From Williamsia sp. 1138 (lineage in GTDB: Bacteria; Actinomycetota; Actinomycetes; Mycobacteriales; Mycobacteriaceae), in assembly GCF_002095435.2 (NCBI RefSeq), contig NZ_MJEJ02000044.1, forward strand, positions 124,001-188,000: DNA of 64,000 nucleotides. The letters run 5' to 3'. The position numbers and the translations under genes were made by a program. Shown piece by piece: positions 1 to 64,000 of this stretch (within the stretch, counting starts at the first letter, position 1; every line of letters starts with the position of its first letter). The notes beneath the pieces were generated by a model. That model saw nothing but the letters and a program-made list of their open reading frames with translations, was not told the DNA's origin and did not search any database.

Positions 1-477
1 CTCGGAACGCTGCCGGGCGTCGCTCAGCATTGCCTCGGACTTGGAGCGAGCATCGCCTACGAGCGCATCAGCGCGAGCGCGGGCATCGGCGACCATTGCC
101 TCGGACTCACTACGTGCGTTGTTCGTGAGGCGATCGGCGGTCTCCTGAGCCAACCCGAGCACGCGGGCGGCCCGAATGCTGTGGTCCTCACCCTGGGGCG
201 CGGCCTGCGCAACGGGTTCCGGAGCCGGTGCTGCGGGTTGCGCGAATGTCTGCGTTGCAGGCTCTGCCGCCGGTGCGGGTGACTTCTTGGCCTGATCGAC
301 CTCACCCTCGAGCTCCTCGACCCGCTGTTTCAGGTCGGAGTTCTCTTCGATCAAACGCGCCAGCTCGGCCTCGACGAAGTCGAGGAACTGGTCTACCTCG
401 TCCTCGTTGTAGCCGCGTTTGCCGATCGGCGGTTTGCTGAACGCGACGTTGTGCACATCAGCTGGTGTCAGCCGCAT
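1..477 (-). CDS. wag31: DivIVA/Wag31 polar growth protein (partial, C-terminus outside window)
   Basis: This is the cytoplasmic coiled-coil scaffold that marks the cell pole and recruits the elongation machinery in mycolata. The reading frame is open to the window edge. It starts [20 protein letters not shown] and continues into [14 protein letters not shown], the classic DivIVA N-terminal membrane-binding domain. An acidic coiled coil follows ([20 protein letters not shown]), then an Ala/Pro/Gln-rich linker, then a second charged helical part that runs off the window. The ATG at 477 is preceded by an AGGGGACC ribosome-binding site. It is the last dcw-linked gene, separated from yggT by about 390 bases, so it probably has its own promoter as in mycobacteria. 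The C-terminal length cannot be judged. Confidence 0.95.
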
Positions 478-866
478 TGGTCGGTCCCCTTATACCTTGT
501 GTCGAGCATTGGTCTTCTACTTGTGTAGGTGCTGGCTCAGCTGCGCGCCGATCCATGAATCGTTGTTCCGATCGACCCGAAGTGTGGGTCGGTCAGCCAT
601 ATTATTCACGATCAACATCCAGGCTGTAACTGGCGTCCATCCTGTCACACTAGAACCGTTCGTTGCACCCTGTGGTTGCTATGTCGAAATCAAACAGTCC
701 CCGAAACGAACCATTTACCGCGGCGCGCCGGACATCTGTGACCCGTTTGTTATCAACCCACTCGATACTAGTGTGCCGATCTCGGAGCCGGCGACTGGGA
801 CGGCGTCTCGGCGAGTCGCACCCGGTCAGCCGGCGCGGCGAGATGGTCGATGCCTCTCACCGAGCG
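478..866 (-). promoter_or_regulatory. Non-coding leader/promoter region of wag31
   Basis: This stretch of about 390 bases has no convincing gene and is visibly less GC-rich than its surroundings. On the minus strand a TTACAG box (624-629) and an AT-rich TAATAT box (599-604) lie 19 bases apart and could form a wag31 promoter. The spacing is loose, so this is only a candidate. The motif ACACAAG occurs twice about 24 bases apart closer to the gene. No terminator-like hairpin was recognised. Confidence 0.4.
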
Positions 867-1148
867 TCAGGGTGCGACCAAGGACATCGCGATCAAGACC
901 ACGATCATCGTGATCATCAGAGACAGATCGAGCCGGACCGGGCCGAGTGGGATCGGCGGCAAGATCTTCCGCAGGGCCTTGATGGGCGGATCGGTCGTCG
1001 TGAACACGCTCTCGATCACCACCACCGAAGCACCGGTGGGTCGCCATTCCCTGGCGAAGGTGCGGACCAACTCGATCACCAGGCGCCCCAGGAGCAGCAG
1101 CCAGTAGATGAAGAGGATGTAGTACAGGATTTCGCGGGCGATCGTCAC
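867..1148 (-). CDS. YggT family membrane protein
   Basis: This is a 93-residue protein with two hydrophobic helices, at about residues 5-28 (ILYYILFIYWLLLLGRLVIEL) and 68-90. Between them lies the YggT core, including a TDPPIKALRKILPPIPLGPVRLDLS-like stretch (described in parts: DPPIKALRK and the PP.PLGPVRLD motif). Family members sit next to sepF and wag31 in most actinobacteria (the Rv2146c position) and are linked to membrane organisation or division; the biochemical function is unknown. It lies 66 bases downstream of sepF on the same strand. Length and topology fit the family. Confidence 0.9.
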   Translation of the reverse strand: MTIAREILYYILFIYWLLLLGRLVIELVRTFAREWRPTGASVVVIESVFTTTDPPIKALRKILPPIPLGPVRLDLSLMITMIVVLIAMSLVAP

Positions 1149-1214
1149 GACACAACTCTGCCTGAAATCGGACGCAAATGGGAAAACGGCAGGACGCGCC
1201 GACCCCCGAGCGAG

Positions 1215-1967
1215 CTACTGATGGTTGTAGAAGCCGGTTTCGGCGATCTTGCGGCGATCCTCGGGCGAGACGTCGATGTCGGACGGCGCGAGCAGGAACA
1301 CCTTGGTGGCGACCTTGTCGAACGAACCGTGCAGCGCGAAGGCCAGACCTGCAGCAAAGTCGACGAGCCGCTTGGCGTCCGCGTTCGTCATCTCGACGAG
1401 ATCCATGATCACCGGGCTGCCGTCGCGGAACCGCTCGCCGATCGTGCGTGCCTCGGCGTAGCTGCTGGGCCGCAGGGTGGTGATCTTGCCCAGCGGGCTG
1501 CCTTCCTCGAAGACCCGGTCGATCTCGGCGCGCGAATCGAGCGCGAGGGCACCGCGGGTACTCGCTCCGACGGACGGGCCGGGTCGGGTTGCGGTGGGGC
1601 GTGCCGATGACAGCGGCTCGAGGCGTCCGGATGCGCGGGCCGGTGCTGCCGCGTAACGGTCGATGGCCTCGAACTGGGGCCGACGAGCGCCTGCGTAGGC
1701 GTACTCGGGAACGCGTTCGTACTCACCTTCGCGGAAATCGGCCTCCCGGAAGTCCCGATCCTCGACCTCGTCGCGATAGAAGGGCCGCGCGGCGGCGGGC
1801 TCGTCGGCGTACTCCCGGTATTCGGGTTCCCGGTAGTCCGCCTCGTCGCGGTAGTCGCGATCGTAACGACGCGCCCGGGCGGGGGCGGGGTCGTCGAGGT
1901 AGTCGTCTTCGTAGTCACCGGGCGGGACCATGCCGAAGTACGCCTTGAACTTGTGGATGGTGCTCAT
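1215..1967 (-). CDS. sepF: SepF cell-division protein (FtsZ membrane anchor)
   Basis: SepF tethers FtsZ to the membrane and is essential for septation in actinobacteria, which lack FtsA. The 250-residue product starts [20 protein letters not shown], an amphipathic membrane-binding helix. A long acidic Tyr/Arg/Asp-rich linker follows (repeated [15 protein letters not shown]-type segments, about residues 18-105). The C-terminal globular SepF domain begins near [12 protein letters not shown] and contains [31 protein letters not shown]-type sequence (cited in parts). The ATG at 1967 has an AGAGGA Shine-Dalgarno 8 bases upstream. A longer open frame extends upstream but is unrelated to the family, so this start is preferred. 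It lies in the usual ftsZ-pgeF-yggS-sepF order. Confidence 0.95.
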
Positions 1968-2047
1968 CGCATTTCCTCTTTCAGCCGCGGCCGGTACTCG
2001 ACAATCCCTGTTAGTCGTGGTGCTCGTGTTACTCATGTGACTAACCG

Positions 2048-2806
2048 TTAGGGCGAGATTACTGGTCGATCGCCCATGATCGCGGTACCGACACGCACGC
2101 ATGTCGATCCGTACTCGACAGCGATCTCCAAGTCGCCCGACATCCCCGCCGACAACTCGACGGCACCGGGATGTTCGGCGACAAACCGCTGTTGGATACC
2201 GGCGGCCCTGGCCATCCAGGCCTCCGCCGATCCGTGCAGCGGGGTGATGACCATCAATCCGCACAGTTGCAGGTGGGCAGTCTGCTCGATGTGATCGGCC
2301 AACGCAGGTAGTTCTTCTTCGACAACCCCACCACGACCTTTGGCCTCGTCGTCGTCGAGGCCGATCTGGATCAGTACCTCCAACGCCCCCTCGCGGTCAC
2401 CACCCTCGCGGGCGACGCCGACAGCCCGGTCGAGAGCGTCCGCCAGCTTCAGGCTGTCCACCGAATGCACGCGATCAGCCCACCGGGCAACGGTTTTCGC
2501 CTTGTTTCTCTGCAGTTGCCCGATCATGTGGAACCGCAGATCGTCGCGACCGGTGGTGGCCCGGACCTCCTCGGCCTTGCGGCCGGCCTCGGGTTCCCGC
2601 GATTCACCGAATTCGGACGCTCCGGACTCCACGAGCGCCACCACATCCGATGCCGGGAAGAACTTGGTGACCGGGAGCAGCTGCACGTCGGACGGCTCGC
2701 GCCCCGCATCGGCGCAGGCCGCGTCGACCCGGCCACGTACGGCGGCGAGTCTGGACGCGAGTTCGGTGCGGCGACCGACGGGATCACTCCCGCCCGGATC
2801 AGGCAC
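2048..2806 (-). CDS. YggS/PLPBP family PLP-binding homeostasis protein
   Basis: This pyridoxal-phosphate-carrying protein is involved in vitamin B6 and amino-acid homeostasis and has no known enzymatic turnover. The family fold-III barrel is visible: [13 protein letters not shown] holds the PLP lysine, followed by [23 protein letters not shown] (phosphate-binding area), [26 protein letters not shown]. Typical YggS has NxxQE after the FGE motif; here it is [16 protein letters not shown], a small deviation. I chose the GTG at 2806, which overlaps the end of pgeF by 8 bases and gives 252 residues, the usual length. The longer open frame would add unrelated residues encoded inside pgeF. Confidence 0.9.
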
Positions 2807-3536
2807 TGCCCGTATCCATCCAGATGACGGAGGCGATACGCCCGGTCGGCGCATCGCGTCGGTGACTGAAGAGTGCGACGTCGGTGATCGTGCACCGTGG
2901 GTCCTGCGCGACTGCAGATACGCCCGCGGCCAGGAGTTGGCGTCTGATCCCCGCACGGAGGTCGAGTCCGGGGGTGCCTTTGACAGTGCGGGTGGCGCTA
3001 CCGGGCAGATGTCGCTCGACGTCCGCCTGCATGTCTGCAGGCACCTCGTACTGGGCTCCGCTCGCGGCAGGGCCCAGGAAACCTCCGATCCTGCTCACCG
3101 TGGCGCCGGCCCGTTCCATCTCCTCGAGTACGCGGGGCACGATCCCGATACGGGCTCCGACACGTCCCGCATGGACGGCGGCGATCACGCCCGCCTCCTC
3201 GTCACTCAGCAGCAACGGGACGCAGTCGGCGCTCAGGACTGCGAGCGCCAGATCCTTGGTCGTCGTCACCAGGGCGTCTGTGGCAGGAACAGGCTCGGAG
3301 ATCGGGCCGTCAACCCTGGTGACGTTGCGACTGTGGATCTGTTCCATCCACACCATACGGGCGGGATCGACGCCGATCTTCTCGGCGAGTCGAACCCGGT
3401 TCTGGCGCACCGCCTCCGGGTCGTCACCGACGTGGTCGCCGAGGTTGAACGATGCGAACGCTCCGGTCGAGAAGCCTCCCGCCCGCGCGGTGACCACCCG
3501 CCTGACCCGGAACCCCTCGGTGGCGCTGGACCCCAC
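2799..3536 (-). CDS. pgeF: Purine nucleoside phosphorylase/laccase-domain protein PgeF (YfiH)
   Basis: This is a Cu-oxidase_4 (YfiH) family protein of 245 residues. Family members act on purine nucleosides, and E. coli PgeF also edits peptidoglycan intermediates by removing mis-incorporated L-Ser. Metal-ligand motifs are visible: MEQIHSRNV (His), LSADCVPLLL (Cys) and VHAGRVG (His). It lies between ftsZ and yggS as in nearly all actinobacterial dcw clusters and starts with GTG 8 bases after the ftsZ stop, consistent with translational coupling. No truncation is seen. Confidence 0.92.
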   Translation of the reverse strand: MGSSATEGFRVRRVVTARAGGFSTGAFASFNLGDHVGDDPEAVRQNRVRLAEKIGVDPARMVWMEQIHSRNVTRVDGPISEPVPATDALVTTTKDLALAVLSADCVPLLLSDEEAGVIAAVHAGRVGARIGIVPRVLEEMERAGATVSRIGGFLGPAASGAQYEVPADMQADVERHLPGSATRTVKGTPGLDLRAGIRRQLLAAGVSAVAQDPRCTITDVALFSHRRDAPTGRIASVIWMDTGSA

Positions 3537-3544
3537 TGAATCGC

Positions 3545-4744
3545 TCAGCGTTTCATGAACGGCGGAACGTCCACCTCGTCATCGGCCTCGTCCATCCCGT
3601 GCGCGGGACGCGACGACGTGCGCGGCGCCCGATCGTCGGCGAACGGGTCGCCGGCGGGGACCTGCGCGAACAGCGGGTCGCGGCGATCGGCGTCACTCTT
3701 GCCGTTCGCGCTGCCGTTGGCGACGCGGCCCGACCCGGCGGCGGCACTGGTGCGGGCCGCTGCAGTGGCAGCGGACTCCACCGGCTTGCGGGCCGGGGCA
3801 CCACTGTCGAAGCCGGCGGCGATCACGGTCACCCGCACCTCGTCGCCGAGGTTGTCGTCGATGACCGTTCCGAAGATGATGTTGGCGTCGACATGCGCCG
3901 CTTCCTGAACGAGCGTGGCGGCCTCGTTGATCTCGAACAGGCCGAGATCGCTGCCACCGGCGATGGAGATCAGGACCCCGTGGGCACCCTCCATCGAGGC
4001 TTCGAGCAGCGGTGAGTTGATTGCCGACTCCGCAGCTTTGGTCGCCCGGTTCTCGCCGCGCGACGAGCCGATACCCATCAGCGCACTACCGGCGTTGCTC
4101 ATCACACCCTTGACGTCCGCGAAGTCGACGTTGATCAGTCCGGGCGTGGTGATCAGGTCTGTGATGCCCTGGACACCGTTGAGCAGGACCTCATCCGCGC
4201 TGCGGAAGGCATCCATGAGACTGACGGCCGCGTCGCCCATCTGCAGGAGACGGTCGTTGGGGATCACGATCAACGTGTCGCATGACTCGCGCAGCGACGT
4301 GATCCCGACCTCGGCCTGTCCCCCGCGCCGCTTACCCTCGAAAGAGAACGGCCTGGTGACCACACCAACGGTCAGTGCACCGAGTTTGCGCGCGATGCTC
4401 GCGACCACAGGGGCGCCGCCGGTGCCGGTTCCGCCGCCCTCGCCCGCCGTGACGAAGACCATGTCGGCGCCCTTGATGAGCTCCTCGATCTCGTCCTTGG
4501 CATCTTCGGCGGCGCGGCGACCGACCTCGGGGTCGGCTCCCGCGCCGAGTCCACGGGTGGAGTCACGACCGACGTCGAGCTTGACGTCGGCATCGCTCAT
4601 CAGCAGGGCCTGGGCATCGGTGTTGATGGCAATGAACTCAACACCTTTGAGCCCTTGTTCGATCATGCGGTTGACGGCATTGACTCCGCCGCCGCCAATA
4701 CCGACGACCTTGATCACAGCAAGGTAGTTGTGCGGGGGCGTCAT
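3545..4744 (-). CDS. ftsZ: Cell division protein FtsZ
   Basis: FtsZ is the tubulin-like GTPase that forms the Z ring. The product has 399 residues. It opens with [20 protein letters not shown]; the tubulin signature [12 protein letters not shown] is at about residue 103-114. The T7 region [11 protein letters not shown] follows, then a variable Ala/Ser/Arg-rich linker (about residues 320-380), and the conserved C-terminal tail [11 protein letters not shown] that binds SepF and FtsW. A 203-base gap separates it from ftsQ, unusual in this tight operon, and probably carries a dedicated ftsZ promoter; no exact promoter boxes were assigned. Confidence 0.98.
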
Positions 4745-4947
4745 AGCGCTCGCCTTCCTTTTGGTCTAGTTCCGAACCAGGTGGCTCTGCGCACGGCTTC
4801 CGAGAACAAAACCCTCAACCTAAACCACAGGCTTAGAGTTATGTCAAGTAGTCGCGTGCTGATGGAAACGCTAGGCATCTTTGGTGGGTGGAGCCAGCAA
4901 GCGCCACGGCGTGTCGCCACAAACTCTGCGAATTGCGTCCGAAACCG

Positions 4948-5901
4948 CTATTTGAAGGTCGGATTCTGCGGGCTGGACACGTTGTACTCCGTGCCCTCCT
5001 GCGTCAGCACGTGCCGCAGGGTTTCCGCCTTCTCGGCGTTTCGTTCATCGTCGCCCCAGACAACGGTGCGTTTGTCCTTGAGCCGCAAGACGATATCGAC
5101 CGGGGAATCGACCTCGATGGCGGCGATCTGATCTCGCACGTAAGGAGGCACCTCAGCCATCACCGTCAATGCGGCCCGGGTGGACGGATCGCCCGATCCG
5201 GGATCGGCGGTTCGGAGTTCGGCGAGCCCGGGCGGCGGATCTTGTTGAGCGAACTCGAATCCCAACTTGTCCATCAGGTACTTCTGACCGTCGCGCTGGG
5301 TGAAGACCACGGCGACCCTTTCGACCACCGAGATCGTGATCGTCGAGGGGTATTCGCGCTTGACCCGGACCGTGGCGATACGCGGGATCATCGACACCCG
5401 CCGAGCAGCGGCGGCGGTATCGACCTGCATAAGGGGCTGCCCTTCGGAAAGGGCTGCCGCAGCAAGGATTTCTTCCGACGACACCACCGAATTGCCCGTG
5501 ACGTCGATGGTCCGCACCGACATCAGCGGCGTGAAGTACGCGACGACGAACGCGGCGATCACCACCAGGATCGCGACGATCGTCGTCACCAGCAATCGCA
5601 TCCCACTCACAGCAGGCCTGCGGCCGGCACGGCTCCGGCCCCGGCGACGCGTCCGATCCCCCGCCCCCGTGTCGTCGCTCTCCTCGTCCGCCTCACGGTC
5701 GTCTTCGTCACTGTCGTCGTCTGCTGGGGCGCCCTCGACATACGGATGGGCACCCCGGGCGGGGATCGTCAGATCCGCCAACACCGTGAGGTCGTCGCCC
5801 TCGAGGTCCGCCCGCTCGAAGTCCTCTGGCTCGGGGTCGCGCCGTGCCCGATCACCGCGACGATCGTCGTCACCACCACGAGGGCGGCGACGATCCGTCA
5901 T
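4948..5901 (-). CDS. ftsQ: Cell division protein FtsQ
   Basis: FtsQ is a bitopic divisome protein that links cytoplasmic and periplasmic division factors. The 317-residue product has a long charged N-terminal cytoplasmic domain (about 98 residues, very rich in Asp/Arg/Glu). One membrane helix follows ([21 protein letters not shown], about residues 101-122). After it come an extracytoplasmic POTRA domain ([20 protein letters not shown]) and the FtsQ beta domain ending [11 protein letters not shown]. Its ATG overlaps the murC stop in an ATGA junction. Confidence 0.95.
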
Positions 5902-7433
5902 CTGCGTCCCCCGGAGGACGGATCGGTGTCACCTCGCGGTGCACGGGACGCCGCGCGCAGGACATCGACGATCTCCGGGGCCTGCATCGTCACGTCACCC
6001 GCACCGATGGTCAGCACGACGTCGTCGGGTTCGACGAGCTGCGCCACCTGATCAGGTAGCGCGGACACATCCGGCTGGTAGGCAACCGGCTTTGTCACCT
6101 TCTCGGCGATGGTGAACCCGCTGACCCCGGGGATGGGCTGCTCTCTGGCGCCGTAGACATCGAGCACGATCACCTGATCTGCGAGGTCGAGCGCAGCGGC
6201 GAACTCGGTCGCGAAGGTCTCGGTGCGTGAATAGAGGTGGGGCTGGAACACCGCCAGCACACGCCCGCCGTCGGCGTCGACCATGTCGCGCGCGGCCGTC
6301 AGCACCGCTCGCACCTCTGTCGGGTGATGGGCGTAGTCGTCGTAGACCCGGATCCTGCCGATCCGGCCACGCAACTGAAATCTGCGGTGCACCCCGGCGA
6401 AACCCTCGAGGCCTTCGATGACCTCGGCTACGGGCGCGCCGGCGCAGACCCCTGCCACCAACGCCGCAACAGCGTTGAGCGCCATGTGCTTTCCCGGCAC
6501 CGTCAGGGCAATGGTGTGCTCGGTGGAGTCGATGCCATCACCGGCCGGATCGGCGAACCGGATGCGCGCGAGGCCGCCACCGTCCTTGCTCTGCCAGCTC
6601 AGCAACCGTGCGATGGGCTCGAGTCCACCGGCCAGCTCACTGTGCACGCCTTCGCCGTAACCGAGGACCGCGACACCGCGTTCGGCCAGTCGGACCGCCA
6701 CCCTGCCCGCCAACGCGGCCGAGCCCGGGTCGTCGAGACACACGATCAGGCTGCCGCCCGGCCGGATACGGTCGGCAAAGTCGTCGAAGACCTGGACGTA
6801 GGCTTCGGTTGTCCCGAAGTAATCAAGATGGTCGGACTCGACATTGGTCACCACGGCGACGGTCGGCGAGTACTGCAGCAGCGAACCGTCACTCTCATCG
6901 GCCTCCGCGACGAACACCCCGCCCGACCCGTGATGGGCGTTCGTACCGGATTCGTTGAGCTCGCCGCCCACCGCGAACGACGGGTTGAAGCCGCAGTGCT
7001 GCAATGCGACCACCGTCATCGAGGTCGTCGACGTCTTCCCATGCGTACCCGCGATCAAGAGGTTGGTGTATCCCTCCATCAACGTCGCGAGGACCGCAGG
7101 TCGGAGCAGGACGGGGATACCGCGTTCCCGGGCCGCCACCAGTTCGGGGTTCGTCTTCGGTATCGCCGCCAGTGTCGTCACCACCACGGTCGGGCCGCCG
7201 TCGAGCAACTCGAGTGCCGCCGGGTCGTGCCCAATGTGGATCTTCGCGCCCCTGGTCCGCAGATCGATGACGCCGCGGGATTCCTTGGCGTCACTTCCGG
7301 ACACCTGCCCGCCACGGGCCAGGAGAATCCTGGCCAGCCCGGACATCCCGGCGCCACCGATTCCTACCATGTGTACCCGGGAAAGATCTTGCGGCAGAGA
7401 CTGATCGGCCTGTTCAGCTGTCACATTGTTCAT
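5898..7433 (-). CDS. murC: UDP-N-acetylmuramate--L-alanine ligase MurC
   Basis: MurC adds L-Ala to UDP-MurNAc, the first peptide step in peptidoglycan precursor synthesis. The product has 511 residues. The nucleotide-binding motif [18 protein letters not shown] is near the N-terminus, the ATP P-loop GTHGKTSTT is at about residue 125, and the C-terminal domain contains FQPHLYSRT and [13 protein letters not shown]. The ATG at 7433 overlaps the murG stop as TGATG; a GTG one codon upstream is an alternative. The protein looks complete. Confidence 0.97.
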
Positions 7434-8560
7434 CACTGCCCCCTGCTGCGACGCGCGCGTGCCAACTCGATGCCTGCCGCGGCAACGGCGTGGGCCGCAC
7501 CGCGGGCACCGGCACCGGCCGCCGCGCGCGACATCGCCGACAGCTTGGCGGGGTCGGTCAGCAGCGGCGGAATGGTCTGCGCCACATACTCTGGCGTGAG
7601 ATCGGCATCGTCGACGAGCAGTCCCCCACCTGCGGCCACCAGTGGTGCGGCGTTGAGTCGCTGCTCGCCGTTTCCGTGCGGCAACGGCACATAGACCGCG
7701 GGTAGTCCGGTGGCCGACACCTCGGCCACCGTCATGGCGCCCGCGCGGCAGATCGCAAGATCCGCGGCGGCGTAGGCAAGATCCATCCTGGAGACGTAGG
7801 GCACCCCGACATAGGGCGGCGACCCGTCGAAGGGCTCGATGGTGTTCTTCTTGCCGTATGCGTGTAGGACACCGATCTTGTTGTCCGCCAACACTTGCGC
7901 CGCGCCGCGCACGGCATCGTTCAGACTTCGCGCACCCTGTGAGCCGCCGAAGACCAGGACGGTGGGCGCATCCGGATCGAGACCGAAGTACGCCCGGGCC
8001 TCCGCTCGCAGAGCGCCTCGATCGAGATCGGAGATCGCGGCGCGAACCGGGATCCCCACCACATCGGCCGACTCCAGCCCGGAACCCGGAACCGCGACGA
8101 GAATCCGCTGGGCCAATCGGGCGCCCACCTTGTTGGCAATCCCCGCACGGGCGTTTGCCTCGTGGATCACCACCGGCACCCGGTTCCCCGCGCGCACATG
8201 CATACGGGCGGCCAGATACGCGGGCAGCGCCACATAGCCACCGAATCCGATCACCACGTCGGCGTCGACCTCGGCGAGCACCCGCCGGGTGGCCGCAACC
8301 GACGTGCGGAGTCGCAGCGGCAGCTTTGCCAGATCGGCATTGGGCTTGCGGGGCAACGGAACCGGCGGGATCAGTTCGAGGCGGTACCCACGCTCGGGCA
8401 CCAGGGTGGTCTCGAGTCCGCGAGCAGTGCCCAGAGCTGTCACCCGAATCGTCGGGTCGATGTCCGTCAGGGCGTCGGCCACCGCCATCGCGGGCTCGAT
8501 ATGGCCTGCCGTACCCCCACCGGCCACCACGATCGACAGCGGCGCGGTCGGCTCACTCAT
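7433..8560 (-). CDS. murG: Lipid II synthase MurG (UDP-GlcNAc transferase)
   Basis: This peripheral membrane GT28 enzyme adds GlcNAc to lipid I on the inner leaflet. The 375-residue product has the N-terminal glycine loop [18 protein letters not shown] and [16 protein letters not shown]. In the donor-binding half it carries [52 protein letters not shown] (cited in parts). The usual motif is PLPHAxxxHQxxNA; here it reads [13 protein letters not shown], conserved in actinobacterial homologues. It starts 40 bases after ftsW and overlaps murC. Confidence 0.97.
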
Positions 8561-8599
8561 ATCCTCGAACTCCGATTCCGGCCGGACGGGACAGATCCG

Positions 8600-10375
8600 T
8601 CACCGGCGCCTGTCCGAATCGCGATATCTCCCTCGCGGCTCTTCGCGCGAAGCTCCTCGGGCATAGGGATCATGGCCTCGTCGGTTCTCACGTGGCTGAC
8701 GGTCTCGGGCATAGGGGTCATTGTTGCGCAACGCCCCCTGTCTCGTCCTGGGTGGGCCAGCAGTATTGCCATATCCCCAGTCCTGAGTCCGCACCGGCCG
8801 CACTCGACCGCGCTGATCGCGGTCCTGGGGTGGGTGACTCCTCGCAGGCTGTGGACTGCGCGCGGCGCGACGGGTGGGTTCGGTGGCCACTGCGCGGCGA
8901 GCCCGCACAGCGGGGCCAGGACGCTGTCCGCGTCGCCGGTCGAGCCGATCGCGGAGCGCCTCTGCGCGGGTCTGCGAGTACGGAACGGGGTTGGGCAGTC
9001 TCAGGATGCGGCCGAATCTGCCGTCTCCACCCGAGGCGAGCGCTGCAACCGCTTCCGGTTCGTGGCGCGCCGCGTTGGCCAGCAGACCGAACATCACCAG
9101 CGTCGTGAAGGTCGAGGTGCCGCCGGCCGAGAGCAGCGGGAGCTGGATACCGGTCACGGGCAGCAGGCCGACCACATAGCCGATGTTGATCAGTGCCTGC
9201 GCGGTCACCAGTACTGTGATCGTTGCCGTCAGCAGGCGCAGGAACGGGTCGACCGACCGCATCGCGATGCGCAGACCGACGAAGGCGAGCAACCCGAAGA
9301 GCATCAGCACGATGAGGCCACCGATGAGGCCCAGCTCTTCGCCGATGATCGCGAAGATGAAGTCGTTGTGGGCGTTGGGCAGGTAGTTCCACTTGGCGCG
9401 ACTCTGGCCGAGACCCTCGCCGAACGGCCCCCCGTTCGCGAGCGCGTAGCGCGCCTGACGGGCCTGATATCCGGCGCCCTGGGGATCGTCTATGTGTCCG
9501 AAAAAGCTCCGCACCCGCTCGCTGCGGTAACCGGCGGTCATCGCGAGCACGCCCGCCAACAGCACGCCGGACACGGCGAAGAATCCGAAGACCTTCATCG
9601 GCAGACCCGCGAACCACAGCAACGCACCGACGATGATCGCGATCGTGACCGTGGTGCTCAGGTTCGGCTCGAGGACGATCAGCACACAGATCAGGAACGT
9701 GACGGGGATGAGGGGAATCAGCAGCTCACGAAGCGAGGCGTTCTCACGGCGACGGGAGGCCAGCAGGTGCGCACCCCAGACGCAGAGCGCGACCTTGACC
9801 AACTCCGACGGCTGGACCGAGAGACCACCCACGACAAACCAGCGGCGCGCGCCTTGGCTGAGGGTTCCGATGCCAGGGATCAGCACCAGGATCAACATGA
9901 TCGTCGTGATGATGATCGCGGGCGCAGCGAGTCTGCGCATCAACCGGACGGGCATCCTGACCGCGAAGTAGAACAGCACCACCCCCAATGCGGCGAACAC
10001 CAACTGTGTGGTGAACAGTCCGTATGACGACCCGGTCTTCGAATAACCCTCCACCGACGACGCCGACAACACCATGACCAGGCCGAACGTGGTGAGCAAC
10101 ACGGTGAGCGTGACGATGAGATGGAACGAGGCCAGCGGACGACTGAGTACTCCCGCGACCGCCGAGATGACCGATCCGATTCCCTCGCCCAGTGAGACGA
10201 CCTTACGGTCACGGGCGGGAGCTGTCCGGCGCGTGGATGATTCGGCTTCGTCGGACTCCTCGACGATGTCGTCAGCTGACTCGACGCCCGGTTCAGAGGC
10301 GGCCTCGGTGTCCTCGTCCGGCGCCTCGATGTGATCCAGCTCGTCGGGGTCACCGACGCCCGGACCCTTCCGCAT
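8600..10375 (-). CDS. ftsW: SEDS peptidoglycan glycosyltransferase FtsW
   Basis: FtsW is the integral-membrane septal glycan polymerase that partners with the class B PBP. From the ATG at 10375, which overlaps the murD stop as TGATG, the product has 591 residues. It has an acidic cytoplasmic N-terminus of about 80 residues and ten likely membrane helices. SEDS signatures include SVQPSELVKVALCVW, NAHNDFIFAIIGEELGLIG and PLLSAGGTSTFTTLV. The C-terminal tail of about 110 residues is strongly basic and disordered, with two NDPYAR/HDPYAR repeats, longer than in model bacteria. A longer open frame upstream overlaps murD and is not supported. Confidence 0.96.
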   Translation of the reverse strand: MRKGPGVGDPDELDHIEAPDEDTEAASEPGVESADDIVEESDEAESSTRRTAPARDRKVVSLGEGIGSVISAVAGVLSRPLASFHLIVTLTVLLTTFGLVMVLSASSVEGYSKTGSSYGLFTTQLVFAALGVVLFYFAVRMPVRLMRRLAAPAIIITTIMLILVLIPGIGTLSQGARRWFVVGGLSVQPSELVKVALCVWGAHLLASRRRENASLRELLIPLIPVTFLICVLIVLEPNLSTTVTIAIIVGALLWFAGLPMKVFGFFAVSGVLLAGVLAMTAGYRSERVRSFFGHIDDPQGAGYQARQARYALANGGPFGEGLGQSRAKWNYLPNAHNDFIFAIIGEELGLIGGLIVLMLFGLLAFVGLRIAMRSVDPFLRLLTATITVLVTAQALINIGYVVGLLPVTGIQLPLLSAGGTSTFTTLVMFGLLANAARHEPEAVAALASGGDGRFGRILRLPNPVPYSQTRAEALRDRLDRRRGQRPGPAVRARRAVATEPTRRAARSPQPARSHPPQDRDQRGRVRPVRTQDWGYGNTAGPPRTRQGALRNNDPYARDRQPRENRRGHDPYARGASREEPRGRYRDSDRRR

Positions 10376-11874
10376 CAGGAGACCCCTGCGGTCGAAGCGC
10401 CCGGGAGCGCCCGGGCCGCGGCGGCGAAGCTGTCGCCACGAGCACCGTAACCGGCGAACATGTCCAGCGAGGCGGCCGCGGGAGCGAGCAGAACCGCGTC
10501 CGGCGTATCGGGGTCGGCGGCGCACAGGTCCCAGGCGGCCCGCACCGCGCCGGCCATGATCGCAGTGGGGGCAGCTATCTTCACCCCGTCATCTTCCCCT
10601 GTTACTACTGTGACTGTTGGGACCAAAGGGGCGTGTCGTGCCAATGCGTCGGCAATGACATCACGATCGACTCCGATGATCACCACCCCGGCGAGCCGAT
10701 CGCGAACCGCGACGACGAGATCGTCGACCGCCGCACCCTTGAGTTGTCCCCCGGCGACCCAGACCACCCGGCGATGTCCGAGGATCGACGCCTGGGCTGC
10801 ATGGGGGTTGGTGGCCTTGGAGTCATCGATGAATGTGGTCGCGCCGATGACGGCGACCGGCTGACTGCGATGCCCGCCGACCGTGAAGGTCTCGAGACCA
10901 CGCTCTACGGCGTGCGGTGAGATCCCGATCGCCCGGCACAAGGCGGCAGCGCCCAGCGCATCGAGCTGGCCCGAGGGGCCCGTCGGGCGCACTTTCTCGA
11001 CCCTGATCAGGGGCACCACCGAGTGATCGCCACTGCCGTCCCAATCGACGTGGTCGACCAGTTGGCCGTTGGAGATGCCGAGTTCCCCGTCGTGTGGGGA
11101 CCCCAATCGGAAGCCGATCGTGCGCGCGCCCGGTGTACCGGCAGCGAGTCTTCCTGCCACCGGGTCGTCGAGTCCGACCACGGCGATCGGCCCGGACAAG
11201 GCGATCGATTTCGCCGCGACGTAGGCGGCCATCGATCCATGCCAGTCGAGGTGGTCTTCGGCGATGTTGAGGACGACGCCCGCGGTAGGGCGGACCGACG
11301 GGGCCCAGTAGAGCTGGAAGGACGACAGTTCGACCGCAAGCACCTCGATCCGGGGCTCGGCGACGAGGACGTCGAGAACGGGCAGACCGATGTTGCCGCA
11401 CGCCGCCACCGGCACGCCGGCAGCGGTGACGATCGACTCGATCATCCCGGTCGTCGTCGTCTTGCCGTTGGTGCCGGTGACCACCAGCCACTGTCGCGCT
11501 GGGCCGAGCAGTCCGGATCGGTCGATATGCCAGGCCAATTCGACCTCGCCCCAGACCGGTAGTCCGGCCGCGAGTGCGCCCGTCGGGAGCGGACCATCCG
11601 GCCGGAAGCCCGGCGAGACGACCAGCAGGTCGTAGTCGGCGGCCCAGTCGGGACGATCGAGGAGCTCATCCGGCGAGACCGCGGTCGCCCCGGCGTCCAC
11701 GAGCGGGGCGGTGATCTCGGTGTTGTTGTCGCAGACCGTCACCGCGGCGCCGGCGTCGAGCAGGAATCGCGCCGCTGATGCACCGGCAACCCGGGCCCCG
11801 GCGACCAGGACCCGACCCGACCACAGTTCCGGAGTTGCCGAGACGGGTTCGGAGTTCCTGGGGGCTACGCTCAT
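10375..11874 (-). CDS. murD: UDP-N-acetylmuramoyl-L-alanine--D-glutamate ligase MurD
   Basis: MurD adds D-Glu to UDP-MurNAc-L-Ala. The product has 499 residues. The N-terminal Rossmann domain carries VLVAGARVAGASAARFLLDAGA, the P-loop is VTGTNGKTTTTGM, NIAEDHLDWHGS follows, and the C-terminal domain carries DDSKATNPHAAQASI. The family residue string before this is usually HRxE; here it is GGHRSQPVAVIG, a mild deviation. The ATG at 11874 starts two bases after the mraY stop and is preceded by a purine-rich GGGGGATAGGG. Confidence 0.96.
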   Translation of the reverse strand: MSVAPRNSEPVSATPELWSGRVLVAGARVAGASAARFLLDAGAAVTVCDNNTEITAPLVDAGATAVSPDELLDRPDWAADYDLLVVSPGFRPDGPLPTGALAAGLPVWGEVELAWHIDRSGLLGPARQWLVVTGTNGKTTTTGMIESIVTAAGVPVAACGNIGLPVLDVLVAEPRIEVLAVELSSFQLYWAPSVRPTAGVVLNIAEDHLDWHGSMAAYVAAKSIALSGPIAVVGLDDPVAGRLAAGTPGARTIGFRLGSPHDGELGISNGQLVDHVDWDGSGDHSVVPLIRVEKVRPTGPSGQLDALGAAALCRAIGISPHAVERGLETFTVGGHRSQPVAVIGATTFIDDSKATNPHAAQASILGHRRVVWVAGGQLKGAAVDDLVVAVRDRLAGVVIIGVDRDVIADALARHAPLVPTVTVVTGEDDGVKIAAPTAIMAGAVRAAWDLCAADPDTPDAVLLAPAAASLDMFAGYGARGDSFAAAARALPGASTAGVS

Positions 11875-11876
11875 CC

Positions 11877-12965
11877 CTATCCCCCGCTGGCGGTGAGGAA
11901 TTCGCTGTAGAACAGCGACAGTCCCAGCGCGCAGGCGATGGCCGTGAGCAACCAGAACCTGATGATCACCGTGGTCTCTGCCCACCCGGACAGTTCGAAG
12001 TGGTGATGGAACGGCGCCATTCGGAAGACCCTGCGGCCCGTGGTCCGGAACACCGCGATCTGGATGACCACCGAGATGATCTCTGCGACGAACAGTGCGC
12101 CCACGACCACCATCAGCAGTTCGGTGCTGGTCGTGATGGACAGGCCGGCCAGCATGCCGCCGAGTGCGAGTGAGCCGGTGTCGCCCATGAATATCTTGGC
12201 AGGTGCGGCATTCCACCAGAGGAATCCCAGACACGCGCCGCCGCCGGCCACCGCGATGAGCGCGAGGTCGAGTGGATCGCGCACGGTGTAACAGCCGGGT
12301 TCGGCGGTCTTCGGTCCACCGACGCAGGCATTCCGGTACTGCCAGAACGTGATCAGGACGTAGGAGCCCAGCACCATCGCCATCGATCCGGCGGCGAGGC
12401 CGTCGAGTCCATCGGTGAAGTTGACGGCGTTGGACCAGGCCGAGACCACCAGCCAGACGAACACGACGAACGCGACCGAGCCCATGGTGATGGCGTCGAT
12501 CTCGCGTACGTACGACAGGTTCGTGCTCGCCGGTGTGTACCCGGCGTCGTTCCGGAACTGCAGGGCCAGGACGCCGAACAGGAGGGCGGCGATCAGCTGG
12601 CCCACCGACTTCGCGGTCTTGTTCAGACCGAGGTTGCGCTGCTTGCGGATCTTGATGAAGTCGTCGAGGAAACCGACCACTGCCAGCGTCGTGGCCAGCG
12701 AGAGCACCAGGATGCCGGATGCGGTCGGGCCGCCTCCGTCGGTCGCGAGGCCGACCAGATGCGCGCCCCAGTACCCGGCCCACAACGCCGCGACGATGGC
12801 GACGCCACCCATCGAGGGGGTGCCGCGCTTGGTCTGATGACTCTTGGGGCCTTCGACCCGGATCTCTTGCCCGAAGCCCTGTCGTGAAAAGACCTTGATC
12901 AGCACCGGGGTCAGCAGGATCGCGACAGCCAGCGAGATCACCCCCGCAATCAGGATCTGTCTCAC
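11877..12965 (-). CDS. mraY: Phospho-MurNAc-pentapeptide-transferase MraY
   Basis: This ten-helix membrane enzyme transfers phospho-MurNAc-pentapeptide to undecaprenyl phosphate (lipid I). The 362-residue product starts [20 protein letters not shown]. Conserved active-site parts are [19 protein letters not shown] (Asp pair), [10 protein letters not shown] and the magnesium-binding [12 protein letters not shown], and it ends with the cytosolic loop [14 protein letters not shown]. Complete and of normal length. Its start directly abuts the stop of the murF remnant. Confidence 0.97.
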
Positions 12966-13469
12966 CTAGAAGTCCTCACCTTTCGATACCCCGCCGGCCA
13001 CGATCGATTCGGCCAGTCTCAGTTCACGTCCACCCATGACCAGCACCACGTCATCCTGGCCGAGTTGCGCGTCCAGTATGTCCAGCGCCTCCTTCGGGCC
13101 CGACACCAGCACCGCCTCCGAACCCCACGACCCTTCCATGACCGCCCCCTGATGGAGACCGTGCATCGCCCGCGACGTCCCGACACAGATCACCTGAGCG
13201 ATGTCGAGTCGTACCGCAAGCCGCCCGAGTTCGTCGTGTGAGACCACCCATCGCGTCATCTCCAGCGCATCGTGGACGTCGAGGTCATCGGGTGGGTCGA
13301 GCTCACCGAGTATGGCCCAGCTGCGCCGTTCCGGCTGGGCATGCACCACATCGGCGAGCTCACGCAGCGCCGATCGCACGGATCGCGCCGTCACGGGCCC
13401 GGGCGGCTGGGGCAGCAGATCACCTGCCGTGCGTCCGTCCGACAACGTCAATCGTGTCTGCGGGGTCAA
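12966..13469 (-). CDS. MurF C-terminal-domain-only protein (murF remnant in the murF slot)
   Basis: The 167-residue ORF lies exactly where murF belongs, between murE (TTGA overlap, TTG start at 13469) and mraY. Residues about 30-160 resemble the MurF C-terminal substrate domain: ERRSWAILGEL, the HDELGRLAVRLD motif, VGTSRAMHGLHQGAVMEGSWGS, and QLGQDDVVLVMGGRELRLAESI. Full MurF is about 450-510 residues. The N-terminal UDP-binding domain and the whole central ATPase domain are absent; no GxxGKT P-loop exists in this ORF or elsewhere between murE and mraY. The usual DVVLVKAS lysine motif is changed to DVVLVMGG. It cannot be a functional D-Ala-D-Ala ligase alone. The frame is intact over its length, so it may be retained or be a decaying fragment. 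A full murF would have to be elsewhere in the genome. Confidence 0.75.
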   Translation of the reverse strand: MTPQTRLTLSDGRTAGDLLPQPPGPVTARSVRSALRELADVVHAQPERRSWAILGELDPPDDLDVHDALEMTRWVVSHDELGRLAVRLDIAQVICVGTSRAMHGLHQGAVMEGSWGSEAVLVSGPKEALDILDAQLGQDDVVLVMGGRELRLAESIVAGGVSKGEDF

Positions 13470-15091
13470 TCGTGCCTCCGTGATCGCGCGGGCCCATCCG
13501 TGGAGGGAACGCTGCGTTCGGTCAGAATCTCCTCGATCGCCTCGGCGAGGACGATCCTGTCGTCGAACGGATGTTTGACGCCGTGGATCTCCTGTCCGGC
13601 CTCATGGCCCTTACCTGCGATCAAGACCACGTCGCCGGGCTGTGCCCACGCCACCGCGCTCCGGATGGCCTCGGCACGGTCACCGATTTCCCGCACGGCT
13701 TCTGCGCCGTCGGGCCGCTCCGAGGCAGCCACAGCGTGCGCGCCGGACAGTACCTGCGCCCGGATCTCGGAAGGCGTCTCCGTTCGCGGGTTGTCGTCGG
13801 TGATCACCACCAGCTCCGCTCCCCGCGCCGCAGCCTCACCCATGAGTGGCCGCTTACCCGTGTCCCGGTTGCCACCGGCTCCCACCACGACCGCGATCCG
13901 CCCGCTCGTCTGACCACGTAGCGTCTCGATGACCGCCTCCAGCGCGGCAGGCTTGTGCGCGTAGTCGACCACAGCGAGGAAGTCCTGCCCTCGGCTCACC
14001 CGTTCGACCCGGCCGGGCACCGCGACCTCGCTGATCGAATCGATCGCGACCGCGGTCGCCACACCCGCCACCGAGGCGATCGCGACGGCGGTCAAGGCGT
14101 TGGCGACGTTGAATCGTCCGGGCATGGGGACGGTCATCGTGAACGTGTCCCCGGCGGGATCGGTCAGCGTCACCGTCTGACTCCCGTCGACCGCGACGTC
14201 CGATGGGCCGGCGTGCCAGTGTGCCGCGGTGTCGCCCGTCGAGAGGGTGACCGCATTCTCCCCCGCGATACGGGCCATCTCCCGGCCCCATTCGTCGTCG
14301 ACGCAGATGACGGTGCGTAGCGCGTGCACCGTCGAATCAGGGTGGAAAAGCAACGATTTCGCGTTGAAATAGTCACGCATCGTGGGATGGAAGTCGAGAT
14401 GATCCTGAGAGAGATTGGTGAATGCCCCGATCCCGAAGACGCTGCCGTCCACCCGGCCGAGCTCGAGGGCATGGCTCGAGACCTCCATGACGACCGCGTC
14501 CACGCCCTGCTCGAGCATCGCAGCGAGGAGTCCCTGCAGTTCCGGGGCCTCCGGTGTGGTCAGTGCGCTCGGCTGACGGATACCCGCGATCCGGGTCTCG
14601 ACCGTGCCGATCAGCCCGACCGAGTGACCGGCCGCCATCAGGGCGGCCTCGGTGAGGTAGCTGGTCGTGGTCTTACCCGAGGTTCCGGTGATGCCGACCA
14701 GCGCCATGCGGCGCGACGGTTGGCCGTATATTCGCGAACTCAGCTCCCCGAGCACCTGCCGCGGCCGGGGATGCACAAGGACGGCGCAGTCGATCGGCCC
14801 CGCGATCGCCTCCACGATGTCGCGGCCGGCCCGATCGGTGAGAACGGCGGTGGCCCCGGCGGCCAGGGCATCGGCGGCGAACTGAGCACCGTGCACCTTG
14901 CTTCCGGGCAGCGCGGCGAAGAGATCGCCGGTACGTACGTGCTGCGCGCGCAAGCTGACGCCGGTGACCTCGGTCTTCTCGGTGACTTCGCCGATCAGAT
15001 CGATCCGCGCACCACTTGCCGCCGACAGCACCGCGACTTCGGTCGGTGTCACCACGGCTGGGCGCAGCACCGAATTATCGGGAGCAGACAT
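13466..15091 (-). CDS. murE: UDP-MurNAc-tripeptide synthetase MurE (meso-DAP adding)
   Basis: MurE adds the third residue to UDP-MurNAc-L-Ala-D-Glu. From the ATG at 15091 the product has 541 residues. The P-loop GITGTSGKTTTSYL, NLSQDHLDFH and the specificity motif DDNPRTE are visible; DNPR is the signature for meso-diaminopimelate. The open frame extends upstream into pbpB, but MSAPDNSVLRPAVVT fits the family N-terminus. The protein is full length and ends with the TGA that overlaps the murF remnant's start. Confidence 0.96.
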   Translation of the reverse strand: MSAPDNSVLRPAVVTPTEVAVLSAASGARIDLIGEVTEKTEVTGVSLRAQHVRTGDLFAALPGSKVHGAQFAADALAAGATAVLTDRAGRDIVEAIAGPIDCAVLVHPRPRQVLGELSSRIYGQPSRRMALVGITGTSGKTTTSYLTEAALMAAGHSVGLIGTVETRIAGIRQPSALTTPEAPELQGLLAAMLEQGVDAVVMEVSSHALELGRVDGSVFGIGAFTNLSQDHLDFHPTMRDYFNAKSLLFHPDSTVHALRTVICVDDEWGREMARIAGENAVTLSTGDTAAHWHAGPSDVAVDGSQTVTLTDPAGDTFTMTVPMPGRFNVANALTAVAIASVAGVATAVAIDSISEVAVPGRVERVSRGQDFLAVVDYAHKPAALEAVIETLRGQTSGRIAVVVGAGGNRDTGKRPLMGEAAARGAELVVITDDNPRTETPSEIRAQVLSGAHAVAASERPDGAEAVREIGDRAEAIRSAVAWAQPGDVVLIAGKGHEAGQEIHGVKHPFDDRIVLAEAIEEILTERSVPSTDGPARSRRHD

Positions 15092-15114
15092 TTCCACAAC
15101 ATACCGCCGACGGA

Positions 15115-17127
15115 TCAGTTCGCCTGCAACACCAGTGGTGGGGTGGGCTCGGCCGACAGTGGTACCTGCTCGCGCTGCAGCATCCACGACGCGATGGTCT
15201 GGAACAGCGGCGCCGCGCTCTGTCCACCGCTGCCATCGCTGCTGCGCGAGGGATTGTCGAGCATGATGCCGATGACGTAACGCGGGTTGTCGGAGGGCGC
15301 GATGCCGGCGAAGGTGATGTTGTACGCCGATTGCGAGTAGCAGCCGCAGTCGGGATCGACCTGCTGTGCGGTTCCGGTCTTGCCGCTGATCTGGTACCCG
15401 GGTACCCCGGCCTTCGACCCCGTGCCCATCTGCACACCCATCGGGTCGTTCTGGATCACCGCGCGGAACATGTCGCGCACCGTCTTGGCGGTCTGCGGGC
15501 TGACCACGCGCACCCCGTCGGGCGGTGCGAGTTCGCCCTCTTGCCCGTCGCCGTTGATGGACTTGATGATTCGCGGTTCGATGCGAACGCCGTCGTTGGC
15601 GATGGCCTGATACATCGCGGTCATCTGCAGCAACGTCATCGTCAGGCCCTGCCCGATCGGCAGGTTGGCGAACGTACCGCCGGACCACTGACTTCGGGCC
15701 GGTACCACTCCGGCGCTCTCCGCCGGTAGTCCGACGTTGGCGCGCTGGCCGAGTCCGAATCGTTTGACCATGTCGGCGAACCGGTCTTCACCGACCTTGT
15801 CCGCCAGCATCAGGGTGCCAACGTTCGACGACTTACCGAAGATGCCGGTGGTCGTGTACGGCTCCACACCATGCGCCCAGGCATCTTTCACCGTGACGTC
15901 CGACATGTCGATGCTGCCCGGCACCTGATGAACCTGATCGGCTGTGGTGACCCCGTACTCGATCGCGGCCGCCGCGGTGATGATCTTGTTCACCGAGCCC
16001 GGCTCGAACGGCGACGTGACGGGCAGGTCACCCAGTTGCGCATCACCCTGCTCGTCAAGGGGTTTGGCGGGGTTGAAGGTGCCGTCGTTGGCCATGGCGA
16101 GAACCTCGCCGGTTTTCACGTCGAGCACCACCGCAGAGGCGTTTTCCGCCTTGGACAATTCCTTGGCACGCTGCACCTGGTTCTGCACGTACCACTGGAC
16201 ATCGGAATCGATGGTGAGTTCCACCGTGCCGCCGTCGACCGATGGATGCAGGTTCCGTGAACTGCCCGGAATCACCGCCCCGTCCGAACCGCGATCGTAG
16301 GTCCGCGAGCCATCGGTACCCGAAAGCACCGAATCCATGGACGATTCGAGTCCGATCAGGCCGTTGCCGTCGAAGTCGACGTCGCCGACGATGTTGGCGG
16401 CCAACGGACCACCGGGATAGAGGCGGATGTCCTGCCGTTCGGACCCGACCTCCGGGAACTCGTCGATGATCTTGTTCGCGGCCTCGGGACTGACGGCACG
16501 AGCCAGATACACGAAGGTCTCGTTGCTCTGCAGTAATTCCCGCAGGGACGACTCCTCGAACTCACCCCCGAGCTCGGCACTGATCCCCGCCGCGATCTGA
16601 CTGATCCTGGTGGACACGTCCGGTAGGGCAGAGTTCTTTGTGTGGGCGTCCTCGATCTCCTTGCGCACCTTCACCGGCTGGAAGGTCAGCGCACGCGCAT
16701 CGTCGGTATACGCGATCGCCTTACCGTTGCGATCTTCGATCGCGCCGCGTTTGGCGGGTAAGACCTCGGTCACCGCCCGTTGGCTCGCGGCCTCCGCCGA
16801 CAGACCCGGCGCATCCACGATCTGCAGCATCACCATCTTGATGGCGACCACTGCCACGACGAGCAGGATCAGTGCCGTGGCGAAGCGGTGCCGCACCAGG
16901 AACTGCCGCCCCGCCCTGACCGCTTCTCCCCGGCCATGCACCGAACCGCCCACCGGAAAGCCGCTGCGAACACCATTCGATCGCGGTGCACCACCTGGAT
17001 TTTCGGTGGGGCGGGCCGAGGCGCCACCATTTCCCTGCCTGCCTCGAGGCCTGCGCGATGGTCCCATCCGTTCGCGCCCGGCGGCCCGGCGGACGGTACG
17101 TCGTTCGCCGCGGGTCGGCCGGGTCAT
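15115..17127 (-). CDS. pbpB: Class B penicillin-binding protein (FtsI/PbpB)
   Basis: This is the septal transpeptidase that crosslinks peptidoglycan with FtsW. The 670-residue protein has a long basic N-terminus (about 75 residues) and one membrane helix (FATALILLVVAVVAIKMVML). A PBP dimerisation domain follows, then the transpeptidase domain with the active-site SVNK, SSN (GKSSNVGT) and KTGT (SGKTGTAQQ) motifs. ATG at 17127 was chosen because MTRPTRGERR fits mycobacterial PbpB N-termini. It follows ftsL by 83 bases. Confidence 0.95.
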   Translation of the reverse strand: MTRPTRGERRTVRRAAGRERMGPSRRPRGRQGNGGASARPTENPGGAPRSNGVRSGFPVGGSVHGRGEAVRAGRQFLVRHRFATALILLVVAVVAIKMVMLQIVDAPGLSAEAASQRAVTEVLPAKRGAIEDRNGKAIAYTDDARALTFQPVKVRKEIEDAHTKNSALPDVSTRISQIAAGISAELGGEFEESSLRELLQSNETFVYLARAVSPEAANKIIDEFPEVGSERQDIRLYPGGPLAANIVGDVDFDGNGLIGLESSMDSVLSGTDGSRTYDRGSDGAVIPGSSRNLHPSVDGGTVELTIDSDVQWYVQNQVQRAKELSKAENASAVVLDVKTGEVLAMANDGTFNPAKPLDEQGDAQLGDLPVTSPFEPGSVNKIITAAAAIEYGVTTADQVHQVPGSIDMSDVTVKDAWAHGVEPYTTTGIFGKSSNVGTLMLADKVGEDRFADMVKRFGLGQRANVGLPAESAGVVPARSQWSGGTFANLPIGQGLTMTLLQMTAMYQAIANDGVRIEPRIIKSINGDGQEGELAPPDGVRVVSPQTAKTVRDMFRAVIQNDPMGVQMGTGSKAGVPGYQISGKTGTAQQVDPDCGCYSQSAYNITFAGIAPSDNPRYVIGIMLDNPSRSSDGSGGQSAAPLFQTIASWMLQREQVPLSAEPTPPLVLQAN

Positions 17128-17210
17128 CGGCCACACCCTTTGCGCTCGGCGCACCGGCTACCTGCGCTCCTCGCACATTCGGACTTCATGGTTGTCAATT
17201 CTCCGGTGCG

Positions 17211-18038
17211 CTAACGTGTTTGGCCCGAATTTGAGCCCGGCGCGCCGCCAGTTGATGGCAGAACATTCGAAAAGGTCGGTGGCGCTGCCGGATTTGCCGG
17301 AGTCTGTCCGTCAGGAGCGGACGGCACCGGGGTCGCGGGGTTCGGCGTCGTGGCCTCCGGCGCGGTGCCGGCTCCGATCGGTGTGCCCTGACCACCCGGC
17401 GTAGGCGTGGTGCTCGGGCGTGCCTGGGTTGCCGGAGTACGCGGCGACGCAGCAGGTGCATCATTCATCGACGGCGCCTTCGGTCCGTCGGCCGGCTTGA
17501 TCTCGCCGACCACGAACGATTTCCCATCGGGACCCACCACCAGGCGGGCCTTGTCATTTCCCGGGATCATCCCCAGCGCCCCCGCCTTGTCGGAGAGTTC
17601 TGGGGCCGAATCCCCGGATTCGTAGGCCTTTTTCAGTGCGTCTCGACGATCGGACAACTGCTCGTTCTGCTCACGCACGACACCGAGTTGATAGGAGTCC
17701 TGGGCGGACTTCGTCGAAAGCCACAGGGTGAGCGCCAGACCGGCGAGGAGCATCGCCACGACCACGACCGCGAACGGTACCCGTCGTGCGGCGCGCAACG
17801 GAGCAGACGTGAGACCGGCGAGGGAGCGCCGATGTGTCTTGTCCTTCTCGACCGGGACCGGACGGACCCGGGTGCCACGTGTCGAGCGTTCGGAGATCGT
17901 CTCTGCCCCAAGACGTTTGCGCCGCCTGTCGAGAGCGCGCTGGGCCGCCGCAGAGCGCACCCTGGTGCCGTCGGCCTGTCGTCGCGCCGGGGCCGCCCTG
18001 CGCTCCCGAGTACTCGCCTGATCGTCGGTGATGGTCAC
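17211..18038 (-). CDS. ftsL: FtsL-like division protein (proline-rich membrane protein)
   Basis: This is the small bitopic protein at the ftsL position (Rv2164c equivalent), which stabilises FtsQ and the FtsWI pair. The 275-residue product has a basic N-terminal 85 residues and a membrane helix ([21 protein letters not shown]). A short coiled coil follows ([23 protein letters not shown]), then a long Pro/Thr/Ala-rich extracytoplasmic tail (about residues 180-275) typical of mycolata. The GTG at 18038 overlaps the rsmH stop (GTGA) and has an AGGAGG ribosome-binding site. Confidence 0.85.
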
Positions 18039-19018
18039 TGATTCCTCCTGGCGATCCGTTCGACAGCCCGCACCCGGACGGACGCCGATCGTGGGTTGAG
18101 CTCGATTTCTGTCTCGGGTGCGCGTTCGGCGCCACGGGTCAGGAGCGTGAACTCCGGTGCGGTACCGGGTAAATCGACAGGCAGGCCCGGTGGTGTGGTC
18201 GATGTCGTACGCGCTGTGAACTCGCGCTTGACGATTCGGTCTTCGAGCGACTGGTACGACATGATCGCGAGCCGGCCACCGACGGCCAGTGAATCGAGCG
18301 CGGCGGGCAACGCCGCACGCAGTGACGTCAGCTCGCCGTTGACCTCGATTCGCAACGCCTGGAACGTGCGCTTGGCCGGGTGTCCCCCCGTTCGCCGCGT
18401 CGCGGCCGGTATCGACCGGTACAGCAGTTCGACCAGCCTGGCGCTGGTCGTGAACGGTTCGACCTCACGCTCGCGCAGTACGGCGGACGCAATCTTCCCT
18501 GCGAACCGTTCATCGCCGTATTCCGAGAGGACACGGGCCAGTTCACCGTGCGAGTAGGTGTTGAGCACGTCGGCGGCGGTCAGCGGGTCGTCAGCGTTCA
18601 TCCTCATGTCGAGCGGGGCATCGACTGAGTATGCGAATCCACGGTCGGCTTGATCGAGTTGCATCGACGAGACGCCGAGGTCGAAGAGCCCTGCGTCATA
18701 GGCGGCGACACCCGCCAGCCGAAGCGCTTCGACGATGTCGTCGTATCGCAGGTGTACGAACGTGATCCGTGTGCCGAAAGGTGCAAGCCGTTCTCGGGCT
18801 AGCGCGAGCGCGTTCTCGTCGCGATCGATCCCGATGATCGACACTTCGGGAAAGGTCCGGGCCACCAATTCTGTGTGGCCACCGGCGCCGAGCGTTCCGT
18901 CCACATACACCGCACCACTGCCGTGCTCGTCATGTCGGGTGATCGCGGGGGCCAGGAGCTCTGTCATGCGCTCTGCCATCACCGGGACGTGTCCGAATAC
19001 GTTCTCGGCGGGTTCCAC
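18035..19018 (-). CDS. rsmH: 16S rRNA m4C1402 methyltransferase RsmH (MraW)
   Basis: RsmH is the SAM-dependent N4-methyltransferase for 16S rRNA C1402, second gene of the dcw cluster. Motifs: [13 protein letters not shown], the SAM loop [35 protein letters not shown] and [14 protein letters not shown]. The GTG at 19018 ([13 protein letters not shown]) has a GAAGGGG element upstream; an in-frame start at 19072 would add 18 residues and cannot be excluded. A 181-base gap separates it from mraZ. Confidence 0.93.
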
Positions 19019-19199
19019 GATGCTGAGCCCCTTCGCGTGTGTCTGGGTACAAAAAGAGGTCGGCAACATCATTCACACCGCCGGCGCAGTGACCCGCGGA
19101 TGAATCCTGGTCCCTGCCCGACCGAACCTGGCGCTGGGGAAGTGCGTCAGGGTCGGATCGGGCAGAGGCCTCGATTCACCCACGTGAGTCCGCCCGGCG

Positions 19200-19649
19200 T
19201 TACGGTCCTTCGACCGCATCCAGCGCGTCGAAGCCCACGCTCGAGAAGTTCTCCTCGTGCTCGTCCTGGTAGTCGCGCCAGGTCTGCGCGTCCCAGATCT
19301 CCAGGTGGCTCATGTTGCCAATCACCACACACTCTTTGGCCAGACCCGCATAGCGTCGATGATCCAACGCCAGACTTATCCGGCCTTGTCCATCGGGCCT
19401 CTGCTCGTCCGTGCCCGAACTCAACTGACGCTGGAACGCTCGGGCCGCCGGATCGTTCTTCGGCGAACTGAGCACTTTTCGCGCCAACTCGTAGAAGTCG
19501 TCCCGCAGATACACCGCGAGGCTGCGGTCTTGACCTTTTGTGATCATCACGCCTCCCGCTAATGCATCTCGGAACTTGGCGGGCAGCGTCAGCCGCCCCT
19601 TGTCATCGAGCTTGGGCGTGTAGGTGCCGAAAAACATAGCGTCAGCCAT
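19200..19649 (-). CDS. mraZ: MraZ transcriptional regulator
   Basis: MraZ is the AbrB-fold DNA-binding protein that autoregulates the dcw operon. Two MraZ half-domains are visible, each with the DxKGR-type motif: [20 protein letters not shown] and [19 protein letters not shown]. The ATG at 19649 ([10 protein letters not shown]) is favoured over the family-typical MFFGTY start at 19637, because a strong GGAGGT lies 6 bases before the former. The product has 149 residues. It is the first gene of the dcw cluster and is preceded by an operator-like repeat. Confidence 0.95.
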
Positions 19650-19703
19650 GTCGACACCTCCAACCCAGTTGATTGGAAGATTCCGGGCTCTCCCACCAAC
19701 AAG

Positions 19704-19728
19704 CACCACCATACCCCACAACTCTCCA
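19704..19728 (-). promoter_or_regulatory. mraZ: MraZ-box-like operator and dcw promoter
   Basis: On the minus strand three TGGNN pentamers, TGGAG, TGGGG and TGGTG, occur at exact 10-base intervals, with AGTTG and TATGG between them. This matches the known MraZ-box layout (three TGGGN repeats with 5-base spacers) upstream of mraZ. A TATGGT hexamer inside the box could serve as the -10 element, so MraZ binding would block transcription. Seen in sequence; binding is inferred from family knowledge. Confidence 0.65.
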
Positions 19729-19891
19729 CTTTCCACCCCTGTAGGCGCGGATTTTCGGCGAGTCCCCGCATTTATGCAGGCAGTCGGGTCATTGCCTGGT
19801 GGGGCGCCAATCCTGCGTCAGCGCGTTTTCGGCCGATCCGTAGTCAGGAAGGGTGCATCAGGGGTCACTGCAACCACAGAACGGGCACTCC

Positions 19892-19907
19892 CGCCCACAT
19901 GTGGGCG
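19892..19907. promoter_or_regulatory. Perfect 16-bp palindrome upstream of mraZ
   Basis: CGCCCACATGTGGGCG is a perfect palindrome. It extends by CACTC/GAGTG arms after one mismatch on each side. It lies 65 bases before the bidirectional terminator and about 165 bases upstream of the dcw promoter. Its right half also starts a plus-strand series TGGGC, TGGGG, GGGGG at 10-base intervals, resembling a second MraZ box. The rest of 19743-19956 holds no recognisable gene. Confidence 0.4.
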
Positions 19908-19956
19908 AGAGTGGGGAATCCGGGGGGCGAGCGGAAGCTACGAAGTCTCAACACAA

Positions 19957-19992
19957 AAAAACCGCGTATCGCACTGGCGATACGCGGTTTTT
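19957..19992. terminator. Intrinsic terminator, symmetric
   Basis: A 16-bp perfect stem (AAAAACCGCGTATCGC with its complement) has an ACTG loop and is flanked by A and T runs, so it works in both directions. On the minus strand it ends the DUF3040 transcript, 23 bases past its stop, and insulates the dcw promoter from upstream transcription. Confidence 0.9.
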
Positions 19993-20014
19993 GAGAACTT
20001 TTCGGAGGCCTGGG

Positions 20015-20422
20015 TTACTCCTCTTCGAACCTGCGGTTGAACCGCTCTTCCATGCGTTCGGAGAACTTGCGGCCCTGACGCGGCTCACGACCCGAGGATC
20101 TCCGTGAGGTCGACCCCGCCGCGGCGGCACCGTTCGTCGGACCGCTCCGTGAACCCCACAACGCCATCAGACCTGCTCCGAACATCACCAGGAAGCCGAC
20201 GAGACTGATGATCGGGAAACCGCCGATCATCACGTCTACGACCAATCCTCCGATGAGAAGGACCAGACCAACAATGAACAAAACCGCCGCTTGCAGGCGG
20301 CGACGAGCAGTGGAGCCGCCGAAGCGACGCGATCGGACGTTGGACGCAAACTTGGGGTCTTCTGCGTACAGAGCGTTTTCGATCTGTTCGAGCATGCGCT
20401 GCTCGTGCTCTGAGAGTGGCAC
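20015..20422 (-). CDS. DUF3040 membrane protein
   Basis: This is a 135-residue protein of the actinobacterial DUF3040 family (Rv2169c position). The N-terminal MPLSEHEQRMLEQIENALYAEDPKFA is the family signature. Two membrane helices follow (AAVLFIVGLVLLIGGLVV and IISLVGFLVMFGAGLMALW), then a Ser/Arg-rich cytoplasmic tail with FSERMEERFNRRFEEE. The function is unknown. The GTG at 20422 has a GGAGGGGG ribosome-binding site. It is followed by a strong terminator. Confidence 0.9.
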   Translation of the reverse strand: MPLSEHEQRMLEQIENALYAEDPKFASNVRSRRFGGSTARRRLQAAVLFIVGLVLLIGGLVVDVMIGGFPIISLVGFLVMFGAGLMALWGSRSGPTNGAAAAGSTSRRSSGREPRQGRKFSERMEERFNRRFEEE

Positions 20423-20593
20423 CCGCCCCCTCCTTCAGCACGTGGTTTCCGTAGAGCTCGCGGGGGACGATTCCGGTTGCCCGGGCCCACTGTGGTGGGC
20501 CCACTTGAAATGATACGAGGTGTTGGAAGTCCCGACCACCATTCCCCGCCACAAGTTCGTCAAGATTGGTCCATCTGAGCGAAATTCCCGCGT

Positions 20594-21076
20594 TCAAGCC
20601 GCTCCGGCGGGCATTTTCGACGACTTACCCTGCTCGCGTCGAACGATTTCGGTTTCGACGGCATGCAGAAACTCGTCGACGCGGGGGCGTAATGATGCGA
20701 TCTGCTCCTCCGAGACCTCGCGGAGACCGACTTCGGCGTCCGCACGAAGGCGCGACAGACCTGCGAAGTAGGTGGCCCAGCCGGTCATCTCCGGAACCGC
20801 CTGCGGCAACCGGGACCAGGCGCTGCGGGAGCCGCGCCGACGCGTCGGCCGCTCGGCCACGGCGAGCACTGCACCGGCCGCCCTGAGCGCGGACTGATAG
20901 AGCGCACTGAACTCTTCGGTGGGATCGGTCACAACATCGGATTCGCGGAGCCGGGACTCGGCTCGGACCAGGAGGTCCCGCGCCGAGATGATCTGGGCCG
21001 GCTCCGGAGTCGGGTCCGATTTCAGACTGCGCGCAGCCGCGGTCCCTCGTGACGGATGCGAGATTGTCGTCGACAT
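20594..21076 (-). CDS. SAV_6107 family HEPN-domain protein
   Basis: The 160-residue, mostly helical protein has a middle part (ISARDLLVRAESRLRESD ... EEFSALYQSALRAAGAVLAVAE) that fits the SAV_6107-type HEPN domain of actinobacteria. HEPN proteins are often RNases or nucleotide-binding, but no clear RxxxxH catalytic motif is seen, so activity is unclear. ATG at 21076 has a GGAAGGA ribosome-binding site; the longer open frame is less likely. It is divergent from the GNAT gene. Confidence 0.75.
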   Translation of the reverse strand: MSTTISHPSRGTAAARSLKSDPTPEPAQIISARDLLVRAESRLRESDVVTDPTEEFSALYQSALRAAGAVLAVAERPTRRRGSRSAWSRLPQAVPEMTGWATYFAGLSRLRADAEVGLREVSEEQIASLRPRVDEFLHAVETEIVRREQGKSSKMPAGAA

Positions 21077-21281
21077 CTGTTGTGATCCTTCCGTCGATCT
21101 TGTCCGTGTGGGTCCGATCCGGTGGCCCACGCTTCCCTCGTCGACCACCGGACCGCCCTCACGTCGTGCGGGCAACGATGCGGCTCGGCCTTTGCGGAGG
21201 TTGAAGCCTCGAACACCCGTTCGACATATTCAATATACCTACGACGTCTACAACCCTCAAGCGAAGAAGGCGGAAACTTCT
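21077..21281. promoter_or_regulatory. Divergent intergenic region with AT-rich palindrome
   Basis: This is the 205-base gap between the HEPN gene (minus) and the GNAT gene (plus). An 11-base palindrome ATATTCAATAT at 21226-21236, followed by TACCTACGACG, is the only AT-rich patch and likely holds overlapping -10 elements for both directions. Promoter boxes were not resolved further. Confidence 0.35.
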
Positions 21282-21860
21282 GTGCCGATCCGGCTCGTGG
21301 ACCTTTCGGCCCAAGACGCACGGACGTGGTTACCCGATGCCTTGACGGTTTATGTGACCGCGATGAACTATCCGGAGGGCACCGAGGTGCAACGCGCTCC
21401 CCTGTGGCAGGAGCACGTCCACCGTCCCGGCTGGCAGGCTGTCGCAGCCGTGGAGTCACCGGGCGCCGCCTCCTCGCAGCAAACCCTCGTCGGGATCGCG
21501 TACGGGTACCGCGGTGCCGGTGACCAATGGTGGAACCAGCAGGTTCGCTCCGGGCTGACCCGCGCCGGGGCCGATCCCGAGCGGATCCGGTCGATCACCG
21601 ACGAGTATTTCGAGCTGACCGAACTGCACGTTCACCCCGCCGCCCAGGGCCGGCAGATCGGCGAGGCACTGCTGGTGCGCCTGCTCGCCGACAGAACCGA
21701 ACCGCAGGTCCTCCTCTCGACCCCAGAGGTCAGCGAGGAGAACAACCGCGCGTGGCGGCTCTATCGTCGGTTGGGGTTCGCCGACGTGCTGCGTCGCTTC
21801 ACTTTCTCGGGGGACCCGCGGCCATTTGCTGTACTTGGTCGAACTCTGCCACTGGAGTAG
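21282..21860 (+). CDS. GNAT family N-acetyltransferase (Rv2170-like)
   Basis: This is a 192-residue GCN5-related acetyltransferase. The C-terminal half contains FELTELHVHPAAQGRQIGEALLVRLL, the acetyl-CoA pyrophosphate-binding motif A (Q/RxxGxG/A variant QGRQIG), and ENNRAWRLYRRLGFADV, motif B. The position matches Rv2170, which acetylates isocitrate dehydrogenase in mycobacteria; the substrate here is not proven. The GTG at 21282 has GAAGGCGG upstream; the longer frame runs through the HEPN region and is unlikely. The CrtO-like gene follows 8 bases downstream with its own AGGAG site, so the two are probably co-transcribed. Confidence 0.88.
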   Translation: MPIRLVDLSAQDARTWLPDALTVYVTAMNYPEGTEVQRAPLWQEHVHRPGWQAVAAVESPGAASSQQTLVGIAYGYRGAGDQWWNQQVRSGLTRAGADPERIRSITDEYFELTELHVHPAAQGRQIGEALLVRLLADRTEPQVLLSTPEVSEENNRAWRLYRRLGFADVLRRFTFSGDPRPFAVLGRTLPLE

Positions 21861-21868
21861 GAGCATCA

Positions 21869-23464
21869 ATGATCGACACCGTCGTCATCGGAGCGGGCCA
21901 CAACGGTCTTGTCGCCGCCGCATATCTGGCCGCCGCAGGACAACGGGTCGTGGTGGTCGAGCGCGACAGCATCCCCGGTGGCGCAGTATCGACCGTCGAG
22001 CGGTTCCCCGGATACCGGGTTGATCGTGGATCGTCGGCGCACCTGATGATCCGGCACACGCCGATCCTCGAAGAACTGGCACTCGCCGATCACGGGCTCC
22101 GCTACATCGATTGCGATCCCTGGGCATTCAGCCCTGCGGACGACACCCACGAACCCATCATCTTCTACAAAGACCTCGATCGGACCTGCGCGTCCATCGA
22201 GAACGCCTGCGGCGCAGCTGACGCCGAGGCCTACCGCGCTTTCGTGGTCGTCTGGGCCGAACGGTCGGCCGCGATGATGTCGGCATTCACCTCCTCGCCC
22301 TCCCCCATCGCGCTCGGAAAAGCCTTCTGGGGCCTGCAGGGGCGCATACCCGGCAAGGGTGCGTCCTCAGGCCTCGGACTGTCCCAGGAGTTCCTGATGT
22401 CGGGCGACTCCCTGCTGGACTACTGGTTCGAGTCCGAACAACTCAAGGCCGCACTCGCGTGGTTCGGCGCCCAGTCCGGGCCGCCGATGAACGAGCCGGG
22501 GACTGCCCCGATGGTCGGTTTCGCCGCCGCGATGCACACCATCCCGCCCGGCCGGGCGATCGGTGGGAGCGGCGCCCTGACCGAAGCCCTCGTCCGCAAG
22601 CTCGAGTCGGACGGCGGCGAGGTACGCCTGTCCGCCGCCGCCACGGCTCTGGAAAAGCGCGGCGACGACTGGCTGGTGCGGTGTGAGGACGGCAGCGAAC
22701 AGCGGGCCCGCTCGGTCGTCAGTGCCTGCCACATCCTCACCACCCTGAAACTCCTGCGGGCCGGCGGTTTCGACTCCGCCACCGCCGATCGCTGGGCAGC
22801 ACAGATCCGGGTCGGGAACGGGATCGGGATGGCGGTACGCCTCGGCGGGACCGCCCTGCCCAGCTATCGCGGTATCGGCGACGACGCCGGCGTCCACTCC
22901 GCCCTCGGGCTCCTCGTGACGGACCGGGGTCAGCTCGCCCGGGCGTACGCCGACGCCTCCGCGGGCGATCTGCCGCGCCGACCCGCCCTCGTGGCGATGA
23001 GCTATTCCGCGATCGACCCGACACTGACACCTGACGGGCATCACTCGACGAGCCTGTGGGCGCAGTGGCACCCGTACCGCTTGTCCGGCGGTCGCAGCTG
23101 GAGCGACCTCGCCGCCGAGGCGGCGGCCGGTATCGTCGCCGAACTCGACCGGCACGCCCCGGGGTTCTCCGAGTCCATCGAGCACACCCGGATCCAGACG
23201 CCGGCCGATCTCGAGACCGAACTCGGGCTCACCGGCGGCAACATCATGCACGTCGAGATGTCGCTCGATCAGATGATGATCTGGCGGCCCCATCCGGAAA
23301 TGGCCCAACACAGCATCCCCGGCGCCCCCGGTCTCGTGCTGGCGGGGGCCTCCACCCACCCCGGTGGCGGGGTCTGCGGGGCGAGTGGGCGGATCGCCGC
23401 CACCGCCGTGCTGGCAGGCCGGCGTTCGACACTGTCGAAGATCACCCGCGGTCGATGGGGATGA
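21869..23464 (+). CDS. crtO: CrtO-type carotenoid ketolase (phytoene dehydrogenase-like FAD oxidoreductase)
   Basis: This is an FAD-dependent oxidoreductase of 531 residues. The dinucleotide motif VVIGAGHNGLVAAAYLAAAGQRVVVVE and the C-terminal GLVLAGASTHPGGGVCGASGRIAA are the CrtI/CrtO family end motifs. The GAGHNGLVAAAYLA form and length (about 530) fit CrtO-type beta/gamma-carotene 4-ketolases of Rhodococcus and Deinococcus rather than CrtI, which is present separately at 28306. An uncharacterised dehydrogenase remains possible. AGGAG lies 6 bases before the ATG. Its stop overlaps the next gene (ATGA). Confidence 0.7.
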   Translation: MIDTVVIGAGHNGLVAAAYLAAAGQRVVVVERDSIPGGAVSTVERFPGYRVDRGSSAHLMIRHTPILEELALADHGLRYIDCDPWAFSPADDTHEPIIFYKDLDRTCASIENACGAADAEAYRAFVVVWAERSAAMMSAFTSSPSPIALGKAFWGLQGRIPGKGASSGLGLSQEFLMSGDSLLDYWFESEQLKAALAWFGAQSGPPMNEPGTAPMVGFAAAMHTIPPGRAIGGSGALTEALVRKLESDGGEVRLSAAATALEKRGDDWLVRCEDGSEQRARSVVSACHILTTLKLLRAGGFDSATADRWAAQIRVGNGIGMAVRLGGTALPSYRGIGDDAGVHSALGLLVTDRGQLARAYADASAGDLPRRPALVAMSYSAIDPTLTPDGHHSTSLWAQWHPYRLSGGRSWSDLAAEAAAGIVAELDRHAPGFSESIEHTRIQTPADLETELGLTGGNIMHVEMSLDQMMIWRPHPEMAQHSIPGAPGLVLAGASTHPGGGVCGASGRIAATAVLAGRRSTLSKITRGRWG

Positions 23465-24264
23465 CGTCCACGGACACCCGATTCACACTGTCGGCCGCAC
23501 TGCTCGCCGTATCCATCGCAGCCCAGATCACCTACCCGCTGGTGGAAGGCACCACCCGCGATCGGGTGACTGTCACCGTGGTGCTCGCCTCTGCGGCGGC
23601 GATGGTGCTCCATTCGGCTGCTCGCCTCGGCACGCTTCGGACGGTTGCGATGGTCGCGGCAACGGCCGGTGTCGGCTGGAGCGCTGAGATCATAGGTACC
23701 GCAACGTCTTTCCCGTTCGGCGCCTACGAGTACACCATGGGCCGGATCGGCCCCTCGATCGCCGACGTACCGATCGTGATCGGCCTGGCCTGGACGGCCG
23801 GTGGCTATTGCATCTGGTGGATCAGCTCGTTCATCACGACGACACCGTGGTTCCGGATCCCGCTCGCAACCGCAGGAATGGTCGGCTGGGACCTGTATCT
23901 CGATCCGCAGATGGTCAGCGCGGGATTGTGGACCTGGGAGACCCGGGACGCCGGCCTTCCGGGCATCGAACAGATCCCCCTCACGAACTTCCTCGGCTGG
24001 GCCGGGGTCGCCGCGGTGATGTTCACGCTGCTCTCGCTCATCGACCGGCAGCCGATCGTCGTCACCTGGCGCTCGGCGATCACCCCCATCGGCTGGTTCA
24101 CCTGGACCTGGCTCGGATCCGCGTTGGCGTTCCTCGTATTCCTCGACGATCCGGAGTTGCCCGCCGCGGTCCCCTACGGCCTGATCGGAATGGGCATCAT
24201 CGGTGTTCCGGCCGCGATCTGCCTGTTCGGCACGGTCGGCAGCAGGCACCCGACCTCACGTTGA
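23461..24264 (+). CDS. cruF: CruF-type carotenoid biosynthesis membrane protein (DUF422)
   Basis: The 267-residue protein has seven or eight hydrophobic helices and the DUF422 core: FPFGAYEYT, DVPIVIGLAWTAGGY, GWDLYLDPQMVSAGLWTWE and IPLTNFLGWAG. CruF family members hydrate the psi-end of gamma-carotene/lycopene to the 1'-hydroxy carotenoid, which CruC-type enzymes then glycosylate. ATG at 23461 overlaps the crtO stop (ATGA); an ATG two codons earlier is possible. Coupling to crtO supports one pathway. Confidence 0.8.
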   Translation: MTSTDTRFTLSAALLAVSIAAQITYPLVEGTTRDRVTVTVVLASAAAMVLHSAARLGTLRTVAMVAATAGVGWSAEIIGTATSFPFGAYEYTMGRIGPSIADVPIVIGLAWTAGGYCIWWISSFITTTPWFRIPLATAGMVGWDLYLDPQMVSAGLWTWETRDAGLPGIEQIPLTNFLGWAGVAAVMFTLLSLIDRQPIVVTWRSAITPIGWFTWTWLGSALAFLVFLDDPELPAAVPYGLIGMGIIGVPAAICLFGTVGSRHPTSR

Positions 24265-24320
24265 CCGCACGAGGGCGCGCCCTTGCCGCGCGGGCCCAGC
24301 ACTAGTGGCACGATAGCTGC

Positions 24321-25091
24321 GTGCCTCAGATCACCCGACAGCCCCGCGGCCGGCAGCGCCGCGGCACCATGAGCCTGGTTCTTGCCCTCCTGGTCCTGGT
24401 GTGCGGTCCCGCGCTCGCTGCCTGCTCGAACTCGCCCACCGAATTCGGCGACCGCCTCTGGGGAGCCATGGTGCTGGCCGAGAAGGACGTCGGCCAGGAG
24501 AAAGGGCCGCAAATCGTCGTCCCGCAGTCGTTGGAGTCGGTGGTCAGCGCGACCGAGTTCAAACGCGACGGGTTGATCGGCACCCGCGCGACCTTCACCG
24601 AGGCGACCCTCGGACAGTTCACCCAACTCGGAGAACTGGTCGACGACGCCTATCCGGACACGTCGGTGACGATGGACCTCAACGCACAGCGTCGGGGCGA
24701 CGTCGTCGCTTTCCGTGGTACCGCCGATCTGCAGGGCCTCGCGGCCGGCAGGGACTACGTCGAGTTCTCCGTCCAGTTCGCCGGCCCTGTCAGCGCCACC
24801 AACGGGCAGCAGGACGGCGAGGACGCGGTCTCGTGGAAGCCTGAGATCGGCAAGGCCTCACCCATGACCGCCGAGGCGAACTACGAAGAACCCGGAACCG
24901 CTGCGTTCACCGGATGGACCGGGCTGATGGCGGGAATCGCGCTGGCCGTCACGGTGATCGTCGTCGCGCTGGCGTGGGTCAATCGCGACCAGTCACCTCG
25001 GCCCGGCGCGCCGGCCCGACGACCTGTGGACACCCGGCAGAACGCCACGACGCCGGGCGGACCTCGCGACGACGACCGGTCGACCCGCTGA
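24321..25091 (+). CDS. lppM: LppM family lipoprotein
   Basis: This is a 256-residue membrane-anchored lipoprotein (Rv2171 homologue). The signal peptide LALLVLVCGPALAAC ends in a lipobox (LAAC, Cys about residue 34). A beta-rich domain with phosphatidylinositol-mannoside/lipid-binding fold in mycobacterial LppM follows, then a C-terminal membrane helix (GLMAGIALAVTVIVVALAWV) and a short Arg/Pro-rich tail. In M. tuberculosis LppM influences phagosome maturation. The GTG at 24321 is preceded by CACGAT 6 bases upstream, possibly a weak leaderless promoter. Confidence 0.88.
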   Translation: MPQITRQPRGRQRRGTMSLVLALLVLVCGPALAACSNSPTEFGDRLWGAMVLAEKDVGQEKGPQIVVPQSLESVVSATEFKRDGLIGTRATFTEATLGQFTQLGELVDDAYPDTSVTMDLNAQRRGDVVAFRGTADLQGLAAGRDYVEFSVQFAGPVSATNGQQDGEDAVSWKPEIGKASPMTAEANYEEPGTAAFTGWTGLMAGIALAVTVIVVALAWVNRDQSPRPGAPARRPVDTRQNATTPGGPRDDDRSTR

Positions 25092-26200
25092 TCGGCTGGT
25101 TACCGCTGGGACTGTCGGCAGTCAATCTGGCTGTCGCACTTGCCAATGTCCGGCGGGTCGAATCGTTGGCCGAGCCAGGCGGGCCGATCACTGAACCCGT
25201 CTGGGTGTGCATCCCAGCTCGCGACGAGGCAGCTCGGATCCCGTCGCTGATCTCTGACCTCAGGGCCCAGACCGGGATCTCGGATCTGCGGGTGCTGATC
25301 TGCGACGACGATTCGTCCGACGGCACCGGCGACGTCGTAACCGCAGCGATCGCCGACGATCCCCGCTTCGAGTTGTACCGCAACGACATTCCCCCGCCAC
25401 CGGGCTGGACCGGGAAGATCCACGCCATGACCCTGCTCGCCGATCGCGTCGGCGAGGGGATGATCGCGTTCGTCGACGCCGACGTACGCCTGGCGCCGAC
25501 CGCCCTTGTCCGGGGCGTGCGCACCTGCGGCAATGCAGGCGGCCTGCTGTCGGTCTGGCCCGCGCAGCGCGCCGGATCCGTCTTCGAGCACCTCGTCCAG
25601 CCCTTGCTGTGTTGGTCATGGTTGGGCTCGGTGCCCCTGGGCGTCTCCGAGCGACTGCAATGGCGATCGATGGCGGTGGCGAACGGGCAATTCCTGATCA
25701 CCTCGAGTGCTGATTACCGGCGGTCCGGGGGCCATGCCTCGGTGCGCGGAAAGATCACGGACGACCTCGCGCTTGCACGGGAGTACCGCGACATCGGGCT
25801 CGGCTCGACCGTCCGCAGTGGCAAAGACGTGGCGTCGTGCCGGATGTACGACGGTCCCAGCGAGACCTGGCAGGGCTATCGCCGCTGGCTGGGAACGGAA
25901 TTCGGTGGTCCTGCCGGAGCCGTGGCCGTCGCGGTGGTGTTCGGCTGCGCGAACCTGATCCCACTTGTCGACGTGGCTACCGGGCGCCGGCGCCGGCGGG
26001 CCGCGGCAGCACTCGCCTGTGGGATCGCCTCACGCCTGATCGCCCGTCGTGCAGAGACCGGAGCCCTGGGTGGCCCCGATGTGCTCTCCGCGATCGCACA
26101 TCCACTGTCGATGGTCATCAGCGCGGTGGCCGTCGCAGACTCACTGCGGGCCCGCCTCACCGGGAAGCTGATCTGGAAGGGCCGGGCGCTGACGCCCTGA
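25088..26200 (+). CDS. Family 2 glycosyltransferase, CruC-like (probable carotenoid glycosyltransferase)
   Basis: This is a GT2 enzyme of about 370 residues. An N-terminal hydrophobic anchor (IGWLPLGLSAVNLAVALANV) is followed by VWVCIPARDEAARIPSLI, LRVLICDDDSSDGT, GKIHAMTLL and IAFVDADVRLAP (DxD), then GHASVRGKITDDLALARE (ED-type catalytic region) and C-terminal membrane helices. These features match the hopene/carotenoid-type GT2 family (CruC). The start is uncertain: a CTG at 25088 overlapping the lppM stop as CTGA preserves the anchor, whereas the nearest GTG (24974) lies far inside lppM and a TTG (25166) removes the helix. The neighbours suggest it glycosylates the CruF product. Confidence 0.72.
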   Translation: MIGWLPLGLSAVNLAVALANVRRVESLAEPGGPITEPVWVCIPARDEAARIPSLISDLRAQTGISDLRVLICDDDSSDGTGDVVTAAIADDPRFELYRNDIPPPPGWTGKIHAMTLLADRVGEGMIAFVDADVRLAPTALVRGVRTCGNAGGLLSVWPAQRAGSVFEHLVQPLLCWSWLGSVPLGVSERLQWRSMAVANGQFLITSSADYRRSGGHASVRGKITDDLALAREYRDIGLGSTVRSGKDVASCRMYDGPSETWQGYRRWLGTEFGGPAGAVAVAVVFGCANLIPLVDVATGRRRRRAAAALACGIASRLIARRAETGALGGPDVLSAIAHPLSMVISAVAVADSLRARLTGKLIWKGRALTP

Positions 26201-26210
26201 CGCCGGTGGT

Positions 26211-27146
26211 TCAGGCAGCCATCACGTTCATGCCGAGGCGTTCGAGCACCTCGCTGGTTGCCTTGGCGAAGTTCAGACTGCAAAAGTGCAGGCACGGAAC
26301 GCCTTCGGCGATCAGTCGCTGCGCCATCTGCGTGGCGAGGTCGATGCCGACGGCCCGGACGGCTTCCCGGTCTTCTTCCGGTCCGCCACCGGCCGCCGCG
26401 GCCAGGCGCCGATCGATGTCGGCGGGCAGCACCGAGCCCGACAGTTCCACCATGCGACGGACCGATGCCAGCGACGTGATCGGCATGATCCCCGGAATGA
26501 GCGGTTTGGCGCCCTGCTCGGGATCGGCTGCTACCACCCGGTCACGCAAACGCAGGAAGTCATCGACGTCGAAGAACATCTGGGTGATCGAATACTGGGC
26601 TCCGGCACGGAGTTTCGAGACCAGATACTTCGTGTCGTGGTCGAGATCGGGAGCTCTGTGGTGGCCTTCGGGGAACGATGCGACGCCGACGTTGAAATCG
26701 CCGAGCTCTTGCACCAGTCGGACGAGTTGCTCTGCGTACTCCAGCCCCTCGGGGTGCTTGACCCACTCGCCCAGCGGGTCACCGGGCGGATCGCCGCGCA
26801 ACGCGAGGATGTTGGTGATCCCCTGATCGGCGAAGCCGCCGACCATCGCCCGCAACTCCTCCACGCTGTGCCCGACCGCGGTCAGATGAGCAACCGGCAG
26901 CAACGTGGTCTCGCGGGCCAGCTGCCCGACGATCCGCAGGGTGCGGTCGCGGGTTGATCCGCCGGCGCCGTAGGTCATGGAGACGAATGCCGGACCCATG
27001 CGCTCGAAGATGCGCACCGCACGCCACAGCCGCGCCTCGGCCTGCTCATCGCGGGGCGGGTAGAACTCGACGGAAAATGGAACCGGCCCCGGATGTGGCT
27101 CGGCCAGCCGCTGCACGATCGATGTCTGGGGTAGCTGCGAACTCAC
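26211..27146 (-). CDS. metF: Methylenetetrahydrofolate reductase family protein MetF
   Basis: The product is a 311-residue TIM-barrel enzyme of the MTHFR family that reduces 5,10-methylene-THF to 5-methyl-THF for methionine synthesis. PFSVEFYPPRDEQAEARLW holds the catalytic Glu region; VSMTYGAGGSTRDRTL, NILALRGDPPGDP and ITQMFFDVDDFLRLRD are conserved. It corresponds to Rv2172c, an unusual FAD-free type, so cofactor use is not certain. The GTG at 27146 lacks a Shine-Dalgarno but has TATGAT ending 6 bases before it, suggesting a leaderless transcript. A longer frame exists but overlaps the divergent promoter. Confidence 0.88.
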   Translation of the reverse strand: MSSQLPQTSIVQRLAEPHPGPVPFSVEFYPPRDEQAEARLWRAVRIFERMGPAFVSMTYGAGGSTRDRTLRIVGQLARETTLLPVAHLTAVGHSVEELRAMVGGFADQGITNILALRGDPPGDPLGEWVKHPEGLEYAEQLVRLVQELGDFNVGVASFPEGHHRAPDLDHDTKYLVSKLRAGAQYSITQMFFDVDDFLRLRDRVVAADPEQGAKPLIPGIMPITSLASVRRMVELSGSVLPADIDRRLAAAAGGGPEEDREAVRAVGIDLATQMAQRLIAEGVPCLHFCSLNFAKATSEVLERLGMNVMAA

Positions 27147-27232
27147 CCGGCAATCATACGATTGGCCAGGCGGGCCCGGCCACGTCGCCCGGTCGGCAGA
27201 GCCGATCGACACCTCGCAGCTAAGGTGACCAG
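27147..27232. promoter_or_regulatory. Back-to-back leaderless promoters for metF and idsA
   Basis: On the minus strand TATGAT (27153-27158) ends exactly 6 bases before the metF GTG. On the plus strand TAAGGT (27221-27226) ends exactly 6 bases before the idsA GTG. Both fit the actinobacterial TANNNT box and would place the transcription start on the start codon. Neither gene has a Shine-Dalgarno. No -35 consensus was seen. Confidence 0.55.
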
Positions 27233-28309
27233 GTGCCCATCGAGTCCCTGCGCGACGTCCCAGCGGCGACCTCCGAGCTACTGCGAGAGATCTTTGCAGA
27301 GCGCCGACCTGCAGCTTCAGACATCGCCCCCGGGTTCGCCGAGGCGGTGGAGTCGATGGGCGGGTTCGTGTTGCGGGGTGGCAAGCGGGTGCGCCCCACC
27401 TTTGCCTGGGCCGGATACCAGGCCGCGGGCCCCGCCCGGCCTCTCGACGACGAGATGCTGACCGTGTGCGCGGCCCTCGAGTTCGTGCAGGCCTGCGCGT
27501 TGATCCACGATGACATCATCGATCGATCCGACACCCGTCGCGGGTATCCGACCTTGCACAGGGAGTTCGAAGGACTTCATCGCGACGCGGGGTGGCACGG
27601 CTCCCCGGCGTCGTACGGCGAGGGTGTCGCGATCCTGCTCGGTGACCTGGCTCTGGCCTGGGCCGACGACCTCTTCTTCGGAGCGGGTCTGACGCCGGAT
27701 GTGGTCGCCGCGGTCGCGAGCATCTGGGCTGGGATGCGTACCGAGGTCCTCGCCGGTCAATACCTCGACATCACGGCGGAGGCCGCCGGTGACGAGTCGC
27801 CCGTGGCGGCCCATCGGGTGATGCGCTTCAAGACCGCCGCCTACACGGTGGAGCGGCCGCTGCAGCTCGGCGCCGCGATCGGCGGCGCCGATGCAGACCT
27901 GATCGAGGCCCTTCGCTCGTTCGGAACCGATGTCGGTGTCGCGTTTCAGCTCCGCGACGACCTGCTGGGCGTCTTCGGTGATCCCGAGGTGACCGGCAAA
28001 CCCGCGGGCGACGACATCATCGCAGGCAAACGGACGGCGCTGCTCGCTGCCGCATTGAATCTGAGCGATATCGACAACCCTGCCGCCGCACAGGTATTGC
28101 GCCGACGCATCGGTAAAGACCTCGACCCGGCGGAGCTGGCCGAGACCACCCAGATCATCCACGACAGCGGCGCGGTTGCCAGGGTCGAATCGCAGATCGG
28201 CGAGCTCGTCGAATCGGCGCTGATCACCCTGTCCGCGAGCAGCGCCCCTGCCGACGCGAAGGCGGACCTCGCAGAGCTGGCGACCTCCATGACTCAGCGG
28301 CGGGCATGA
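27233..28309 (+). CDS. idsA: Geranylgeranyl/polyprenyl diphosphate synthase (IdsA/CrtE)
   Basis: This is a trans-prenyltransferase of 358 residues that condenses isopentenyl diphosphate units to geranylgeranyl diphosphate, the carotenoid precursor. The first Asp-rich motif is LIHDDIIDRSDTRRG (DDxxD), the second QLRDDLLGVFGD (DDxxG...D). GGKRVRPTF and the lysine-containing region AGKRTALL are conserved. It is in the idsA2 (Rv2173) position and overlaps crtI by ATGA, which ties it directly to carotenoid synthesis. Confidence 0.93.
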   Translation: MPIESLRDVPAATSELLREIFAERRPAASDIAPGFAEAVESMGGFVLRGGKRVRPTFAWAGYQAAGPARPLDDEMLTVCAALEFVQACALIHDDIIDRSDTRRGYPTLHREFEGLHRDAGWHGSPASYGEGVAILLGDLALAWADDLFFGAGLTPDVVAAVASIWAGMRTEVLAGQYLDITAEAAGDESPVAAHRVMRFKTAAYTVERPLQLGAAIGGADADLIEALRSFGTDVGVAFQLRDDLLGVFGDPEVTGKPAGDDIIAGKRTALLAAALNLSDIDNPAAAQVLRRRIGKDLDPAELAETTQIIHDSGAVARVESQIGELVESALITLSASSAPADAKADLAELATSMTQRRA

Positions 28310-29835
28310 TGGTCGCATCAGTCTCCGGCCCCACCGATCGGATCGTGGTGGTCGGCGCCGGGCTCTCGGGTCTGACCGCGGCTCTCCACCTGCGCGGCGC
28401 GGGGCGAGAGGTCACCGTTCTCGAAGCCGCCGCTCACTCTGGCGGCCGGGTTGCCACAGAAACCATCGGTGACAACCATTTCGACACCGGCGCAACCATT
28501 CTCACCATGCCCGAGCTGGTGCACGCCCCCCTCGCCGCGGTAGGCGTCGAGCGGGAGGACGCCGCGCGCCGGCTCGATCTCATCGACGTCGATCCGACGT
28601 ACAACATGCGCTACGCAGACGGCGCCCAACTCGCCGTCCACCGCGACCAGGACCGGTTCGCCGCGGCCATCACCGACGTGTTCGGGCCACAGCAGGCCCG
28701 TGGCTACCGAGAACTGACCGAGTGGCTCAGGCAGCTCTACGACGTGGAGATGGACACCTTCATCAACCGGAACTTCGACTCGGCGCTCTCACTGGCCCGG
28801 GATCCGGCCACGCGCACCGGCGCTGCCGCATTGCTGCGGCTCGGCGCGCTGGGCCGGTTGTCCGCACGCGTGGGGAAGTTCGTCACCGACGAACGCCTGT
28901 TGCGTGCCTTCACCTTTCAGGCCCTGTACGCCGGCGTACCACCTGAGCGCGCACGGGCCGTGTACGCAGTGATCGCCCATATGGACATCAGCATGGGTGT
29001 GTACTACCCGCGCGGCGGGATGGGGCGCGTCGCCGAGGTGATGGCCGGGGCGCTGCGCGACGCAGGAGGGTGCGTCGAACTCGGCACCCCCGCGTCGAGC
29101 GTGCAGTGGAACGGCGACCGCGTGACTTCGGTCACGAGTGCCGACGGGCGCGTCTGGGATTGCGACGCAGCAGTGTTCACCACCGACACACCCGTCACCG
29201 AGCGCCTCCTGGGGCACCGGCGCGCCAGGCGCTCGCGCCGGATCGTCTACTCACCGAGCGCCGTCGTGGCCCATGGCGTGGTACCCACCGAGGTCACCGC
29301 CGGGTGGCCGGGCGGGCACCACACCCTCGACTTCGGTGCCGCCTGGTGCCAGACCTTTCATGAGCTGACCGCCCGCAACGGCCGGGGCCGGCTGATGAGC
29401 GATCCCTCCCTGCTGATCAACAGGCCCGGCCTCTCCGACCCCGAGCACGGGATCAGCGCCGCCGGCGAATCGGTCACGGTGCTCGCACCGTGCCCGAACC
29501 TCGATTCGGCACCGCTGCCGTGGCAGCAGCTCGCCGGACCCTACGTACAGGAAGTCCTGGCCCTCCTGGAGACCCGCGGCTACACGGGCATCCGGGACAC
29601 CTTCACGATCGCCCGCGTCGACGATCCGGCCACCTGGGCGGCGGCGGGCATGGCGGCGGGGACACCGTTCGCCGCAGCCCACACCGTCCGGCAGACCGGT
29701 CCACTGCGCACGCGCAATCGAGTACCGGGCACTGCCAATGTCGTCCTGGCGGGCAGTTCCACGGTGCCGGGTGTGGGAATTCCGCCCGTGCTGGTGTCCG
29801 GACGACTCGCCGCCCAGCGCATCACGGGCGAATAG
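28306..29835 (+). CDS. crtI: Phytoene desaturase CrtI
   Basis: This FAD-dependent desaturase introduces double bonds into phytoene to give neurosporene or lycopene. The 509-residue protein has the N-terminal VVVGAGLSGLTAALHLRGAGREVTVLE, GGRVATETIGDNHFDTGATIL, PRGGMGRVAEVMAGAL, and the C-terminal carotenoid dehydrogenase signature NVVLAGSSTVPGVGIPPVLVSGRLAAQRI (cited in part). It starts ATGATG overlapping the idsA stop. Only 13 bases separate it from mptA. Confidence 0.93.
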   Translation: MMVASVSGPTDRIVVVGAGLSGLTAALHLRGAGREVTVLEAAAHSGGRVATETIGDNHFDTGATILTMPELVHAPLAAVGVEREDAARRLDLIDVDPTYNMRYADGAQLAVHRDQDRFAAAITDVFGPQQARGYRELTEWLRQLYDVEMDTFINRNFDSALSLARDPATRTGAAALLRLGALGRLSARVGKFVTDERLLRAFTFQALYAGVPPERARAVYAVIAHMDISMGVYYPRGGMGRVAEVMAGALRDAGGCVELGTPASSVQWNGDRVTSVTSADGRVWDCDAAVFTTDTPVTERLLGHRRARRSRRIVYSPSAVVAHGVVPTEVTAGWPGGHHTLDFGAAWCQTFHELTARNGRGRLMSDPSLLINRPGLSDPEHGISAAGESVTVLAPCPNLDSAPLPWQQLAGPYVQEVLALLETRGYTGIRDTFTIARVDDPATWAAAGMAAGTPFAAAHTVRQTGPLRTRNRVPGTANVVLAGSSTVPGVGIPPVLVSGRLAAQRITGE

Positions 29836-29848
29836 GCACTCCACGACG

Positions 29849-31444
29849 ATGTCCACGACCACTCCGATGGCGACCCGCGGTGTCCGGGCCCGACTGACGC
29901 GTGCCCGGGTGTCGGTGGGTGATTTCTGCCGCACCGACCTCGGGCGTCAGCTGCTGCTCGGGTGTGCTGGTTCTCTGCTCGTCACCGCGGGCAGCTTCGG
30001 CGTCGGAGACGTCCCCCGCAACGAGACGACGTTGCAGACGATGCACCTGACGTGGCTGTACTTCGGGCACGGTAAAACGCTGAGCGGCCTCGCATTCTGG
30101 CTGGGGGTGGCGCTCATGGTCATCTCGTGGGTCCAGGTGGGGCGCACCCTGCGTGCCGACCCATCCGCCGATCGACCCACTCGCGCTCTCGGCTGGGCCT
30201 CCCTGGCCCAGTCCGCCCCGCTGATGATCGCGGTGCCGCTCTACAGCCGCGACGTGTACGCCTACCTCGCCCAGGGCGCCCTGCTCCGAGACGGCTTCAA
30301 TCCGTACTCCGACGGCCCGGTGGTCCGGCCCGGACCGCTCCTGGACTCGATGGCACAGGTGTGGGCGACCACCACCGCGCCCTACGGCCCGGCGTTCATG
30401 TCGCTGACCCGTGCGGTCACCACGGTCACCGGCGATCAGGCGATCGTCGGGGTATTGGTGATGCGACTCGTCCTCATACCCGGATTGCTGCTGACCCTGT
30501 GGGCGCTGCCGCGCCTCGCCCGCCACTTCGGGACCGATCCAGCGATGGCCATCTGGGTGGTCGCCCTCAATCCACTGGTGTTGATCCACCTCGTCGGCGG
30601 CCCCCACGTCGAGCTGCTGATGATGGGCGTGCTCATAGCGGGGATCACGTTGGTGGTCCAGCGCCGACACGTTGCGGGGGTGAGCGTGCTGGCACTGGCC
30701 GCCTCGATCAAGATCACCGCCGGCGTCGCGATCCCCTTCGTCCTGTGGATCTGGCTGGCGCACATCCGGGAGGACCGCCGCGCACGAGCCCGGTCCGACG
30801 AGAGTGCCACCGGCATCCGACCCGCCGACGTCGCAGGTGTGCTGGCGTGGATCATCGGACTCAGCGGCCTCATCTTCGGTGCGCTGACCCTGCTCGTCGG
30901 CCACGGATTCGGATGGCTGCTCGGACTGACCTGGGCCGCCAAGATCATCAACTGGCTCACGATTCCCACCGCGATGGCACATCTGACGACCCTCGTCTCA
31001 TCGCCGTTCGTGAGCCTGCCACTGCTTCCCGTTCTCGAGGTCGCCCGGTCCATCGGTTCGATCGTGTTGTCCCTGACACTGATCGGACTCTGGGTGTGGT
31101 TCCGGCGCACTGAGCGCGACGCGGTCAAGGGGATGGCCTGGGCGATGCTGGCGGTTCTGTTACTCGAGCCGTCGACGCTCCCCTGGTACTACACCTGGGC
31201 GCTGGTGATCGCAGCGGTCTTCACCATCGATCGCCGGGGTCTGGTCGCCATCGTGGCGTTCAGTGTGTTCCTGCTCCAGGTGTTCGGCCCCAGCGACGAC
31301 ATCTTCATGTACGAGATCACCGATGTGATCGTCGCGATCGCTCTCTCGGCTCTGGCCGGCTGGTCCCTGGTGCGACGCGATCCCCTGCGGATTCGTTGGT
31401 TGACCCGCGGCAGGGGTACCGACGGCGCAGGCCCCGACTCATGA
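29849..31444 (+). CDS. mptA: Alpha-(1->6)-mannopyranosyltransferase MptA-like (GT-C)
   Basis: This is a polyprenyl-phosphomannose-dependent membrane mannosyltransferase of 531 residues that elongates the lipomannan backbone. It has about 11-13 hydrophobic helices. The first loop contains PLYSRDVYAYLAQGALLRDG, the GT-C catalytic Asp motif, and NPLVLIHLVGGPHVELLMMG follows. The gene order idsA-mptA-Rv2175c homologue-pknL equals M. tuberculosis Rv2173-Rv2176. MptB is the close alternative. ATG at 29849 was chosen over an extended frame in crtI. Its stop overlaps crtB in ATGA. Confidence 0.88.
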   Translation: MSTTTPMATRGVRARLTRARVSVGDFCRTDLGRQLLLGCAGSLLVTAGSFGVGDVPRNETTLQTMHLTWLYFGHGKTLSGLAFWLGVALMVISWVQVGRTLRADPSADRPTRALGWASLAQSAPLMIAVPLYSRDVYAYLAQGALLRDGFNPYSDGPVVRPGPLLDSMAQVWATTTAPYGPAFMSLTRAVTTVTGDQAIVGVLVMRLVLIPGLLLTLWALPRLARHFGTDPAMAIWVVALNPLVLIHLVGGPHVELLMMGVLIAGITLVVQRRHVAGVSVLALAASIKITAGVAIPFVLWIWLAHIREDRRARARSDESATGIRPADVAGVLAWIIGLSGLIFGALTLLVGHGFGWLLGLTWAAKIINWLTIPTAMAHLTTLVSSPFVSLPLLPVLEVARSIGSIVLSLTLIGLWVWFRRTERDAVKGMAWAMLAVLLLEPSTLPWYYTWALVIAAVFTIDRRGLVAIVAFSVFLLQVFGPSDDIFMYEITDVIVAIALSALAGWSLVRRDPLRIRWLTRGRGTDGAGPDS

Positions 31445-32343
31445 CGGATAGTTCACGACTCGAGACGGCCTACGCGCACTGTGAACAGCTCACCGCGACC
31501 CACGGACGGACCTACTATCGCGGAACCCAGTTGCTCTCTCCGGCTCGGCGCGGCGGCGTCTACGCGCTTTACGGGTTCGCGCGGATGGTCGACGACATCG
31601 TCGACACCACGACCGGGCCGGGTCGGCTGGGTCAACTCGACGACATCGAGGCAGACCTGCACGCCGCGCTGGAGAATCCCGATCACCGACCCCGACATCT
31701 CGAGGTGCTCGCAGTGGCCGACACCGCGGCCACGTTCGAGATCCCTCACGAGTACTTCGACGCCTTCCTGCGGTCGATGCGGATGGATCTCCCCGACAGC
31801 GATCTGCACGTGGCCACGTACCGCTCGATCGCACAGCTGCGCGATTACATGTACGGGTCGGCGAGCGTCATCGGATTGCAGATGCTCCCCATCCTGGGAA
31901 CAGTCGGGGACGTCGCGGATGCGACCACCGCAGCCCGGGCGCTGGGCGACGCCTTTCAGCTCACGAACTTCATCCGCGATGCCGGCGAAGACCTCGACCG
32001 TGGCCGCATTTATCTGCCCACCGACGAACTCGCCACGTTCGGGGTCGATGAAGCCATGCTCCGACGGTGCCGCCGCAACGGCCAGGTGCCTGCGCAGCTT
32101 CGTCGCGCGCTGGCGCATCTGATCGCCATCACCCGCGCCGAATATCGGCTTGCCGAGCCCGGGATCGCACTGTTGACTCCCGCCAGCAGACCCGGGATCA
32201 GGGCTGCCCTGACGATGTACCGAGCCATCCTGGATCAGGTCGAACAGGACGGTTACCGCGTCCTGACGCAGCGGGCCCAAGTGTCGACACCGGCCCGGAT
32301 GGGTCACGTCGCCGCGGCTCTGGCGCGCCGCGGACGCCTTTAG
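31441..32343 (+). CDS. crtB: Phytoene synthase CrtB
   Basis: CrtB joins two geranylgeranyl diphosphates head to head to phytoene. The 300-residue product carries ALYGFARMVDDIVD (first Asp-rich motif), YMYGSASVIGLQMLPIL and LGDAFQLTNFIRDAGEDLDRGRIYLP (second Asp-rich motif, cited in part). It is translationally coupled to mptA (ATGA), which is unusual because mptA is a lipoglycan gene. Its TAG overlaps the stop of the convergent Rv2175c-like gene. Confidence 0.95.
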   Translation: MTDSSRLETAYAHCEQLTATHGRTYYRGTQLLSPARRGGVYALYGFARMVDDIVDTTTGPGRLGQLDDIEADLHAALENPDHRPRHLEVLAVADTAATFEIPHEYFDAFLRSMRMDLPDSDLHVATYRSIAQLRDYMYGSASVIGLQMLPILGTVGDVADATTAARALGDAFQLTNFIRDAGEDLDRGRIYLPTDELATFGVDEAMLRRCRRNGQVPAQLRRALAHLIAITRAEYRLAEPGIALLTPASRPGIRAALTMYRAILDQVEQDGYRVLTQRAQVSTPARMGHVAAALARRGRL

Positions 32344-32705
32344 AAGGCCTCGGCCTGGGCGCGGCGCACCATCTCGCGTGCCTGATGCCCGTGCAGCGCC
32401 TCCGCCGGGCAGATGCCCAGATCGTCCTGGATCTCGAAAAGCCACTTCATGGCCTCGTCGCGACTGAATCCGCCGTCGAACAGCACCTTGATCAGGCCGA
32501 CGAGGTGCTTGGTGATCTCTGGGCCGTCGAAGAACAGCGCCGGGATCGCGACCTGTCCGTCACGGCGCACCGCGAGCAGGCGCTCGTCGGTGATCAGATT
32601 GAGGACCTTGCTGTTGGAATAGCCCATTCGGGAAGAAACCTGGGACACGGACAACACCTCTGTGTCAGCAGGCAGCGTGTCTTCTGAAAGCGGTACGGAA
32701 CCCAC
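32340..32705 (-). CDS. Rv2175c-like winged-helix DNA-binding protein (PknL substrate homologue)
   Basis: The protein has about 121 residues. SVSQVSSRMGYSNSKVLNLITDERLLAVRR is a winged helix-turn-helix segment, followed by GQVAIPALFFDGPEITKHLVGLIKVL and the conserved C-terminus LHGHQAREMVRRAQAEAF. M. tuberculosis Rv2175c is phosphorylated by PknL, which is divergent here too. The GTG at 32705 (VGSVPLSED) best matches the homologue; GTG at 32801 is the next option. No clear ribosome-binding site. Confidence 0.8.
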   Translation of the reverse strand: MGSVPLSEDTLPADTEVLSVSQVSSRMGYSNSKVLNLITDERLLAVRRDGQVAIPALFFDGPEITKHLVGLIKVLFDGGFSRDEAMKWLFEIQDDLGICPAEALHGHQAREMVRRAQAEAF

Positions 32706-32892
32706 GCGGGTGACACTACCGAGCGAGCAGGCGCGTAGTCGAGTCGCTCCCCCTGTCCGACCCGGTGAAAGGTCGGACTCCGTTGCCCTTCGCCCGCACA
32801 CACCCGCGCTCGTGATCGTTTCTAGACCCGGCGTCGCTACTGTGGACTCGTAAATCTGCCCACCTGTCCGGCCGCGAAAGGATCTGACGCCT

Positions 32893-35121
32893 GTGAACGC
32901 TCCCTCCGACATGCTGATCGGCATGCTGCTGGAGCGCCGCTACCGGATCGATGCGCTCATCGCCCGCGGCGGCATGTCCAGCGTCTACCTCGGAATGGAT
33001 CTGCGGCTCGACCGGCCTGTTGCCGTCAAGGTGATGGATCCGCGATTCTCGGCAGACCCGCAGTTCCTGGCCCGCCTCGAGTTCGAGGCCCGGTCGGTCG
33101 CCAGGCTGAAGGACCCCGGGCTCGTGGCCGTGTACGACCAGGGCGCGGACGGCGACTACGCGTTCCTCGTCATGGAGTTGGTGCAGGGCGGCACCCTCCG
33201 CGAATTGCTGCGCGAACGCGGCCCGATGCCACCTCACGCCGTGACCGCCGTGACGGCCCCGGTCCTCGGAGCGCTCGGGTCCGCCCACCGCGCCGGGCTG
33301 GTGCACCGCGACGTCAAACCCGAGAACGTCCTGATCTCGGACGAGGGCGAAGTCAAGGTGGTCGACTTCGGGCTCGTACGAGCCATCGCGGCCGCCGGCA
33401 TCACATCGAACAGCGTGATCCTGGGCACCGCCGCATATCTGTCACCCGAGCAGGTGGAGTCCGCGTCGGCCGATGCTCGCTCGGATGTCTACTCCACCGG
33501 CATCCTGGTCTTCGAGATGCTCACCGGCAGAACCCCGTTCAGCGGCGACACCGCCCTCGGTCTGGCATACCAACGGTTGAACAACGACGTACCCGCACCG
33601 AGTTCACTCATCCCGGGCGTGCCGCCGGAGTTCGACGAGTTCGTCCTGACATCGACTGCCCGCAACCCCGAGAACCGGTATCGCGACGGATACCACATGC
33701 GTGAAGTGCTCACCGAGATCGCAGTCGACCTCGATCTGCCCGCGTTCACGGTGCCCGCCCCTACCCGCTCGGCGGAACGAGAGACCATGGTCGCCTTCCG
33801 CGACCGCCAGTTGCGGCCACCGGCGGGCCCACCCGGGGATCCGGACGGCACCGACCCGATCGCCGCCTCGCCGGCGCCACCGCAGCAGGGCGGCCGGAAT
33901 CCGACGCGGATCCAGACCCTTCCGCCCGACACCCGCCATCAACAGCCGCCGCCCGGCCCTTCCCGCCCGCAGGGCCCACCTGGCCCTCCTCCCCCGTCCG
34001 CGGCGATGATGTCGCAGGCCTCGGCGTACGCCGAACAACGCCGCAAGTCTCGTCGCACAGCGCTCATCTGGGTGCTGGTCGTGATGCTCGTGGCAACGCT
34101 GCTCGGGGTCGGCGGCTGGTGGCTCGGGTCGGGCCGCTTCACCACCGTCCCGGAACTGACCGGGATGGACCGCGTCACCGCGACCGAAGCCATCGAAGAC
34201 GCCGGGCTCGACGTCGTGGACGACCCCACCTTCGACAACGACCTTCCCGTCGATCAGGTGATGTCGGCGCAACCGGCGCCGGGAACCCGCGTCAGCCGGT
34301 TCTCCGACGTGACCCTGGCGTACTCGGTGGGGCAACCGAAGGTCCCCGACCTCAGCGCCGGCGACCCCCTGCCCGAAGTCGAGCAGCGTCTGCGCGACCG
34401 CACTCTGGTACCCAAGGTGGCCCGGCAGCAGTACAGCAACACCGCACCCAAGGGCTCCGTGGTCTCGCTGACGCCCAACTCCGGGAGCACGGTACCCGTG
34501 GGCAGTGAGGTGCAGATCACCACCAGTCGCGGCCCCGAACCCATCTCGGTCCCCGATGTGTCGGGTCGTGACCAGGACGACGCCACCAAGCTGCTGGGGG
34601 CCGCGAAACTCAAGACCGGAAACGTCCGCAAGGAGTTCAGCCCGGACATCGACGGCGGCAAGGTGATCGGCACCAGTCCCGGTGCCGGAGCCATGGCCGA
34701 ACCCGGAAGCACTGTCGACCTCATCGTCTCGGACGCCATTTCGGTTCCCGACCTGTCGGGCAAGACACCCGATGAGGCACGACGGACCTTGCAGGACGCC
34801 GGACTGATCGCCCAGGATGGCGGTACGTCCACGGATGGCACTGCCAAGGCAGGCGAGATCACCTCCGCGAGCCCGGCTTTCGGCGCCCGGGTGGACCCGC
34901 GGAATCCTGTGGTACGCATCTTCGTCTCTGATGCCGTCAGCGTCCCCGACGTCACCGGGGACACCGTCGGCACTGCCAAACGCAAGCTCGGCGACGCCGG
35001 GCTGAAGGTCAACAGTCGGGGCCTGACAGGGTCCGCCATCTCGATCGTCGTCAGTCAGAACCCTTCTGGCGGAACCCGCATCAAACAGGGCACGACAGTC
35101 GACATCACCTCGATCCCGTAG
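32893..35121 (+). CDS. pknL: Serine/threonine protein kinase PknL with five PASTA domains
   Basis: This is a membrane receptor kinase of 742 residues. The kinase domain is about residues 11-280 with VAVKVMD (Lys), HRDVKPENV (137) and VVDFGLV (156). A Pro-rich linker follows, then one membrane helix (IWVLVVMLVATLLGVGGWWL, about 391-411). Five extracytoplasmic PASTA repeats start near residues 418, 483, 552, 616 and 682 (VPELTG, VPDLSAG, VPDVSG, VPDLSG, VPDVTG). PASTA domains bind peptidoglycan fragments. M. tuberculosis PknL lacks them, while C. glutamicum PknL has them. GTG start. The divergent neighbour is the Rv2175c-like substrate. Confidence 0.94.
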   Translation: MNAPSDMLIGMLLERRYRIDALIARGGMSSVYLGMDLRLDRPVAVKVMDPRFSADPQFLARLEFEARSVARLKDPGLVAVYDQGADGDYAFLVMELVQGGTLRELLRERGPMPPHAVTAVTAPVLGALGSAHRAGLVHRDVKPENVLISDEGEVKVVDFGLVRAIAAAGITSNSVILGTAAYLSPEQVESASADARSDVYSTGILVFEMLTGRTPFSGDTALGLAYQRLNNDVPAPSSLIPGVPPEFDEFVLTSTARNPENRYRDGYHMREVLTEIAVDLDLPAFTVPAPTRSAERETMVAFRDRQLRPPAGPPGDPDGTDPIAASPAPPQQGGRNPTRIQTLPPDTRHQQPPPGPSRPQGPPGPPPPSAAMMSQASAYAEQRRKSRRTALIWVLVVMLVATLLGVGGWWLGSGRFTTVPELTGMDRVTATEAIEDAGLDVVDDPTFDNDLPVDQVMSAQPAPGTRVSRFSDVTLAYSVGQPKVPDLSAGDPLPEVEQRLRDRTLVPKVARQQYSNTAPKGSVVSLTPNSGSTVPVGSEVQITTSRGPEPISVPDVSGRDQDDATKLLGAAKLKTGNVRKEFSPDIDGGKVIGTSPGAGAMAEPGSTVDLIVSDAISVPDLSGKTPDEARRTLQDAGLIAQDGGTSTDGTAKAGEITSASPAFGARVDPRNPVVRIFVSDAVSVPDVTGDTVGTAKRKLGDAGLKVNSRGLTGSAISIVVSQNPSGGTRIKQGTTVDITSIP

Positions 35122-35202
35122 GTTCTCGGCGTCCAGGCGGTGAATTGTCCGTCATGTGGTGCCCGGCGCCGATGAACGCTCGCTCCTGTGATCTGATTGT
35201 GG

Positions 35203-35282
35203 GCGACACGGGGTGCCGAATCCTCTCGGCTGAGATCAGACCCGCTGAACCTGACCAGTTAGTACTGGCGGAGGGATGTCCA
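35203..35282 (+). ncRNA. TPP riboswitch (THI element)
   Basis: The thi-box consensus is nearly perfect: ACACGGGGTGCC, then CTCGGCTGAGATCAGACCC, AACCTGACCAGTTAGTACTGG and CGGAGGGA (cited in short parts). A P1 helix GACA/TGTC closes at 35205-35208 and 35277-35280. The GGAGG at the 3' edge is also the ribosome-binding site for the ATG at 35285, so TPP binding would sequester it and repress translation. The downstream gene is an SDR, not a known thiamine gene. Confidence 0.92.
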
Positions 35283-35284
35283 TC

Positions 35285-36067
35285 ATGCCGTCGAACAACG
35301 CGCAATCCATCGAGCAGCAGATCGTGCTGATCACAGGCGGGGCCCGTGGGCTCGGTCAGTCGATCACCAGGGCGTTTGCCACCCAGGGCGCGAGGGTGAT
35401 CATCAACTATCTGCGAAGCAAGGACGCCGCGGACGCACTCGCCGAGGAGCTCGGTCCCGATCGCGCACTGGCCGTCCGCGCAGACGTCACCGACCCCGCG
35501 GCGGTGGCCGCCCTGTTCGACACCGCGCGAGAGCATTTCGGCTCACCGATCACCACCGTCGTCAACAACGCCCTCGTCGATTTCTCGTTCAACGGCGACG
35601 GTCGCCCGAAAGCCGACACGATCACGTGGCCGGACTTCGATGCGCAACTGAAGGGCAGCGTCGCCGCCGCATTGCACACCACCCAGGCAGCGTTGCCGGG
35701 GATGCGCGAAGCGGGTTTCGGTCGCATCGTCACCATCGGCACCAACCTGGTCCAGAACCCGGTGGTCCCGTACCACGACTACACCGCAGCGAAAGCTGCG
35801 CTGTTGGCGTTGACGCGCACCATGTCCGCCGATCTCGGGCCGGAGGGCATCACCGTCAACATGGTGTCCGGCGGGTTGCTCCGCACCACCGATGCCAGTT
35901 CCGCGACTCCGGAAGCGGTGTTCGATCTGATCGCCGAGAGCACCCCGCTACGACGTGTCACCACCCCGCAGGAGTTCGCAGATGCTGTCCTGTTCTTCGC
36001 GTCACCGTGGTCGCGCGCCGTCACCGGCCAGAACCTGGTCGTAGACGGTGGCCTCGTGAAGGACTGA
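35285..36067 (+). CDS. Short-chain dehydrogenase/reductase under a TPP riboswitch
   Basis: This is an NAD(P)-dependent SDR of 260 residues. The cofactor motif is ITGGARGLGQSI and the active-site Tyr-Lys lies in YHDYTAAKAALL. The expected Ser 13 residues before the Tyr is Thr (VTIGTN), and the usual NNAG is NNAL, so it is a divergent FabG-like protein. The C-terminus SRAVTGQNLVVDGGLV is typical. ATG at 35285 sits 9 bases after GGAGG; an ATG at 35276 lies inside the riboswitch P1. The riboswitch implies a role in thiamine synthesis, salvage or a TPP-linked reaction; the substrate is unknown. Confidence 0.85.
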   Translation: MPSNNAQSIEQQIVLITGGARGLGQSITRAFATQGARVIINYLRSKDAADALAEELGPDRALAVRADVTDPAAVAALFDTAREHFGSPITTVVNNALVDFSFNGDGRPKADTITWPDFDAQLKGSVAAALHTTQAALPGMREAGFGRIVTIGTNLVQNPVVPYHDYTAAKAALLALTRTMSADLGPEGITVNMVSGGLLRTTDASSATPEAVFDLIAESTPLRRVTTPQEFADAVLFFASPWSRAVTGQNLVVDGGLVKD

Positions 36068-36131
36068 CGGGAGAGAGTCGCGTCGTCGGCTCACCAGCTG
36101 TGTCTTTGGCTCGCTGGCGCTCGCGGGGCGT

Positions 36132-36210
36132 GCGGCCTTTATCGCGTGTTCTTCCTCAGTCGACTCGGTCGCTGCGCTCCCTCGCTCCCTCGTCCAGAAC
36201 ACGCGGCCGC
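36132..36210. repeat. REP-like inverted-repeat element
   Basis: The arms CGCGTGTTCT (36143-36152) and AGAACACGCG (36196-36205) are perfectly complementary over 10 bases. They extend outward by GCGGC/GCCGC after a short AT bulge. The interior has CTCGCTCCCTCG-type repeats, and the left flank has GGCTCGCTGGCGCTCGCGG. It fills the 188-base gap between convergent SDR and aroG genes and could be a bidirectional terminator or a non-autonomous repeat; there is no T-run. Confidence 0.45.
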
Positions 36211-36255
36211 CCGCCGGGCGGTGTCAGTTCGCCGTACTCGCACGGCCAACTCAGG

Positions 36256-37668
<1,413 letters not shown>

Positions 37669-37708
37669 CTAATGCCCCGCCGACATCCGAAACCAATTCG
37701 TGGCCGGA

Positions 37709-38200
37709 TCACTGCGGCCGGTTCACCGAACTCTCGATGGCGAGCCACTTGTTGAGGTTGTGCCGCGCGTCCGCCAGCGCGTCGTGCGCGTCCTTGGGCG
37801 CGGCGGGCAGCTCGGGGCGCCCGCTGCACTCCCAGTGCTGGCGCAGCTCACGGGTGTAGCGCGGCAGCTCTCTCGGCAACGCCGTCATCGGTCCCCACAG
37901 TTGGCACAGGACCACGTGGTCGTACGCACCGACCCAGGCCCACAACTCGATGGTCCCGGGTCCGGCGTTCACGAATTCGAGCAGGTCTTCCTTGATCCGG
38001 GCGCGGGAACGCCAGGCTTTCGAGGCCGGCGACGGAAGCTTGGGCAGGACGTTCGCCCGAACCCACTGGCCGGCCCGGTCAGGGTTGAATTCGGTTGACA
38101 CGGCGTAGAACTCGCGACCGTCCTCGGCAACCATCCCGATCGAGACCAACTCGATCGTGAGGCCGTCCTCGATGAACTCGCAGTCGTAGAAGTAGCGCAC
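37709..38200 (-). CDS. Rv2179c-type 3'-5' exoribonuclease
   Basis: The 163-residue DEDDh-type nuclease has YFYDCEFIEDG (DE), WVGAYDHVVLCQLWG (D) and HDALADARHNLNKW (H...D). The homologous M. tuberculosis Rv2179c is a small exoribonuclease with RNase T-like fold and Mg2+ dependence. It lies downstream of the acyltransferase on the same strand with a 7-base gap and after it comes aroG, so it may be in the same operon. Confidence 0.9.
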   Translation of the reverse strand: MRYFYDCEFIEDGLTIELVSIGMVAEDGREFYAVSTEFNPDRAGQWVRANVLPKLPSPASKAWRSRARIKEDLLEFVNAGPGTIELWAWVGAYDHVVLCQLWGPMTALPRELPRYTRELRQHWECSGRPELPAAPKDAHDALADARHNLNKWLAIESSVNRPQ

Positions 38201-38207
38201 CGGCGGA

Positions 38208-38918
38208 TCAGGCCGCCGGGGGCGTCTCGGTGACCGACTCGGCGGCCGGCTGATCTTTGAGGGTCGCGGCGTAGACGTCGACGTACTGCTGGCCGCTCAG
38301 CTTCATGAGCTCGTACATGATCTCGTCGGTGACCGCGCGTTCGATGAACCTGTTGCCTTCCATGCCCTCATAGCGGCTGAAGTCCAGGGGCTTCCCGATC
38401 TTGACGGTGATGCGGCCGGGGCGCGGGATCGTGGTGCCGGGCGGATTCAGTTCGCTGGTCCCGATCATCGCGACGGGGATCACCGGGACACCGCATTCCA
38501 TCGCGATCCGCGCCAGTCCGGTCTTGCCCTTGTACAGCCGGCCGTCAGGAGACCGGGTGCCCTCGGGATACATCGCCATCAGGTCTCCGACGTCGAGTTT
38601 GCGACGAGCCGACACGAGCGCACCGGCCGCGGCGTCGGCGCCGGTGCGGTCGATCGGGATCTGACTCGAGGCGTTGAAGAACCACCGCTGAAACGCGCCC
38701 TTGGCCCCGGTGCCGGTGAAGTACTCGCTCTTGGCGAGGAAGTACATCCGGCGCGGCACCATCAGCGGAAGGTAGAAACTGTCGACGACTGCAAGGTGAT
38801 TACTGGCGAGAATTGCCGGTCCCTTGGCCGGGATATTCTCCAGCCCTTCGACTTTCGGCCGCCCCAGGGCCCGCAGCGCAGGTCCCATCAGGATGTATTT
38901 GAAGACCCAGTACCACAT
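38208..38918 (-). CDS. 1-acyl-sn-glycerol-3-phosphate acyltransferase family protein (PlsC-like)
   Basis: The 236-residue acyltransferase has motif I NHLAVVD (NHxxxxD), motif II FFNASSQIPIDR, motif III MYPEGTRSPDG and motif IV GVPVIPVAMIG. It transfers acyl chains to lysophosphatidate or a related acceptor; homologues are Rv2182c and C. glutamicum proteins next to pimB'. There is an N-terminal hydrophobic stretch WYWVFKYILMGPALRAL. The start codon ATG at 38918 fits the family. In M. tuberculosis Rv2180c and Rv2181 separate it from the exonuclease; both are missing here. Confidence 0.9.
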   Translation of the reverse strand: MWYWVFKYILMGPALRALGRPKVEGLENIPAKGPAILASNHLAVVDSFYLPLMVPRRMYFLAKSEYFTGTGAKGAFQRWFFNASSQIPIDRTGADAAAGALVSARRKLDVGDLMAMYPEGTRSPDGRLYKGKTGLARIAMECGVPVIPVAMIGTSELNPPGTTIPRPGRITVKIGKPLDFSRYEGMEGNRFIERAVTDEIMYELMKLSGQQYVDVYAATLKDQPAAESVTETPPAA

Positions 38919-38986
38919 GTCTTCTCACTCTCTGACGAGCCACGAACGCCCCGCCGCTGTTGCCGACACCACATACGCCGAGAACT

Positions 38987-39955
38987 TTACCCACCCGGGC
39001 GCTGGTCCGTCACAGCCCTGGCCCCCATCCTGGCGATCTGAGCGGCGCCGATCATTCCTGCAGCCTCTCCGAGCTGGGTCCCACGGATTCGCGCCATCCG
39101 CCGGTGTCCTGCGCCGGTCAGCAACGCCGAGTAGTGCTCCCGGGCCTCATCGAGGTAGAGCCCCGACGACGAACCCACGCCCCCGGCCAAGACGACCAGA
39201 TCGGGATCGAAGACGTCGCACACCATCGCCAGCCCCAACCCGAGCCAGCGGGCGAACTCGGCAAATGCCGCCAGCGCGAGCGCATCGCCGTCATGGGCGG
39301 CCGCCGCGATCCGGCGACCGGTCAACGAACCCGGATCGTCGGTGATCTCACGGGCGAGCTGGCTGTTCCACAGACCGCCGTCCGCGATCAACTCGACAAC
39401 GGTGTCCACCAATGCCGTGCCGCTGCAATACCTTTCCCAGCACCCGAACTTCCCGCACGAGCACGGCCTGCCGTCGGGCATCACGCGCAGGTGTCCGAGT
39501 TCAGGGGCGACCCCAAAGCTCCCGCGGTAGATCTCACCGTCGAGGAGGAGCCCGGCACCGATACCGGTGCCGATCGCGATGACCAGGGTGTTGTGACCGC
39601 GGGCGGCGGCACCGAAATGATATTCGGCCACTGCGGCGGCGTTCGCGTCGTGCTCGCAGAACACGGGCAGGCCGATCCGGGCCGTCATCTCCTCGGCGAC
39701 CCTCGCCTCGCGCCACGGCAGGTGCGGAGAGAACCGGATCACCTGCCGGTCGGTGGTGAGGAATCCGGCCACTGCGAGCCCGACCGCGGTCACCGTCCAG
39801 CGTTCTGCCAATTCGGCCACGGTCCAATCGAGACAGCTCTCGAGTGCGGTCGCCGTCGTGGGGGTCTGCGACCGAACGGTGTCGAGCACCTGGCCCTTCT
39901 CGTCGACGACGGCGGCGCGGATGCTCGTCCCGCCGATGTCGATACCGACGGCCAT
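38987..39955 (-). CDS. ROK family glucokinase
   Basis: The sugar kinase has 322 residues. The phosphate-binding motif is VGIDIGGTSIRAAVVDEKG; the catalytic region has FCEHDANAAAVAEYHFGAA, and the ROK zinc motif CSCGKFGCWE is intact. ELGHLRV supplies the substrate Glu/His. C. glutamicum has a glucokinase (glk) next to pimB', which makes glucokinase the best call; N-acetylglucosamine kinase is possible. ATG at 39955 has AGAGGTG 6 bases upstream, preferred to the upstream GTG. Confidence 0.88.
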   Translation of the reverse strand: MAVGIDIGGTSIRAAVVDEKGQVLDTVRSQTPTTATALESCLDWTVAELAERWTVTAVGLAVAGFLTTDRQVIRFSPHLPWREARVAEEMTARIGLPVFCEHDANAAAVAEYHFGAAARGHNTLVIAIGTGIGAGLLLDGEIYRGSFGVAPELGHLRVMPDGRPCSCGKFGCWERYCSGTALVDTVVELIADGGLWNSQLAREITDDPGSLTGRRIAAAAHDGDALALAAFAEFARWLGLGLAMVCDVFDPDLVVLAGGVGSSSGLYLDEAREHYSALLTGAGHRRMARIRGTQLGEAAGMIGAAQIARMGARAVTDQRPGG

Positions 39956-39990
39956 GTCACCTCTACCCGCGCCGTGCCGGGGTACGGCGC

Positions 39991-40431
39991 TCACGTTCTG
40001 TCCACGCTGTCGTCACCTACGGGTTCGAAGCGAACGGTGATGGGTTGGTACGCCGCATCGCGCCCGGTCTCACCCGTCGAGCGGGGCGCGGGTGCCGCCG
40101 CACCGGCACCGATCACCTGTTCCAGCGCAGCCTGGATCGCCTCCAGGATCGCGATGAGTTGCCCCAGCATCTGCCACAGCAGTTCGCCCGCCTCTTCGAT
40201 GATCCCGTCCAAGGCGATCCGCGCCTGTCCGGCGAAGTCCGTCGGTCGCCCGGGTCCACCCCGTGCGCCTGCCTGGCCACCTGGCTCGCCGGTTCGCGCG
40301 CCACCCTCGCCGAGGAGACCTGCCGCCAGCGTGTCGAAACGGTCGAGGACGCCCAGGATGAGTGCCCGCCAGGCTTCCGCGTCCGAGCCTGACCGAGCAC
40401 CGTCTGCGTCACCGCCATGCTGATGGGTCAA
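39991..40431 (-). CDS. Conserved hypothetical protein (Rv2183c position)
   Basis: A protein of 146 residues that I do not recognise. It has a helical amphipathic region (DGIIEEAGELLWQMLGQLIAILEAIQAALEQ) preceded by a Gly/Arg/Pro-rich spacer, and ends FEPVGDDSVDRT. No signal peptide or catalytic motif was seen. It sits 75 bases after the ArsA-like gene and 35 bases before the glucokinase on the same strand. Ordinary codon use suggests a real gene. Confidence 0.65.
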   Translation of the reverse strand: MTHQHGGDADGARSGSDAEAWRALILGVLDRFDTLAAGLLGEGGARTGEPGGQAGARGGPGRPTDFAGQARIALDGIIEEAGELLWQMLGQLIAILEAIQAALEQVIGAGAAAPAPRSTGETGRDAAYQPITVRFEPVGDDSVDRT

Positions 40432-40505
40432 GCCGGCCTTCTCTCGTTCACGCTGCCTTCACTGCTCGGGTGGGTTGTGCGATGTCCGCCATTGTTACCT
40501 ATCTG

Positions 40506-41759
40506 CTATGGCTGGGGCCAGAGACCTGGGTCAGGGCGGAAGCGGACTGTCAGCACCCCGCCGTCCCACTGTGCCCCCAGGACCAGACATCGTCGCAGAA
40601 CCGACGGTAGTCGCACCCGTCTGCGCACTCCACTCACGGTGATCATCAGATCGTCACCGCTGCGACCCAGCTGCAGCCCCGAGGGGTCCGGGAGCGCTTG
40701 TCTCCATCTCATCCGGTAGATCGAATCGACTCCTGAACCCGATTCGCGCTCCACCTTGGCCGCCTGGGGCCCCACTGTGTCCATCGACCGCGAGTCGAGA
40801 CGCACTCCGAGTCGCCGCAAGGTCAACACCGAGTCGATCGGCTCCGAAAGCCATGGCACGCTGATCAATTCAGCGCCCGCAGTGATGTCCCGGAGCCGTT
40901 CGACGGCAGCGGCCTGGACAACGAGCTGCTCATCCCACCACGTCGCAGGCCCTGCCGCACCGGCGCCCGTCGTCGGAGGTGAACCATCCTCAGGAAGAAC
41001 ACGATTGGCCAGCACGGTGCTGAGCGGGAGTCCCATCACCTGCAACACCGAGAGTGCCCTCTCCGCTGTCGCCACTCCGTGGCGATCGGCGCCGACCACG
41101 AGATGGACGTCGACTGCGCTGGTGTCGAAGAGCAGTTCATCGACGTCTGCGCAGTCACGGACGAGTGTGTCGAGTATCGCGACGACCCTGGCGATACGGG
41201 CATTGTCCGCCGCCGCCGCCAGGCGCCGGTGCCTCGGCCACAACCTCTCGATGGTGTCGGAGACCATCTGCGGAACGCGCAGCAACTCGAACGGGTCCGT
41301 TCCGCCTGACAGGTCCACCACGACCCGTGACCAGGACCCCGACGCCGCCTCGTCGCGGATCCGGCGCAGGGCCAGCAGCGATTCGACCCCGGGCATCCCC
41401 AGCACCTCCTCGGGATCGAGTCCTGCGAGAACAGCACCCACCCCTGGGACGCCGGTACCCGTCAATTCGCCGGCAGCCAGAGCCGAGCGCACCGTCCCCC
41501 AGGTCTCCTCCAGCATGGCCATCGTGTCGATTTCGAGCAGGTCGACCTGCTGCGATGCCGGGATCGGTTCTCCTGGAACAGAAAAGACACCGAATACGGT
41601 CGCCGCCGAATGGAACCTGTCCAGCGTGACGAGCAAGGTCTTGCCCCGGCGGCCGGTGCGACGGTCTGCCCGGTTACCGGCGGCGCCGGCCGCCGCGACG
41701 GTCGTGGTTCCCGCCCCGCCCGCACCGAGTACGAGGTGGATGGGCGCTAGATCGATCAG
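40506..41759 (-). CDS. ArsA-like ATPase family protein with degenerate P-loop (Rv2184c-like)
   Basis: The protein has about 417 residues. From a CTG at 41759 it reads IHLVLGAGGAGTTTVAAA, then GKTLLVTLDRFHSAATVFG, matching ArsA's GKGGVGKTT and TDPAHS regions, but both P-loop lysines are gone (GAGGAGTTT). WSRVVVDLSGGTDPFELLRVPQ fits the DTAPTGHT region, degraded. The C-terminus (LMITVSGVRRRVRLPSVLRR) resembles the ArsA small alpha-crystallin-like domain. No ATG, GTG or TTG exists before 41636, which would delete the P-loop, so CTG overlapping the SRPBCC stop (CTGA) is the likely start. ATPase activity is doubtful; a structural role is possible. Confidence 0.75.
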   Translation of the reverse strand: MIDLAPIHLVLGAGGAGTTTVAAAGAAGNRADRRTGRRGKTLLVTLDRFHSAATVFGVFSVPGEPIPASQQVDLLEIDTMAMLEETWGTVRSALAAGELTGTGVPGVGAVLAGLDPEEVLGMPGVESLLALRRIRDEAASGSWSRVVVDLSGGTDPFELLRVPQMVSDTIERLWPRHRRLAAAADNARIARVVAILDTLVRDCADVDELLFDTSAVDVHLVVGADRHGVATAERALSVLQVMGLPLSTVLANRVLPEDGSPPTTGAGAAGPATWWDEQLVVQAAAVERLRDITAGAELISVPWLSEPIDSVLTLRRLGVRLDSRSMDTVGPQAAKVERESGSGVDSIYRMRWRQALPDPSGLQLGRSGDDLMITVSGVRRRVRLPSVLRRCLVLGAQWDGGVLTVRFRPDPGLWPQP

Positions 41760-42193
41760 CCTTCGACCCTCTTCTTGAGTTCTTTGAGCGCTGCGTCGGT
41801 GATCGCCTTCTCGGCGCGACGCTTGAGCTGGCCGATCATCGGGATGGAAAGACCGACGCTGAGCTCATAGGTGACCTTCGTCGATCCGGGCGCCTGCTGC
41901 ACCAGCAGGTAGCGCCCGTGCTGGGCTGTCTGCAGATCACTGCTGACCAGATCCCACGTCACCGAATTACCGTCGGGCGACCACTCATAGCTCAACTCGT
42001 AGTTGTCCTTGAGCACACCGGCATCGAGGACGAACCGGACCTGCTTGGCCCGCCCTGACGTACCGGGAACCGTCACCTGGACCTCGCGGGCGGCCGACAC
42101 CCACTTCGGATACTGCTCGAAATCGGCGATGACCGCCATGATGGCCTGGGCATCGGCGTTGATGACGATGGACTGCTCGGTACGATCGGTCAT
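41756..42193 (-). CDS. SRPBCC family protein (polyketide cyclase-like, Rv2185c)
   Basis: The 145-residue START/Bet v1-like fold protein has INADAQAIMAVIADFEQYPKW near the N-terminus, the typical SRPBCC motif, then a beta sheet and a C-terminal helix KRRAEKAITDAALKELKKRVE. It probably binds a hydrophobic ligand; the function is unknown. ATG at 42193 has GGTGGGAG upstream and overlaps the stop of the next SRPBCC gene. Confidence 0.85.
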   Translation of the reverse strand: MTDRTEQSIVINADAQAIMAVIADFEQYPKWVSAAREVQVTVPGTSGRAKQVRFVLDAGVLKDNYELSYEWSPDGNSVTWDLVSSDLQTAQHGRYLLVQQAPGSTKVTYELSVGLSIPMIGQLKRRAEKAITDAALKELKKRVEG

Positions 42194-42618
42194 CTCCCAC
42201 CCCCGGACGCCGCGACTCCGCGCTCTCCTGCCGCCGGGCCCCCGACGTGACGACTGGCCTCCAGTCGGTCCTTCACCTCGAACGACATCGCACGCCCGGC
42301 AACCCGGCGACGATGATTGATCTTGCCGACCTCGGTCATCAGCGCGCGGGGCTCGGTGGGCAACCGGGACGTCGGATCGGCGTGCAAGAAATAGTGCAGC
42401 ACGAATCCATCGAGCGCCGGTTCCAGCCAGAGTTCGGTGGTTCCGTTCAGCGGGCCACTCACCTTCCAGCGCACCCCCTGCTCGGCTCGATCCTCGACGA
42501 CGGTCAACTGCAGGTCCGGCCACCAGCGACGCCAATTCGCGCGGTCGGAGATCAGCTCCGTCGCCGATTCTGCGGGCGCCGCGATGAACGTCTGGTCGGC
42601 AACCTGAATTCTGGTCAC
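42190..42618 (-). CDS. SRPBCC family protein (Rv2186c-like)
   Basis: The second small lipid-binding-fold protein of about 142 residues has DQTFIAAPAESATELISDRANWRRWWPDL, WKVSGPLNGTTELWLEP and a basic C-terminus HRRRVAGRAMSFEVKDRLEAS. The GTG at 42618 (VTRIQVADQ) fits best; a longer frame runs into pimB'. It overlaps the neighbouring SRPBCC gene. In M. tuberculosis fadD15 lies between this gene and pimB'; here they are 67 bases apart. Confidence 0.78.
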   Translation of the reverse strand: MTRIQVADQTFIAAPAESATELISDRANWRRWWPDLQLTVVEDRAEQGVRWKVSGPLNGTTELWLEPALDGFVLHYFLHADPTSRLPTEPRALMTEVGKINHRRRVAGRAMSFEVKDRLEASRHVGGPAAGERGVAASGGGR

Positions 42619-42685
42619 CGCATTAGCTTCACATATCGACCAGGCATGGCCATCACAAACCCTTACTTGTTCCGGTATCCCGAGA

Positions 42686-43810
42686 TCACAGCAGCTGCGC
42701 GAGCCGCGACGACATGTGCTCCCACCGCCACCGCGACTGCACCCACTCGCGTCCTGCCCGCCCCATCGATTCGGCCAGCTCACGATCGCCGAGGATGGTC
42801 GTGAGCGCCTCGACCAGTTCGGGAAGCGACCGACCGTCGACCACCAGTCCGGTCTCGCCCGGTCGAACGGTCTCCGGTGCCCCTCCCGAGTCGCCCGCGA
42901 CCACCGGTATCCCCGTCGATGACGCCTCCAGGTACACGATCCCGAGCCCCTCGACGTCGAGTCCATGACCGCGGGTCCTGGCCGGCATGGCGAACACGTC
43001 GGCGATGTTGTGGTACCCGGCGAGTTCGTCGGCGGGTACAGATCCGGTGAAGACCACGTGATCGGCCACCCCGACCGCGGCCGCGAGCTCACGCAGTCGA
43101 CGCTGGTCGGGCCCGCCCCCGACGATCACCAGGACTGCCCCGTCGATCTGCGCACGCACCTCGGGCAGTGCCCGGATCAGCATGTCCTGGCCCTTGCGCG
43201 GAACCAATCGTGACAAACACAGGACAGTCGGAGCCGAGCCCAGTCCGTGGCGCTCCCGAAAGTGCTGGCGCGCAACCGGATCAGGCCTGAACCGGTCGAC
43301 GTCGACGCCGGGCGGCAGGTGTTCCAATGCCGCCTGCGGGCCGAAAGCGGCAGCGAACCGGCCACGGGTGTAGGCGCTGACGTACGTGAGGACGTCGGTG
43401 CCACGGCCGATCGTGCCCAGTGTCTGCCGGGCCAGCGGGAGCATCGACCAGCCCACCTCGTGTCCGTGGGTACTCGCGACGACCCGGCTCGCACCCGCCC
43501 GGCGCACGGTCCCGGCCAGGGTCGCGAGCGGAGCTGCAGCACCGAACCAGACAGTGTCGACCTGGTGTGCGCGAACGAGTTCCGCTGCCCGGTGGGCGAC
43601 GATCGGTGTCGGCAGCATCAGCGTGGTGGGGTGCCGGACGACCTCGTAGGGCTGTTCTTTGTCGAAACGCACATGGCTGTCACCCCGCCATCTCGGCGCG
43701 TAGACGATGATCTCGCCGGCAGGCAGACGGTCGACCAAATTCTGCAGGTACGACTGGATGCCGCCCTGCCGGGGCGGAAAGTCGTTGGTGACCAACAGCG
43801 TCCGATGCAT
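42686..43810 (-). CDS. pimB: Phosphatidylinositol monomannoside mannosyltransferase PimB'
   Basis: This is a GT4 enzyme of 374 residues that uses GDP-mannose to add the second mannose to PIM1. RTLLVTNDFPPRQGGIQSYL starts the acceptor domain; VLCLSRLVPRKGQDMLI and the E-x7-E motif in EGLGIVYLEASSTGIPVVAG complete the donor domain. It corresponds to Rv2188c and C. glutamicum PimB'. It lies 18 bases after the metallopeptidase gene, so they are likely co-transcribed. Confidence 0.95.
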   Translation of the reverse strand: MHRTLLVTNDFPPRQGGIQSYLQNLVDRLPAGEIIVYAPRWRGDSHVRFDKEQPYEVVRHPTTLMLPTPIVAHRAAELVRAHQVDTVWFGAAAPLATLAGTVRRAGASRVVASTHGHEVGWSMLPLARQTLGTIGRGTDVLTYVSAYTRGRFAAAFGPQAALEHLPPGVDVDRFRPDPVARQHFRERHGLGSAPTVLCLSRLVPRKGQDMLIRALPEVRAQIDGAVLVIVGGGPDQRRLRELAAAVGVADHVVFTGSVPADELAGYHNIADVFAMPARTRGHGLDVEGLGIVYLEASSTGIPVVAGDSGGAPETVRPGETGLVVDGRSLPELVEALTTILGDRELAESMGRAGREWVQSRWRWEHMSSRLAQLL

Positions 43811-43828
43811 TGGCCCACCGTAGCTGCG

Positions 43829-45232
43829 TCAGACCTGCTGACCGAGCCAGGCGCGCCACCGGTTGACCAGATCATCGCGGGAGATGCCGAGCACGATCTG
43901 GGCCGCGGTGTTCTGCGCGGTGACCACGAGAGCCGGGTCGGTCGGCTGGTCGGCGCCGGCCAGTGCGACGTAGAAACGCTTCAGTTTGTCGTCGCCGTAG
44001 GTGTCGGCGATAAACGCCGCGACCGACCAGGCGGACTGGTACGCGAGCGCCGCATCGGGATTGCTCGGCGCGAAGTTCGCATCGGCCGGGAGATCGGCGG
44101 GCGGTCCGTTCGCGGCGATCTCCGCGGCCAGCGCGGGGGCAGCCTGCTCGAGTCGGGTGTAGGTCCCCCTCCTGCCCACGTACTCTGCGACGCCCTCGGT
44201 GACCCACACCGGCGCTGCTTCTGCGGTGGCGGTTCGTGCGGCGACGTGGAACAGTTCGTGCCGCAGTACGACGGCAAGGGTGTTCGGATCGAGCCCGGCC
44301 GATTGCGGAGTGAACACCACACGTTGACCCAGTGCGGTCGGGCCCGCGGGATCGACGGAGCTGAAGACGGTCACGGCGGCAGCAGCATCGGCATCCGCCG
44401 GACTCGATCCCGTGATGGATGCGAACTCGTCGTCGGAGCCCGCGACGATGACGCCGGCGCCCTGGGCCCACCTCGTACCCCAGAAGCCGGTCACCGACTC
44501 GGTGGCTGCGGGCAGCAGTCTCCCCAGCACGTCGGTCAAGGGCGAGGTGCCGTTGGTCAGGACCAGCGAGTCCCCCGGTGGAGTGCTCACCGGACTGGCC
44601 GCAGGTCGCTCGTACTGCCAGACCTGGCCTGCCGGACCTGCCTCACCGAACACCGGCCCGGCATCGGCAACGATCTTCCAGCCGTCGGGATATCTCGCCA
44701 TCACCATCGGCACCTCGAGCACCACCGGAGTGCTGTCGATGCCCTCGTATGCGTATCGCAACTGCACGGGAGCCACCCAGGAGTCGCTGCTGCCCTGGGC
44801 GTCGAGTCGATCTTGCAACTCGGCGGGCACCAGCCGCTCGGGGCCACGCGTGCTGGACAAGCGATACTCGAAGGTGGGGATCGGCAGAAGACCGATCCCC
44901 TCGGCGGATCGCCGGGTGCGATCCCGCACGATCTCCGTCGCAGACTGGTCCAGCGCTGTCGCCGCTGTGGCCGCATCACCGTTGCGAAGAGCGGCGCTGT
45001 AGTCCGCGAGAACCTGCGAAACCCCCAGAGTTCGGGCCTCTTCAAATGGATTCTGTGGACGCTGCGTGCTCTCTTGGGTCTGCGTATCGCCGTCTGTCCC
45101 GGAATCCGTGAGCGTCACCGTGAGCGTGACCGCGCAGGCCACGATGGCGGCGATCACCACGACGACCCATGCCACCCGGCGACCACGGCGGGCACCGCCC
45201 TGCTCGTCCTCTGGCGTGGAAGGTTCGCTCAC
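43829..45232 (-). CDS. Membrane-anchored putative zinc metallopeptidase (HELFH)
   Basis: The 467-residue protein has a cytoplasmic basic N-terminus, one membrane helix (VAWVVVVIAAIVACAVTLTVTL, about 19-41) and a large extracytoplasmic region. HELFH at residues 325-329 is a zincin HExxH motif, and VWVTEGVAEY supplies the third ligand Glu 346, as in gluzincins of the peptidase-MA type. The N-terminal extracytoplasmic part (about 60-170) looks like an NTF2/lumazine-binding-like domain. The substrate is unknown. It lies between pimB' and the NlpC/P60 gene ripC, so a wall or envelope role is suggested. Confidence 0.75.
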   Translation of the reverse strand: MSEPSTPEDEQGGARRGRRVAWVVVVIAAIVACAVTLTVTLTDSGTDGDTQTQESTQRPQNPFEEARTLGVSQVLADYSAALRNGDAATAATALDQSATEIVRDRTRRSAEGIGLLPIPTFEYRLSSTRGPERLVPAELQDRLDAQGSSDSWVAPVQLRYAYEGIDSTPVVLEVPMVMARYPDGWKIVADAGPVFGEAGPAGQVWQYERPAASPVSTPPGDSLVLTNGTSPLTDVLGRLLPAATESVTGFWGTRWAQGAGVIVAGSDDEFASITGSSPADADAAAAVTVFSSVDPAGPTALGQRVVFTPQSAGLDPNTLAVVLRHELFHVAARTATAEAAPVWVTEGVAEYVGRRGTYTRLEQAAPALAAEIAANGPPADLPADANFAPSNPDAALAYQSAWSVAAFIADTYGDDKLKRFYVALAGADQPTDPALVVTAQNTAAQIVLGISRDDLVNRWRAWLGQQV

Positions 45233-45240
45233 CGTGGGTT

Positions 45241-46284
45241 TCAGTACCGGCGGGCCGAGTTGAACGGACCGGCACCATCGACCGACTCGACCTTCACCGG
45301 GACACCGAAGGTGGATGCGTGGATGACGTACCCGTTGCCGACGTACATTCCGACATGGGTCGCGTCCGGGTAGTAGATGATCAGGTCACCGGGGCGCATG
45401 TCGTTCTTGTCGACGGCGGTGCCGCCTGCCAGCTGGGCCTGACTCGACCGCGGCAGGGTCTTGCCCGCCTGCTTGTACGCCCACACCATCAGACCTGAGC
45501 AGTCGAACTGGTCCGGTCCGGTGGCGCCCCACACGTACGGATCACCGATCCGGGTCAGAGCGGCCCGCACTGCGATGACCTCGGGCGCAGTGCCCTTGGG
45601 AAGCATCGCGGCGTTGAACTCGATCTTGGGGCCTGCGAGCTCGGCGAGTTGCTTACCGGTGAGAGCCTCGTACATCGCTCTGATCTCGGTGGCCTTGAAC
45701 ACCCGCTCGCTCTGTTTGGCCTGCAGGTCGGCGCTGGTCTTTTCTGCGGTGGCGACAGCCGCTTCCGCCTTCGCCTTGGTGTCGTCGGCCAGTTTCTTGG
45801 CGGCCTCCGCCTTCTCGTTGGCGACGGTGAACTTGCGGACGTCATCGACGGTCTGCCGTGACACCATCTCCAGGCCGGACATCTGATCGAGGAGAGATTG
45901 TGGTGAATCACTGACGAGTACGGCGTACAACCGGTTGACCCGGGCGCCTTTGTAACTGGCGCTGACCAGGGCGTCGACCGCGCCCTGCAAACCCTCTGCC
46001 TGCTTCTTCAGATCCGCGAGGGTCTGGTCTGCGGCGGTGGCCTCGGTCGTGGCCGCGGCGACCGCCTCACGCTGCTTGGTCAGTTCGATCGTGGTGCTGT
46101 GGATGGCCTCGGTGGCCTGCTCGGCCTCGCGACCGAGCGACTTGTACTCGGTGAGCATGTCGTCCGGACTCCGCGGACCGGGCTCGGCTCCCGCCGGAAC
46201 GCCGGCTCCCAGGGCAACGGCCAGCGCCATCACGACTGCGGCGATCATTGTCCGCATCACGGCGACATATCGCTCACGCACCAC
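45241..46284 (-). CDS. ripC: NlpC/P60 peptidoglycan endopeptidase, RipC-like
   Basis: This is a secreted endopeptidase of about 347 residues. The signal peptide MRTMIAAVVMALAVALGAGVPAGA precedes a long Ala/Lys/Glu coiled coil (about residues 40-205), which probably occludes the active site until FtsEX acts, as in RipC. The NlpC/P60 domain has DCSGLMVWAYKQAGKTLPRSS (Cys nucleophile), HVGMYVGNGYVIHAS and the C-terminal RRY. GTG at 46284 has a GAGGAG site. Position equals Rv2190c. Confidence 0.92.
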   Translation of the reverse strand: MVRERYVAVMRTMIAAVVMALAVALGAGVPAGAEPGPRSPDDMLTEYKSLGREAEQATEAIHSTTIELTKQREAVAAATTEATAADQTLADLKKQAEGLQGAVDALVSASYKGARVNRLYAVLVSDSPQSLLDQMSGLEMVSRQTVDDVRKFTVANEKAEAAKKLADDTKAKAEAAVATAEKTSADLQAKQSERVFKATEIRAMYEALTGKQLAELAGPKIEFNAAMLPKGTAPEVIAVRAALTRIGDPYVWGATGPDQFDCSGLMVWAYKQAGKTLPRSSQAQLAGGTAVDKNDMRPGDLIIYYPDATHVGMYVGNGYVIHASTFGVPVKVESVDGAGPFNSARRY

Positions 46285-46487
46285 GACGATGTAACTCCTC
46301 AATACCGGCAGCGGGCCGGCTTTCGCGGCCCGTGACACTTCGAACTCCCACCCCAACCTGGCCAGGCTACACATCTCTCCACGGCGGCGACGCCGCCAAC
46401 GGTGCAAAGATCCGGCCGGGAAGCCACTTGGGCGGGTCCGCTGTGATCAGCGATCCCGCCCAAGTGGCCGTATTCAGTTGTTGTCGC

Positions 46488-47066
46488 TCAGTAGCGACGA
46501 ATGTCGAGGACCGACTGGTCGTTCAGACCCATCTTGGCCACCGGCACGCCCTCGGTCGAGGAATGCACGACCTGGCCGCCGCCGATGTAGATGCCGGCGT
46601 GTCCGCCACCGTTGTAGATGACGACGTCGCCGGGCTGGGCGTCGGCAGCGCTCACGCTGGTGCCACCACCGAGCTGGCCGTAGCTGTCACGCGGAATGTT
46701 CTGGCCGGCCTGCTGGTGCGACCAGTAGACGAGTCCGGAGCAGTCGAAGGCGTCCGGGCCTGCGGCGCCGTAGACGTACGGCGAGCCGATCTTGCTCACG
46801 GCGGCGTCGGCAGCGATCTGGCCGACGGGCTTCGCCTGCGGAGCGGCGGCCTGCGGCAGGAAGTTCTGGGGCTTGAGTTCATTCGGGATCTGACCCTCGG
46901 TCACGCCCGGGATGTCGAATGTTCCGACGCCTGGGACCGTGATCGGTGCGGCCATGGCCGGTGCAGCTGCCATACCCATTGCGCCGAGTGTGATGGAACC
47001 GGCGATCAAGGCGCCACGGGCACTCTTCATGCCGCGGTTCGGCTGTTGCAAACGATGTTTCGCCAC
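46488..47066 (-). CDS. Secreted NlpC/P60 endopeptidase under a c-di-AMP riboswitch
   Basis: The 192-residue protein has a signal peptide ending AMAAPITVPG and an NlpC/P60 domain: GSPYVYGAAGPDAFDCSGLVYW (Cys), HAGIYIGGGQVVHSS (His) and the terminal DIRRY. It cleaves D-Glu to meso-DAP stem-peptide bonds. The GTG at 47066 has AGGAGA upstream. It lacks the coiled coil of its neighbour and is preceded by a ydaO-type RNA. Confidence 0.92.
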   Translation of the reverse strand: MAKHRLQQPNRGMKSARGALIAGSITLGAMGMAAAPAMAAPITVPGVGTFDIPGVTEGQIPNELKPQNFLPQAAAPQAKPVGQIAADAAVSKIGSPYVYGAAGPDAFDCSGLVYWSHQQAGQNIPRDSYGQLGGGTSVSAADAQPGDVVIYNGGGHAGIYIGGGQVVHSSTEGVPVAKMGLNDQSVLDIRRY

Positions 47067-47092
47067 GAAGCGAGGTCTCCTTGTTTCTTCCC

Positions 47093-47262
47093 TGTCCGCC
47101 GACCGGGTTAGCTGTCGGATTCGGGCCGGAAGATGGCCCTACCCGTTGAACCCCGAAAACCTCTCGGCCTCAGGGTCCGGTGGGATTCACCCCGGATGCG
47201 ACTCGTGGTCGGCATCAGTGGTTCCCCGGTTCACCTTGGTAGGTGATTGAGCGGCGACCTCA
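47093..47262 (-). ncRNA. ydaO/yuaA c-di-AMP riboswitch
   Basis: On the minus strand the ydaO consensus is clear: CGCCGCTCAATC, GGTGAACCGGGGAACCA, GGGGTGAATCCCACCGG, then GGGTAGGGCCATCTTCCGGCC and CGAATCCGACAGCTAACC (cited in parts). It ends about 27 bases before the start of the NlpC/P60 gene. In actinobacteria this class controls wall hydrolases and Rpf proteins by c-di-AMP. Confidence 0.93.
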
Positions 47263-47288
47263 CGATCCTCTCCGGTTGGAGCGGACGC

Positions 47289-47317
47289 TTTCGTAAGGTC
47301 TCAGGAAGGTTACGAAA
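47289..47317. promoter_or_regulatory. TTTCGTAA inverted repeat upstream of riboswitch
   Basis: TTTCGTAA (47289-47296) and TTACGAAA (47310-47317) form an 8-base inverted repeat with 13-base spacing, 27 bases before the 5' end of the c-di-AMP RNA. It is placed where an operator for the endopeptidase promoter would lie. No known regulator is assigned. Confidence 0.4.
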
Positions 47318-47372
47318 CGGTGGTGGTCCGTGTCCACTAGGAGGACGACACAGGCGACTGCGGCGTGTCGCC

Positions 47373-47654
47373 TCACATGGCCCACAAATGGACCCCTTCT
47401 TCGGGAACTAATGGGGCCTTACCTGCGTTGACCCGACGAACGTGATCGTGTGTGTCAGACTTCGACAACATGCCGGCCGCGCTGAACAGCGCGATGGCCG
47501 CCTCGATGTTGGCCGCGTCGTCAATAACGAATTCATCACAGCGAACTTCGGAGTTCTTGCTGCTCGGGACCCCCACCGGCCCCAGAAAAACGGTCATCAT
47601 GCAGTCATCGCAGGCGATGTTGCGCCCAGGGCAGGTGTTGCAGTCCACTAGCAT
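47373..47654 (-). CDS. Small conserved cysteine-rich protein
   Basis: This is a 93-residue protein with MLVDCNTCPGRNIACDDCMM at the N-terminus: two CxxC pairs that could bind zinc or an iron-sulfur cluster. A charged middle (CDEFVIDDAANIEAAIALFSAAGML) follows. It is not recognised functionally, but similar small Cys proteins occur in actinobacteria near this locus. ATG start; no clear operon partner, being divergent from the nuclease. Confidence 0.7.
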   Translation of the reverse strand: MLVDCNTCPGRNIACDDCMMTVFLGPVGVPSSKNSEVRCDEFVIDDAANIEAAIALFSAAGMLSKSDTHDHVRRVNAGKAPLVPEEGVHLWAM

Positions 47655-47697
47655 TGTGATCTCCGTCTCATTCGGTCGTCGACCCCTCTTAGGGGGC

Positions 47698-47717
47698 CCT
47701 CAGGGTTTTCCCTGAGG
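47698..47717. other. Hairpin in divergent intergenic region
   Basis: CCTCAGGG and CCCTGAGG form a perfect 8-bp stem around TTTT in the 220-base region between the small Cys protein and the nuclease gene. There is no T-run on either side, so a terminator is uncertain. A -10-like TAGTGT (47862-47867) lies 7 bases before the GTG at 47875, suggesting a leaderless nuclease transcript. Confidence 0.4.
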
Positions 47718-47874
47718 CCGGATCGCCGACTTTCGATCCATTGCCCCGGACGCTAGCGACACCGTCCGACAACCCTTTTCGGTCACGATCACCGCGGCGT
47801 CCACAGTGGCCCAGATCACCGCGCGGGGCGCGGTGCACGCGAACGTGTCAGAGCATCGAACTAGTGTTCGTGGG

Positions 47875-49743
47875 GTGAGTGTTACCGATGAGGCCAATGG
47901 GACTCAGCTCTCGTTCGAAGACCCCGCTCTGGGCCACCCGGATGACGCGCCGCTGCGCTCGATCACGTTCGTGGTCGTCGATCTGGAGACCACGGGCGGG
48001 AGTTCGGTCCACGACCGCATCACGGAGATCGGAGCGGTGAAGGTGCGCGGCGGCGAGGTGATCGGAGAGTTCGCCACCCTGGTGGACCCGCAGCGCGGGA
48101 TACCTCCGCACATCGTCCGGCTGACCGGGATCACCGAGGCCATGGTGTATCAGGCGCCCACTATCGACGAGGTCCTCCCGGCGTTCCTCGAGTTCGCCAG
48201 GGATGCGGTGATCGTTGCTCACAACGCCGGCTTCGACACGGGATTCTTGAGGGCCGCCGCCACCTCCATGGGCCACCCCTGGCCATCTCGCAGGGTGCTG
48301 TGCACCGTGAAGCTGGCTCGCCGCGTGCTGACCAGGGACGAAGCACCCACTGTGAAGTTGTCTGCGCTGGCCTATCTCTTCCGGGTCCAGACCCGGCCGA
48401 CCCATCGCGCCCTCGATGACGCCCGCGCCACCGTGGAAGTGATGCACCGCCTGTTCGAACGCGTGGGGAACCTCGGCGTCGAATCGTTTCGCGATCTCCT
48501 CGAATATCTGCCCGGGGTACCCAAGGCGACCCGTGACAAACGAGTGCTGGCGGAGCACCTGCCCTCCAGCCCCGGCATCTACATGTTCAGAGGCCCCTCG
48601 GACGAGGTGCTGTATGTGGGCACGGCCGTGGATCTGCGCCGTCGCGTGCGTAGCTACTTCACCGGGTCGGAGAGCCGCACGCGCATCAAGGAGATGGTCG
48701 CGCTGGCCACCCGGGTCGATCACGTCGAATGTGCACACCGGCTCGAGGCCGGCGTTCGCGAACTGCGACTGCTCGGTGCTCACGCGCCGCCCTACAACCG
48801 GCGCTCCAAGTTTCCTCACCGCGGGTGGTGGATCTGCCTCACCGAGGAGGCCTTCCCCCGGCTCAAGGTCAGCCGTAGCGCCTCTGCAATCGCCCTGGGC
48901 CCTTTCCGTTCACGGGCCGTCGCCTACGACGTTGCCGACCTCATCGCCGAGACCTGTGGCCTCCGGACCTGCCGTACAGCCCTGAAGGCCACGGGTCGTC
49001 ACACGTGTGAGGTGGGTCCGCAGGGACGCCGCCTGGTCGGCGGATGCCACGGTGCGACGGCCACGCCATTGTCGGCGCTGCAGTACTCCTCCCGCGCCGA
49101 GATCACGGCCGGATTGCTCACCGGACGGACCGACGCCCCCGTCCGCACGGCCCTCGATCGCCTCATGGCCTTGTCGGACGCCGAACTCTTCGAGAACGCA
49201 GCGCGGTTGCGTGACCGACTCGACCACCTGGTGGGCCAACTCGAACGGTGTCAACGACTGGCCGCCCTCGCACGGATCTCCGAACTGGTGGCCGCCGGTC
49301 CGGACGGAAACGGCGGCTGGGAACTCGCCGTCATCCGGCACGGCCGCCTGGCCAGTGCAGGCGTCGCGGCACGCGGGGTCCCGCCGATGCCTGTCGTCGC
49401 CGCCCTCGCGGCGGCGGCCGAGACCGTGCTCCCCGACCCCGGCCCGCTCCACGGCGCCCCGCACGAAGAGGTCGCTCTGATCTATCGCTGGCTGACCACA
49501 CCCGGGGTCAGGATAGTTTGTGCGACAAGCGGTTTGAGTTTGCCGATGCACGGCGGCGCCCGCTGGACCCAGTGGCGGGACATGGTCGGCTCAGCCCATC
49601 GAACCCTGCGAGAGACGGCAGCACACGATTCCCCGGGCCGAAGGAGCTCACCAGCACCCGTGCCCGTACCTGTCCTCTCGCACCGTGGCGGGGCCGCAGA
49701 CCCCCGCACACCGGCACCTCACGGCACTAGTCTGGACGCATGA
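47875..49743 (+). CDS. DEDDh exonuclease fused to UvrC-like GIY-YIG nuclease (Rv2191-like)
   Basis: The 622-residue fusion protein carries at about 30-190 a DnaQ/PolC-epsilon-type 3'-5' exonuclease: FVVVDLETTGGSSVHDRITEIGAV (D-E), IVAHNAGFDTGFL and HRALDDARATVEVM (H..D). At about 228-305 a UvrC GIY-YIG domain follows: SPGIYMFRGPSDEVLYVGTAVDLRRRVRSYF (cited in part). The C-terminal 300 residues resemble the middle of UvrC, but no RNase-H nuclease domain was seen, so it is not a full UvrC. It is probably a DNA-repair nuclease. The GTG start is consistent with a leaderless transcript. Confidence 0.88.
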   Translation: MSVTDEANGTQLSFEDPALGHPDDAPLRSITFVVVDLETTGGSSVHDRITEIGAVKVRGGEVIGEFATLVDPQRGIPPHIVRLTGITEAMVYQAPTIDEVLPAFLEFARDAVIVAHNAGFDTGFLRAAATSMGHPWPSRRVLCTVKLARRVLTRDEAPTVKLSALAYLFRVQTRPTHRALDDARATVEVMHRLFERVGNLGVESFRDLLEYLPGVPKATRDKRVLAEHLPSSPGIYMFRGPSDEVLYVGTAVDLRRRVRSYFTGSESRTRIKEMVALATRVDHVECAHRLEAGVRELRLLGAHAPPYNRRSKFPHRGWWICLTEEAFPRLKVSRSASAIALGPFRSRAVAYDVADLIAETCGLRTCRTALKATGRHTCEVGPQGRRLVGGCHGATATPLSALQYSSRAEITAGLLTGRTDAPVRTALDRLMALSDAELFENAARLRDRLDHLVGQLERCQRLAALARISELVAAGPDGNGGWELAVIRHGRLASAGVAARGVPPMPVVAALAAAAETVLPDPGPLHGAPHEEVALIYRWLTTPGVRIVCATSGLSLPMHGGARWTQWRDMVGSAHRTLRETAAHDSPGRRSSPAPVPVPVLSHRGGAADPRTPAPHGTSLDA

Positions 49744-50015
49744 TTACCGCGATCGTCCTGATCCAGACCGATGTTCACCAGATCCCGGAAACCGCACAGG
49801 CGGTCGCCGACATCGCCGGTGTCACCGAGGTGTTCTCGTGCGCGGGTGACGTCGACCTGATCGCGAAGATCCGCGTCCGCGAACACAGCGACATCGCCGA
49901 CGTCGTCACCGCGGGCATCAACCGGTTGCCCGGCGTCAAGCACAGCGCGACGCACATCGCCTTCAAGAGCTACTCGAGCGCCGACATCGACGCAGGCTTC
50001 TCGATCGGCGAATAG
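49740..50015 (+). CDS. Stand-alone Lrp/AsnC ligand-binding (RAM) domain protein
   Basis: The 91-residue protein MITAIVLIQTDVHQIPETAQ, with FSCAGDVDLIAKIRV and the end SSADIDAGFSIGE, is a RAM domain without a DNA-binding part. Such proteins bind amino acids or act as oligomerisation partners of Lrp regulators. It overlaps the nuclease stop (ATGA) and also has TAGTCT (49728-49733) exactly 6 bases before the ATG, a possible leaderless promoter. trpD lies convergently downstream, stops 4 bases apart. Confidence 0.9.
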   Translation: MITAIVLIQTDVHQIPETAQAVADIAGVTEVFSCAGDVDLIAKIRVREHSDIADVVTAGINRLPGVKHSATHIAFKSYSSADIDAGFSIGE

Positions 50016-50019
50016 ACCG

Positions 50020-51072
50020 CTACAGAGAGTTGCTCAGCCGCACCCAGTCGGCCAGCAGAGCCGTTGCGGCACCCGAATCGATGGCCGCGGCCGCCACAGC
50101 CAATTGCTCCCGCAGTTGTATGTGGAGATCGATGTCGGGCCGGGGCCGATAAGCGGTCAATGCCCCTGCCGCATTGAGCAACACAGCGTCACGCACCGGA
50201 CCGGTCATCCCGGAGAACAGCTCGTGGGCGACCCTGGCGTTGTATTCGGCATCAGCCCCCTGAAGCGCTGACAGTTCGACGCGGGCCAGCCCGATCGTGG
50301 TCGGGTCGACCACCTGCCTGCGGACGGTGCCCCCTGCGACCTGCCACACCGTGGACGTCGCGGTGGTGGTCAGTTCATCAAGACCGTCATCACCGCGCAC
50401 CACGAGCACCGAATGTCCACGCTCGGCAAAGAGCTGCGCGAGGACCGGCGCGAGATCGGCGAATGCGCATCCGACCAGCCCGCTACTGGGCTGAGCCGGG
50501 TTCGTGAGTGGCCCGAGCACGTTGAAGACGGTGGGGATACCGATCTCTTTGCGGGCCGCAGCCGTGAAGCGCAGCGCGGGGTGGAAGACCGGAGCAAAGC
50601 AGAACCCGATACCGAGCTGCTCGACACACCGGGCGACACCGTCGGCGGTGAGCGTGATCTTGACGCCCAGAGCCTCGAGGACGTCGGCGCCGCCGCTCTT
50701 GGAGGACGCCGCGCGGTTCCCGTGTTTCACGACCGGCACCCCTGCGGCTGCCACCACCACAGCAGTCATGGTGGAGATGTTCACGGTGTTGGATCGGTCC
50801 CCGCCGGTCCCGACGATGTCGATGCAGGGAACCGAGGTCGGCACGACGGTGGAGTGACTGAGCATCCCCGCCGCCAGACCACGCAGTTCCGCCGATACCG
50901 GGCCCTTGATCTTCAATGCCACCCCGAACGCCGCGATCTGGGCCGAGGTGGCGCTGTCGGACATGATCTCGTTCATCGCCCACTCCGCATCGGGCGCGTC
51001 GAGATCGTGGCCGGCGGCGAGGGCACCGAGTATCAATGGCCACGTGCGGGCCTGCGCATCGGAATGGGTCAC
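50020..51072 (-). CDS. trpD: Anthranilate phosphoribosyltransferase TrpD
   Basis: TrpD transfers phosphoribose from PRPP to anthranilate in tryptophan synthesis. From GTG at 51072 the product has 350 residues. IDIVGTGGDRSNTVNIST is the PRPP motif, VKHGNRAASSKSGGADVLEALG is conserved and GIPTVFNVLGPLTNPAQ completes it. The longer open frame upstream is unrelated. It lies 10 bases after the preceding unknown gene. It corresponds to Rv2192c. Confidence 0.95.
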   Translation of the reverse strand: MTHSDAQARTWPLILGALAAGHDLDAPDAEWAMNEIMSDSATSAQIAAFGVALKIKGPVSAELRGLAAGMLSHSTVVPTSVPCIDIVGTGGDRSNTVNISTMTAVVVAAAGVPVVKHGNRAASSKSGGADVLEALGVKITLTADGVARCVEQLGIGFCFAPVFHPALRFTAAARKEIGIPTVFNVLGPLTNPAQPSSGLVGCAFADLAPVLAQLFAERGHSVLVVRGDDGLDELTTTATSTVWQVAGGTVRRQVVDPTTIGLARVELSALQGADAEYNARVAHELFSGMTGPVRDAVLLNAAGALTAYRPRPDIDLHIQLREQLAVAAAAIDSGAATALLADWVRLSNSL

Positions 51073-51082
51073 GGCCCAGAGC

Positions 51083-51586
51083 TTATCGAGGTGGCTGCAA
51101 CACCTGCCAGGCCAGCACCGTGCCACCGTGCCGCTGAGCCAGCCCGGCCATCCGCGACCGCTCCTGAGACACATGCAGGGCGTCGATCAATTGCACGCGG
51201 GCAAGCGCGAACAATTCCCCCTCGACCTCCATCCCGGTGGACGCCGCAGGAGGCACCGGGACACGTTGGTAATGGTCTTGGGCCGCCAGCGCGACAGCCT
51301 TGTCGACCGCGTCGGCGGGAACAGCCAGGAAGTGGCGCAGGACCGACTGCTCGTCCTCGCGCCACACCGAATCGGCCAGCGTCGTCGATGCCGCGACACT
51401 GTCGTCGAAACTCTCCGCCGTCACGACCAGCTCCGGATCGTCGACGGACAACTCCGCGTTGGGCTTTCGGTTGCCACCCAATCGCGAGGTCCACTGCTTC
51501 CATCGCGATGCCTCGATCGGGTTCCCGTTCACGTCACGTGCCACCCCAACAGCTTCCCAGGTACCCGTTTCACGGGGCCGGGACAC
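51083..51586 (-). CDS. Conserved hypothetical protein upstream of trpD
   Basis: A 167-residue protein that I do not recognise. It is mostly helical with a charged N-terminus and no signal peptide. The GTG at 51586 has an AGGAT element 6-7 bases upstream; a GTG at 51544 is the alternative and would give 153 residues. It directly precedes trpD in the same direction and divergently faces ctaE. Confidence 0.6.
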   Translation of the reverse strand: MSRPRETGTWEAVGVARDVNGNPIEASRWKQWTSRLGGNRKPNAELSVDDPELVVTAESFDDSVAASTTLADSVWREDEQSVLRHFLAVPADAVDKAVALAAQDHYQRVPVPPAASTGMEVEGELFALARVQLIDALHVSQERSRMAGLAQRHGGTVLAWQVLQPPR

Positions 51587-51693
51587 GCCGGATCCTGGGC
51601 TTTTGCTGCCCCCTACCAGGGTCTGCGTATCCGCCCGAAAAAAAACCTGGACCCAAGTAGTCAGGGGTTACTACGAACCGTCATACTTCTGGG
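51587..51693 (+). promoter_or_regulatory. ctaE promoter region
   Basis: The divergent gap between the hypothetical gene and ctaE. CATACT ends 6 bases before the ctaE GTG at 51694 and could be a -10 box of a leaderless or short-leader transcript. GTAGT and ACTAC arms about 8 bases apart lie just upstream, a small inverted repeat. Confidence 0.35.
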
Positions 51694-52305
51694 GTGACTA
51701 GCGCTGCAGCACCCACAGGATCAGCTATCACCCAGCGCGTGCACTCGCTGAACCGACCCAACATGGTCAGCGTCGGCACGATTGTGTGGCTTTCGAGCGA
51801 GCTGATGTTCTTTGCCGGACTCTTTGCGATGTACTTCGTCGCGCGGGCCGGAAACTACGGCAACTGGCCGATGGAGCCCACCGAGCTCAATCTGACCTTG
51901 GCGATCCCCGTGACAACGGTGTTGATCCTGTCCTCGGTCACCTGCCAGCTCGGTGTGTTCGCCGCCGAGCGCGGCGACGTGTTCGGCCTGCGCCGGTGGT
52001 ACACGATCACCCTGATCATGGGCGCGATCTTCGTCGCCGGACAGGCGTACGAGTACTACCACCTGGTTCACGAGGGCACGACGCTCTCGTCGAGCGCCTA
52101 CGGGTCGGTCTTCTACATCACCACCGGCTTCCACGGCCTCCACGTCATCGGTGGACTCGTCGCCTTCGTGTTCCTGCTGATCCGCACCAGGCTCAGCAAG
52201 TTCACCCCGGCGCAGGCAACCGCTGCGATCGTCGTGTCGTACTACTGGCACTTCGTCGACATCGTGTGGATCGCACTGTTCGCGACCATCTACTTCATCC
52301 GGTAA
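51694..52305 (+). CDS. ctaE: Cytochrome aa3 oxidase subunit III CtaE
   Basis: This is a seven-helix-class heme-copper oxidase subunit III of 203 residues in the bc1-aa3 supercomplex. [31 protein letters not shown], then [21 protein letters not shown] and [19 protein letters not shown] are the family motifs (cited in parts). The lengths fit the shorter five-helix actinobacterial form. It heads the ctaE-qcrCAB gene row. Confidence 0.96.
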
Positions 52306-52314
52306 CGCGCCCAA

Positions 52315-52348
52315 ACCGATCTTCAGCCCAGACCGATCTTCAGCCCAG
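52315..52348 (+). repeat. Exact 17-bp tandem duplication between ctaE and qcrC
   Basis: ACCGATCTTCAGCCCAG occurs twice with no gap, in the 75-base leader before qcrC. Each copy can pair with nothing obvious. Possibly a recent slippage event or a paired regulatory site. Confidence 0.6.
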
Positions 52349-52380
52349 GCAAAGTCAGTCCGCTAAGCAGAGAGATACAG

Positions 52381-53304
52381 ATGAGTTCATCTCCCCCACC
52401 CACCTCACCCGGGGATTCGGCCCCGGGCACCCTGAGCGAGGGTGCAGGCCGGATAGACGCGAAGAAAGCAAAGTCGCGTCGTAAGTTGCGTCGTCGCGCA
52501 TCGGGAATACTGCTGCTGCTGGCCGGTCTCGTCGTCGCAGGCGGCTTGGCCAGCGCGATCACGCCGGACCCGCAGGTCGCCAAGGCCGACAGCGAGTCCA
52601 GCGCGGCGCTGATCCAGGACGGCAAGAAGCTCTACGAGACGTCGTGCATCACGTGCCACGGCGCGAACCTCGAGGGCGTGGCCGAACGCGGTCCGTCGCT
52701 CGTCGGCGTCGGCGACGCAGCCGTGTACTTCCAGGTCTCGTCGGGCCGCATGCCCGCCGTTCGCGGTGAGGCGCAGATCGTGCGCAAGCCGGCGAAGTTC
52801 ACGCAGGCTCAGATCGACCAGCTCGGCGCATACATCCAGTCTGTCGGTGGCGGACCCCAGGTCGTCTACGCCAAGGACGCCGAAGGCAACGTGATCTTCA
52901 AGGACGGGTATCCCGTCGTCGAGCAGGGCGAGCTACGCGGCGACAACATCGGCCGCGGTAGCGAACTGTTCCGGCTCAACTGCGCCTCGTGCCACAACTT
53001 CACCGGTCGTGGTGGCGCGCTCTCGTCGGGCAAGTTCGCCCCCGCGCTGGACGCCCCCAACGAGCAAGAGATCTACACCGCCATGCTGACCGGCCCGCAG
53101 AACATGCCCAAGTTCTCCGACCGGCAACTGACGGATCAGGAAAAACGAGACATAATCGGTTATGTCAAGTACGCAACCACCTCGGGTAACCCCGGTGGGT
53201 ACGGACTCGGCGGGTTCGGCCCGGTATCCGAGGGCATGGCGATGTGGGTCATCGGCGTAGTGGCTGTGGTCGCCGCCGCGATGTGGATGGGATCTCGAAC
53301 ATGA
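52381..53304 (+). CDS. qcrC: Diheme cytochrome c subunit QcrC
   Basis: This membrane-bound diheme cytochrome c1 equivalent has 307 residues. An N-terminal helix ([18 protein letters not shown]) anchors it; two CxxCH heme sites are present, CITCHGANL and CASCHNFTG; and a C-terminal helix ([20 protein letters not shown]) ends it. It carries electrons directly to the aa3 oxidase within the supercomplex. AGAGAG precedes the ATG. The stop overlaps qcrA (ATGA). Confidence 0.97.
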
Positions 53305-54473
53305 GTGATCAGCAAAAATCAGCTCCCACCCAGGACGAGCTCGATGCCATGACCAACGATGAGCTGGTCAAACTCGGTACCAATCTCGACGGCGTCGAGG
53401 TCATCCACCGCCGCGAGCGGTTCCCCGAGCCGGGTACGAAGGCCGAGAAGCGCGCTGAACGCAGCGTCGCCTTCTGGTTCGCCCTCTCGGGGATCTCCGC
53501 CATCGCCTGCTTCGTGATCTTCCTGTTCAACCAATGGGAGTTCGTGATGCCCGGCGGCGACAACTACCGGGCGTATCTTCTGAACACCCCGCTGCTCGGC
53601 ATCACCTTCGGCCTGTCGATCCTCGCGATCGGCATCGGCGCCGTGCAGTTCACGAAGAAGTTCATCCCCGAGGAGATCTCGGTCCAGGATCGTCATGACG
53701 GCGGCTCCAACGAGACCGACAAGAAGACGATCGTCGCCGAGCTCGGCGATTCGCTGAACACCTCGACCCTGCCGCGTCGCAAGATGATCATCGGCGCCGG
53801 ACTCTTCGGTCTCGGTACCTTCGCGGTGACCGGCGTGGTCGCGCTGCTCGGCGGCATCATCAAGAACCCCTGGGCCGAGGGTAAGAACTCGCCCCTGTGG
53901 CACACGGGCTGGTCACCGATCTACAACCCACCGGAGAACCCGAACGAGACCATCTTCTTGCGCCGCGACACCGGTAACCCGATGTCCGTAGTGCTGGTGC
54001 GTCCCGAGGACATCGACGCCGGTGGTATGGAGACGGTGTTCCCGTGGCGGGTCTCGGACGGCACCGGCGAGACAGAAGAATCACGGCACAAGTTGATCGA
54101 AGGCCTGCGTTACATCAGCAACCCCGTCATGCTGATCCGCCTTCGCCCCAACGACGCTGCCAAAGCGATCAAGCGTCAGGGCCAGGAGAGCTTCAACTAC
54201 GGCGATTACTACGCGTACACGAAGGTCTGCTCGCACCTCGGTTGCCCGACTTCACTGTTCGAGCAGCAAACGAACCGTATTTTGTGCCCGTGCCACCAGT
54301 CACAGTTCGACGCCCTTGAATACGGCAGGCCCATCTTCGGTCCCGCTGCGCGCTCGCTCGCGCAGCTGCCGATCACGGTCAACGAGCAGGGCTTCATGGT
54401 GGCCGCCGGCGACTTCATCGAACCCGTAGGCCCCGCGTTCTGGGAACGCGGGAAGGGGAAGGATCGACCATGA
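53301..54473 (+). CDS. qcrA: Rieske iron-sulfur subunit QcrA
   Basis: The 390-residue protein has three membrane helices: [40 protein letters not shown] and [21 protein letters not shown]. The 2Fe-2S Rieske motifs CSHLGCPT and CPCHQSQFD ligate the cluster. The first residues are Asp/Glu-rich. ATG at 53301 overlaps the qcrC stop, and the stop overlaps qcrB. Confidence 0.97.
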
Positions 54474-56086
54474 GCAAGATCGGACAGCAGGCCGAGGAAG
54501 TAGATTCCCGGTATCACCTCGCGGCAGGTATGCGCCGTCAGATCAACAAGGTCTTCCCGACCCATTGGTCGTTCCTTCTCGGTGAGATCGCCCTCTACAG
54601 CTTCGTCATCCTGCTGATCTCGGGCGTCTATCTCACGTTCTTCTTCGATCCGTCGATGTCCGAGGTCACCTACAACGGTGCCTACGAACCGCTCAACGGC
54701 GTCATGATGACCAAGGCCTACGAGACGACGCTGAACATCTCGTTCGAGGTGCGCGGTGGACTCTTCGTACGCCAGATCCACCACTGGGCAGCCCTGCTGT
54801 TCGCGGCGTCGATCATCATCCACATGGCCCGCATCTTCTTCACCGGCGCCTTCCGGCGTCCGCGTGAGGCCAACTGGATCATCGGTTGCTTCTTGCTGGT
54901 GCTGGCGATGTTCGAGGGCTTCTTCGGATACTCGCTCCCCGACGACCTGCTCTCGGGCACCGGCGTCCGCGCGGCGATGTCGGGCATCGTCCTCGGTATC
55001 CCCGTGGTAGGCACCTGGATCCACTGGGCACTCTTCGGAGGCCAGTTCCCGGGCGACATCATCATCCCGAGGCTCTACATCCTGCACGTGCTGCTGTTCC
55101 CGGGAATCATCCTGGCGTTGATCGGTGCCCATCTGGCGCTGGTCTGGTACCAGAAGCACACCCAGTTCCCCGGTCCCGGCCGCACCGAGAAGAACGTGGT
55201 CGGTGTCCGCATCCTCCCGGTCTTCGCGGTCAAGTCCGGCGCGTTCTTCGCGGTCACCTTCGGCATCCTCGCGATCATGGCGGGCGTACTGCAGATCAAC
55301 CCGGTCTGGGTCCTCGGGCCATACAACCCGGCACACGTGTCCGCAGGTTCGCAGCCGGATATCTACATGATGTGGACCGACGGTTTGGCTCGACTGATGC
55401 CGGCCTGGGAGATCTACTTCGGTAACGCGTACACGATTCCCGCCATCTTCTGGGTGGTCGTCATCCTGAGCATCGTTTTCGGAATCCTGTTCGCCTACCC
55501 GTTCATCGAGAAACGTCTCACCGGAGACACCGCTCATCACAACCTGTTGCAGCGTCCGCGCGACGTACCGGTGCGTACCGGCATCGGCGCAATGGCGATC
55601 TCCTTCTACATCATCCTGACGATCTCGTGTATGAACGACATCATCGCGTTGAAGTTCCATGTGTCCCTCAACGCGACCACGTGGATGGGCCGTATCGGGC
55701 TGATCATCATCCCGCCGCTCGCCTACTACATCGCCTATCGGTGGGCGCTTGCGCTGCAGCGCAGCGACCGGTTCGTGCTGGAGCACGGCATCGAGACGGG
55801 CATCATCATGCGCCTGCCGCACGGTGAGTTCATCGAACTGCACCAGCCGCTCGGGCCCGTCGACGACCATGGCCATCCGATCCCGTTGCCGTACGAGGGT
55901 GCGGCTCTGCCCAAGCGGATGAACAAGCTCGGATCCGCGGGTGCTCCGGGCACCGGCTCGCTGATGCTGGCCGACCCACCCGAGGAGCAGCAGAAGAACG
56001 TGGAGCTCGAAGCCAAGGCTCATCACAAGGAGCACGAGGCTTTGCGCGAACTCCAGAAGCGCGGCGGAGACCCGTTCATCGACTGA
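54470..56086 (+). CDS. qcrB: Cytochrome b subunit QcrB
   Basis: This is the integral membrane cytochrome b of 538 residues that oxidises menaquinol. It has [47 protein letters not shown] (heme-binding His pairs), and [17 protein letters not shown]. The C-terminal extension of about 130 residues ends [12 protein letters not shown] and includes [19 protein letters not shown]. This subunit binds Q203 and other inhibitors in mycobacteria. A terminator follows. Confidence 0.97.
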
Positions 56087-56100
56087 TAGATCGAACAACC

Positions 56101-56135
56101 AAAAAGGCCGGCCTGCATCAGCGGGTCGGCCTTTT
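56101..56135 (+). terminator. Intrinsic terminator of ctaE-qcrCAB
   Basis: The stem AAAAAGGCCGGCC pairs with GGTCGGCCTTTTT with one G-U pair; an 8-10-base loop and a T-run close it. It sits 14 bases after the qcrB stop and separates the operon from the repeat array. Confidence 0.88.
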
Positions 56136-56180
56136 TCGTGGCCTGGGGTCGCCGGTCCCTCCCCTCCCCCACAGCGGTGC

Positions 56181-56555
56181 GTTCATCGTGCCCTTGTGGA
56201 CGCCGATCGTGCCCTTGCCGACGCCGAGCGTGCCGTTACGGACGCTGAACGTGCCGTTGCAGACGCCGAACGTGCCCTTGCCGACGCCGAACGTGCCGCT
56301 GTGGACGTCGAGCGTGCCGTTGCGGACGTCGAGCGTGCCGCTGTGGGCGCCGAGCGTGCCGTTGCCGACGCCGAGCGTGCCGTTACGGACGCCGATCGTG
56401 CCCTTGCGGATGCCGAGCGTGCCCTTGCGGACGTCGAGCGTGCCGCTGTGGACGTCGAGCGTGCCCTTGTGGACATCGAGCGTGCCGTTGCCGACGCCGA
56501 GCGTGCCGTTACGGACGCCGATCGTGCCCTCGCGGATGCCGAACGTGCCCTTGTT
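56181..56555 (+). repeat. Minisatellite array A (21-bp units, about 18 copies)
   Basis: About 17 contiguous copies of a 21-base unit plus a partial first copy. Each unit joins GACGCCGAxC to GTGCCGTTACG or close variants (GACGTCGAGC, GTGCCCTTGCG). There are no spacers. It begins about 45 bases after the qcrB terminator and ends 15 bases before the GNAT start. In one frame it encodes DAERAVA heptads, in another VPLxTPx heptads. Array B (57080-57370) carries the same unit in inverted orientation. The 21-base length (two helical turns, or 7 codons) keeps all frames open. Confidence 0.95.
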
Positions 56556-56569
56556 ACTCTCTTACGTTC

Positions 56570-57025
56570 GTGAGCAACATCGAAATCGTCAGCTGTCACG
56601 ACCCGGCAGAGTTTCCCGCGCTTGCGCGGATCTGGAGACGTTCAGTTGAATCCACCCATGTGTTCCTGACGCGCGAAGACGTCGATTTCTACGCGCCGAA
56701 GGTGGCCGACAGTTACCTCCCGGCGGTCAACTTACGCGTCGCCAGAATCGGTGGTCGGACCGTCGGGTTCTCAGGTACCGACGGCAACAAGCTCGAGATG
56801 CTCTTCATCGACGACAACTACCGCGGACGAGGCGTAGGTGGAGCGCTGCTCGGCGAGGCGCTCGACCGAATCCCACGACTTGAGCTCGATGTCAACGAAC
56901 AGAACCCCGACGCAGTCGCCTTCTATCGGCGCCACGGTTTCGTGATCGTCGGACGGTCTGAGATCGACGCCGACGGGCGTCCGTTTCCACTGCTGCACAT
57001 GGTCTCCGGCGCAGCGTCGACCTGA
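56570..57025 (+). CDS. GNAT acetyltransferase flanked by inverted repeat arrays
   Basis: This is a GNAT acetyltransferase of 151 residues. LEMLFIDDNYRGRGVGGALLGEAL is the acetyl-CoA motif (RGRGVG) and LELDVNEQNPDAVAFYRRHGFVIVG is the motif B region, similar to the YjaB/PhnO-type group. The substrate is unknown. The GTG at 56570 overlaps by GTGA with the stop of a repeat-encoded open frame (56196-56573), so translational coupling is possible. It is absent from the M. tuberculosis order. Confidence 0.85.
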   Translation: MSNIEIVSCHDPAEFPALARIWRRSVESTHVFLTREDVDFYAPKVADSYLPAVNLRVARIGGRTVGFSGTDGNKLEMLFIDDNYRGRGVGGALLGEALDRIPRLELDVNEQNPDAVAFYRRHGFVIVGRSEIDADGRPFPLLHMVSGAAST

Positions 57026-57079
57026 GGGAGTCCCGAGGACCCACCGCTCGTACACACCGCACGGAACGGTCAAGCGGAC

Positions 57080-57370
57080 AAGGGCACAATCGATGCGCAC
57101 AACGGCACGGTGGGCGGCCACAACGGCACGATCGGCGACCGTAACGGCTCGGTGGGCGGCCACAACGGCACGATCGGCGACCGTAACGGCACGATCGGCG
57201 GCCACAACGGCACGATCGGCGACCGTAACGGCACGGTCGGCGACCGTAACGGCACGGTCGGCGACTGCAACGGCACGGTGGGCGGCCACAACGGCACGGT
57301 GGGCGACGGTAACGGCACGGTCGGCGGCCACAACGGCACGATCGGCGCGCGTAAGGGCCCGGTCGGGGCT
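57080..57370 (-). repeat. Minisatellite array B (21-bp units, about 14 copies, inverted to array A)
   Basis: About 13 contiguous 21-base units plus a partial last copy, AACGGCACGATC followed by GGCGACCGT on the plus strand and close variants. Read on the minus strand its unit differs from array A's at about 1 base in 21, so the two arrays form an inverted repeat around the GNAT gene. It fills the gap between convergent GNAT and aac(2') genes and lies 3 bases from the aac(2') stop. Confidence 0.95.
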
Positions 57371-57373
57371 AGG

Positions 57374-57889
57374 TCACCAGAGGTCGCCTGAGCGCCAATC
57401 ACACGTCAGCTCACCGACAGCAGGGTGCGGGCCTCCGTAGACGAACACGCTGTCCGCGTCGTCCGGTGTGGGGACGACTCCTGTCGGTGTCATCGCAGAC
57501 ACCGTCCCCTCCCAGGGGCGCCAACCGTGCGAGCGGTACAACCGCAATCCGGCTCGGCTCGCACTGAGGGCACCGAAGTCGTAAGCCCCGACGATGACCC
57601 GCTCGATCGCAGTCATCAGTTGGTCGCCGATCCCCTGGTGTTGCCGGCCCGGATCCACAGCGACGGCTTCCACATAGCCGACTCTGCGTGGGATGCCGTC
57701 GATCATCATCGCCCGGGCCACAACCGCGGCATGTCCGACCAGCGCGCCGGCGGCGTCGGTGACGAACGCGTGGACCCCGCCGAGTGCGTGGTCAAAGTCT
57801 GTGTCGGCGAAGTCGCCTGCGAACGCCAGGTCCAGCAAAGCTCTGAGCTCGGTGGCCCGGACTGCACTCAGCTCCCAGGTGTGCTGCAC
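57374..57889 (-). CDS. aac(2')-I: Aminoglycoside 2'-N-acetyltransferase AAC(2')-I
   Basis: This GNAT enzyme of 171 residues is very similar in sequence pattern to M. tuberculosis AAC(2')-Ic: LAFAGDFADTDFDHALGG, GYVEAVAVDPGRQHQGIGDQL, GALSASRAGLRLYRSHGW, TPTGVVPTPDDADSVFVYGG and LTCDWRSGDLW. AAC(2')-I acetylates the 2'-amino group of gentamicin, tobramycin or kanamycin B types; the native role may be in cell-wall acetylation. Resistance is not shown by sequence. The GTG start is inside a long hairpin. It lies 38 bases after ctaF, so it may be read from the ctaCF transcript. Confidence 0.93.
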   Translation of the reverse strand: MQHTWELSAVRATELRALLDLAFAGDFADTDFDHALGGVHAFVTDAAGALVGHAAVVARAMMIDGIPRRVGYVEAVAVDPGRQHQGIGDQLMTAIERVIVGAYDFGALSASRAGLRLYRSHGWRPWEGTVSAMTPTGVVPTPDDADSVFVYGGPHPAVGELTCDWRSGDLW

Positions 57890-57915
57890 GTCGAGGTGCA
57901 GACCTGGGAGCTGAG
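57867..57915 (-). promoter_or_regulatory. Start-codon-occluding hairpin of aac(2')
   Basis: Outer arms CTCAGCTCCCAGGT and ACCTGGGAGCTGAG (14 bp) and inner arms CTGCAC and GTGCAG (6 bp) form a 20-bp stem with a 3-base bulge and a GTCGAG loop. On the minus strand the aac(2') GTG and the first codons are in the 3' arm, the leader in the 5' arm. It starts 13 bases after the ctaF stop and may work as a terminator, a translational lock, or both. There is no T-run. Confidence 0.8.
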
Positions 57916-57927
57916 AGGGTGTGTGTG

Positions 57928-58344
57928 TCAGTGCTTCTCAGGCCCGACGTGGTACTCGAAGACGAGTCCGGCCACTGCACCGATGATGCAGACGGCAGCA
58001 AAGGCCACGAGCCAGAAGTTCGCCATGGCCAAGGCAACAGCGAAAGTCGCGGCGCCGAGTGCGATCAGCACCGGCCACCAGCTACCGGCGCTGAAGAAGC
58101 CCAATTCGCCCGAGCCGTCGGACACCTCGGCGTCTTCGTAATCCTCCGGGCGGATGTCCACCCGGCGGGCCACGAACCGGAAATAGGTTCCGATGATCAA
58201 CGTCAGGCCACCGGTCATGACCAGACCCGTGACACCGACCCACTCGACGTTCTTGCTCGTCAACCCGGTGGCCAATCCGTAGGCGACCGCCACCAGGAAG
58301 AAGAACCCCGTAAGGATCTCGAAGAGCCGCGCTTCAATTCTCAT
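57928..58344 (-). CDS. ctaF: Cytochrome aa3 oxidase subunit IV CtaF
   Basis: The 138-residue protein has four membrane helices; [24 protein letters not shown] and [21 protein letters not shown] lead, then the segment [28 protein letters not shown], characteristic of actinobacterial CtaF (cited in part). It follows ctaC by 18 bases. Rv2199c equivalent. Confidence 0.95.
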
Positions 58345-58362
58345 CTCGTAGCTCCTGGCTGA

Positions 58363-59433
58363 CTAGTTCGACGCTGTCTGGGTGCCGCGTTTGGTATCAA
58401 AAGGCTTGGTCGTGATCGCCGTCGGTGTCTGACCGATCGACTCGAGCGCCTGAGCGTTCGTCGCGTTCGGGTTGGCCTCGCGGAAGTCGATGTAGTCCTC
58501 GAACTGATCCGGGCTCACTGCGCGGACCTCGAAGTTCATCATCGAGTGGTAAGTGCCGCACATCTCAGCACACCGGCCGACAAATGCGCCTTCACGATCG
58601 ATGGAGCTGACCTGGAAGCGGTTGTCCGTGTGGTTCTGCTTCGGGAACGGCAACACGTCGCGCTTGAACAGGAACTCCGGCACCCAGAACGAGTGGATGA
58701 CGTCGGCCGCGGCGATCTCGAACTCGATTCGCTTGCCGGTCGGCAACACCAGGACCGGGATCTCATCAGAGGTACCGATCGTCTCGATCTTGTCGAACTT
58801 CAGGTAGTTGCGAACGTTGTTCTTCTGATCGTCGGGAGCGTTGTGCGCTTCCTCTTCTTCGGTCGGATCGGGCTCGGCGACCTGTGCGTCGTACGGGCTG
58901 CCGTCCTTCTCGAAACCGTTGTAGACCTGGCCGTCGGCCATGGTCACGGTGCGATAGCCGAACTTCCAGTTCCACTGGAAGGCGGTCACGTCCACGACCA
59001 CGTCGGGGTTGGGCTGCTTACCCTCGACATCGTTCTGCACGATGATCGTGAAGTAGAACAGGACCGCGATGATCACGAAGGGGATGGCCGTGTAGGTCAA
59101 CTCCAACGGGACGTTGTATGCCGTCTGCCGGGGGAACTCGTCACCGCCGGGCTTCTTGCGGTGAAAGGTGACGGTCCAGAACGTAAGACCCCACACCAGT
59201 ACACCCATCACGAGGGCGGCGATGACCGACCACGTCCAGAGGTGCCGCATGTCTTCTGCCTCAGGCGTGATGCCCTTGGGCCAGCCGAACCGCAATGCTT
59301 CTTCAGCGCTGCAGCTCGACAACACAAGAGCGCCGACGCCTAGAAAGAAGGCTGCGCTGACTTGCTTGATTCGACGTCCGCGGTGCTGACGCGTAGCCGA
59401 TGCCGGAGGTCGCCCACCGTGTGCCAATTTCAC
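58363..59433 (-). CDS. ctaC: Cytochrome aa3 oxidase subunit II CtaC
   Basis: The 356-residue lipoprotein-type subunit has a signal sequence with lipobox LSSC (Cys about 41) and two membrane helices ([18 protein letters not shown] and [17 protein letters not shown]). A periplasmic CuA domain follows, with [22 protein letters not shown] as CuA ligands. An Asp/Glu-rich insertion ([14 protein letters not shown]) lies between, as in corynebacterial CtaC. It is divergent from asnB, 235 bases away. Confidence 0.97.
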
Positions 59434-59668
59434 GCCTTCCTACCCTGCCCTCTGACTGGAAACAGCCACACAGCCACCCACGATTGGTAGCTCGTGTACT
59501 ACGCAGCGTAGACCAAGCGGCAGCAACATTCGTAGTTGGGTTGCGAACGCGTCATCGGCCGGGTTTTTGGTGCACCCCTTGGCAGGCCGGACGGGCGGGA
59601 CAACCCCTGATTGCGGCATACTCGGGCGTGTTCCGCGTGTTCTCCCAGAACGAATCGAGGCGTTTTTC

Positions 59669-61594
59669 GTGTGTGGTCTGCTAGGTCTGTTGTCCAGCGA
59701 CGCGTCAGCGGGAGAATCGGCCGAACTCGTGGCGGCGGCGTCGCATTGCATGCGCCACCGCGGCCCGGATGAGCCCGGAACCTGGAACGACGACGACGTC
59801 GTCTTCGGTTTCAACAGACTCTCCATCATCGACATCGAGCATTCACACCAGCCGCTGCGCTGGGGCCCTCCGGAGAGCCCAGAGCGGTACGCACTGGTCT
59901 TCAACGGCGAGATCTACAACTATCTCGAGATCCGGGCCCAGTTGGCCCGCGACGAGGGCGCCGAGTTCCGCACCGAAGGTGACGGCGAAGCGATCGTCGC
60001 CGCCTTCCATCACTGGGGCCCGGACGCGGTGTCGCGCCTGCGCGGCATGTTCGCCTTCGCCATCTGGGACACCGTCGACCGTTCGCTGTTCCTCGCCCGC
60101 GATCCGTTCGGGATCAAGCCACTCTTCATCGCGTCAGGGTCCGGCGGAACGATCTTCGGTAGCGAGAAGAAGAGCCTGCTGGAGTTGATCGACAGAATCG
60201 GCGTCACCGATGTGCTCGACAATCGCGCCATCGAGCACTACACCGTCTTGCAGTACGTACCGGAGCCGGAAACGCTGCACGCGGGCATCAGGCGGCTCGA
60301 ATCCGGCAGCTATGCGACGCTTCGCCCCGGCCAGCTCCCGAAGGTCTACCGCTACTTCACGCCACAGTTCGCGGTCCGGCCCTTCACCAAGGGCAGCGAG
60401 CAGGCGCGCTACGACGAGATCGCCGAGGCTCTGCAGGATTCGGTGGCCAAGCACATGCGTGCCGACGTCACGGTCGGTTCCTTCCTCTCCGGGGGCATCG
60501 ACTCGACTGCCATCGCCGCGCTGGCCATCCGCCACAATCCGGACCTGATCACCTTCACGACCGGGTTCGAGCGCGAGGGATACTCCGAGGTCGACGTGGC
60601 AGCAGAGTCGGCAGCCGCGATCGGGGCCCGGCATGTGGTGAAGGTGGTGGGTCCGGCCGAGTTCGCCGCCGCCATCCCCGAGATCGTCTGGTACCTCGAT
60701 GATCCCGTCGCGGATCCCGCGCTGGTGCCCCTGTATTTCGTTGCGCGCGAAGCACGTAAACACGTGAAGGTGGTGCTGTCCGGCGAAGGCGCCGACGAGC
60801 TCTTCGGTGGCTACACGATCTACAAGGAACCGTTGTCGCTCAAGCCTTTCGAACGACTCCCCCGCGGCCTGCGGGCCGCAGCCGGCCGCCTGTCGGACCG
60901 ACTCCCCGAGGGCAGACGCGGCAAGAGCTTGCTGCACCGGGGGTCGATGAGCCTCGAAGAGCGCTACTACGGGAACGCCCGGAGCTTCGACGACGCTCGA
61001 CTCCGCGCAGTCCTCAAGGACTTTCGGCCCGAGTGGACCCACACCGACGTCACCGCACCCATCTACGCCATCTCTGCAGGCTGGGATCCGGTCGCACGGA
61101 TGCAGCATCTGGACCTCTTCACCTGGCTGCGCGGGGACATCCTCGTCAAGGCCGACAAGATCACGATGGCCAACTCGCTCGAACTCCGCGTACCGTTCCT
61201 GGACCCGGAGGTGATGCGGGTCGCGGAAGCGTTGCCATTCGAGGAGAAGATCTCGCACGGCACCACGAAGTATGCACTGCGGAAGGCGCTCGAGCAGATC
61301 GTGCCGGCCCATGTCCTACACCGGAAGAAGCTGGGTTTCCCTGTGCCGTTGAGGCATTGGCTGGCCGGGACCGAACTCTACGACTGGGCGCATCAGACCA
61401 TCGATCATTCGCAGACCGACCACATCTTCGACAAGGACGCGGTGCGGAAGATGCTGGCCGAACACCGCGAGGGCACCGTCGACAACAGTCGGCGACTGTG
61501 GACTGTCCTGGTGTTCATGGTCTGGCACGGCATCTTCGTCGAGGGCTCGATCGTCCCGGCGATCGAAGATCACCGGTACCCCGTCAAGCTCTGA
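59669..61594 (+). CDS. asnB: Glutamine-dependent amidotransferase AsnB/LtsA
   Basis: This is a class II asparagine-synthetase-family enzyme of 641 residues. The GTG at 59669 places Cys as residue 2 after processing (VCGLLGLLSS), the required N-terminal nucleophile. CMRHRGPDEPG, FNGEIYN and the PPi-loop FLSGGIDSTAIA follow. Earlier in-frame starts would bury the Cys, so they are rejected. The neighbours (ctaC, adoK) match Rv2201 and C. glutamicum ltsA, whose product amidates meso-DAP in peptidoglycan precursors, so that role is more likely than free Asn synthesis. Confidence 0.95.
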   Translation: MCGLLGLLSSDASAGESAELVAAASHCMRHRGPDEPGTWNDDDVVFGFNRLSIIDIEHSHQPLRWGPPESPERYALVFNGEIYNYLEIRAQLARDEGAEFRTEGDGEAIVAAFHHWGPDAVSRLRGMFAFAIWDTVDRSLFLARDPFGIKPLFIASGSGGTIFGSEKKSLLELIDRIGVTDVLDNRAIEHYTVLQYVPEPETLHAGIRRLESGSYATLRPGQLPKVYRYFTPQFAVRPFTKGSEQARYDEIAEALQDSVAKHMRADVTVGSFLSGGIDSTAIAALAIRHNPDLITFTTGFEREGYSEVDVAAESAAAIGARHVVKVVGPAEFAAAIPEIVWYLDDPVADPALVPLYFVAREARKHVKVVLSGEGADELFGGYTIYKEPLSLKPFERLPRGLRAAAGRLSDRLPEGRRGKSLLHRGSMSLEERYYGNARSFDDARLRAVLKDFRPEWTHTDVTAPIYAISAGWDPVARMQHLDLFTWLRGDILVKADKITMANSLELRVPFLDPEVMRVAEALPFEEKISHGTTKYALRKALEQIVPAHVLHRKKLGFPVPLRHWLAGTELYDWAHQTIDHSQTDHIFDKDAVRKMLAEHREGTVDNSRRLWTVLVFMVWHGIFVEGSIVPAIEDHRYPVKL

Positions 61595-61613
61595 ACCCGG
61601 CCCACCGACACGA

Positions 61614-61642
61614 AAGACGCGCCACATATTGTGGCGCGTCTT
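61614..61642. terminator. Bidirectional hairpin between asnB and adoK-like genes
   Basis: A 13-bp perfect stem AAGACGCGCCACA with TAT loop and its complement. It lies between the convergent stops of asnB and the kinase gene; short A/T ends make it a moderate terminator in both directions. Confidence 0.8.
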
Positions 61643-61665
61643 CGTATTGGTGGCGCGGGTGGTGC

Positions 61666-62661
<996 letters not shown>

Positions 62662-62754
62662 TCACCTGACAGATGGCTCAACGCTACCTTCGGGGCCAGG
62701 TGTCCCCCGGCGGACCCCATCGGATGTGCGCACATGAAGAATCGCCAACCAAAA

Positions 62755-62783
62755 GGACCGCATCCATGAATCGGATGCGGTCC
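62755..62783 (-). terminator. Intrinsic terminator of erpA
   Basis: An 11-bp stem GGACCGCATCC with its complement and a 7-base loop. On the minus strand it is followed by TTTT, 44 bases after the erpA stop. The flank to adoK (62644-62754) holds no gene. Confidence 0.8.
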
Positions 62784-62826
62784 CTTGTGGTGCGGGGGTC
62801 GAGCTGCCTGGTGAGAGGGTCAGGCG

Positions 62827-63201
62827 TCAGTTGAACGAATCGCCGCAGGCGCAGCTGCCGGTCGCATTCGGGTTGTCGATCGTGAAACCCTGCTTCTCGA
62901 TGGTGTCTACGAAGTCGATGCTGGCTCCCATGACGTACGGGGCGCTCATGCGATCGACCGCGAGCCCGACTCCGTCGAACTCCACGACGAGATCGCCATC
63001 GAGATTGCGGTCGTCGAAGTAGAGCTGGTAGCGCAGGCCCGCGCAGCCGCCGGGCTGGACGGCGATACGGAGCATGAGTTCTTCACGGCCCTCCTGCTCG
63101 CGCAGGGCCTTGGCCTTGGAAGCAGCGGCATCGGTGAGAATCACGCCGTGCGCAGGCGCTTCTGTCTCGGTCTGCACAGCGGTGTCGTTCGATGCGGTCA
63201 T
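62827..63201 (-). CDS. erpA: Iron-sulfur cluster insertion protein ErpA (HesB/IscA family)
   Basis: The 124-residue A-type carrier has GGCAGLRYQLYFDD (first Cys) and the C-terminal ATGSCACGDSFN (two Cys), the HesB/IscA signature. It delivers Fe-S clusters to apo-proteins. It equals Rv2204c. A small palindrome GTATCGGATAC lies about 50 bases upstream of the ATG (63251-63261), and the divergent glycerate kinase lies beyond it. Confidence 0.95.
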   Translation of the reverse strand: MTASNDTAVQTETEAPAHGVILTDAAASKAKALREQEGREELMLRIAVQPGGCAGLRYQLYFDDRNLDGDLVVEFDGVGLAVDRMSAPYVMGASIDFVDTIEKQGFTIDNPNATGSCACGDSFN

Positions 63202-63336
63202 GGATTCTCCTCAGTGTGCGGGGCGTAGGCGTGCGATTCCTGGTTGCCAGGTATCGGATACGAACTTCCGTCGCCTATAACCGTACTCCTGCTCCTCCTA
63301 TTCCCGCGTACCACGTCGCCCACGCCCAGCGAGCGA

Positions 63337-64000
63337 TCACCATGCCTCGGCGACCTGCCGGGCGAGCTCCCCGAGCTGATTCTCCGCGTCGTCCATGGCC
63401 ACCTCGACCGATCCGGCGACCTCGACGATCGACCGCGCCAGAGTGATTCCGGCTTCGGCGAGCTGCGCCGGGGTCAGCGCGACCTGACCGGCGAGCACGA
63501 CGGTCGGGATGCCCCGGCCGCGCGCCGCCGTGGTCAACGCCGCCACGACCTTGCCTTTGAGGGTTTGTTCGTCACACTTGCCCTCCCCCGTGATGACCAG
63601 GTCGACAGCTGCGATGAGGTCGGCCTGCCCGGTCGCCTCGGCAATCACAGTGGCGCCCGGCACGCGTTCCGCGCCCAATGCCAGCAGAGCTGCACCGAGG
63701 CCACCGGCGGCGCCTGCCCCCGGTTCGTCCGAGATGTCTCGGCCCGCCAGTCCGGAGAGCACCTGCGCCCAGTCCGCGAGTCCCTCTTCCAGCAAGGCGA
63801 CGGTTGCGGCGTCGGCTCCTTTCTGCGGACCGAACACTGCCGCTGCGCCATCGGTCCCGAGCAGCGGGTTCTCGACGTCGGACGCCGCCACCAGCTGCAC
63901 CGGTCCCAGCAGACGCGCGGCCTCCGCGAGCCCTCCGAGCCCGTCGATCAACCCGCGGCCGCCGTCGGTGCTGCCACTGCCACCCAGACCCACGACGATC
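63337..64000 (-). CDS. glxK: Glycerate kinase (partial, N-terminus outside window)
   Basis: The GlxK family protein extends past the right edge; about 220 residues are visible. VVGLGGSGSTDGGRGLI near the edge is the family glycine-rich motif, followed by VFGPQKGADAATVALLEEGL and VITGEGKCDEQTLKGKV, conserved glycerate 2/3-kinase parts. It corresponds to Rv2205c. The C-terminus ends at 63337 with LARQVAEAW. It lies on the same strand as erpA. Confidence 0.9.
   Translation of the reverse strand, partial: IVVGLGGSGSTDGGRGLIDGLGGLAEAARLLGPVQLVAASDVENPLLGTDGAAAVFGPQKGADAATVALLEEGLADWAQVLSGLAGRDISDEPGAGAAGGLGAALLALGAERVPGATVIAEATGQADLIAAVDLVITGEGKCDEQTLKGKVVAALTTAARGRGIPTVVLAGQVALTPAQLAEAGITLARSIVEVAGSVEVAMDDAENQLGELARQVAEAW

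What the first reader, a model, noticed from the sequence alone, without database searches (positions are those of the whole stretch)
56181..57370. Two 21-bp minisatellite arrays in inverted orientation bracket a GNAT gene
Array A (about 18 units, plus strand) and array B (about 14 units, minus strand) share a unit that differs at about 1 base of 21, but they point in opposite directions on either side of one gene. The pair could form a cruciform or a very long RNA hairpin, or work as a phase-locked protein-binding platform (two helical turns per unit). No spacers, so not CRISPR. No other copy was noticed in the window.
Basis: seen in the sequence. Interest (0 to 1): 0.85.

Follow-up and report, generated by a model that had tools for sequence, protein, structure and literature searches.

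The report
Phase-locked facing DNA arrays at gene ends
The two repeat arrays around this gene belong to a dispersed, apparently undescribed family of paired, facing 21-base repeat arrays that sit where genes end in some soil bacteria, and their spacing follows the turn of the DNA helix, which suggests that an unknown protein assembles on them.

Summary
In detail: 18 repeat cores on + (56180-56548) and 14 on - (57084-57368) face each other around a GNAT gene. It is not unique: 31 of 32 regions fetched from this Williamsia-like genome hold 46 such arrays. Eight of 9 genus members and some genomes of three other genera match the core pattern. In the genomes inspected the 12-bp core CGYCGAnCGTGC is shared and the 9-bp spacer is genome-specific. 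Neighbouring arrays face each other (77 of 93), favour convergent junctions and avoid divergent ones.

Key result: gaps between facing arrays step by the DNA helical turn (about 7, 17, 28, 39, 49, 60, 70, 80 bp; period 10.5; 73 pairs; 81 gaps by a second count). A prediction written beforehand held in 10 of 11 new Williamsia pairs, but 7 of these are orthologues of pairs already used; of the 4 fresh ones 3 fit, and 1 of 2 in another genus.

Best reading: a platform for an unidentified oligomeric DNA-binding protein marking transcription-unit ends. Protein and function are inferred. The GNAT gene sits inside one unusually long copy, whose own 535-bp gap is off the phase.

The parts
56180..56553 (+). 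Array A: 18 cores (CGYCGAnCGKGC) every 21 bp, with 9-bp spacers; points towards array B
57084..57368 (-). Array B: 14 cores every 21 bp on the minus strand, facing array A; ends a few bp before the stop codon of the minus-strand gene
56101..56136 (+). intrinsic-terminator-like hairpin with T-run behind qcrB, upstream of array A
   Evidence: own script, (loop of 10 allowed); the stock scan, loops up to 8, found none
54470..56086 (+). qcrB (cytochrome b; gene name recalled), upstream neighbour of array A in the same orientation
56570..57025 (+). GNAT acetyltransferase gene enclosed by the arrays (best NCBIfam model NF007807, below its cut-off)
57374..57889 (-). second GNAT gene, a relative of AAC(2')-I acetyltransferases (all scores far below the cut-offs); its 3' end meets array B
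56159..56172 (+). C-rich stretch just before array A; the same letters in 5 and a similar stretch in 4 of the nine genus genomes; may mark the edge of the insertion
   Evidence: by eye

Best explanation
The arrays are a DNA-level binding platform. A sequence-specific protein, not identified here, recognises the 12-bp core CGYCGAnCGTGC. Copies two helical turns apart put successive protomers on one face of the helix, so that they assemble head to tail. Two arrays meeting head to head, with a gap of a whole number of turns plus a fixed offset, let both rows join into one two-fold symmetric complex. Because the arrays sit behind stop codons or terminators, often between convergent genes, and when one-sided run in the sense direction of the gene before them, the complex most likely acts as a polar boundary: it stops or slows RNA polymerase that runs past a gene end and keeps convergent transcription, or its supercoiling, apart. 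In the window the platform is unusually long (18 + 14 cores) and a GNAT gene sits inside it. SHOWN: core, 21-bp period, facing pairs, phase of short gaps, position, polarity, spread. INFERRED: the protein, its oligomer, the boundary function.
For: (1) Gap phase: 73 facing pairs with gaps up to 110 bp, from 124 fetched loci, give best period 10.5 (R 0.83, Rayleigh p 1.4e-22, pairs treated as independent). Modulo 21 there are two modes, 10.44+-0.18, 10.98+-0.28 and 10.53+-0.21 bp apart in Williamsia, G141 and G151, not the 9 or 12 that sharing or abutting 9-bp spacers would give; in G001, however, 17 of 18 pairs are in one class. A second count without chaining cores into arrays gives 81 gaps, R 0.74, p 1.9e-23, significant in each of the five sets. 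One orthologous junction has gap 49 in G000 (L056) and 59 in G005 (L147), about one turn more. Pooled with new pairs and cleared of similar loops, 73 of 86 remain: period 10.45, bootstrap 10.30-10.75. (2) Equal-length loops are 40% identical on average over 219 comparisons, with a few near-copies: length, not sequence, is kept. (3) Core kept between two genera inspected while the spacer differs. (4) 590 of 653 neighbouring same-strand cores within 130 bp are exactly 21 bp apart. (5) Of 129 array sites 67 are convergent, 44 co-directional, 11 divergent, 7 at edges, against 16/68/38 other junctions in the same DNA, p 7e-12; one-sided sites between co-directional genes are sense in 22 of 25, p 1.6e-4. 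(6) Of 87 arrays with a same-strand upstream gene (64 loci), 56 start within 35 bp of its stop or overlap it, and 11 of the 25 lying 35-260 bp away follow a terminator-like hairpin.
Against: No protein was found and there are no binding or expression data. The prediction test is weaker than it looks: 7 of the 11 new Williamsia pairs lie at junctions orthologous to pairs already used; of the 4 others 3 fit, and of 2 in G130 one fits. Gaps above 110 bp (127, 189, 191, 201) were left out of the phase test and do not fit it; the window's own pair (535) and two orthologues (532, 482) fall at 10.0, 7.0 and 9.5 modulo 10.5. Arrays and units were found by their core, so part of the core's constancy is by construction, and in g18 and g16 only the pattern count was seen. 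Position alone would suit a harmless selfish repeat. 11 of 122 non-edge sites are divergent and 16 of 93 neighbouring arrays do not face each other. Gene calls come from a home-made codon-usage caller.
Confidence: 0.52

Rival explanations
1. A very long RNA hairpin or bidirectional terminator: transcripts from either side fold the two arms onto each other and stop or are protected.
For: Facing arms can pair; position at gene ends; central loops fold slightly better than shuffles (mean z -0.59, 31 of 37 loops); variable columns match slightly better within pairs (p 0.077 and 0.084).
Against: That covariation is weak; the core is kept across loci, which pairing alone does not need; the 10.5-bp gap phase has no place in an RNA loop; 11 of 25 distant arrays lie behind a terminator-like hairpin; only 8 of 236 arrays have a T-run in or just behind them.
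Confidence: 0.12
2. REP-like selfish or mobile repeats: arrays are copied around by an unknown enzyme and survive where they do least harm, behind genes.
For: Patchy spread between species, genome-specific spacers, gain and loss at one place, a position bias like that of REPs (PMC3733652, passages), arrays sharing a flank with DUF222 genes or remnants in several places, a transposase gene lying between arrays in L227.
Against: Helical phase of gaps with unconserved loops needs a DNA-bound complex; sense polarity of one-sided sites 22 of 25; DUF222 number does not track arrays (21 in G008, which has none); no viral contig matched a three-core pattern.
Confidence: 0.27
3. Ordinary neutral minisatellites that grow and shrink by slippage.
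For: Unit number differs between close species.
Against: Same core in different genera, facing pairs, fixed phase, few 20- or 22-bp steps (2 of 653 same-strand steps are 20, none 22).
Confidence: 0.04
4. Ends of a transposon-like unit (as Tn7-type ends with repeated 22-bp sites, recalled) with the GNAT gene as cargo.
For: Genes lie between facing arrays here, in L040 and L218 (DUF559/MTES_1575-type nucleases) and in L224 (rhodanese-like, below the Pfam cut-off); a transposase-like gene (HTH_38, rve) lies between arrays in L227. GNAT and arrays occur together in 4 of 9 genomes.
Against: Pairs with short phased gaps hold no gene; no transposase ORF between A and B; in G005 array B is missing while the gene stays. 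In L227 the same unit lies on both sides of the gene, which looks like an insertion into an array.
Confidence: 0.05

Closest known systems
REP/BIME repetitive extragenic palindromes (PMC3733652: listing and passages seen)
   Same: Dispersed, intergenic, often paired in inverted orientation, mostly between convergent or co-directional genes.
   Different: REPs are 20-40 bp palindromes; here the unit is no consistent stem-loop, is repeated 2-18 times every 21 bp, and the pair gap is helically phased.
BldC direct-repeat binding (PMC5859096: start of abstract and passages seen)
   Same: An actinobacterial protein that binds a variable number of direct repeats head to tail.
   Different: BldC tracts are one turn apart, AT-containing, in promoters; here the step is two turns, the core is G+C-rich and lies at gene ends. 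No link to BldC was tested.
MIRU/VNTR loci of mycobacteria (recalled)
   Same: Intergenic tandem repeats with variable copy number in the same order.
   Different: Longer units; no facing, phased pairs that I know of.
Plasmid iterons (recalled)
   Same: Direct repeats about two helical turns apart.
   Different: Iterons sit at one origin beside a rep gene; these sit at 31 places on 23 contigs of one genome.
Polar terminator arrays such as TTF-I sites (recalled)
   Same: Repeated, oriented protein sites behind genes that block polymerase from one side.
   Different: Eukaryotic rDNA; no protein known here.

Membership tests
REP/BIME | unit itself a 20-40 bp palindrome / stem-loop | tested here: not met
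   four typical units fold at -1.6 to -5.7 kcal/mol, each differently; the core holds at most a short 4-6 bp dyad (by eye); symmetry exists between facing arrays
REP/BIME | dispersed intergenic copies, inverted pairs, 3' bias | tested here: met
REP/BIME | associated RAYT transposase | not tested
   not searched
CRISPR | repeats separated by unique spacers of similar length | tested here: not met
   9-bp spacers are alike within a genome
CRISPR | cas genes | tested here: inconclusive
   none among 17 ORFs scanned with Pfam; not searched genome-wide
intrinsic terminator | G+C-rich hairpin directly followed by a T-run | tested here: not met
   at least 6 T in 8 bases in or just behind the array in 8 of 236 arrays; separate hairpins precede 11 of 25 distant arrays
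Rfam RNA families | match above gathering score | tested here: not met
   0 matches in window 55000-58500
MIRU/VNTR | intergenic tandem repeat with copy-number variation | tested here: met
   between four species; strains of one species not available
BldC-type sites | AATTnnnnC repeats, tracts one turn apart (PMC5859096, passages) | tested here: not met
   G+C-rich core, 21-bp step
Iterons | replication origin with adjacent rep gene | tested here: inconclusive
   31 places on 23 contigs; no search for rep genes was made
Transposon ends | transposase, target-site duplication | tested here: inconclusive
   5 of 9 genomes lack the block but are too diverged to read a duplication (by eye); no transposase ORF between A and B; one between arrays in L227

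The most novel reading that the evidence does not exclude
Some Mycobacteriales have bacterial insulators: head-to-head, helically phased arrays at the ends of transcription units on which a dedicated head-to-tail protein filament forms, giving a polar block to RNA polymerase or a fixed boundary between convergent genes. The protein and its core site would pass between genera together while the spacer is free to drift.
Probability: 0.34. Interest if true: 0.9.

Novelty: new variant of a known kind. Interest (0 to 1): 0.73.

Why it matters
If true, it is a DNA-encoded, easily recognised boundary system in bacteria. Its phase rule gives an immediate test (add 5 or 10 bp to a gap), and the core gives bait to catch the protein. 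It would open the question of how convergent transcription is kept apart in G+C-rich genomes. Even if the arrays prove selfish, a repeat family whose facing arrays keep helical phase over dozens of loci in two genera needs a DNA-bound machine.

Tried and rejected
Rfam and phage records: nothing. Plasmid records: 7 weak hits, over adhesin genes, hypothetical proteins and one acetyltransferase; not opened. Five more distant GNAT homologues (one each in G003, G004, G005, G006, G008) have no array in the fetched flanks, so this GNAT family and the arrays are not tied together. DUF222/HNH genes as the cause of the arrays: a match lies near an array in 6 of 32 G000 loci (one with a weak array, L054), 7 of 32 in G141, 0 of 28 in G151 and 0 of 23 in G001, many of these loci being only 1.3-1.6 kb long; but array-poor genomes have comparable numbers of DUF222 matches (e.g. 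G008 21, G016 28, against 20-31 in array-bearing Williamsia): rejected as sole cause. livF locus as vertical descent: doubtful, since G003's protein is 98% identical there against 88% for QcrB. Order-wide search with a related core: 206 of 397 genomes have a match, at most 6 per genome outside Williamsia (135 in G000) and slightly more than the reversed control; no other array-rich genome, but this core would miss the g9 type. Hairpin by arm covariation: only weak support. Alignment A1 used 44 of 54 listed stretches; I left out ten irregular ones.

Literature: nine searches of open-licence PMC papers. No title or start of abstract that was listed describes such arrays, but lists were capped (20 of 82, 8 of 39), only two papers were opened (passages), and subscription papers are not held.

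Full report
WHAT IS THERE. Array A (18 cores, +, 56180-56548) and array B (14 cores, -, 57084-57368) face each other around a GNAT ORF. Array A follows qcrB and a terminator-like hairpin; array B ends a few bases from the stop of the next, minus-strand gene. Both have a period of 21 bp without indels. The window lies in contig C41 of a 6.08-Mb genome.

NOT A SINGLE CURIOSITY. BLAST with array A finds 36 places in the same genome, two of them the arrays here, and a two-unit pattern 98 matches against 1 for the reversed control. Of 32 fetched regions 31 hold arrays, 46 in all. Eight of 9 genus genomes have a BLAST match. With two cores 21 bp apart and up to one mismatch, 14 of 201 family genomes have 11 or more matches: seven of genus g1, G130, G141 and G151 of g9, G050, G067 and G109 of g18, and G023 of g16. 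G003, G045 and G097 have 5, the others 0-3. The reversed control is 1 in four genomes and 0 in the rest. An order-wide search with a related core found no other rich genome. The genera g9, g16 and g18 are not named by the tools; in g18 and g16 I saw only counts.

ANATOMY. The edges of arrays and an alignment of 44 three-unit stretches (of 54 listed) place the unit as a 12-bp core, CGYCGAnCGTGC (T sometimes G), plus a 9-bp spacer; arrays usually begin with the core (by eye). The core is the same in G141 and G151 of g9, the spacer differs by genome; since units were found by their core, its constancy is partly by construction. Neighbouring arrays less than 250 bp apart face each other in 77 of 93 cases; 10 are on one strand and 6 diverge. 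Of the three divergent cases seen, two lie between two facing pairs.

HELICAL PHASE. The gap between the last + core and the first - core takes values near 7-9, 17-20, 27-30, 37-41, 48-51, 59-63, 69-70, 80 and 95 bp. Unit gain and loss can give steps of 21 but not the second class half a unit away. The class separation is 10.4-11.0 bp in three sets, and the best period over 73 pairs is 10.5, p 1.4e-22. G001 alone would not show it, with 17 of 18 pairs in one class. Counting without chaining cores gives the same (81 gaps, p 1.9e-23). Loops have no common sequence, apart from a weak dyad in G001 and a few near-copies. I wrote a prediction, fetched 40 new regions and got 13 pairs: 10 of 11 Williamsia pairs and 1 of 2 G130 pairs fell in the predicted range. 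A later check showed that 7 of the 11 lie at junctions orthologous to pairs already used; of the 4 fresh ones 3 fit. So the test confirms less than the first count suggests. Four gaps above 110 bp were left out and do not fit; nor, clearly, does the window's 535-bp gap. In G001, five same-strand neighbours are 31-32 bp apart, again whole turns.

POSITION AND POLARITY. Of 129 array sites 67 are convergent, 44 co-directional, 11 divergent and 7 at fragment edges; other junctions in the same DNA: 16, 68, 38. One-sided sites between co-directional genes run in the sense direction in 22 of 25; some one-sided arrays have a decayed partner below the threshold (L034, L039, L046). Arrays start where the transcription unit ends: within 35 bp of the stop or overlapping it in 56 of 87, or behind a terminator-like hairpin in 11 of the 25 that lie 35-260 bp away.

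TURNOVER. At the qcrB end, G000, G002, G005 and G007 have the GNAT gene with arrays of very different copy number (array B missing in G005); G001, G003, G004, G006 and G008 have neither gene nor arrays there. The block thus looks like a gain in one clade. Other genes enclosed by arrays are DUF559-type nucleases in two genera, a rhodanese-like gene and a transposase-like gene.

WHAT IT MEANS. A core kept between genera while neighbouring bases differ, exact two-turn spacing, and phased facing pairs with free loop sequence are what a DNA-bound oligomer requires and what an RNA hairpin does not. A polar boundary at transcription-unit ends is the simplest use of such a complex at such places; it is an inference. 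A selfish REP-like element that carries its own DNA-binding machine remains the main rival.

LIMITS. Gene calls are home-made. 164 loci were read for gaps: 124 and 40.

Noticed in passing
L086, L107 (NZ_JNYV01, 'Kitasatospora arboriphila NRRL B-24581'): The contig length 800,383 equals that of a contig of G006, which the genome set places in the window's genus, with QcrB 88% identical to the window's: the record seems to be mislabelled or contaminated.
   Followed up: partly
L042, L049, L052, L064 (G000): Four arrays share one 5' flank type; in L042, L049 and L052 a DUF222 gene or remnant follows at 145-257 bp, in L064 only the flank was seen: as if copied together.
   Followed up: partly
L040:3162-4007 and L218:2196-3269: Two DUF559/MTES_1575-type nuclease genes with AbiEi-like parts, in two genera, both enclosed by facing arrays; the start of the L218 ORF is uncertain because it runs through an array.
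   Followed up: no
L227:1094-2547 (G151): A transposase-like gene (HTH_38, rve) lies between two arrays of the same orientation with the same unit on both sides, like an insertion into an array.
   Followed up: no
L041, L149, L065: Another dispersed repeat (containing CGCTCCGCTTCGC) lies inside or beside arrays.
   Followed up: no
56159-56172: A C-rich stretch behind the qcrB terminator: same letters in 5 and similar in 4 of nine genus genomes (by eye).
   Followed up: no
57374-57889: The minus-strand GNAT gene resembles AAC(2')-I acetyltransferases, with scores well below the curated cut-offs.
   Followed up: no
L155, L156, L157: A livF-type gene beside a facing pair is 98-100% identical in G000, G002 and G003, although QcrB is only 88% identical in G003: likely transfer of the segment with its arrays.
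   Followed up: partly
G001 loops of 28 bp (e.g. L154, L282, L286): The central loops share a weak dyad, CGAA..TG...CA..TTCG (by eye).
   Followed up: no
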